31,740 nucleotides of DNA from a bacterium (GCA_035528375.1 DATKYS010000102.1:1-31740); one strand, 5' to 3'. Shown: positions 1 through 31,740, numbered from the stretch's first letter. Numbers and translations: made by a program. Notes: generated by a model not told the origin, from the sequence alone.

Positions 1-478
1 TCTCGTCGAAATAGGTCGCGCAGACGGCCAGGGTCCTGGCGGCCAGGCCGGATCGGTCTCCCCCCTCCATGTCGAGCGCCTGCTTGTACACACGGACCGC
101 GGAATAGACGGCGGGCTGGACGTACTCGGCCAGATTCTGCTCCGCGGCGAGGAGGAAGGCGTCCCCGGCCATTTCCAGCAGGCGCGAGGCCTTGGACTTC
201 GCCGCCGGGCTCTCCTCCACCGGCTCGGCAAAGGCCAGCTCGGCCAGGCACTGACCGTAGCCGTAGCCCACCAGCGCCAGCTCCTCGGGGGGAATCCGCT
301 CCCTGAGATTCGGAAACTCGTCTATGCGCTCGATGTAGGCGCCGTAGTAATCGGCGGCCCGCTCGTACTCCAGCCGGGCCATTTCCTTCTCCAGACCGGG
401 GTGCTCGAGGGGGCCCGTCTGCGGCCCGCAGGCCGCGAGGAGGGGGAGGAGAAAGACCGGCCGGATCAATTTACGCAA
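1..478 (-). CDS. Putative lipoprotein, C-terminus cut off by window edge
   Basis: The frame is open from a TTG start to the window edge, giving about 159 residues. The TTG is preceded by GAGGTG with a 5-base gap, which decides the start. The N-terminus MRKLIRPVFLLPLLAACG is a lipoprotein signal with the lipobox cysteine at residue 17, so the product should be lipid-anchored. The rest is rich in Ala, Glu, Leu and Tyr and looks like helical TPR-type repeat sequence (for example LEYERAADYYGAYIERI), but I cannot assign a family. It starts 15 bases after the stop of the TPR/AgmX-like gene and is probably the last visible gene of the def-fmt operon. Function unknown; a tol-pal- or BamD-like TPR lipoprotein is possible but not shown. 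Confidence 0.7.
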   Translation of the reverse strand, partial: MRKLIRPVFLLPLLAACGPQTGPLEHPGLEKEMARLEYERAADYYGAYIERIDEFPNLRERIPPEELALVGYGYGQCLAELAFAEPVEESPAAKSKASRLLEMAGDAFLLAAEQNLAEYVQPAVYSAVRVYKQALDMEGGDRSGLAARTLAVCATYFDE

Positions 479-493
479 CGGTTCACCTCGGCG

Positions 494-1705
494 TCAGAAC
501 TCGCCGGAGAAAACGAAGGGGTACACCGCCACCACCCGCTTGCGTCCCCGGGGGAAGCGCCAGGCGGCGATCAAATCCAGCAGCCGGTCGGTGAAGTACG
601 CCGGGGTGTTGCTGGAGAGGAGCGCCACGTCGGACACCGTGCCGTCGGGCTCGATGGTTATCTGAACCTCGACGCGGTGGTTCGGGTCCCTGACCGGCAC
701 GTGGACGCTGTAGACGTAGGCGATGACCCCGATGTAGCTGTCGAGGAAACGGGTAATGCGGTTGCGGGAGTAGATGTAGGAGCGGTCGGTGGCGGAGGCG
801 GCCGTTTCTGCAATCAGAAGCTCCAGTTCCGCCTCGCGGTCCACCTCGGGCAGGTACGACGCCCCGCCGTATTCGTAGCGTTCCGCCAGTTCCTGGTGGT
901 GGAGCCCCAGGCGTCCGAGGGAGCGGACCACGTAATACGCCACCTCCTCGTCACCGGGGCTCTCCGTGAGGAGTTCCTCCCCGCGCTCGACCACCTGGAG
1001 ATAGAGATCCATCGCCTTGTCAAAGACGGCCCCGGGGTCGTCGGAGATGGGAGCCGCGAGCTCGTTGATCTCCGCCATGGCGTAAAGGAGCCTCTCGTTC
1101 GTCCGCACGTCGGGCGCGTGGGCGTACAGATTTTCGTAAACGCCGAGGGCCCCGGCGTAGTCGCCGTACTCACGGTAGATGCCGCCGAGGATGAACAGGG
1201 CGTCCTTGTAGTTCAGGGCGTCGAGAATCCGCTGGAGGTAGTCGAGCATGTCCCCCGGCGGATTGAAGTACAACAGGCGGACCAGGGACTCCAGCGCCAG
1301 CTTGCGCCAGAGCCTCCCCTCGTCCCCCTCGGGGAGTTCCGACGAGAAGAGGATCAGGCGGTTGTACTCGTACACCGCCTCCTCGGGTCGGCCGAGGTAG
1401 TCCAGGCACAGCGCCCTGCCGTAGAGGGCGTTGGGGTAGAAGGGGTGGTCCCGGTCCACCTCGCGGAAGCGGGCCAGGGCAAGGGTGTAATCGCCCGCGG
1501 CGAAGGCGTCGAAACCGGCCTGAAGCCGCTCCTCGGGCGAGTCCGCCCCGGTCGGCGCGCGGTACAGGTCGGGGGCCACCCGGCTCTGGGGGGCGGAGAT
1601 GATGATGGGGTCGGCGACAAACTCGTAAACCTCGACCTCCTGCGCCGAGAGCGGCCGGGATGTCGCGGCGAGGACCAGGAGAAAGATGGATACGGCGAAT
1701 CGCAT
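494..1705 (-). CDS. Secreted TPR protein with AgmX/PglI (TonB-like) C-terminal domain
   Basis: 403 residues from the ATG at 1705. The frame stays open further upstream into fmt, but MRFAVSIFLLVLAATSRPLSAQ is a clear signal peptide, so this start is chosen although the ribosome site is weak. Residues about 50-270 form TPR-like helical pairs (FDAFAAGDYTLALARFREV; ALYGRALCLDYLGRPEEAV; GGIYREYGDYAGALGVYENL). The last 60 or so residues (VEVQITIEPDGTVSDVALLS, then IAAWRFPRG and VYPFVF) match the TonB-like C-terminal domain of the AgmX/PglI type known from myxobacterial gliding proteins. The likely location is periplasmic or outer-membrane associated. It lies 68 bases downstream of fmt in the same direction. 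The precise role is unknown; a part in envelope protein complexes is inference. Confidence 0.78.
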   Translation of the reverse strand: MRFAVSIFLLVLAATSRPLSAQEVEVYEFVADPIIISAPQSRVAPDLYRAPTGADSPEERLQAGFDAFAAGDYTLALARFREVDRDHPFYPNALYGRALCLDYLGRPEEAVYEYNRLILFSSELPEGDEGRLWRKLALESLVRLLYFNPPGDMLDYLQRILDALNYKDALFILGGIYREYGDYAGALGVYENLYAHAPDVRTNERLLYAMAEINELAAPISDDPGAVFDKAMDLYLQVVERGEELLTESPGDEEVAYYVVRSLGRLGLHHQELAERYEYGGASYLPEVDREAELELLIAETAASATDRSYIYSRNRITRFLDSYIGVIAYVYSVHVPVRDPNHRVEVQITIEPDGTVSDVALLSSNTPAYFTDRLLDLIAAWRFPRGRKRVVAVYPFVFSGEF

Positions 1706-1773
1706 CGTTCGGCGGTACGCTCGGGCGGTTATTTTAGAAAAGTATAAACGAGATGGCCGGTAGGGGCAAGGGG

Positions 1774-2736
1774 CTACGCGCGCGGTGCGGGGACGACCGG
1801 GGTGAGGCGGAAGGGGGGTTTGAGGCGCCGGCCGTTGGCGAAATTTTTGGCCGAAAGCCGCGTGGAACCGCCGGTCTGGACCTCGAGAATCTCCAGCACC
1901 GACCCGCCGCCGCAGGCCGCGAGCCAGCCGTCTTCGGTGCAACGGAAGACCGCGCCGGGCGGTTCGGAGGTTTGCTCTGGAACCGGACGGCAGCGGTGGA
2001 CCTTGAGGGTCTCTTCTCCCAAAAGACAGAAGACGCCGGGCCGGGGCGATAATCCCCGCCAGCGATCGTAGAGCTCCCGCGCCGGCCGGGTGAAGTCCAG
2101 GCCGCCGTGCTCACGCTTCAGGAGCGGAGCGAAGGTGACGCGGGACTCGTCCTGGGGTGTGCGGGTATCGTTCCCGGAATAAACCAGCTCAACCGCCTCG
2201 GCGAGGAGAGGTACTCCCAGGTCCGTCAGGCGCTCCTGGAGCTCCGGGGCCGTCTCGTCGGACCCGACGGCGAGCTCCCGCTGGAGGACGACGTCCCCGG
2301 CGTCCATCTTTTTCACCATGCGCTGGACGGTGACGCCGGTTTTATCCACGCCGTCCACCAGGGCCCAGTTCACCGGGGCCGCGCCGCGGTACGCGGGGAG
2401 GAGGCTGAAGTGGAGGTTGAGAGCCGCCAGCCGCGGCACCGCCAGCAGCTTCTCGGGGAGGAAGTTGCCGTAGGCCACCACGGTGAAGAGGTCGGGTGCG
2501 AGGGCGGTGAGATGTTCAAGCAGTTCTCCGTCCTTGGCACTCTCCGGCTGGAGAACCGTCAGGCCCAGCTTTTCTGCCGACTCGTGGACCGGGGTGTGCC
2601 GTATTCTCTGTCCCCGCCCCACGGGGCGGTCCGGCTGGGTGACCACGGCGGCTACATCGAAGCCCCCGGTGACGAGGGCCTCGAGGGCGCGGGCCGCGAC
2701 TTGCGGCGTGCCGAAAAATACCAGCCTGGGTCCCAT
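1774..2736 (-). CDS. fmt: Methionyl-tRNA formyltransferase
   Basis: 320 residues; formylates Met-tRNAfMet with 10-formyl-THF for translation initiation in the cytoplasm. The N-terminal formyltransferase fold begins RLVFFGTPQVAAR. The catalytic set is visible: Asn107 and His109 in LNLHFSLLPAYRGAAP and Asp145 in MDAGDVV, matching the E. coli N106/H108/D144 arrangement. The C-terminal domain (about residues 205-310) is present, so the length is normal. The ATG at 2736 shares one base with the def stop (TGATG) and has GGGGGAG two bases upstream. A GTG one codon earlier (2739) is an alternative. Coupling to def is the common bacterial order. The usual third partner rsmB/sun is absent and replaced by a TPR protein. 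Confidence 0.96.
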   Translation of the reverse strand: MGPRLVFFGTPQVAARALEALVTGGFDVAAVVTQPDRPVGRGQRIRHTPVHESAEKLGLTVLQPESAKDGELLEHLTALAPDLFTVVAYGNFLPEKLLAVPRLAALNLHFSLLPAYRGAAPVNWALVDGVDKTGVTVQRMVKKMDAGDVVLQRELAVGSDETAPELQERLTDLGVPLLAEAVELVYSGNDTRTPQDESRVTFAPLLKREHGGLDFTRPARELYDRWRGLSPRPGVFCLLGEETLKVHRCRPVPEQTSEPPGAVFRCTEDGWLAACGGGSVLEILEVQTGGSTRLSAKNFANGRRLKPPFRLTPVVPAPRA

Positions 2737-3296
2737 CACTCCCCCAGGTCGTCGGGAACGATTCTGCGCCAGCCGCGCTGAGTCTGGGCGGCCAGGGCCT
2801 TGAGCTTGCGGTTCAGGAGCATCCGCTGGGCCTTGGACAGGCGGTCCACGAAGAGGATGCCGTTCAGGTGGTCCACCTCGTGCTGAATCGCGCGGGCGGC
2901 CAGCCCTTCGAGCGTCAGATCCAGCTCTCCGCCGTCGAGGTCCCGCGCACGGACGCGGACTTTCTCGTACCGGGCCACGCGGCCGTAGATTTCGGGCAGG
3001 CTCAGGCAGCCCTCTTTATCGGAGAACAGCCCCCCCAGCGGCTCGTACTCGGGGTTTACCATGGGGACCGGCGCCGCGTTTTCGTCCGGGGTGATTCCCG
3101 GGATGAGGCGGGGGTGGAGCACGATGAGACGGACGTTGCGGCCCACCTGGGGCGCGGCCAGCCCGAGCCCCCGTGCGGCGATCATGGTCTCCCCCATGTC
3201 CCGGGCCAGCTCGACCAGGGACGCGGCATCGTCCACCGGCCCGTTGTCCCGGCGGAGCGCATCGTCGTCGTAGCAGAAGATGGGCAGAACGGCCAC
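2736..3296 (-). CDS. def: Peptide deformylase
   Basis: 186 residues; a metalloenzyme removing the N-formyl group from nascent proteins. All three family motifs are present: GLGLAAPQVG (43-52), EGCLSLP with metal ligand Cys97, and QHEVDHLNG with His139, catalytic Glu140 and His143. I start at the GTG at 3296, giving MAVLPIF, because this matches the usual deformylase N-terminus and because GAGGGGAG lies 8 bases upstream. GTG codons at 3305 and 3314 are in frame but have poor spacing. It is the first gene of the def-fmt-TPR-lipoprotein run and sits just downstream of a TTGACG/TAACCT promoter. Confidence 0.95.
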   Translation of the reverse strand: MAVLPIFCYDDDALRRDNGPVDDAASLVELARDMGETMIAARGLGLAAPQVGRNVRLIVLHPRLIPGITPDENAAPVPMVNPEYEPLGGLFSDKEGCLSLPEIYGRVARYEKVRVRARDLDGGELDLTLEGLAARAIQHEVDHLNGILFVDRLSKAQRMLLNRKLKALAAQTQRGWRRIVPDDLGE

Positions 3297-3319
3297 GGTT
3301 ATCACTCCCCTCACCGCGG

Positions 3320-3348
3320 AGGTTAGCAGCAGAAATCCGACTCGTCAA
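3320..3348 (-). promoter_or_regulatory. Predicted promoter of the def-fmt operon
   Basis: On the minus strand TTGACG (3348-3343) and TAACCT (3325-3320) are separated by exactly 17 bases. The -35 matches the sigma70 consensus at five of six positions, the -10 at three of six. A start near 3313 would leave a short leader before the def GTG at 3296. Confidence 0.55.
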
Positions 3349-3563
3349 CTCGATTATGGGATTTCATCCTCATCCCGGACCGAAGAGGTGTTGTCGCGGC
3401 GGTGACCAGGCGATTTTTCCACTTTTCAGGGAACGACCCGTTCTAATCTTTGACGAGGGATTGAGGTTTACCCGTTGCGGCTTTGAACGTAGGTCGGCAC
3501 ACATCCGCCGTGCGTCAACCTGATTAAAGCCATCCTCCGCCAACCGGTGTCGGCCCCTCGCAG
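3349..3563. other. Intergenic spacer between def promoter and fabF terminator
   Basis: About 215 bases between the def promoter and the terminator following fabF. I see no credible ORF with a ribosome site, no tRNA-like fold and no strong repeat. It probably only separates two minus-strand transcription units. Confidence 0.5.
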
Positions 3564-3587
3564 AAAAAGCGACCCTTCGGGGCCGCT
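3564..3587 (-). terminator. Rho-independent terminator after fabF
   Basis: Read on the minus strand, AGCGGCCC and GGGTCGCT form an 8-pair stem (one G-T pair) closed by a CGAA tetraloop and followed at once by a run of T. It lies 20 bases past the fabF stop and ends the acpP-fabF unit. Confidence 0.88.
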
Positions 3588-3606
3588 CGTTAAAACCGCG
3601 GGAGGA

Positions 3607-4842
3607 TTACAGCCGCTTGAAGCAGATGACCGCGTTGTGGCCGCCGAAGCCGAAGCTGTTGGACAGGGCGGCCCTTACCTCCAGCTTGCGGCTGCCCTCG
3701 GGAACGAAGTCCAGGTCGCACTCCGGGTCGGGGTGGGTGAGATTGGCCGTGCGATGAACGATCCCCTCCTCGATGCTCTTCACCGTGGCCGCCGCCTCCA
3801 TACCGCCGGCAGCCCCCAGACCATGGCCGGTCATGGACTTGGTGGAGCTTATCGCCAGGCGGCGGGCGTGGTCCCCGAAGACGGACTTTATGGCCATAGT
3901 CTCGAATTTATCGTTCAGCTCGGTGGAGGTGCCGTGGGCGTTGATGTAGTCAATGTCACCGGGGGTCAGGCCTGCGTCCTTCAAGGCCATGGCCATCGCC
4001 CGGGCCGCCCCATCGCCACCGGGCGCCGGGGCGGTGAGGTGGTAGCCGTCGCCGGTCAGGCCGTAGCCCGCCAGTTCGCAGTAGATTTTCGCGCCTCGCG
4101 CCCTGGCGTGCTCCATCTCCTCCAGGAGCAGAATCCCGCACCCCTCACCCATGATGAACCCGTCGCGCAGGGCGTCGAAGGGCCGGCTGGACTCCTCGGG
4201 GGGGCAGTCCCTGGTCGTAAGGGCCCTGGCGGCGCAGAATCCGCCGAAGCCCAGGTTACCGATGGCCGCCTCTGCCCCGCCGGCGATGGCGATATCCGCC
4301 CGTCCGGCGCGGATGTGGTCCAGGGCCTCCCCGATGGCGTGCGTCGCCGAGGCGCAGGCCGACGTGGTGCAGTAGTTGGGCCCCTTGAGCTCCAGGCTGA
4401 TCGAAACCTGCCCCGCGGCCATGTCCGCGATGACCTGGGGGATGAAGAAGGGACTTATCCCCTTCAGGCCGCGCTCCGCGAACTTGATCGCCGTCTCATT
4501 GAGGTAGTTGATGTCGCCTATGCCCACGCCGATGATGACGGCGAAACGGTTCCGGTCCACGTCGGTCAGCGTGAGGTGACCGTCGGCCAGGGCCTCCAGG
4601 GAGGCGGTGAGAGAGAACTGGACGAAGCGGCCCATCCGTTTGGCGGCTTTGGCCTCGATGGTCGCCAGGGGGTCGTACCCTTTGACCTCGGCCGCCACCT
4701 TGCACGGGTACTGCTCCGGATTCACGGCGGTGACGGTCGCCACGCCGGACTTCCCCGCCAGGAGCGCGTCCCAGGTTTCCTTGACGTTCAGACCGACCGG
4801 GGTCACGGCGCCCAGGCCGGTGACGACGACTCGTCGGGTCAT
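3607..4842 (-). CDS. fabF: 3-oxoacyl-[acyl-carrier-protein] synthase II (KAS II)
   Basis: 411 residues, the usual FabF length. It condenses malonyl-ACP with acyl-ACP in type II fatty acid elongation in the cytosol. The catalytic residues fall at the same numbers as in E. coli FabF: Cys163 (SACASATH), His303 (INAHGTST), and Lys335 and His340 (STKSMTGHGLGAAGG). The ATG at 4842 is preceded by GAGGTG with a 6-base gap. The GTG at 4851 lies inside that ribosome site and is rejected as the start. It sits 90 bases downstream of acpP, its carrier substrate. No fabD, fabG or fabH is adjacent. Confidence 0.97.
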   Translation of the reverse strand: MTRRVVVTGLGAVTPVGLNVKETWDALLAGKSGVATVTAVNPEQYPCKVAAEVKGYDPLATIEAKAAKRMGRFVQFSLTASLEALADGHLTLTDVDRNRFAVIIGVGIGDINYLNETAIKFAERGLKGISPFFIPQVIADMAAGQVSISLELKGPNYCTTSACASATHAIGEALDHIRAGRADIAIAGGAEAAIGNLGFGGFCAARALTTRDCPPEESSRPFDALRDGFIMGEGCGILLLEEMEHARARGAKIYCELAGYGLTGDGYHLTAPAPGGDGAARAMAMALKDAGLTPGDIDYINAHGTSTELNDKFETMAIKSVFGDHARRLAISSTKSMTGHGLGAAGGMEAAATVKSIEEGIVHRTANLTHPDPECDLDFVPEGSRKLEVRAALSNSFGFGGHNAVICFKRL

Positions 4843-4932
4843 CTGACACACCTCGGAGTTTGATAAAGGCGTCCCTGCGAGACGCCGTTATACACGGTCA
4901 TCGCCCGGATTGGGTGACAACCTCGACGATTC

Positions 4933-5178
4933 CTATTCCTTGACGTGATCCTGGAGGTACTTGATGGCGTCGCCCACGGTGCGGATGCTGGCGGCGTCCT
5001 CGTCCGGGATCTCCATGTCGAACTCCTCCTCGAGCTTCATGACGAGTTCGACGGTGTCCAGGGAATCGGCGCCCAGGTCGTCCACGAAGGCGGCGTCAGG
5101 CGTCACCTGATCGGCGTCCACACTGAGCTCGTTGACCACGATCTCCTTAACCTTGGCCTCGATCTCTTCGTAGGTCAT
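4933..5178 (-). CDS. acpP: Acyl carrier protein
   Basis: 81 residues, very acidic, typical of ACP. The phosphopantetheine attachment serine is Ser39 in [12 protein letters not shown]. It carries growing acyl chains for fatty acid and lipid A synthesis. The ATG at 5178 follows GGGAGG with a short spacer. It is first in an acpP-fabF unit driven by a promoter at 5218-5247 and is divergent from the TetR/RND module. Confidence 0.97.
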
Positions 5179-5217
5179 TTAAGCCTCCCACGGGTCTCGT
5201 TGACGTTGCGAGGGGGT

Positions 5218-5247
5218 ACTTTAGCAGCAAAACCCCGGCCGTGTCAA
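5218..5247 (-). promoter_or_regulatory. Predicted promoter of acpP-fabF
   Basis: On the minus strand a perfect TTGACA (5247-5242) is followed after 18 bases by TAAAGT (5223-5218, four of six consensus positions). Transcription would start about 30 bases before the acpP ATG. Confidence 0.62.
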
Positions 5248-5308
5248 GGGAGTCCGCGGTCCCGACCTCGGCACCCACCACCCCTTTTCCGGCAGCGTCG
5301 AAAAAAGG

Positions 5309-5337
5309 TTGAAAACCGTCCCGATCCCATCTATACT
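5309..5337 (+). promoter_or_regulatory. Predicted promoter of the tetR-RND operon
   Basis: TTGAAA (5309-5314) and TATACT (5332-5337) are separated by 17 bases, each one mismatch from the sigma70 consensus. The predicted start is near 5344, at the edge of the inverted repeats described next. The distance to the tetR ATG is about 70 bases. Confidence 0.68.
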
Positions 5338-5345
5338 ATCTGACG

Positions 5346-5394
5346 AACCGACCAGAAATGCACATATAGTCGGTTGTCCGGTTTCGCTACCGAC
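5346..5394 (+). promoter_or_regulatory. Candidate operator: inverted ACCGAC/GTCGGT repeats
   Basis: AACCGAC at 5346-5352 is mirrored by GTCGGTT at 5369-5375, and a further inverted ACCGAC half-site lies at 5389-5394. All sit just downstream of the predicted transcription start and upstream of the tetR ribosome site. TetR-type repressors commonly bind such palindromes in their own promoters, so autoregulation is a reasonable inference. Binding itself is not shown. Confidence 0.42.
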
Positions 5395-5413
5395 CTGACC
5401 AAAAGGGGGGGGT

Positions 5414-5992
5414 ATGTCCGAGAACACTAAGAGGGCAATCCTCGACGGAGCCAAGCAGCTCTTCATCCGTTTCGGCAAACGGAAGACCTCGGTGGACGAG
5501 ATAGCGCATACCGCTCAAGTCGGTAAGGGTACGGTCTACTTCCACTTCAAGAGCAAAGAGGAAATCTGGGACACCATCGTCGGCGAGGAGGTGGACAAGG
5601 CCATCGAACGCATCACCGAGGCCCTGGACAAGATCGAGTCGGCCCGGGAGAAGCTGCGCACCTACATACAGATACGCTACCAGGTCTTCGGCGAGGAGTT
5701 GGATATTTTAAACATCCAGCAGGGCGTCCTGGACGAGCTCTTTCCAGAGATAACCGAAATTCTCGGGAAGCTGAAGACCAAGGAGATGGAGTTCCTCGGC
5801 CAAATCCTCACCTACGGCATCGAGCGCGGGGAGTTCAGGGAGGTGGACGTCGAGCTGCTCTCGATGATTCTGGTCGCGGTTCTCGAATCCACGGGCGAGT
5901 ACTGGATCAAGCAGGTGCGCCTCGTCGGGGCCGAGGGCGCGATGAACAACCTCCTGAACGTCTTCTTCCACGGACTCTTGAAGATAGACTGA
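5414..5992 (+). CDS. TetR/AcrR-family transcriptional regulator
   Basis: 192 residues, standard for the family. Residues about 8-55 form the TetR helix-turn-helix: AILDGAKQLFIRFGKRKTS, then VDEIAHTAQVGKGTVYFHF with the typical GKGTVY.HF recognition helix. The rest is the helical ligand-binding and dimer domain, which gives no clue to the ligand. The ATG at 5414 follows a G-rich site (AAAAGGGGGGGGT). It is first of four co-directional genes and 18 bases ahead of an RND exporter, so it most likely controls that exporter. Promoter and inverted repeats at 5309-5394 suggest it represses its own operon. The ligand could be a fatty acid or lipid, given the exporter type; this is inference. Confidence 0.9.
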   Translation: MSENTKRAILDGAKQLFIRFGKRKTSVDEIAHTAQVGKGTVYFHFKSKEEIWDTIVGEEVDKAIERITEALDKIESAREKLRTYIQIRYQVFGEELDILNIQQGVLDELFPEITEILGKLKTKEMEFLGQILTYGIERGEFREVDVELLSMILVAVLESTGEYWIKQVRLVGAEGAMNNLLNVFFHGLLKID

Positions 5993-6010
5993 CACCGCCG
6001 AAGGGGAATC

Positions 6011-9000
6011 TTGGAAAAAATCGCCGTTTTCGTCGTCCGCCACCGCTGGCCGGTCCTCATCGCCGTCCTCGCCGTGACCGGCTTTTTCTTCTGGGGCATG
6101 GGCGAGCTGAAGGTCAAGACCGACTTCATGGCCTCCATAGATCCCGAAGAGCCGGTGGTGAAGCTCTACGACTATATGGGAGAAACCTTCGGCGGCAACG
6201 ACGTCGCCCTAGTGGCCCTGGAGGCGGACGACGTCTTCCGTCGCGACGTTCTCGGGGCGATGCGGGGCTTCTCCCGGAAGGCCGAGACCCTGGCGGGCGT
6301 AGACTCCGTCCTGTGCCTGACCGAGATGATGGACATAAAAAAGACCGAGGGCGGCATCGAGGTCGGCGACCTGTTCGACCCCGGCGAGCCGCCGGATCAG
6401 AAGGAGATAGACGCCCTGCGCGGCTACATCCTGGACAAGGAGATGTACACAGGCATCTTCGTCTCGCCATCGGGTCATATGGCGGTCATCCTGGTCCGCC
6501 TCAGCGGGACCGGGGACGTGGACCGGGTCGCGCTGGGCCAGGAGCTGCGCCGCATGGCCGAGGATGGGTTCGCCGATACGGGCGTGAAGCTCTACTACGC
6601 CGGTCTGCCCTTCCAAATCTACTACATGGACGAGATCGTCCTCGATGACATGGGCCTTCTGACCCCCGTGGTCTTCGGCCTGGTGGCACTCGTACTGGGA
6701 CTCTTCTACCGCCGTCTGGCGGGCGTGTTCCTTCCGCTGGCCGGCGTGGGGTTCGCCGTGGTCTGGAGCCTGGGCCTCATGGGATTCACGGGAACCCCCA
6801 TCTCGCTCTTGACCGGCGTCCTCCCGGTGGTGCTGGTGGCGGTGGGCTCGGCCTATGCCATCCACGTGGTGAGCCGCTACGTGGACGAGAGGCGCCAGTG
6901 CGACGACCGGCGCGAGGCGACCCGGCGCGCCCTCTTCCACGTCGGTCTGCCAGTGCTCTTCGCCGGGCTGACCACGGTGGTCGGCTTCGGCTCCCTGGCG
7001 AGCGCCAATATCCAGATTATCCGGGAGATGGGCCTCTTCGCCGCCTTCGGCGTTTTCGGCGCCACCGTCATCTCCCTGACCCTGGTCCCGGCGGTCCTGG
7101 CCATAATCGGCGGCTCGGTGAAGCGGGATTTCGTGAACCGCATGGTCGAGCCGGGGAGGATATCCCACGCAACGGCCCGCTTCATCGAAAAACACCCCAG
7201 GCTGATCAGCTTAGGCGTCCTGGCCCTCTTCGCCGCGGGCGTCGTCGCCCTTCCCTACGTGCGGCGCGAGGTGAACCTGGTCGAGTTCTTCCCGGAGGAC
7301 TCCACCATGCGCGCCAGCGAGCGCGTGATAGAGAAGCACTTCGGCGGCAGCGTCCCGATGCAGGTGTACGTGCAGGGGGACATCCGCCACCCCAGCGTTT
7401 TAAAACGCATGGAGCGCATCGAGAAGCTGATGCGCTCCCAGGTGGGTCACGGAGCCCAGAGCATCGGGGCGCTCCTGCGCGAGCTCTGCTTCAACCTGTA
7501 CGACGAGCGCCGCATCCCGCCGACCCGCGACGGGGTCAACGAGCTCTTCTACCTCATCGAGGGCAACGACCTGTTGAAGAACCTGGTCGCCCGGGGCGAC
7601 TACTACCCGCCGGAGGTTACGCGTCGTCTCGCCGCCTTCTACCCGACGCCGGCACCCGACGATGCACAGACCGACGATGGGGAAAATCTGGAGACCGAGG
7701 CGGTCATCGTCACCAACGTCTCCAGCTCCCGGACCCAGGAGATGATAGCCCACACCCAGGTGCTGTCGGCGTTCCTGGCGTCCGACGTACCGCGGCTGGA
7801 ATCGCCGGTGACCGTGGCCGACCTGGGGCGGACGGCCTTCGACGTGCTGCGGGACTACCAGCTCGGTTGGATAGCCTGGGGACTCTCCCGCGACGCGCTG
7901 TACCGGGGGTTGGATCTGAGCCGGGAGGAGGCCCTGCTCGCGCTACGGGAGGCGGGGCTCGGCGAGCCGGTCTCGATGGACGCCGAAACCATCGCGGGCA
8001 CCCTGACCCCCTGGTTGGAGAACTACGTGAAAAATTCCGGCGACGTGCTCCTGGACGACGGGCCCGCGTTGGAGCGCCTGGGAAAAACGGTCGCCGGCGT
8101 CTGGCGGCCCGGCGGGGACCTGTACCCCGACCCGGCGGAAATCTCCGCCGCCATCGAGGGTGCCCTGCCCGAAAGCTACCTGGCAGAATACCCCGACGAC
8201 CCGGACTGGCTCGCCGACATCATCGCCAAGCGGACGACCCACAACATCCAGAACGGCGTGGTGGACCGCTGGACGCAAAAAGTGCTGGGGAGGCTGCCCG
8301 AGCCGTTCTCCGCCGACGCGGAGTTCGTCTCCGACCTGCGCGGAGCCCTCTTCGAGCTCACCGACCGCACGGCCTACGTGCCGTCGGACATGGCCTGGCG
8401 CCTGACCGGGGAGCCCCCGAAGGAAATCGTCCCCCTGCTCGTCACGCAGAGCGGCTTCCCCCGCATCTTCGGCGTCATGGAACAAAAGCTGGTGGATAAC
8501 CAGAAGGTCTCCATGGCCATCGCCTACGTGCTGGTCTTCTTCCTCCTCCTGGCCGTGATGCGCAACATCGTCGGCGGCCTGCTGGCCTCGATTCCCATCC
8601 TGCTGACGATTTTGATAAATTTCGCCATCATGGCCCTGTGGGGCATCCCGCTGGACTTCGTCACCATGATGATAGCCAGCCTGGTCATCGGCATCGGGGT
8701 GGACTACACCATCCACTTCACGGAAAGTTTCCGCCGTGAGCTCGGGCGGTCGGAAAGCCCCGTCGCGGCGCTGGAGCGGGTCCTGGCCACCACCGGTCGC
8801 GCGGTCATCATCAACGCCACGAGCGTCGCCGCGGGCTTCCTGGTGCTCCTCGCCAGCGAAATAATCCCCCTGCGCCAGTTCGGCGTACTGGTGGCGGTGA
8901 CCATGATCGCCAGCTCCCTGGCGGCGCTGGTCATCCTCCCGGCCATTTACTTCACCTTCCGGCCGAAATTCATCTTCAACAAGGGGCTTAAGCCCCTCGT

Positions 9001-9022
9001 CCCGGAGAAGGAGAAAGAATGA
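6011..9022 (+). CDS. RND-superfamily (MMPL/COG1033-type) exporter
   Basis: 1003 residues with TTG start; AAGGGGA lies just upstream. The architecture is the RND duplicated plan: one N-terminal membrane helix (about 12-32), a periplasmic loop of about 180 residues, helices 2-6 (about 213-375), helix 7 (about 395-416), a second periplasmic loop of about 415 residues, and helices 8-12 (about 832-990). The second half contains the family motif IGIGVDYTIHF after helix 10, the position of the proton-relay acid. The first half has GSAYAIHVVSRY at the equivalent place without the acid, so coupling may be asymmetric. No HAE-type adaptor is encoded. Relatives move lipids or other hydrophobic molecules across the inner membrane. 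It overlaps the next gene by 4 bases (ATGA), indicating translational coupling. The substrate is unknown. Confidence 0.9.
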   Translation: MEKIAVFVVRHRWPVLIAVLAVTGFFFWGMGELKVKTDFMASIDPEEPVVKLYDYMGETFGGNDVALVALEADDVFRRDVLGAMRGFSRKAETLAGVDSVLCLTEMMDIKKTEGGIEVGDLFDPGEPPDQKEIDALRGYILDKEMYTGIFVSPSGHMAVILVRLSGTGDVDRVALGQELRRMAEDGFADTGVKLYYAGLPFQIYYMDEIVLDDMGLLTPVVFGLVALVLGLFYRRLAGVFLPLAGVGFAVVWSLGLMGFTGTPISLLTGVLPVVLVAVGSAYAIHVVSRYVDERRQCDDRREATRRALFHVGLPVLFAGLTTVVGFGSLASANIQIIREMGLFAAFGVFGATVISLTLVPAVLAIIGGSVKRDFVNRMVEPGRISHATARFIEKHPRLISLGVLALFAAGVVALPYVRREVNLVEFFPEDSTMRASERVIEKHFGGSVPMQVYVQGDIRHPSVLKRMERIEKLMRSQVGHGAQSIGALLRELCFNLYDERRIPPTRDGVNELFYLIEGNDLLKNLVARGDYYPPEVTRRLAAFYPTPAPDDAQTDDGENLETEAVIVTNVSSSRTQEMIAHTQVLSAFLASDVPRLESPVTVADLGRTAFDVLRDYQLGWIAWGLSRDALYRGLDLSREEALLALREAGLGEPVSMDAETIAGTLTPWLENYVKNSGDVLLDDGPALERLGKTVAGVWRPGGDLYPDPAEISAAIEGALPESYLAEYPDDPDWLADIIAKRTTHNIQNGVVDRWTQKVLGRLPEPFSADAEFVSDLRGALFELTDRTAYVPSDMAWRLTGEPPKEIVPLLVTQSGFPRIFGVMEQKLVDNQKVSMAIAYVLVFFLLLAVMRNIVGGLLASIPILLTILINFAIMALWGIPLDFVTMMIASLVIGIGVDYTIHFTESFRRELGRSESPVAALERVLATTGRAVIINATSVAAGFLVLLASEIIPLRQFGVLVAVTMIASSLAALVILPAIYFTFRPKFIFNKGLKPLVPEKEKE

Positions 9023-9750
9023 AATCCTTAGCGGCAATCACCCTGACCCTGTTCATCTTCACGTGCGCGCCCGCCCCGGCCGTTACCGCCCAGGGGATTC
9101 TGGACAAAATAGCCGACACCCTGACCGGCGCCCAAGACATGACCGCGGTTTATAAAATAACCGTCACCGATGCCGACGGCTCCAGTCAGACCTCGACGAT
9201 TAAAATCTGGACCCTGGGCGAAGAGAAACGGATGATCAAGTACACCTCCCCGTCCTCGGTGAAGGGCATCGGCTTTCTGGTGCTGGGCGAGGACGAGATG
9301 TACTTCTACTCCCCCAGCCGGGCCGACGTCCGCCGCATCGCCGGCCACGCCCGCAACGAAGGCTTTCACAACACCGACTTCAGCTACGCGGACATGGCGA
9401 GCTACGACTACTCCGCGGACTACACGGCGGAGCTGGTGGAGACCACCGACGCGCAGTACAAGCTCAAGCTCGTCCCGAAATCCGGCGCGGACACGGGCTA
9501 CTCGAGCCTCTACATGTGGGTCAACCGGGATACCTGGGTCTTCGACCGCATAGACTTCTACGACTCCTCGGGGCTCGTGAAACGCATGACCACGGGGTCG
9601 GTATCGGTGAGGGACGGCTACACGACCCTGGGCGCCCTTTTGATGGTCAACCAGGGGAACGGCCACAAGACCCGGATAACCATCTCCAGCGTGGAGTACG
9701 ACACCGGCCTCGAGTCGTCCTTCTTCAGCCAGCGCGAACTCAAGAAATAA
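9019..9750 (+). CDS. LolA-like outer-membrane lipoprotein-sorting family protein
   Basis: 243 residues. A signal peptide ends near residue 24 (PAVTAQG). Cys16 lies inside it, but the preceding Thr makes a lipobox unlikely, so a soluble periplasmic protein is expected. The body (GAQDMTAVYKITVTD, KIWTLGEEKRMIKYTSP, FYSPSRADVRRIAGHARNEG, and KLKLVPK in the second half) matches the COG2834 LolA-like family: a half-barrel that binds acyl chains and shuttles them across the periplasm. These proteins often accompany RND exporters and outer-membrane barrels, as here. It starts within the RND stop codon and ends 12 bases before the barrel gene. A role as carrier for the exported molecule is inferred; true LolA for lipoproteins is less likely. 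Confidence 0.85.
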   Translation: MKSLAAITLTLFIFTCAPAPAVTAQGILDKIADTLTGAQDMTAVYKITVTDADGSSQTSTIKIWTLGEEKRMIKYTSPSSVKGIGFLVLGEDEMYFYSPSRADVRRIAGHARNEGFHNTDFSYADMASYDYSADYTAELVETTDAQYKLKLVPKSGADTGYSSLYMWVNRDTWVFDRIDFYDSSGLVKRMTTGSVSVRDGYTTLGALLMVNQGNGHKTRITISSVEYDTGLESSFFSQRELKK

Positions 9751-9762
9751 ACGGGGGTATCC

Positions 9763-11181
9763 ATGAAACGTTTACCCATCGTGTTTTTACCGGCGCTCCT
9801 GGCGGCCGCCTCGACGGCACAGGAGGGCGAAGTCGAGTACCCCGACGAAACCGACTCGGGCGCGGTGGTCGAGGACTCCGGCCTCGTCCCCGAGATAGAG
9901 CTGGGCGCCGTCATCACCGCGGACCTGCGCCACCTGACCGAGCCGCCTCACACCTTCACCTACAACGAAAACGACGTAAGCCTCTCCGTCGCGACCAAGT
10001 GGGAGAAGGCCGAGGCCGCCGGCAGCCTGCGCCTGCGCGGGCTGGGGTTTTCCACCGCCTCCTCCTCGGCCGACCTGGAGTACATCGGCTACGTGGACCC
10101 GTGGAGCCTGGAGCTCGAGAGCGCCTACCTCAACCTCTACGGCCTCCCCCTGGACCCGGTGGACATCTCCATCGGCAAACAGGAAATCGGCTGGGGGGTC
10201 GGCGACAAGCTGCGCACCTACGACGAGGTCAACCCCGGCGACTACGAGGACCCGCTGGATTTCGGCGAGCACCTGGGAGTGAACATGGTGCGCCTGACCG
10301 GCTGGTTCTCGGGCACCTGGTTCCTGGAGGGCGTCTTCATCCCCGGCTTCACCCCGGCCCGGCTCCCCGCCGAGCGGTGGCAGGAGGTCCCGGAAATGGA
10401 CCTCGGCGATTACATGGGCTTTCCGCTGTGGCTGTCGGAGCTATCCACACCCATCGAGCAGCCGGAATCCTCCCTGGCCGAATCGGCCCAGTACGGCGCC
10501 CGGGTCAGGGGCAGCCTGGGGCCGGTGGACCTCGAGCTGGCCTACCTCTACACCCGGGAGCACCTCCCCGTGGCCACCGGCATGACCGTTGATGTGACCG
10601 TGGACCCCGACGCACCGCCCTTCAACATTCCGGTGAACGTCACCGCCCGGGGCACCTTCCCGCGGCGGCACATCGTCGGCGCCTCCTTCGCCGCCGACGT
10701 TTTCGATCTGGGCCTGTGGGGCGAGGTGGCGGCCTACGTCTACCCCGAGGACATCCTCCAGACCCAGACCAGCCCCCTGGGCACCACCGAAACGGTCCTC
10801 TATCCGCAGGGCGCCTTCTTCAAGTGGATGGGAGGGATTGATTACAGCTTCGACGGCTGGTACACGCAGCTCCAGTACGTCCACGGGCTGTACGACGAGC
10901 GCGGCGCCGCCGAAATGGGCGACTACTTCGTCCTCGCACTGGAGAAGGGCCTCTTCTACGACGTGTTGAAAATCCGCCTGGCCGCGGGGGTGGAGGTGCC
11001 CGACTTCGAAACCTTCGACGAGAATTGGGGCTTCATCCTGCTGCCCGAGCTGACGTACTCACCGCTAACCGGTCTCGACGTGATCCTTGGCGGATACTGG
11101 CTCGAAGGAAAAGGCGACTCCAAGTTTGCCGGGATGGAGACCAACGACGAGGTGTACCTGAAGGTCCGTGTGGATCTGTAG
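9763..11181 (+). CDS. Outer-membrane beta-barrel protein, DUF1302-like
   Basis: 472 residues with a signal peptide (MKRLPIVFLPALLAAASTAQ). The remainder alternates short polar and hydrophobic strands rich in Tyr, Trp, Asp and Gly, typical of outer-membrane barrels. The segment IGKQEIGWGVGDKLRTYDEV followed by NPGDYEDP resembles the conserved R/W-G-D...NP region of DUF1302-type barrels that occur beside RND exporters and LolA-like proteins. The C-terminus (DEVYLKVRVDL) ends in a beta-signal-like alternating strand. It is the last gene of the tetR-RND-LolA-barrel run and is followed by a strong terminator. It could accept or export the cargo at the outer membrane; this is inference. Confidence 0.78.
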   Translation: MKRLPIVFLPALLAAASTAQEGEVEYPDETDSGAVVEDSGLVPEIELGAVITADLRHLTEPPHTFTYNENDVSLSVATKWEKAEAAGSLRLRGLGFSTASSSADLEYIGYVDPWSLELESAYLNLYGLPLDPVDISIGKQEIGWGVGDKLRTYDEVNPGDYEDPLDFGEHLGVNMVRLTGWFSGTWFLEGVFIPGFTPARLPAERWQEVPEMDLGDYMGFPLWLSELSTPIEQPESSLAESAQYGARVRGSLGPVDLELAYLYTREHLPVATGMTVDVTVDPDAPPFNIPVNVTARGTFPRRHIVGASFAADVFDLGLWGEVAAYVYPEDILQTQTSPLGTTETVLYPQGAFFKWMGGIDYSFDGWYTQLQYVHGLYDERGAAEMGDYFVLALEKGLFYDVLKIRLAAGVEVPDFETFDENWGFILLPELTYSPLTGLDVILGGYWLEGKGDSKFAGMETNDEVYLKVRVDL

Positions 11182-11199
11182 CTCGATATTCGATAAAAA

Positions 11200-11227
11200 A
11201 GCGGGCCCCGCGGCCCGCTCCGTTTTT
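11200..11227. terminator. Bidirectional rho-independent terminator
   Basis: AGCGGGCC (11200-11207) pairs perfectly with GGCCCGCT (11212-11219) around a CCGC loop. A T run follows on the plus strand (11223-11227) and six T on the minus strand, so it can stop both the barrel gene and the convergent TonB-like gene. Confidence 0.9.
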
Positions 11228-11241
11228 CGGAACCGTTCGGC

Positions 11242-11871
11242 TCACCAGAAATACGCCGGCTGGCGGTAGGCGACGGTCCGTTCCAGCACCCAGCCCACCG
11301 GATCGCCGTTGACGGTGGCCGGACGCCACAGCGTTTTGGCGAAAAATGCCAGGGCGTCCAGGTCGGCCTCGCGGCGGCCCGAGCTCTCGATAATCCACAC
11401 CTTCCCCGGCCGCCCGTCGGGGGCGACGTAAACGCCCACCCTGACTTCTCCTTCCCAGCGGCGGTCGTTCAATTTCAGGGGCGGGGCGTCGGGGACGAAG
11501 ATACCGGTCGGCTCGACCACACGGGCGGTCGAGGGCGTACCGGAGGAGGGATCGAGGTCGGTCTCTTCGATCGGCTCGCCCAGGCCGACCGGTTCGGTCG
11601 AGAGCGGCCGGGATCGGTTTTCCGGTGAAGCCGCGGCCGCCTCCGTCTCAACCGAACCAGATACGACCGGGGTCGCCGGGCTCAAGGCCTCGGGCATTCC
11701 CGGCGGCTCGACGACCGCCTCGGAGGATTCGAGGCTCACCGCGATGGGCAGCTCGCGGCAGTTCCTGGCCGGCGGCTCCACGGAGCCAGGCCCGGCCACC
11801 AGCCCCCGCAGGAGAAGCAGGTGCGCCAGGACGGACAGGAGTATCCCGCTCCGCAAGACACCCGATTTCAC
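11242..11871 (-). CDS. TonB-like energy-transducer protein (paralogue 1)
   Basis: 209 residues from the GTG at 11871, chosen because GGGAGAGG lies 8 bases upstream. The longer TTG start at 11889 overlaps that site. Layout: one N-terminal membrane anchor (about 7-25, GILLSVLAHLLLLRGLV), a Pro/Glu/Ser-rich periplasmic spacer (about 30-135), and a TonB C-terminal domain (WEGEVRVGVYVAPDGR, then SSGRREADLDALAFF and LWRPATVNGDPV). TonB proteins transmit inner-membrane proton-motive energy to outer-membrane transporters. No ExbB or ExbD is encoded nearby, so the partner, if any, is elsewhere. It shares its C-terminal pattern with the gene at 12026-12673. Convergent with the barrel gene; a functional link to that barrel is possible but unproven. 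Confidence 0.82.
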   Translation of the reverse strand: MKSGVLRSGILLSVLAHLLLLRGLVAGPGSVEPPARNCRELPIAVSLESSEAVVEPPGMPEALSPATPVVSGSVETEAAAASPENRSRPLSTEPVGLGEPIEETDLDPSSGTPSTARVVEPTGIFVPDAPPLKLNDRRWEGEVRVGVYVAPDGRPGKVWIIESSGRREADLDALAFFAKTLWRPATVNGDPVGWVLERTVAYRQPAYFW

Positions 11872-11954
11872 GCGGTTGACCTCTCCCAACTGCGGCCGGT
11901 GGCGAATGCTGAAGCATCCCGCCGGTCTTGGATAAAGCGCAGGCGACGTCCGGT

Positions 11955-11977
11955 CTGATTTTACACTAAAAAATCAG
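11955..11977 (-). promoter_or_regulatory. Inverted repeat overlapping a possible -10 of the TonB-like gene
   Basis: CTGATTTT (11955-11962) and AAAATCAG (11970-11977) form a perfect 8-base inverted repeat with a 7-base centre. On the minus strand one arm overlaps TAAAAT (11963-11958), a good -10, but no clear -35 is present. There is no T run beyond the stem, so I read it as a possible operator rather than a terminator. Confidence 0.35.
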
Positions 11978-12025
11978 CCTTGGTCGGCTGCCGTTAAACC
12001 GGACCGCGCCGTCACAACGACCCGG

Positions 12026-12673
12026 TCAGAACCCGGCCCTCTGGTAGGCCTGATCGTAGGGCACCTTGACGAATAGCCGGCAGACTGTGGGCCGTCCGTC
12101 CACGGTGGCCGGCCGCCACTGGGTGTCGCGGTAGCAGACGAGGGCGTCCCGGTCGGCGTCCTCTCGACCCGAGGACTCCTCCACCCACAGGTCCACCATC
12201 CGCCCCTGGGCGTCTATCAGGAGACCCAACGTGACCGTACCCTCCCACCGGGAGCTGGCGAGGGACTCCGGCATGACCGGGTCGTGTCGCCCGCCGACGA
12301 GAACAGGTTGGACTATGACGGCCGGGATGTTGTAATCGTAGCGGAAATCGAAAGTCTCCACGGCCGGCTGGGATTGAGCGCTCTCGGCCTCCGGCTGCTC
12401 CTCCTCCTCGACGGTCTCGATGTCCCGGTCGTTGACCACGATGGGCTCGGTGATCCCGTCTATCAGTTGGCGGATGGTCGCCAGGCGCTGCGGCTCGGTA
12501 TCCCGCTCGGTGAGGATTGACAGAACGGTGACGGGCCCGCCGCTGCGGTTCGGCGGCTCCCCCTGCGCCACCCCGACCCTGATCACCCACATCATTATCA
12601 GCAGGTTGACCAGAAGGGACAGGAGCAGGAAGCGGCTAATTCCGCGCCAACCTTTATCGTCTTGTTCCATCAT
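12026..12673 (-). CDS. TonB-like energy-transducer protein (paralogue 2)
   Basis: 215 residues beginning MMEQDDKGW; the second ATG (12670) is an alternative. It has an N-terminal membrane helix (about 11-34, ISRFLLLSLLVNLLIMMWVI), a periplasmic spacer with an acidic run (ETVEEEEQPEAES), and a TonB-type C-terminal domain (WEGTVTLGLLIDAQGR, ESSGREDADRDALVC, QWRPATVDGRP). The C-terminal domain is clearly related to that of the downstream gene, down to the R-W-E-G and WRPATV motifs, whereas the spacers have diverged. This suggests an old tandem duplication. No ribosome site is obvious. It is divergent from mtnA. The cognate outer-membrane receptor is not identifiable here. Confidence 0.82.
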   Translation of the reverse strand: MMEQDDKGWRGISRFLLLSLLVNLLIMMWVIRVGVAQGEPPNRSGGPVTVLSILTERDTEPQRLATIRQLIDGITEPIVVNDRDIETVEEEEQPEAESAQSQPAVETFDFRYDYNIPAVIVQPVLVGGRHDPVMPESLASSRWEGTVTLGLLIDAQGRMVDLWVEESSGREDADRDALVCYRDTQWRPATVDGRPTVCRLFVKVPYDQAYQRAGF

Positions 12674-12683
12674 GTCACGGGTC

Positions 12684-12725
12684 TTGACAGGACGCCCCCG
12701 AGATGGGATGGTTGATCCGTCAACC
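12684..12725 (+). promoter_or_regulatory. Possible mtnA promoter with inverted repeat
   Basis: TTGACA at 12684-12689 is followed after 17 bases by GATGGT, a poor -10. GGTTGA (12710-12715) and TCAACC (12720-12725) form a perfect inverted repeat with a 4-base centre, just ahead of the mtnA ribosome site. The -35 is convincing, the rest is not. Confidence 0.35.
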
Positions 12726-12742
12726 CTACCGGAGGTCGCACC

Positions 12743-13783
12743 GTGCCGGTGAAGACCATCGCCTGGGAAAAAGACTCACTCGTCATCCTCGACCAGACCC
12801 TGCTGCCGACCGAGGAGCGCTACGTCGTCCTGGAGACCGTCGAGGATGTCCATCGGGCCATCGAGCGGCTCGAGGTCCGGGGCGCCCCGGCCATCGGGGT
12901 GGCGGCTGCGCTGGGGCTCTACATCGCCGTCCGGTACGGCGCATACCCCACATACGATAGCCTCAAAAACGCGCTTCGTCAAGCGGGGGATTACCTGGCG
13001 TCGAGCCGCCCCACGGCGGTCAACCTCACCTGGGCCCTTGAGCGGATGACGGCCGTGGCCGAGGGGATGCCCGGCGCGGAGCCCGAGGCGGTCAAGCGGG
13101 CTCTCCTCGACGAGGCGCTGGAAATCATGACTCGGGACCGGGAAAGCTGCCGCGCCATCGGGCGCCACGGTCAGGCTCTCCTCGCGGACGGTTCCGCCGT
13201 TCTCACCCACTGCAACGCCGGGGGGCTGGCCACCGTGGACTACGGCACCGCCCTGGGCGTGATTTACGCCGCGGTGGAGGCGGGGAAAAAAATACGCGTG
13301 TACGCCGACGAGACGCGGCCCCTGTTGCAGGGATCGCGGCTGACCGCCTGGGAGCTCCAAAAATCCGGCGTGCCGGTCACGCTCATCTGCGACGACATGG
13401 CGGCCGCGGTGATGGGCCGTGGTCTGGTGGACTGCGTGATTACCGGGGCGGACCGCATCGCCGCCAACGGCGACACGGCGAATAAAATCGGCACCTACGG
13501 CCTGGCCGTTCTGGCCCGGGAGCACGGCCTGCCCTTCTACGTCGCCGCCCCGCTGTCCAGCTTCGATTTCGGCCTGCCCTCGGGGGACGGGATTCCCATC
13601 GAGGAGCGCGATCCCGACGAGGTCCGCCGGTTCCGCGGCGTGCAGACAGCGCCGCCGGGGGTGGCCGTCTTCAACCCCGCTTTCGACGTGACCCCGCACC
13701 GCTACATCACCGCCCTCGTCACCGAACGCGGGGTCATCCGGCCGCCTTTCGGAGACAAGCTGAAAGAGCTGTCCGGCCGCTGA
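12743..13783 (+). CDS. mtnA: S-methyl-5-thioribose-1-phosphate isomerase
   Basis: 346 residues with GTG start; GGAGGT lies 6 bases upstream. It converts methylthioribose-1-phosphate to methylthioribulose-1-phosphate in methionine salvage. Family motifs are RGAPAIGVAAALG (47-59), THCNAGG with catalytic Cys157, TRPLLQGSRLTAWEL (191-205), and ITGADRIAANGD with catalytic Asp237. These distinguish MtnA from the related eIF2B subunits. It stands alone here: no mtnB, mtnC, mtnP or mtnK is adjacent, so the rest of the pathway must be elsewhere or the gene serves a partial shunt. Confidence 0.95.
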   Translation: MPVKTIAWEKDSLVILDQTLLPTEERYVVLETVEDVHRAIERLEVRGAPAIGVAAALGLYIAVRYGAYPTYDSLKNALRQAGDYLASSRPTAVNLTWALERMTAVAEGMPGAEPEAVKRALLDEALEIMTRDRESCRAIGRHGQALLADGSAVLTHCNAGGLATVDYGTALGVIYAAVEAGKKIRVYADETRPLLQGSRLTAWELQKSGVPVTLICDDMAAAVMGRGLVDCVITGADRIAANGDTANKIGTYGLAVLAREHGLPFYVAAPLSSFDFGLPSGDGIPIEERDPDEVRRFRGVQTAPPGVAVFNPAFDVTPHRYITALVTERGVIRPPFGDKLKELSGR

Positions 13784-13797
13784 CGGCCCTGTTCGAC

Positions 13798-13822
13798 GAA
13801 AACAGGCGGGGTTTATCCCGCC
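13798..13822 (-). terminator. Probable terminator after the BMP-family gene
   Basis: GGCGGG (13805-13810) and CCCGCC (13817-13822) form a 6-pair GC stem with a 6-base loop. On the minus strand it is followed by TGTTTT. It lies about 150 bases past the stop of the gene at 13969. It could also work weakly against mtnA readthrough. The stretch 13823-13968 shows nothing else except a 10-base direct repeat (CCCGGAACCT at about 13847 and 13922). Confidence 0.5.
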
Positions 13823-13968
13823 CTGACACTTGAGATTTCTAGGTAGCCCGGAACCTACCGTCCCCCAAGAATTAATCCCGTCTCTCGCACCCGCGCCCCG
13901 ATCGAGCCTATCACGTCCGTGCCCCGGAACCTGCCAGCCCCAACCCCGTCCTCGACCGCGTAAAATCT

Positions 13969-15015
13969 TCAGAGCACCGACTCCGCCGCCGGCTCCTCCG
14001 CCAGAAGCTCCGCTTCCCGGGCGTCCATCTCGGCGAAGACCCGCCGGACCATCTCCTCGGCCCCTTCTGGCATTAGCGCCTCATTGTACCGGTCCACGTA
14101 GTACCCCAGGCCGTTGTTGCCCAGCGGCACATCAATCAGGCCGCCCGTGAAGCCCTCGTGGATGGTCTTCTCCATGACGTCGTACACCGCGTCGTTGATG
14201 TTGCGCAGCATGCTGGTCAGGATGTGCCCCTTCTCGATCCAGTTCTGGTTGAGGTCGCTTCCGATGGCCAGCCGGTTGTAGTTCTTGGCCATCAGAAAGA
14301 CCGCCTCGGCGCTCTTGCCGCAGAAGGCGAAGATGATGTCCACGTTGCGGCCGTACTGTTTGCGTGCCAGGAACTCGGCGCGCTGCGGGTTGTTGAGGGC
14401 ATCGGGTCCGGAGCCGATGAAATCCGCGATGACCTCGATCTCGGGGATCTCCCGCCCCTCGTCGCGCAGGAGCCCGGCGGCTATCATCGCCCCCTCCTGG
14501 TAGCCGGCCAGCACCCGCCGGCTGGAGCGGTCCTCGAAGGCCCCGATGAAGCCTATCCGGCCGGTCCGGGTGGTCATCGCCGCGATGACGCCCATGGAGA
14601 CCGCGGCCCGACGGCTCTCCAGGGAGAGGGCGACGACGTTGTCCATCTCGACCTCCCCGTCCACCAGGATGAAGTGCTGGTCCGGGTGGGCGAGGGCCAC
14701 CGGCTCGAGGTCGGAGGGGTCGCAGGCCACCACGATGCAGTCCAGACCGTCCGCGGCCAGCTCCTCCAGGAAGCTCTGGAGCTCCTGTTGGTCGCGGGGC
14801 TCCCGTTCGGTGAGGCTGACCCTGTAGTCGCGCACCGAGCGGGACACGGCCAGCTTTATCGCCTCGTTGAAGGATTTGTCGTTGCTGCCACCCAGGCCGT
14901 AGATGACGCCCAGCTTGAACTTACCCTCCACGGTGGAGGAGTCCTCGCAGGCGATCGCGAAGATAAGGGCGCAGAGAAAGCCGACGAGCGCCAGGAGCTT
15001 GAACCTATCCGTCAT
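13969..15015 (-). CDS. BMP-family (PnrA/TmpC-like) substrate-binding lipoprotein
   Basis: 348 residues with a lipoprotein signal whose lipobox cysteine is Cys23 (ALIFAIAC). The mature part is a basic membrane protein-type periplasmic binding fold: KLGVIYGLGGSNDKSFNEA near the N-terminus, DGLDCIVVACDPSDLEPVA, GRIGFIGAFEDRSSRRVLAGYQEGA, and VDIIFAFCGKSAEAVFLMA. Family members bind nucleosides or related ligands for an ABC importer. No ATPase or permease is encoded here, so it is an orphan in this window. The ATG at 15015 has GGGGAGG upstream and overlaps the last 11 bases of waaA, which implies co-transcription and coupled translation with the Kdo transferase gene. Confidence 0.88.
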   Translation of the reverse strand: MTDRFKLLALVGFLCALIFAIACEDSSTVEGKFKLGVIYGLGGSNDKSFNEAIKLAVSRSVRDYRVSLTEREPRDQQELQSFLEELAADGLDCIVVACDPSDLEPVALAHPDQHFILVDGEVEMDNVVALSLESRRAAVSMGVIAAMTTRTGRIGFIGAFEDRSSRRVLAGYQEGAMIAAGLLRDEGREIPEIEVIADFIGSGPDALNNPQRAEFLARKQYGRNVDIIFAFCGKSAEAVFLMAKNYNRLAIGSDLNQNWIEKGHILTSMLRNINDAVYDVMEKTIHEGFTGGLIDVPLGNNGLGYYVDRYNEALMPEGAEEMVRRVFAEMDAREAELLAEEPAAESVL

Positions 15016-16330
15016 TCCCGCGGCCTCCCCGGTGAGGAGCTGACAAACCGCACAGGCGCTCCAGTCGGTCCGCGATGCGGGCGGAGGCGCCGGCCCGCTC
15101 CTCGCAGTACTTTCGCGCGGCGGCGCCCTTTGATCTGGCTTCCGACGGGTCTTTTAACAACCGTCGCAGCGTTTTTTCGAGCTGGTCGAAATCCTCGACC
15201 CGCTCGGCGATGCCCATCCCGGCGAGCTCCACCGCCTCCGCCGAATTGCCGATTCGAGGTCCGAAGACCAGTGCCGCTCCGAAGGCCGCCGGTTCCAGGA
15301 CGTTGTGCAGACCGCGGTCCCAAAAACCGCCGCCGACGTAAGCCACCCGGGCCGGGGAGTAAAGCTCGAAGAGGCAACCCACGGTGTCCACGAGGACCAG
15401 TCTGCCCGCGACGGCTCCTCCCCGCTCAACGATGGCCGTCAGCCTTTCGGGGGTCACACCCCGGGCGGTCAAGGATGATTCTATCCCCCCCAGGTGCCCC
15501 CCGTCAACGTGATGGGGGGCCAGGACTACCACCAGATCTTCCCGCTCGGCCAGGAGTTTCGCGAGGATGGGCAGGAGTCCCTCCTCGTCGGGGGGGTGGG
15601 TGCTGCCGCAGACGAGGACAGTTCCGGCGTGCGCAAAGCGGATGGGCGGCCCGCCGGCCGAATCGCGGCGCGACAGGACGGCGTCGAACTTGGAATCGCC
15701 GGTAACCTCCACCCCCGTGGGCGAAACGGCCCGGAGGAAGCGGGCACTCGGGGCGTCGGCGGCGCCGATGAAGCTGCAGGCGCGTAAGACCGCCCTATAA
15801 AAACCGCGCAGGAGCGGGTGGGCCATCCCGGAACGCCGGTGGACGGCGGCCGAGATCAGGGCCACGGGGACACCGGCCTCCCGAGCCGTCCAGGCCAGCT
15901 CCGGCCAAAGATCGAACTTGACGACACAGAGCAGATGGGGCTTAATAAGGTCGAGGAGTCGCCGAGCCGCCGCCGGTGAATCCAGCGGCAGGAGGAAGAC
16001 GTGATCGGCCAGACCCCCGTGGCGGCCGTGTCGCAGACCGGTCTCGGAAAAGAAGCTCAAATAGACGATCAACCGGTCGCCGTGGCGCCGACGCAGCTCG
16101 GCGAGGATGGGTCGAGCCTGTTCGAACTCCCCCAGCGAAGCGCAGTGGAACCACAGTCGCGGCTTGCCCCGCCCGAGACGTCCGACGGCCTCCGTCAGCC
16201 CGGCGCGCCACCCCCGACGGGCGGCGAAACCTGAACGAACGTCGGCGTTCGCGAAGACGGCGAAGGAAGCGGCGAGGCGGACGACCGGAACGAAAACGAG
16301 GTCGTAGAGGAGGCGCCAGAATTCCAGCAT
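15005..16330 (-). CDS. waaA: 3-deoxy-D-manno-octulosonic acid transferase (Kdo transferase)
   Basis: 441 residues from the ATG at 16330. The frame is open to 16537, but MLEFWRLLYDLVFVPVVRLA is the expected N-terminal membrane anchor, so the shorter start is preferred although its ribosome site is weak. It is a GT30-family enzyme adding Kdo to lipid A precursor at the inner membrane. Visible features are HCASLGEFEQARP with the catalytic Glu68, GSTHPPDEEG, APHHVDG, and the nucleotide-sugar region VDTVGCLFELYSPARVAYVGG followed by GLHNVLEPAAFG. Its presence argues for an LPS-bearing outer membrane. It is divergent from dnaA, sharing the 438-base intergenic region. The downstream gene overlaps by 11 bases. 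Confidence 0.94.
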   Translation of the reverse strand: MLEFWRLLYDLVFVPVVRLAASFAVFANADVRSGFAARRGWRAGLTEAVGRLGRGKPRLWFHCASLGEFEQARPILAELRRRHGDRLIVYLSFFSETGLRHGRHGGLADHVFLLPLDSPAAARRLLDLIKPHLLCVVKFDLWPELAWTAREAGVPVALISAAVHRRSGMAHPLLRGFYRAVLRACSFIGAADAPSARFLRAVSPTGVEVTGDSKFDAVLSRRDSAGGPPIRFAHAGTVLVCGSTHPPDEEGLLPILAKLLAEREDLVVVLAPHHVDGGHLGGIESSLTARGVTPERLTAIVERGGAVAGRLVLVDTVGCLFELYSPARVAYVGGGFWDRGLHNVLEPAAFGAALVFGPRIGNSAEAVELAGMGIAERVEDFDQLEKTLRRLLKDPSEARSKGAAARKYCEERAGASARIADRLERLCGLSAPHRGGRGNDG

Positions 16331-16567
16331 GGGCGGATTATACGACGCCTCGCGGGGTGAGTAAAGGCGGCGCCGCGTCTGGGTCCCGAAAAGACCAGAG
16401 ACCCGTCCGAGGGGTCGTCGTTTGGTGACGAAATTCACGATAAATTTTTTCCTCGTTGTTATCCAAGCCCTTACACCCACGCCGGGGTAAAAAACCCCAC
16501 GCACCCCCTTGAGCCGTTTTTTTGGGTGTGCTAACATAAATCGCTGTTACATCTGGTGTTAACAACT

Positions 16568-16576
16568 TGTGGATAA
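16568..16576 (-). promoter_or_regulatory. DnaA box (perfect consensus)
   Basis: Reads TTATCCACA on the minus strand, the exact consensus 9-mer, 193 bases before the dnaA ATG. Confidence 0.75.
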
Positions 16577-16664
16577 CTAGCGCCTCTTAGTTGACAACTC
16601 CCCCCGCTTCCGCACCCGGCCCGTATAAAGCCACGAGTTACCCAAAAATACAGCCCGCGTTTTT

Positions 16665-16673
16665 TGTGGACAA
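16665..16673 (-). promoter_or_regulatory. DnaA box (one mismatch)
   Basis: Reads TTGTCCACA on the minus strand, one base from consensus, in the same orientation as the perfect box and 97 bases from it. Confidence 0.6.
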
Positions 16674-16768
16674 ACGGGCGCGACGCGGCAGGCGTATATA
16701 AAATCCCCTCTCAATCAACCTGTTTCCAAATAGGCGTCAACCGGCAAACGACGAACGGACAAAGGATC

Positions 16769-18070
16769 ATGGACCGGCTTAAGGACCTCTGGGCCCAGGT
16801 CAGCGGAAACCTGAAACCCCGAATAGACCCGTACCATTACAAATCCTACATCTCCCTCATCAAGCCCCGGTCCTTAACTGAGGACCTCGTCACCCTTGAG
16901 GTGCCCAACCAGCGCTACGTAGACTGGCTGGGCTCAACCTACCTCGAGCAGATATCGGGGGAGTTCGCAAACGTCAGCGGCCGCGACCTCGAGGTTGTTC
17001 TGGTGGCCCGGAACAACGGAGGGGGAAAGACGCCGATCTCGCCCCGTAACCCGTACAACCCCAAGTACACCTTCGAGAGCTTCGTGGTCGGGCGAGGCAA
17101 CTCCACCGCCTACGCCGCCGCCCAGGCCGTCGTCGAGCGGCCCGGCCAGATTTACAATCCCCTTTTTATCTACGCCGGCGTGGGGCTGGGCAAAACCCAC
17201 CTCCTCCACGCCATCGGCCACGAATCCTTCCAGACACGCAGGGAGCTGCGCACCGCCTACGTCACCAGCGAGGAGTTCACCAACGAGTTCATCGAGGCCA
17301 TCCGCTACGACCGCTCTTCGGACCTGCGGGCCAAGTACCGCAACCTGGACATCCTGCTCATAGACGACCTCCAGTTCCTGGCCGGGAAAGAGGCGACGCT
17401 GGAGGAGCTCTTCCACACATTCAACACCCTCTACAACAACTCGAAGCAGATCGTCTTCACCTCGGACCGCCCTCCGGCGGAGATCAGGCTCGACGAGCGG
17501 CTGGTCACCCGCTTCGAATGGGGTCTGGTGATAGACATCCAGCCGCCGGACATCGAAACCCGCATCGCCATCATTCAGGCCAAGGCCGAAAACGAGGGCA
17601 TCCGCCTCCCCGACGAGGTGGTTGACCTCATCGCCCAGCGGGTGCGTAGCAACATCCGCACCATCGAGGGGGCGATTCTTCGCCTTTCGGCCTTCAGCGC
17701 CATCAGCGAGCAACCGATTTCCGCCAAGATGGCCCGCGATGTTCTGTCCAACATCCTCGGTCGCGAAGCCCCCCGGGTCTCCATAGGGACGATTCAGCGG
17801 GTGGTCTGCGACCACTTCGAGGTCGCGCTGGGTGAGCTTTTATCCAAAACGCGCAACGCCTCCGTCGTATTCCCGCGCCAGTTGGCCATGTACCTTGCGC
17901 GAAACCTGACCAATGCGAAGCTCCACGAAATCGGGCTCCAGTTCGGCGGGCGCGACCACTCCACCGTCATCCACAGCTACAATAAAATCCGCGACGTGGT
18001 GGAAAACGATCCCGACACGGCCGCCCTGGTGAGCAAGCTGGAACGCATCGCCAGCGCCGGCGGCGAATAG
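16769..18070 (+). CDS. dnaA: Chromosomal replication initiator protein DnaA
   Basis: 433 residues from the ATG at 16769 ([11 protein letters not shown]), with AAAGGA just upstream. The frame is open from 16664, but the extra 35 residues do not resemble DnaA and cover the upstream DnaA-box region. Domain I (1-80) is followed by a very short domain II (about 80-100). The AAA+ core has Walker A GVGLGKTH (about 137), Walker [10 protein letters not shown] (about 195) and the arginine-rich sensor region. Domain IV has the signature [11 protein letters not shown] (about 395) that binds DnaA boxes. It opens oriC DNA and is autoregulated in many bacteria through boxes such as those at 16568 and 16665. 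It is followed by a terminator and not by dnaN, recF or gyrB, which is a departure from the classical order. Confidence 0.97.
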
Positions 18071-18094
18071 GCCCTACGCGGCTGGTTTGACAAT

Positions 18095-18119
18095 AAAAGG
18101 GGGTCACGCCCCCCTTTTT
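18095..18119 (+). terminator. Rho-independent terminator after dnaA
   Basis: AAAAGGGGG (18095-18103) pairs with the C run plus TTTT at 18109-18119 around a TCACG loop, and the T run completes a textbook terminator. It lies 25 bases after the dnaA stop, so dnaA is monocistronic. Confidence 0.9.
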
Positions 18120-18220
18120 GCACACTTCTTGCGAAGTAAAAACTACGGCGTCCCGACGCCTCAGGGCGTTATATATTGGCAAAAGTCTAACTATCAGCCC
18201 TTTCGCGCTCGAAGATAAAT

Positions 18221-18249
18221 TTGACAATTTGGTTTTTTTCCGCTAGGTT
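18221..18249 (+). promoter_or_regulatory. Predicted promoter of the secreted S8 protease
   Basis: A perfect TTGACA (18221-18226), 17 bases including a T7 run, then TAGGTT (18244-18249). The leader to the ATG is about 65 bases. The region 18120-18220 before it holds a small GGCGTC/GACGCC hairpin (about 18148-18161) and nothing else I recognise. Confidence 0.55.
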
Positions 18250-18319
18250 AGCTTGTGATGATTGTTAGTTTACAAAGGCAAACCTTAACGAAAACATAAC
18301 CCACACCAATGGGGGTCTT

Positions 18320-21073
18320 ATGCGGAAGATATTGATATTGTTGGTGTTAGCCTTAGCCTTCAGCTCCCTCGCCGTAGAGCCCGAGGCCAAGCTCACCGAT
18401 TACCTCCAGGGCTACATGGCCACGAGTGCCGACAACGAGCTGCTTCCCTGCTACATCACCCTGCGGACCCAGCTCGACCGGGCGACGACGGCCCAGCTCC
18501 GGCTCGGCCGCACGAAGGACGAGGCCCGGGCGGCCGTTACGAGCTGGCTCAAGAACGCGGCCGCAGCCGAGCAGGAGGGCCTGCTGCGGTGGCTGTCCGC
18601 CAACCAGACCAACGATTCGGTGGGCGCCTACCACCCCTTCTGGATCTCCAACTTCGTCTTCGCCGAGCTGACCCCGGACGCGATCCGTGAAGTCGCCCAA
18701 CGGCCCGAGGTGGCCCGCATCACCCGCGGCGCCGACGGCGAGGGCCAGTGGATCGGGCTCGGATTTAAGGCCGGGGAAAGCGCCGAACCGCTCACCGTTT
18801 ACGACAACGGCCGCGAAATCGCCTGGGGCGTGGAACAGGTAAACGCTCCCGACGTCTGGGACCTGGGTTACACCGGCAACGGCGCCGCCGTGGTAATCGG
18901 TGACACGGGTCAGCGCTATACGCACGTGGACCTCTACAGCCACTACGACTCCTCGATCAGCTACGATTACGCGGACTACGACTCCGACCCCTACTTCCAA
19001 TCCGGTGAGGAACACGGCACGCACTGCGCGGGCAGCGTCGGCTCCGACGGCACCGCCGGCACCCAGGCCGGCGTGGCTCCGGAGTTCACATACGGCGCCC
19101 ACCGCCTGTACATGTACGGCAACCACACCGGAGAACTGTCCGTGTGGGCCTCCTGGGAAGGCGCCGTGGACTTCGGCGCGGACGTCGTTTCCAACTCTCT
19201 GGGCTGGCTGGACAGCTGGAATCCGGACAAGCCCACCTGGCGCACCAACGCCCAGAACACCATCGCCGCCGGCACAACCCTGGTCATCGCCGCCGGTAAC
19301 GAGGGACCCAACCCCAATACGCTCCGCACACCGGGCAACGTGCCAGAAATCATCAGCGTCGGCGCCACCGACTCCAGCGACACAATCGCCAGCTTCTCCA
19401 GCCGTGGACCCACCGACGAGTGGGGTGCCGACGACTGCATCAAGCCCGACGTGTCCGCCCCCGGCGTCAACATCAAGAGCTGCTACGTCTCCTCGGACAC
19501 GGCGTATCAGGGCGGGTGGAACGGCACATCAATGGCGACCCCCCACGTCGCCGGCGCCTGCGCCCTCCTCCTGGACGCCGATCCCTCGCTGACCCCCGAG
19601 AAGCTGAAGCAGATTCTGGAGGACACCGCCCTCGACCTCGGCGATCCCGGCAAAGACAACGACTACGGCTCGGGCCGTCTGGATGTCCTGGCCGCGGTTG
19701 AGTCCCTGGGCAGTCCGCCCCCCGATGAGCCCGATTTCGAACTCGACGGCGTAACAATCACCTCGGACTCCGACTCCGACGGCCTGATCGAGCCCGGTGA
19801 GGCCGTGGAAGTCGAGGTCACCATCGGCAACATCGGAGAGGGACCCGGATCGAGCACCACGGGCACCCTCACCTGCTCCAGCCCCGACATCACGATCACC
19901 GACGGCGACGGTGACTTCGGCACCATCCCCGTCGGCGGCACCGCTTCGTCCACCTTCGGCTTTAACGTCGGCTCCTGGGCCGAGGCCCCCGAGTCCTACG
20001 AGTTCACCCTGACGGTGCAATCCCAGGGCTTCGACTCCCAGGACCTCTTCTTCACCCTCTTCACGCCGGCCGACATGATAGACGACGACGTGGAAAGCGG
20101 GGAGTGGTACTGGACACACTCCGGCGACAACGATCAGTGGCACATCGAGGAATACCGCTCGCATTCACCCACCCATTCGTGGAAGTGCGGGGGACCCGGC
20201 GGTGACGACTACACCAACAACCTGAACGCCTCCCTCTACTCGCCCCCGGTGTACGTTGACCCGAGCTCCGCGGAGCTGCGCTACTGGACCTGGTACGATC
20301 TGCAGTCCACCCACGACATCGGCTACGTCGAAATCTACAACAGCTCCGACTGGACCCTTCTCGCCGAACACGACGGCACACAGAACTCATGGATGGATTG
20401 TGCGCTCAATCTGACCGCCTACGCCGACAGTGTGGTGCAATTCCGCTTCCGGTTCGTCTCCGACGCCGACACCACCTTCGAAGGCTGGTACGTGGACGAC
20501 ATCCAGGTGAACGTGCCCGAAGAGAGCGCCTCCTGGGTCTCCATCGGGACCAAACTCACCTCGGACGGCGTCATGCTTACATGGACCGCGGACTACGGCT
20601 TCGCCGGCTTCAACGTCTACCGCGCCGCGGAGGGCGACGACCTCTCCAGGCTCCGCCTCAACGCCGAATCCCTCCGGGGCGGCACCCTCGGGGCCTGGCT
20701 CGACCGGCCCGAAGAGGGCGACTACGACTACTACATCGAGGGCTTAAAACCCGACGGAACGACCGTCTCCTACGGTCCCGCCGAGGTGTCCTACCGTCCC
20801 TCCGCCGACCTGGCCTTGGCGCTCGACAGGCCCTTCCCGAATCCGACCTCCGGCAGGGTCAACTTCGCATTCACCCTGCCCGAGGCGCAGGACGTGACCC
20901 TGGCAGTCTTCGATCTGGCCGGGCGCCGCGTCTCGACCGTCCAGACCGGCGAGCTGGCCGCGGGCCGGCACACCTTGGCCTGGGAAGCAGACGGAGCCAG
21001 CGCGGGCGTGTACATCATCCGCCTGGAAGCCCGGGAGGGCGTGCTCACGCAACGGTTCATCGTCGCCCGGTAA
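18320..21073 (+). CDS. Secreted S8 (subtilisin-like) serine protease with C-terminal sorting domain
   Basis: 917 residues. A signal peptide (1-18) is followed by a propeptide-like region (about 40-140). The catalytic domain (about 170-460) contains the full set: Asp195 (VVIGDTGQ), His232 (EEHGTHCAG), oxyanion Asn327 (AAGNEGPN) and Ser404 (NGTSMATPHVAG). Next comes a CARDB-like beta domain (about 475-580, LIEPGEAVEVEVTIGNIG). A jelly-roll region similar to the immune-inhibitor-A/MAM-like part of bacillopeptidase F follows (about 585-735, ending GWYVDDIQV). The final 85 residues (from about 832: FPNPTSGRVNF, VFDLAGRRV, GVYIIRLEA) are an FlgD-like/type IX-like C-terminal sorting domain. It is expected to be extracellular or surface-attached and to degrade proteins for nutrition. 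ATG chosen with GGGGGT upstream. Flanked by its own promoter and terminators, so it is a single-gene unit. Confidence 0.93.
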   Translation: MRKILILLVLALAFSSLAVEPEAKLTDYLQGYMATSADNELLPCYITLRTQLDRATTAQLRLGRTKDEARAAVTSWLKNAAAAEQEGLLRWLSANQTNDSVGAYHPFWISNFVFAELTPDAIREVAQRPEVARITRGADGEGQWIGLGFKAGESAEPLTVYDNGREIAWGVEQVNAPDVWDLGYTGNGAAVVIGDTGQRYTHVDLYSHYDSSISYDYADYDSDPYFQSGEEHGTHCAGSVGSDGTAGTQAGVAPEFTYGAHRLYMYGNHTGELSVWASWEGAVDFGADVVSNSLGWLDSWNPDKPTWRTNAQNTIAAGTTLVIAAGNEGPNPNTLRTPGNVPEIISVGATDSSDTIASFSSRGPTDEWGADDCIKPDVSAPGVNIKSCYVSSDTAYQGGWNGTSMATPHVAGACALLLDADPSLTPEKLKQILEDTALDLGDPGKDNDYGSGRLDVLAAVESLGSPPPDEPDFELDGVTITSDSDSDGLIEPGEAVEVEVTIGNIGEGPGSSTTGTLTCSSPDITITDGDGDFGTIPVGGTASSTFGFNVGSWAEAPESYEFTLTVQSQGFDSQDLFFTLFTPADMIDDDVESGEWYWTHSGDNDQWHIEEYRSHSPTHSWKCGGPGGDDYTNNLNASLYSPPVYVDPSSAELRYWTWYDLQSTHDIGYVEIYNSSDWTLLAEHDGTQNSWMDCALNLTAYADSVVQFRFRFVSDADTTFEGWYVDDIQVNVPEESASWVSIGTKLTSDGVMLTWTADYGFAGFNVYRAAEGDDLSRLRLNAESLRGGTLGAWLDRPEEGDYDYYIEGLKPDGTTVSYGPAEVSYRPSADLALALDRPFPNPTSGRVNFAFTLPEAQDVTLAVFDLAGRRVSTVQTGELAAGRHTLAWEADGASAGVYIIRLEAREGVLTQRFIVAR

Positions 21074-21095
21074 CGCGCACCCCAAAACCGAAACG

Positions 21096-21193
21096 AAAGG
21101 TGGCCCACGAGGCCACCTTTATATCGGGAGTGTCCCGAGGAGATTGTGACGAGCCTGGAAAATCGAAAGGTGGCCCCTGCGGCCACCTTTTTT
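21096..21193 (+). terminator. Tandem near-identical terminators after the S8 protease
   Basis: Two hairpins with the same 10-base arms (AAAGGTGGCC / GGCCACCTTT) lie exactly 70 bases apart: 21096-21120 with loop CACGA and 21166-21190 with loop CCTGC. The second ends in six T (21188-21193) and is the stronger. The first has TTTATAT. Between them CGGGA/TCCCG (21125-21137) makes a third small stem. Confidence 0.85.
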
Positions 21194-21276
21194 ACGCCAT
21201 CGCGGGGAAATCACCCGCCGACCTGGAGCTGGACGAGTCACGCAATCAACTGTTTTCCTCCACCGGATATCCGAAA

Positions 21277-21305
21277 GGGGGGGGCCGCGTCGAAAAACGA
21301 CCCCC
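21277..21305 (-). terminator. Possible terminator after the methyltransferase gene
   Basis: On the minus strand a G5 run and TCG pair with CGA and a C run with a bulge, followed by TTTC. It is positioned 15 bases past the methyltransferase stop. The stem is imperfect and the T run short. The stretch 21194-21276 shows nothing else. Confidence 0.35.
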
Positions 21306-21319
21306 GCGTATGCCCGGTA

Positions 21320-22063
21320 TCAGGCCTTCGCGAAGGTCAGGTACACGTGGGCGTGCTCGCGCCCGGCGGGCTCGCCGAGAAGGTTGCCGTGGGCGTCCAC
21401 GATTTCCAGGCCGTGACGCGCGCCCATCTGGACCAGCTCGTGCGGGGCGTAGAGGCGAATGCTCATCTCCTTGTCGAGGCGCTCCCCGGCGGGGGAGACC
21501 CAGAGCCAGCGGCTGTTAATGCGGCCGGTGAGATATTCAGGCTCCGAGTTCTCGATGAGGAGCCACCCGTCGCGGACGCTCCCCCGGTGCGGCTGGAAGT
21601 CGTTCATCAAGCCGTCCCGGTTGACCAGGGACATGACCAGGCGACCGCCGGGACGCAGGAGCCGGGACCATTCGGCCATCGCCCGCTCGTTCTCGCCCTC
21701 GTCGGCGAAGTAGCCGAAGCTGGTCCACACGTTGATGACCGCGTCGAAGGCGCCCATTCCCAGGCCCGTATCGCGCATGTCGGCGCGGACGAAGACCGCC
21801 GGCAGGCCGGCGGCGCCAGTTTCAGCCCGCTCGAGGTAATCGGCGCAGAAATCCACTCCGGTGACCTCCACCCCCCGACGGGCCAGCGGAATCGAGTGCC
21901 GGCCGATGCCGCAGCAGATGTCGGCCAGCCGGGAACCGGGGCGCAGCTTCAACTGCCGCCAGAGGTAGTCTATCTCTTCCACCGGGGCCTCCCCGCCCGC
22001 GGAGCCGAAGCCGCCCCCGAGCCAGACGTCGTCGAAGAATGCCTCCCACCACTCGACGGTCAC
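21320..22063 (-). CDS. Class I SAM-dependent methyltransferase
   Basis: 247 residues with GTG start; GGAGG lies about 10 bases upstream. The Rossmann-type SAM-binding motif I is LADICCGIGRHSIPLARRG (about 45-63), followed by the acidic end of strand 2 (VTGVDFCADYL), motif III DMRDTG and motif IV FDAVINVWTSFGYF. The C-terminal third (GRINSRWLWVSPAGERLDKE, VYLTFAKA) is beta-rich. The motifs place it in the methyltransferase domain 25/Mtf11-type group, small-molecule methylases of varied substrate. It starts 16 bases after the MFS transporter stop in the same direction, so the two are probably co-transcribed. No substrate can be named. Confidence 0.86.
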   Translation of the reverse strand: MTVEWWEAFFDDVWLGGGFGSAGGEAPVEEIDYLWRQLKLRPGSRLADICCGIGRHSIPLARRGVEVTGVDFCADYLERAETGAAGLPAVFVRADMRDTGLGMGAFDAVINVWTSFGYFADEGENERAMAEWSRLLRPGGRLVMSLVNRDGLMNDFQPHRGSVRDGWLLIENSEPEYLTGRINSRWLWVSPAGERLDKEMSIRLYAPHELVQMGARHGLEIVDAHGNLLGEPAGREHAHVYLTFAKA

Positions 22064-22079
22064 CTTCGATAAACCTCCG

Positions 22080-23267
22080 TCAGTCCGACGCCGGGCCGGG
22101 AAGGGGCGAACGCCGGCGTATCTTCCCCCCCGCTACGGAGTAGAAGAGGGCCCCGGACAGGGCGACCGCCGCGGCGATGACCACGGCCGGCCAGTAGTTT
22201 TTCGAGAGGTCGTAGACCAGCCCACCGACGAAGGGGCCGATGGTGCCGGAGAGTCCGTAGGCCAGCGAGACCCGGGCGTAAACGCGGCCGAAATTCTCCG
22301 GCCGGTACACGTCCGAGGTCTGGGTGGCGTAGAGCACCATGGCCGCTCCGAAGTTGAAGCCCACGGACGCCGCGACCAACAGGAACGGCCACCCCTCCCC
22401 GGCGGCCGGCAAGAGCAGCAGGATTGAGACCGCCAACAGCGACAGGGAGAGAACGCTGGCCAGACCCCGGCCGAAACGGTCGGCGATGAGCCCCCATCCG
22501 ATGCGGCCCAGCGCGTTACCCGCCGCCAGGGCGCTCACCGAGGCTGCCGCGATAAGCTCCCCCGCACCCCCCGACAGCCCCAGCAGCTTCAGGTTGCCGA
22601 TAACCAAAAGTCCGGCGAAGGTCCCGGCAAACATGGCCCCGAACAGGCGCCAGAACCGGGGATCGCGTCGGACGCTGGGAATCTCGTGGGGCGCCGGCGG
22701 CGGAGGACTGTCAGGTGGATTGGCCAGCAGGCTTCCGCCGATGAGAATTAAAACGCCGTACACGACGCCGATCCAGAGGAAGATGTCCAGGGGGGTCAGC
22801 CCCGCGGCAAGCAGCCCCTCGATGAGGTTGGACAGAACGACGGCCCCGCCTCCGAATCCGGCCACCGCCACCCCGGTCACCAGCCCCTTCCTCTTCGGGA
22901 ACCAGCGGACCGCCGTGGAGATGGGACAGAGGTACACGAAGCCGAGGCCCGTCCCGGCCACCAGCCCGTACCCCACCAGAAGCAGGGGGAAGCGACCGCC
23001 GGAGAAGGATGCCACCAGCAGCCCCGCCGCGAAGAGGCACCCACCGACGAGGGTTGGCTTCCTCGGACCGCGGCGATCGAGAAGGGGCCCCGCGAAGAGC
23101 ATCGTCAGGGCGAACACAGCGATGTTCACCCCAAAGATGAGCTGGGACTGCCATTCGGCGAGACCGTAGGCCTCGGTGAGAGCGCGCGCCAGGTTGCTCC
23201 AGGCGTAAATCCCGCCGATACAGAGCTGGACCAGCACTACGACGGCTAGGATGAGCCAGCGGCGCAT
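22080..23267 (-). CDS. MFS transporter, OFA (oxalate/formate antiporter-like) family
   Basis: 395 residues with about 12 hydrophobic helices in two six-helix halves. The N-terminus VQLCIGGIYAWSNLARAL is typical of the OFA family, as is FAGPLLDRRGPRKP in the helix 2-3 loop. Helix 4 has GLGFVYLCPISTAVRWFPKR with KGLVTGVAVAGFGGG after it, again OFA-like. Family members exchange small organic acids. The basic residue that binds oxalate in OxlT cannot be verified here, so the substrate is open. The ATG at 23267 has only a weak ribosome site. It leads a two-gene unit with the methyltransferase and lies 92 bases downstream of a glycosyltransferase gene. Confidence 0.88.
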   Translation of the reverse strand: MRRWLILAVVVLVQLCIGGIYAWSNLARALTEAYGLAEWQSQLIFGVNIAVFALTMLFAGPLLDRRGPRKPTLVGGCLFAAGLLVASFSGGRFPLLLVGYGLVAGTGLGFVYLCPISTAVRWFPKRKGLVTGVAVAGFGGGAVVLSNLIEGLLAAGLTPLDIFLWIGVVYGVLILIGGSLLANPPDSPPPPAPHEIPSVRRDPRFWRLFGAMFAGTFAGLLVIGNLKLLGLSGGAGELIAAASVSALAAGNALGRIGWGLIADRFGRGLASVLSLSLLAVSILLLLPAAGEGWPFLLVAASVGFNFGAAMVLYATQTSDVYRPENFGRVYARVSLAYGLSGTIGPFVGGLVYDLSKNYWPAVVIAAAVALSGALFYSVAGGKIRRRSPLPGPASD

Positions 23268-23359
23268 CAGTCAACCCGTCCCTTCAGCCCCGATGCGGAA
23301 GGTAAAATGCGGCCGCCGCCACCCGCCGCAGCGTCGGATACACGTCCGTGGACCCGGAA

Positions 23360-24994
23360 TTACGGCTCTACTTCGGGAACGCCACGCAGCAGCAGAACGG
23401 GCTCCCCTATTTCGCACTCGATCCTGTCCGAGACGTAGAGGTGGAAGTAGCGGCCGACGTTGGTCAAGAGCGAATCGAGGCCCACCGGCGGACGCCACTC
23501 CGCGACGAGCACCTCCCGGAAGCCGTCGAACCACTCTTCGGCGAACAGATGTTGATTGACGCCGTGGTAGATGAAGGCCGGCTCCGGCTCCGGCGCGGGC
23601 GTGATGAGGACCACAAAGTCCACCGGTTTTTGCCAGATATAGTCCAGGTCGCCGGGGTTCGACGCCCGGTAACGGTTGCACTTGGGGCGGTCGTGGGAAT
23701 CTATGGTGGGCAGATCCCCGAAGTAGGGCACCACCCCCATATCCATGGTCACCAGCCAGGAGTCATAGAGCTTCGTCTCGGAGATGAATTCGCCGAGCCG
23801 CTCCGCGGGCGAGCCGGGGTGGTTGTAGTGGTAAAGCACGTAGGGCCACCAGCCCAGAAACCCGGCCCAGAGGGTGAAACCTAAGAGGAGGGTTCCGACG
23901 GCCAGTCCCCGGCGCCGGGGGAAAAAAGCGGGAAGCATGGACAGGGCGCATACGAGAGCCGTGGCGGCTGAGGGGAGCCACAGGCGGCCCACCCCGATGG
24001 GGTCGCCGGCGAAGAACAGAACCCCCAGGTGATCCAGGGCCAGCCCGACGAAGAGAAACCGGAGGGGAGCGGTCAGCCGGGGAGCCCGGTCAACACCGCT
24101 CCCGTCCTCCCCCTCCTTCGCGCGCCGGACAAGGAAATAGACGAAGCCCGCGTAGACCAGGGCGAGGCCGGGTGTGCGGACGAAGTCCCAGAGGACCCGG
24201 AAAAAACCCTCCCGGAGGCCCCAAAGGCTGAACATCACCTCCAGCGGGGGGACCTTAACCCCGGCGCTGGTGGGCAGAATCTGCCAGTAGACGAGCGCCA
24301 CGGCTGCGAAAAAGGCCAGGCCGGGGAGGACCCCCAGCTTGACCCTCAGCACGTCGCGCCAACCGATGCGCGACCGCTTCGATGCCCAGCACCAGCCGAT
24401 GACTGCCCCCAGCACGGCGAGGTCGAGGAAGGCGTCGGGCCGGGTGACCAGGTGCAAACCGGCGGCCAAGCCCAGGGCCGTGCTGAGCCTGTCATTCAAA
24501 AAATCCCGGAGCGCGAAGCGAAGCAGAAGAAAGATGGAGAAGAGGTTCAGCGCCGTCTCGAGGCCGTTCACCGACCCGAGGACCGACGTGGTGAAGACGA
24601 GGAAAACCCCGGCCAGGGCGAGGGAGGAACCGTGGGAGAGGGTGGGGCGCAGACGGCGCAGAATCCCCGCGGCCTGGAACACCGACAGGAGAAGAAACAG
24701 GAAGCCCAGCGCCTTGGCCCAGACCAGCGGTTGTATTTTGAGCCAGAAGGCGGGGGTCAGTAAGAGAAGCCAGAGGTGGCTGGAGAAGGAATTGGTGGGG
24801 AGCATTCCGTCGCCGGCGCTCGGGTTCGGCAGCTCGCCCCGCGAGAGCTGCCGCGCCCCCGAGAGATAGATATAGGCGTCATCGAAGGAATAGGCTCCCA
24901 ACTCGTAGAGCACGACGAAGGCCAGGCCGATTTCCACGGCGATGATCAGCCACCAGACACCCCTGATCTCTCGGACCGCCGACAGTAGACGCAC
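23360..24994 (-). CDS. GT-C-fold membrane glycosyltransferase (paralogue 1)
   Basis: 544 residues from the GTG at 24994, which has GGGAG seven bases upstream. The frame runs open to 25156, but the extra part is not membrane-like and not shared by the paralogues. The first membrane helix (about 14-31) leads into a periplasmic loop with the acidic pair Asp38-Asp39 in FDDAYIYLSGARQLSRGELP, the GT-C catalytic-loop hallmark, then TNSFSSHLW. About ten more hydrophobic helices follow. The C-terminal soluble part has DMGVVPYFGDLPTID and ends with FHLYVSDRIECEIGEPVLLL. The closest described relatives are AftB/ArnT-like transferases that use polyprenyl-phosphate sugars on the outer face of the inner membrane. 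Donor and acceptor are unknown. It is the first of three paralogues. Confidence 0.8.
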   Translation of the reverse strand: MRLLSAVREIRGVWWLIIAVEIGLAFVVLYELGAYSFDDAYIYLSGARQLSRGELPNPSAGDGMLPTNSFSSHLWLLLLTPAFWLKIQPLVWAKALGFLFLLLSVFQAAGILRRLRPTLSHGSSLALAGVFLVFTTSVLGSVNGLETALNLFSIFLLLRFALRDFLNDRLSTALGLAAGLHLVTRPDAFLDLAVLGAVIGWCWASKRSRIGWRDVLRVKLGVLPGLAFFAAVALVYWQILPTSAGVKVPPLEVMFSLWGLREGFFRVLWDFVRTPGLALVYAGFVYFLVRRAKEGEDGSGVDRAPRLTAPLRFLFVGLALDHLGVLFFAGDPIGVGRLWLPSAATALVCALSMLPAFFPRRRGLAVGTLLLGFTLWAGFLGWWPYVLYHYNHPGSPAERLGEFISETKLYDSWLVTMDMGVVPYFGDLPTIDSHDRPKCNRYRASNPGDLDYIWQKPVDFVVLITPAPEPEPAFIYHGVNQHLFAEEWFDGFREVLVAEWRPPVGLDSLLTNVGRYFHLYVSDRIECEIGEPVLLLRGVPEVEP

Positions 24995-25023
24995 TTTCCG
25001 TCTCCCGAGTGGACGCTCCGGCA

Positions 25024-25029
25024 ATTGTA
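25024..25029 (-). promoter_or_regulatory. Possible extended -10 promoter of paralogue 1
   Basis: On the minus strand TGGTACAAT contains TACAAT (one mismatch from TATAAT) preceded by the TGn extension. No good -35 is seen. It lies 30 bases before the GTG start, within the 194-base gap after the second paralogue. Confidence 0.35.
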
Positions 25030-25188
25030 CCACTTCGAGAACACGCCCACGAGAGGCGGTCCACACCTTTGAAGGGGCCGTGAAGGAAGGGCGGCCGACA
25101 CCGTCCCCGCCCCTTGAGGACTCGACTCGGCGGAAGACGGCCTCCACCCGCCCCACCAGCCACCGCGGCGCCGACGGGCGGTACGCTT

Positions 25189-26967
25189 TCAGGGAGAGGA
25201 AGAGGCGCCGGAACGGTCGGTTTCGGAAAACGACGGGAGCAGATACCCAGGCAGGGGCTCGTCGGGGACGGCGGGAACGACGCCGTTTTCTGTGTACGCC
25301 GGTGGGAGATCAACGGGCAGGACGACTTCCGCGGCAATGGGTCGCGTGTGGTAAATATCCCTCGTCAACAGGATCGGGGGGCTGGGCAGATCGCAATCAA
25401 TCCGCCTCGAGACGAACAGGTGGTAGTACCTGCCCGGATACGACCGCAGGGCCCCGTGCCCGTGATTGAACGGTGAGGCCCACACGGCGCTCAACACGTG
25501 GCGGTAGTTGTCCCGAAAGTACCTCTGGCTCATTATGTCCCTCACCAGGCGGTACTGGGTGGTTTCCGGTCGGGGCGTAGTCAGGCAGGGAGAGGTGACG
25601 ACGATGAAATCAATCCGATGACTCCACACGTAGGCGAGGTCATTCGGAACTTTCAAGAGGTGATAGTTGCATATGGGAACGGCTTCGGCGTCTATCGTAT
25701 TGATTTCGGCGAAATAGGGCACGACACCCATATCGGTGGTGATCATCCACGAGTCGTCCCTCTTCAGCTCGCCCACGAACTGCGCCATCACCTCGGCGGG
25801 ATTGCCGGGGTGGTGGAAAAAGGCGAAGATAAACATCCGCCAACCGAGCAGCCCCGCCGCCAGACTGCCGCACAGAATAATGGCGGATATCAAGAGATAT
25901 TTTTTCTTTTCGATCAGACGGATGAGCGCCAGAAGACAAATGACGAGCGCGATCACCGCCGATTCCAGCCACAGGCGCTGAACCGCCATCCAGTCACACA
26001 CCAGCACCCTCTTGACCAGGTGCATCGCGACCAACAGGACTACGAAGACCCGCATCTCCCAGCCGCAGATCAGGTCACCCCGCTTGCGACGCCAGAATAA
26101 AAATATAAGCATCCCGGCTAAGATGAAAATATTTCCCGGCGTGAGCGAAAAGTTCAGGACCAGTTCGCGGAAGTTCCACCAGAATTGGTCATTGAAGAGG
26201 GGGCCTATAACGCCGGCCTTCGCCAGGGCGCTGGTCGGGAGGACGGTCGGGTAGAAGAGGCTGGGCAGGAGGAACAGCAGGACTCCCGGAAGCAGACCGA
26301 CGGCGGGCCGCAGGAGCCCCGCCCAGGTGTGGGGCCGCTTGGGGTTCAAAACGAGGATTAGCAGGAGCGCCAGCACGAGGGCCACGTTGATGAAGGCGTC
26401 GGGTCGGGTGATCAGGTGCAGGGACAGGGCGAGCCCCAGGCCCACGGACATCCGCCGCCGCGCATGATCCCGGAAGAGCAGATAGAAGACCAGCACCAGG
26501 CTGAAGACGTAGAGAATCGTCTCCATGCCGCTGGTGGCCCAAAAGACCAGCGGCATGTAGGTGAGCGTCAACCCGGCGACGGCCCAGACGGTCGGTTTAT
26601 CCAGTTTGGGGTAGAAGAGCCTGATTATCCGCGAGACCTGCCAGACAACGCCCAGGAGTAATATGAAACCGAGCACCTTGGCCCAGATTAGGGCGTCGAA
26701 GCCGAGCCAGTAAGCCGGGGTGATAAGCCCCACCCATAGCAGGCTGGACCAGGCGTTGGTGGGAACCTCGCCCGGCGTCATGTTCGGCAATTGACCGCCG
26801 GCCAGCTGGCGGGCCCCGTTCAGGTAGATGTAGGTGTCGTCGGGTGTATAGCCGGACACGTCCCAGACGATGAAAGCACACAGGATGAGCTCGAGGGCGA
26901 TCAGGCCCCGGGTGAGATGCCGGGTTCCACGCGTCCGATCCGCTAATTTGGTTTCAATACCGGTCAT
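25189..26967 (-). CDS. GT-C-fold membrane glycosyltransferase (paralogue 2)
   Basis: 592 residues from the ATG at 26967, which has GAGGG five bases upstream. GTG codons at 26973 and 26979 overlap that site. Same plan as its neighbours: first helix about 21-37, acidic pair Asp43-Asp44 in PDDTYIYLNGARQLAGGQLP, then MTPGEVPTNAW, about ten further helices, and the soluble C-terminal block TTDMGVVPYFAEINTIDAEA and YHLFVSRRIDCDLPSPPILL. It has a longer tail than the first paralogue (about 45 extra residues, PAEVVLPVDLPPAYTENGVV). The likely role is transfer of a lipid-linked sugar to an envelope polymer or lipid, by family analogy only. Its base composition looks more AT-rich than paralogue 1. Confidence 0.8.
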   Translation of the reverse strand: MTGIETKLADRTRGTRHLTRGLIALELILCAFIVWDVSGYTPDDTYIYLNGARQLAGGQLPNMTPGEVPTNAWSSLLWVGLITPAYWLGFDALIWAKVLGFILLLGVVWQVSRIIRLFYPKLDKPTVWAVAGLTLTYMPLVFWATSGMETILYVFSLVLVFYLLFRDHARRRMSVGLGLALSLHLITRPDAFINVALVLALLLILVLNPKRPHTWAGLLRPAVGLLPGVLLFLLPSLFYPTVLPTSALAKAGVIGPLFNDQFWWNFRELVLNFSLTPGNIFILAGMLIFLFWRRKRGDLICGWEMRVFVVLLVAMHLVKRVLVCDWMAVQRLWLESAVIALVICLLALIRLIEKKKYLLISAIILCGSLAAGLLGWRMFIFAFFHHPGNPAEVMAQFVGELKRDDSWMITTDMGVVPYFAEINTIDAEAVPICNYHLLKVPNDLAYVWSHRIDFIVVTSPCLTTPRPETTQYRLVRDIMSQRYFRDNYRHVLSAVWASPFNHGHGALRSYPGRYYHLFVSRRIDCDLPSPPILLTRDIYHTRPIAAEVVLPVDLPPAYTENGVVPAVPDEPLPGYLLPSFSETDRSGASSSP

Positions 26968-27167
26968 CGTCACCCTCACGGGTCATCCGTGAAAATCCCT
27001 TCCGGTCCCGGTAAGGCGCGAGCTTTCGGGTCACCGGCGGAGCCGACCGGCCACCGGGCATCCCCCGGCTCCCGGGCACAAAAACCCGCTCAACCGGCGA
27101 GGGATATATCTTACCACGCCTGGACCTCGCCCGGGTGAATCTAAACCGACCGCGATAGAGTCGGCAT

Positions 27168-27193
27168 AAAAAAGGGCGGCCTGAAGCCGCCCT
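27168..27193 (-). terminator. Rho-independent terminator after the choice-of-anchor-J gene
   Basis: On the minus strand AGGGCGGC and GCCGCCCT pair perfectly around TTCAG and are followed by six T. It ends 17 bases past the stop at 27210 and separates that gene from paralogue 2. The region 26968-27167 otherwise shows only a possible extended -10 (TGGTAAGAT on the minus strand, near 27108-27116). Confidence 0.9.
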
Positions 27194-27209
27194 CGTGCCG
27201 GAACCTCAA

Positions 27210-27788
27210 TCAGCGGAAAGTGGCCTTTATCACCCCGAAGGTCGTTTCCTGAATATCAGACGAACCACCGTCGGAAACCGTGATCGTGTCCAGCCAAGCG
27301 TCGGCGGCCCTGTCGGCAACGATGCGCCACGCGAACTGCACGTCGTGCCCGAACCAGTACGCGCCTATCACAATCTTGGTCTCGTTCCAGACCCAGTTCT
27401 CGAATTGTCCGAAGGTCTCCTCGTTCCAGATTTCCATCCAGTCGCCCGGTCCGCCGGCCTCGCGGATCTCCAGGATGTAATCCCCGTTGTTGTGGGGGGA
27501 GACGAACCAGGTGTAGCTCGTAGCCCAGTAGAATCTGACGACGACGTCCGAGGTGAGGCAGATGGCCGGTGAAATCAACCGCTCGTCCTGATCCTCCCCC
27601 TTCTCGCAGAGGACGCCGAAGGGGCCGGTGAAGAAGTGCTTGGAGCTGACGATCCAGCGTTGTCCTGTTTCACCGGGATCCAAGGTCCAGCCGGTCATAT
27701 TGCCGTCGGAGAAATCCTCGAAAAAGAGGACCTCGGCGGACGCGAAAGATGCCAACAAGACTAATATCAACAATATATGTCGGTACAT
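27210..27788 (-). CDS. Small secreted protein with choice-of-anchor-J-like jelly-roll domain
   Basis: 192 residues from the ATG at 27788, preceded by AAAAGGGGGG. The longer open frame upstream runs over its promoter and is rejected. A signal peptide (MYRHILLILVLLASFASA) is followed by LFFEDFSDGNMTGWTLDPGE, the start typical of choice-of-anchor J/MAM-like beta-sandwich domains. Later comes VVVRFYWATSYTW with the expected paired strands, and ADAWLDTITVSDGG near the end. No sorting domain or catalytic motif is visible, so it probably binds carbohydrate or protein outside the cell. It has its own promoter and terminator and sits between glycosyltransferase paralogues 2 and 3. Being a substrate of those enzymes is only a guess. 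Confidence 0.78.
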   Translation of the reverse strand: MYRHILLILVLLASFASAEVLFFEDFSDGNMTGWTLDPGETGQRWIVSSKHFFTGPFGVLCEKGEDQDERLISPAICLTSDVVVRFYWATSYTWFVSPHNNGDYILEIREAGGPGDWMEIWNEETFGQFENWVWNETKIVIGAYWFGHDVQFAWRIVADRAADAWLDTITVSDGGSSDIQETTFGVIKATFR

Positions 27789-27802
27789 GAACCCCCCTTT
27801 TG

Positions 27803-27849
27803 TGTGAACTTCACAGTATGAATATAGCCCAAGAATCACGGCTTGGCAA
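27803..27849 (-). promoter_or_regulatory. Promoter with palindromic operator-like site
   Basis: On the minus strand TTGCCA (27849-27844), 17 bases, then TATATT (27826-27821), each one mismatch from consensus. The 13-base perfect palindrome TGTGAACTTCACA at 27803-27815 covers the expected start site. A repressor there would block initiation. The spacing between half-sites is too short for CRP. Confidence 0.65.
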
Positions 27850-27943
27850 GGTGAGTCGCGAAAAAAGGTTCGATTTTTACGGCTCGATTCACTCTGCCGT
27901 CTTCGCTCTGAAGAGAGCGGTCCGTTTTCTCCCCGCAAGCTCT

Positions 27944-29599
27944 CTACCGCCTCCAATTCCGTATAACGATACCGAGATAGGGGTAATCCTCAGCCAGTGG
28001 GGACAACCCGCGCAGATGAATGGGTATCGGGTCCGGCGCATCGTAGTCAATGCGGTCGGAGACGTAGAGGTGGAAATAATGCCCCCGGTATTCATAAAAA
28101 TAGTCCAAAGTAAGCGGCACGGATGACTCCGCCACCATCACCGGGCGGAAGTGCTCCAGGAAATAATCACATTCACAAATATCGTCAAGAACACTCATAT
28201 AGGGCCAGAAGTCCTTTATCGGGTCCATATAGAATGACACCAGTACAATGAAATCCACGTTATGCTCCAACACGTAATCCAGATCGGCCGGGTGCTCGAA
28301 CAGGTGCATGTTACATATCGGGGACTTGCAGGTATCCAGGGTCGGAATGCCGGCATAGTAAGGAATCGCGCCCATATCGGGTATAGCCAGCCAGGAATCG
28401 GGTAGCTTGAGCTCGTTTATCAGATCGCCCATCGACCGAGCGGGACTGTACGGCCTCACATAATTGTTGAACACGAAGAACCGCCATCCCCACAACCCCG
28501 CCATCAATCCGACGCAGAAGACCAATGATACGAAAAAACGTGAACGCAGTTTTTCGACCAAATCGTATACCAATACTATTGAACAGACTATGGCAATCGT
28601 CGCCTCGCCAAGCCATATCCGGTTGAGCATGGTCCAATCCATTAAAAGGAGCATCTTCACCAAACCCAAAAAAAGAATGGCGGCCAGCAGGGAACGAACG
28701 GGCAGGACGGGGGCTTCGTTTTTCCGACGGAAAATGAACACGGCGGCACCGGCAATGGCGAGGGGTAGAACGGGCGTGAACGCCAGTTCCATCACGGCAC
28801 CTTCAATAAAGTACAGCCATTGAAACGAAATTATGTAAGAAAAAGCCGGCGTCTTCGCCACCGCGCTGTGGGGCAGGAGGGAGCCGTAGATTAATGCTAT
28901 CGCCGCCCAGAACAGAAGTCCGGGAACGAGACCGGGAAACGGCCGCCACACGTCACGCTTGACGAAGGGCGATTCGCGCCCCAACGACAACCAGAGATAC
29001 GAGGCCAGGAACAGGAGCACCTCGATGAAGGCATCGGGGCGGCTGAGGAGCAGAAGGCTCAACGAGAGGCCGAACGCTATGCTGGGCCTCTTTTTGGCGA
29101 CATCGCGAACTAAAAAATGAAGCGCCGTGAGAAGGGCGAAGAGGTGAAACCCGGTTTCCAGCACGTTGACCGACCCGTAAACCGCCGGGACGAAAGCCAG
29201 TAACAAACCGGCCAACGCCAGGGATTCCAGACGATCCATCTTCGGGCGCCAATGCCGGAGTAAAAGCGATATCTGCCAAATCCCACCGAGGAGGAACAAG
29301 AATCCCAGCGCCTTGGCCCAGAATAACGGATTGACACCCAACAGGTATGCGGGAACGAGCATCAGCAGCCACAGGTAACTGCCCCAGGCGTTGGTCGGCG
29401 TCTCGCCCGGCGTCATGTTGGGCAGCTCTCCCCGAGCCAGTTGTCTGGCGCCGTTCAGATAGATATAACCGTCATCAATCGTGTAATTGCTCAGGTCGCC
29501 CAGGATGACGATGCAGAAAAATACCTCCACGACCAGCAGCACCCACCAGAAAATCCGGTCGCGCTTCACGACACCAGCTACGACACCAGGATCAGTCAT
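27944..29599 (-). CDS. GT-C-fold membrane glycosyltransferase (paralogue 3)
   Basis: 551 residues from the ATG at 29599, preceded by GAGGTG. The frame is open to 29776, but those 59 residues are not shared by the paralogues. First helix about 17-34, acidic pair Asp42-Asp43 in IDDGYIYLNGARQLARGELP, then MTPGETPTNAWGSYLW, nearly identical to paralogue 2. About ten further helices follow, then PDMGAIPYYAGIPTLDTCKS and FHLYVSDRIDYDAPDPIPIH. All three proteins keep the acidic pair, the GARQL and PTN motifs and the soluble DMG..PY block, so each is probably an active transferase. Their divergence elsewhere suggests different donors or acceptors. Like paralogue 2 it is less GC-rich than the surrounding housekeeping genes. 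Confidence 0.8.
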   Translation of the reverse strand: MTDPGVVAGVVKRDRIFWWVLLVVEVFFCIVILGDLSNYTIDDGYIYLNGARQLARGELPNMTPGETPTNAWGSYLWLLMLVPAYLLGVNPLFWAKALGFLFLLGGIWQISLLLRHWRPKMDRLESLALAGLLLAFVPAVYGSVNVLETGFHLFALLTALHFLVRDVAKKRPSIAFGLSLSLLLLSRPDAFIEVLLFLASYLWLSLGRESPFVKRDVWRPFPGLVPGLLFWAAIALIYGSLLPHSAVAKTPAFSYIISFQWLYFIEGAVMELAFTPVLPLAIAGAAVFIFRRKNEAPVLPVRSLLAAILFLGLVKMLLLMDWTMLNRIWLGEATIAIVCSIVLVYDLVEKLRSRFFVSLVFCVGLMAGLWGWRFFVFNNYVRPYSPARSMGDLINELKLPDSWLAIPDMGAIPYYAGIPTLDTCKSPICNMHLFEHPADLDYVLEHNVDFIVLVSFYMDPIKDFWPYMSVLDDICECDYFLEHFRPVMVAESSVPLTLDYFYEYRGHYFHLYVSDRIDYDAPDPIPIHLRGLSPLAEDYPYLGIVIRNWRR

Positions 29600-29678
29600 G
29601 CCGCACCTCATCGCCTGGATATTTGGGTCTTTTTTATCCGGCCCGACCGGGGCGACGCTCAATGAGAAGCAGCCCGGC

Positions 29679-29702
29679 TTAATCAGATTAATCTCCATAC
29701 TA
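29679..29702 (-). promoter_or_regulatory. Possible promoter and palindrome upstream of paralogue 3
   Basis: On the minus strand TAGTAT (29702-29697) could be a -10, without a good -35. Immediately downstream is the perfect palindrome TTAATCAGATTAA (29679-29691). A separate CGATGC/GCATCG stem lies at 29738-29752 further upstream. Confidence 0.35.
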
Positions 29703-29810
29703 GCACAGATGGGTTTTACCGGGGAAGAAAAGCCCGGCGATGCGGAGCATCGTCTTTCCCTGAAACGATAGCTCAAAATCCGATTCCTGGACCGGGGTAA
29801 CCTCAGGGTC

Positions 29811-29839
29811 TTGAGCCTTCGCCGTCTCTGTGCTATTTT
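29811..29839 (+). promoter_or_regulatory. Predicted promoter of hutU
   Basis: TTGAGC (29811-29816) and TATTTT (29834-29839) are 17 bases apart, with a leader of about 40 bases to the hutU ATG. The -35 has four and the -10 five of six consensus bases. Confidence 0.5.
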
Positions 29840-29886
29840 GGGGGCGGTCGAACCGCCACAGTCAAACCCTCAACCGAGGACGGATC

Positions 29887-31539
29887 ATGCCGCGTGAACT
29901 GCACGCCCCCACGGGCCCCAGGCTCAACTGCAAAGGCTGGCACCAGGAGGCCGCCTACCGGATGCTCCAGAACAACCTGGACCCGGACGTGGCCGAGGAC
30001 CCGGCCAATTTAATCGTCTACGGCGGCTCGGGCAAGGCGGCGCGGAACTGGGAGTCCCTGGAGGCGATATTAAAAACCCTGCGCACCCTGGGGAACGACG
30101 AGACGCTCCTCGTCCAGTCGGGCAAGCCGGTGGGCGTCTTCACCACCCACGAGGAGGCCCCCCGGGTCCTTCTGGCCAACTCCAACCTGGTGCCCAAGTG
30201 GGCAACATGGGAGCATTTTTACGAGCTGGAGGCCAAGGGCCTGATCATGTACGGCCAGATGACCGCCGGCTCCTGGATCTACATCGGCACCCAGGGCATC
30301 CTCCAGGGCACCTATGAAACTCTCGCCGAGCTGGCCCGCCGGCATTTTTCCGGGTCGCTCAAAGGGCGATGGGTCCTCACCGGCGGCATGGGAGGCATGT
30401 CCGGCGCCCAGCCCCTGGCGGTCACCATGAACGAGGGGGTCTGCCTGGATGTGGAGGTGGACCCGGAAAGAATAAAGAAGCGCCTGGACACCGGTTACTG
30501 CGACCGCATGGTCACGGATTTGGACGAGGCGCTGCGGCTGGTTGAGGATTTTGTCAAAAAGGGCGAGCCCCTCTCCATCGGCCTGGTGGGCAACTGCGCC
30601 GACGTGCACCCGGAACTGGTGCGCCGCGGGGTCACGCCGGACGTTTTAACGGACCAGACCTCGGCCCACGACGAGCTGTCGGGGTACATCCCCAACGGTA
30701 TGCCGCTGGCCGAGGCCCTGGCCCTCAGAAAGAAAGATCCCGAGGAGTACAAACGGCGCTCGCTGGAGGCCATGGTGGTCCACATGAACGCCATGCTGGC
30801 GATGCAGAAAGCGGGCGCGGAAACCTTCGATTACGGCAACAACATCCGCGGCCAGACGGTGGACCGGGGCGCACCCGAGGCCTTCGACATCAAGGGCTTC
30901 GTCCCGCTCTACATCCGACCTCTGTTCTGCGACGGCAAGGGTCCCTTCCGCTGGGCGGCGCTCTCCGGCGACCCCGCCGACATCCACGCCACCGACGAGG
31001 CGGTCCTGCGCCTGTTTCCCGAGGACGAGGCCCTGGCCCGCTGGATAAAGAAGGCCCGGGAAAAGGTCCGCTTCCAGGGACTGCCCTGCCGCATCTGCTG
31101 GCTGGGCTACGGCGACCGCGAAAAATTCGGCCTGGAGATAAACCGCATGGTGCGCACCGGAAAAATCAAGGCCCCCGTCGTCATCGGCCGCGACCACCTG
31201 GACTGCGGCTCCGTGGCCAGCCCCAACCGCGAGACCGAGGGCATGGCCGACGGCTCCGACGCCGTGAGCGATTGGCCCTTCCTGAACGCCATGCTCAACG
31301 CCGTGGGCGGGGCGAGCTGGGTCAGCGTCCACCACGGCGGCGGGGTGGGCATGGGCTACTCCCAGCACGCCGGCATGGTCATCGTCGCCGACGGCACGCC
31401 GGGGATGGATAAACGGATAAGCCGCGTGCTGACCACGGACCCCGGCCTCGGCATCGTCCGCCACGCCGACGCCGGCTACCCCCGGGCCATCGAGAACGCG
31501 AAGAAATTCGGCATCAAGATGCCCATGCTGGGCGCCTGA
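29887..31539 (+). CDS. hutU: Urocanate hydratase (urocanase)
   Basis: 550 residues, the normal family length, from the ATG at 29887. The frame is open from 29830, but the protein start [10 protein letters not shown] aligns with the family and the 29830 region is the promoter. It converts urocanate to imidazolone propionate in histidine degradation, using tightly bound NAD+. Signatures are [13 protein letters not shown] (43-55), the NAD-binding [13 protein letters not shown] (about 168-180), the active-site cysteine Cys404 in [12 protein letters not shown], and [11 protein letters not shown] followed by HHGGGVGMG. No hutH, hutI or hutG is visible within the window; the downstream side is cut after 200 bases. 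Preceded by its own promoter and divergent from paralogue 3. Confidence 0.97.
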
Positions 31540-31740
31540 CCGGAACCGCCGCGTGCGCCCGTGCTCAGATCACCCGTTTTTTACATCCACACTAAACCCA
31601 AGGGATACCTTTGTGTTCCTGGACCATCCTTAGTCTCATCTACAACGCTAGATAAAGGACTTACGGGGATGCTATCATGTCACATGAACTGGAGGCATGG
31701 TGGCAAACAAAGAGTCCGAGGATCGGCATGTCAAATGTCC
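31540..31740 (+). other. End-of-window spacer with a possible truncated ORF start
   Basis: Mostly non-coding and more AT-rich than hutU; no clear terminator follows hutU. Two rival starts run open to the edge. The ATG at 31677 (MSHELEAWWQTK) has GGGGA seven bases before it. An ATG/GTG at 31697/31700 in another frame (MVANKESEDRHVKC) has GGAGG very close. Too little is visible to choose or to name a product. Confidence 0.3.

Follow-up and report, generated by a model that had tools for sequence, protein, structure and literature searches.

This locus raises the question of what a compact set of four envelope genes transports, and in which direction. The genes lie in a 31,740-nucleotide stretch of bacterial DNA (GCA_035528375.1 DATKYS010000102.1:1-31740), referred to here as the window. 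The original prediction described them as an export module made up of a TetR regulator, an RND exporter, a LolA-like carrier and an outer-membrane barrel. ORF calls and family profiles agreed with this description, placing all four parts at their predicted positions and returning the same gaps between them: 18 bases between tetR and the RND gene, -4 bases (a 4-base overlap) between the RND and LolA-like genes and 12 bases between the LolA-like and barrel genes. The features of the region are as follows:

3610..4842, minus strand: fabF, a housekeeping neighbour and the genome's sole copy
4936..5178, minus strand: acpP, a divergent neighbour outside the operon and the genome's sole close copy
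5309..5337, plus strand: sigma-70-like promoter TTGAAA-17-TATACT (10/12 match), the predicted start signal of the operon
5347..5374, no strand: candidate TetR operator ACCGAC-N16-GTCGGT, a 28-bp inverted repeat (from the repeat and from relatives)
5414..5992, plus strand: tetR, a FadR/YsiA-like TetR-family regulator (profile and structure-sequence matches)
6011..9022, plus strand: RND pump of HAE3/MMPL type, long form, 1003 aa, TTG start (PF03176, AF2)
9019..9750, plus strand: LolA_like (PF17131) periplasmic carrier with an apparent signal peptide (profile match)
9763..11181, plus strand: outer-membrane beta-barrel, a distant DUF1302 relative (profile match, AF2)
11200..11219, plus strand: terminator-like hairpin plus T run, the flanking genes being convergent (sequence)

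No structural genes beyond these four were found between 5414 and 11181. The single promoter and single terminator proposed for the operon each had a counterpart in the sequence, a promoter-like site and a terminator-like hairpin respectively. Sigma-70-like sites numbered four in 9 kb compared with 1.0 expected by chance, and the promoter position was also occupied in the sister species G001 (TTGACA-17-TAGACT). The hairpin was G+C-rich, 8 bp long and started 18 bases after the stop of the barrel gene. The region upstream of tetR also accommodates the divergent acpP promoter. An outer membrane is to be expected because the genome makes LPS-type envelope parts, as indicated by a Kdo transferase gene at 15008-16537.

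Analysis of the pump revealed a score of 173.8 bits against PF03176 (MMPL; cut-off 20.5) over two stretches, which makes it a member of the MMPL/RND family. Its 283 bits against the HAE3 model TIGR00921 were under the cut-off of 351.9, making it a relative and not a formal member. The AF2 model (pLDDT 87.5) folded as an RND protein, including the two periplasmic loops, and its best structural matches were MmpL5 and MmpL4, followed by NPC1L1, HpnN and MmpL3; these export lipids or siderophores or transport sterols, which counts in favour of a lipid cargo. Alignment with MmpL5 (9b46; VIA-align) gave a Z of 42.7 and an rmsd of 3.4 A over 681 aligned residues; AcrB-type pumps equalled MmpL5 on Z, but with about 5 A or more over approximately 560 residues (VIA-align). 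D898, the TM10 aspartate, and H902 were invariant among 42 relatives. Periplasmic loop 2 contained a mostly helical insert of approximately 180 residues (about residues 605-785) which was missing in relatives with a short RND protein. Several of the matching MmpL5 and MmpL4 structures were solved with AcpM bound, and in MmpL5 the AcpM contacts are basic residues and a tryptophan on the TM6-TM7 helix, together with the C-terminus (PMC11633376, PMC12501195). The TM6-TM7 helix of the window RND was basic and lacked the equivalent of this tryptophan. As the helix was basic in all 42 relatives, its charge was uninformative about ACP docking and was discarded as an argument.

The carrier matched the full PF17131 (LolA_like) profile at 153.9 bits (cut-off 30), and scored 20.5 bits against canonical LolA (TIGR00547), under the equivalog cut-off of 112. 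Its fold is predicted from solved homologues (9tp6, 3bk5 and 4z48). The assignment of the barrel to DUF1302 was weak at the sequence level (26.6 bits, cut-off 23.2), and a sequence search for solved relatives found none. The AF2 model was nevertheless a confident full barrel (pLDDT 88.2) with an OprD/Occ/MOMP/AlgE-like fold (Z 21-23). OprD, MOMP and AlgE are channels for polar solutes, and passage of a lipid through the lumen is disfavoured because the model resembles them; the barrel may instead be a site of delivery into the membrane or have a receptor role. A FadL-like lipid channel was also considered and seems less likely, FadL being absent among the best structural matches listed.

The regulator matched PF00440 (TetR_N) at 51 bits and PF08359 at 25.6 bits (cut-off 21), and its residues 8-187 aligned over nearly the full length with the FadR structures 3whb/1vi0 (E 2e-15). 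FadR/YsiA is an acyl-CoA sensor. The best of the regulator models was the Bacillus-type FadR equivalog NF053878, at 75 bits against a cut-off of 200, and because this NCBIfam cut-off was missed we only infer a ligand of acyl-CoA type. The candidate operator lies immediately 3' of the -10 element. In G001 the repeat was perfect over 8-bp arms, ACCGACCA-N12-TGGTCGGT, two other genera had a modified version of an operator-like repeat, and SMBSF40 carried a 28-bp version (ATTGACC...GGTCAAT). Of 52 upstream regions, 16 contained a perfect inverted repeat with 8-bp arms separated by 6 to 18 bases, compared with 3.1 on average after shuffling, although one of the 16 was a run of N and several differed in sequence or position. 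Conservation of the repeat is consistent with TetR autorepression at this putative operator.

When 84,980 species genomes were scanned, 80 RND loci were recovered, representing no fewer than 18 named phyla. A LolA_like gene was present downstream of the RND gene, on the same strand and within 2.5 kb, at 62 of the 64 testable loci (those whose sequence continued for 1.2 kb or more past the RND gene), and a barrel gene followed the LolA gene in 50 of 59 carriers with enough downstream sequence. The strand of the RND gene was common to all matches (69/69 for LolA, 59/59 for the barrel), and TetR was encoded immediately upstream at 34 of 65 loci. In a separate, independent sample, 12 of 15 additional genomic loci had both carrier and barrel downstream. 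Among 61 genomes around that of the window, the order TetR-RND-LolA-barrel was found in the window's own family as well as in G006, G014, G027 and G030, and others had parts of the set; the phylum sample for G014 and G057 comprised only one or two genomes. The window's genus had the same order split over broken contigs. These counts confirm that the RND-LolA-barrel set recurs well beyond chance. Scattered homologues, the outcome named in advance as evidence against a module, are excluded because the carrier gene adjoins the RND gene, and the barrel gene the carrier gene, at most testable loci. An apparent 3738-aa frame in L106 was an artefact of masked N bases.

The suggestion of a lipid cargo was originally derived from the adjacent acpP-fabF pair, and that argument did not hold. 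Three species of a single genus kept the pair next to tetR, and in G006 the pair was approximately 2.8 kb away. It says little about cargo because these are the genome's only copies, they adjoin the housekeeping genes def and fmt, and in G005, which represents one genus of the window's family, they were not found beside the operon; the adjacency was thus rejected as direct evidence. The suggestion itself gains support from another source, since the operons of distant relatives with a long RND protein (about 950-1030 aa) have lipid genes inside or directly adjoining them. These encode ACP, FabH, PlsX, a PlsC-type acyltransferase, a patatin-like phospholipase and UbiB, and further neighbours were a START-like protein, a PAP2 phosphatase (L129) and radical-SAM/SPASM enzymes. 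The gene order was UbiB-PlsC-ACP-FabH-PlsX-RND-LolA-barrel-patatin in L042, TetR-rSAM-rSAM-PlsC-ACP-ACP-RND-LolA in L043 and TetR-ACP-RND-LolA-barrel-patatin-PlsC in L049, and in L048, L052, L053, L058 and L076 a patatin gene lay between the RND and LolA genes. The radical-SAM genes were also considered as synthases of tetraether or membrane-spanning lipids, but this is doubtful, as the tetraether synthase 7tol was only the third, weak PDB match (E 1e-5); radical-SAM homologues also occurred away from any RND gene (L120).

The density of lipid genes was compared within 3 kb of the operon (near) and beyond 5 kb (far), with the seed genes removed because the query set came from these operons. 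There were 35 matches near (1.51 per 10 kb) and one far (0.12 per 10 kb), an approximately 13-fold difference (p = 2e-4), and the independent sample had 10 near and none far (p = 0.018); both p-values assume independent matches, which related genomes are not, and are indicative only. Around short-RND relatives the density was 0.46 per 10 kb. The operon of the window's own family contained no dedicated lipid enzyme, and this family formed a well-supported separate branch (4 rows, support 100). As this branch is not clearly placed inside the lipid-linked clade, a lipid cargo can be extended from these relatives to the window's operon only by inference.

Two further full-length PF17131 genes were found in the window's genome. 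The one on contig C75 was preceded by an ABC ATPase and two FtsX-type permeases. That on contig C100 was ahead of a second barrel of the same family as the window barrel (E 2e-20), together with genes for a 3beta-HSD-like dehydrogenase and a steroid-reductase-like enzyme, and at L110 a 3beta-HSD-like gene lay between the barrel and RND genes. The C100 and L110 neighbourhoods again tie PF17131-barrel pairs to lipid chemistry.

Comparison with characterised systems suggests that the window set is kin to AmeABCD, BstABC and the MmpL systems and a member of none; it is not AmeABCD, BstABC or HpnN because it fails at least one defining test of each. In AmeABCD of Castellaniella defragrans the HAE3 RND protein AmeD is encoded with a DUF1302 barrel, a LolA-superfamily protein and AmeC, and envelope-spanning export has been proposed (PMC6394551). 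The parts resemble those of the window, but AmeB is a DUF1329 protein whereas the window carrier is PF17131 with no DUF1329 match, AmeC (COG4447) is present in every gene set of the Ame lineage and absent from the window operon, and AmeD is 787 aa compared with 1003 aa. BstABC of Methylococcus, a sterol transport system with its lipid cargo demonstrated by binding (PMC10942540), likewise combines an inner-membrane RND protein, a periplasmic carrier and an outer-membrane part. However, BstB is of the phosphonate-binding type (PF12974) and BstC of a different family, and the window RND scored 100 bits against the NCBIfam BstA equivalog (cut-off 1400). The hopanoid transporter HpnN shares the RND/MMPL fold and has a lipid cargo, but works without a co-encoded carrier or barrel (PMC6394551), and the window RND scored 122 bits against its model (cut-off 752). 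Mycobacterial MmpL4/MmpL5-AcpM (PMC11633376, PMC12501195) is the closest structure to the window RND model. ACP binds the cytosolic face of MmpL4/5, and here ACP genes adjoin the RND gene in several relatives; the window RND differs in having no recognised MmpS partner and a helical insert in place of the long coiled coil. TetR-MMPL-PF17131 operons of Porphyromonas and Prevotella contain three of the same families, but with ABC ATPases, and are strongly induced by iron starvation (PMC10434189). TOL_3187/TOL_3188 of Thalassolituus oleivorans combine MMPL and LolA-like domains with an adjoining porin-like protein, but RND and LolA are fused and the pair is linked to growth on long-chain alkanes, being induced by C28 alkane (PMC6304351). 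On family assignments, the most fitting description of the window set is a PF17131 variant of the already known RND-LolA-barrel kind.

To our knowledge, the transport of non-LPS lipids to the outer membrane is largely unknown for most bacterial phyla. We consider it reasonably probable that the window encodes a TetR-controlled, proton-driven module which moves an acyl lipid from the inner to the outer membrane. Powered by the proton gradient, the RND protein would extract its cargo, an acylated lipid or a derivative of a fatty acid, from the inner membrane and hand it to the soluble LolA-like carrier; this would cross the periplasm and deliver the lipid to or at the barrel, so that pump, carrier and barrel would provide a complete route across the envelope. 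TetR would act as repressor by binding an operator that overlaps the start of the operon, and a fatty-acyl ligand would release it. The likeness of the regulator to FadR and the C100 pair beside steroid-type enzymes also point to a lipid. Against this are the lack of an operon lipid enzyme in the window's own family, its separate branch, the polar-channel-like barrel and the fact that the nearest characterised set of similar parts, AmeABCD, handles monoterpenes (PMC6394551).

The last point belongs to an alternative in which the set would pump out toxic apolar compounds (monoterpenes, hydrocarbons or drugs, for example) and TetR would serve as a multidrug sensor. Deletion of AmeD lowers monoterpene tolerance in Castellaniella (PMC6394551), the window TetR also matches QacR-type regulators, and the alkane-induced Thalassolituus fusion fits such a role, but lipid synthesis genes surround the set in many relatives and the operon has neither AmeC nor DUF1329; efflux of this kind seems unlikely. 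It is also rather improbable that the set maintains outer-membrane lipids, taking phospholipids or fatty acids inward or recycling them. The commonest neighbours of long-RND operons were patatin (at 12 loci) and the PlsC-type acyltransferase (at 10), which would suit remodelling and not a de novo pathway, whereas FabH, ACP and PlsX within the same operons suggest synthesis and the nearest RND structures are exporters. A role in exporting a siderophore or another metabolite of lipopeptide type, as by mycobacterial MmpL4/5, would agree with the best structural matches and with the iron-starvation response of the Porphyromonas and Prevotella operons (PMC10434189). We regard it as very improbable, given that a scan of the operon neighbours revealed no recognisable iron or siderophore genes and that no MmpS-like partner was recognised.

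For the preferred reading, transfer of an acyl lipid, the neighbourhood evidence narrows the cargo question of RND-LolA-barrel sets to a testable answer. As L042, L043, L048, L049 and L076 hold synthesis genes in the operon, their product might be obtained and identified by expression in a laboratory host. A search of the literature, with subscription papers mostly outside its coverage, found no report linking the PF17131 RND-LolA-barrel set with ACP, FabH, PlsC, patatin or radical-SAM genes. A broader proposal, which we think distinctly doubtful, is that the long-RND module is a dedicated lipid synthesis-export system of many candidate phyla, in which ACP would dock on the cytosolic face of the RND protein, as AcpM does on MmpL5, and the product of ACP/FabH, PlsC-type and radical-SAM enzymes would reach the outer membrane by way of the LolA-like carrier and the barrel. 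The ACP neighbours suggest that the MmpL5-AcpM contact, hitherto a surprise of co-purification, may be more widespread.

A second PF17131-barrel pair was found within the window's own genome (L143:3281-7271, a stretch of contig C100), with a 3beta-HSD-like dehydrogenase gene on its 3′ side and, also after the pair, a steroid 5-alpha-reductase-type gene (PF02544), the sole such gene in this genome. As contig C100 ends directly upstream of the pair, an RND partner may have been lost past the contig end. On contig C75 (L144:1164-5391), an ABC ATPase gene and two genes for FtsX/MacB-type permeases precede the third PF17131 gene of this genome; the set resembles LolCDE with a LolA_like carrier added.

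In relatives, RND genes duplicated in tandem and followed by one LolA-barrel pair, possibly paired pumps differing in cargo, were present at these loci:

L055:689-6922
L101:1488-6429
L104:4539-9522

One contig (L130:2-11214) encoded two convergent RND-LolA-barrel sets, with one RND truncated by the edge of the fetched stretch.

The long-RND operons repeatedly included radical-SAM/SPASM enzymes of ~485 aa, with CxxxCxxC present, whose closest NCBIfam models were maturases at scores far under cut-off; the tetraether synthase 7tol was a weak PDB match. The loci were:

L043:4900-8967
L048:5261-6724
L076:3357-7346
L066:5894-7363

Beyond the operon, the window encoded TonB C-terminal domains in two successive genes, convergent with the operon, and a protease whose Por secretion tail domain suggests type IX-like secretion in this lineage:

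11242-11889, minus strand, TonB C-terminal domain gene
12026-12673, minus strand, TonB C-terminal domain gene
18320-21073, plus strand, subtilase-type secreted protease with Por secretion tail domain
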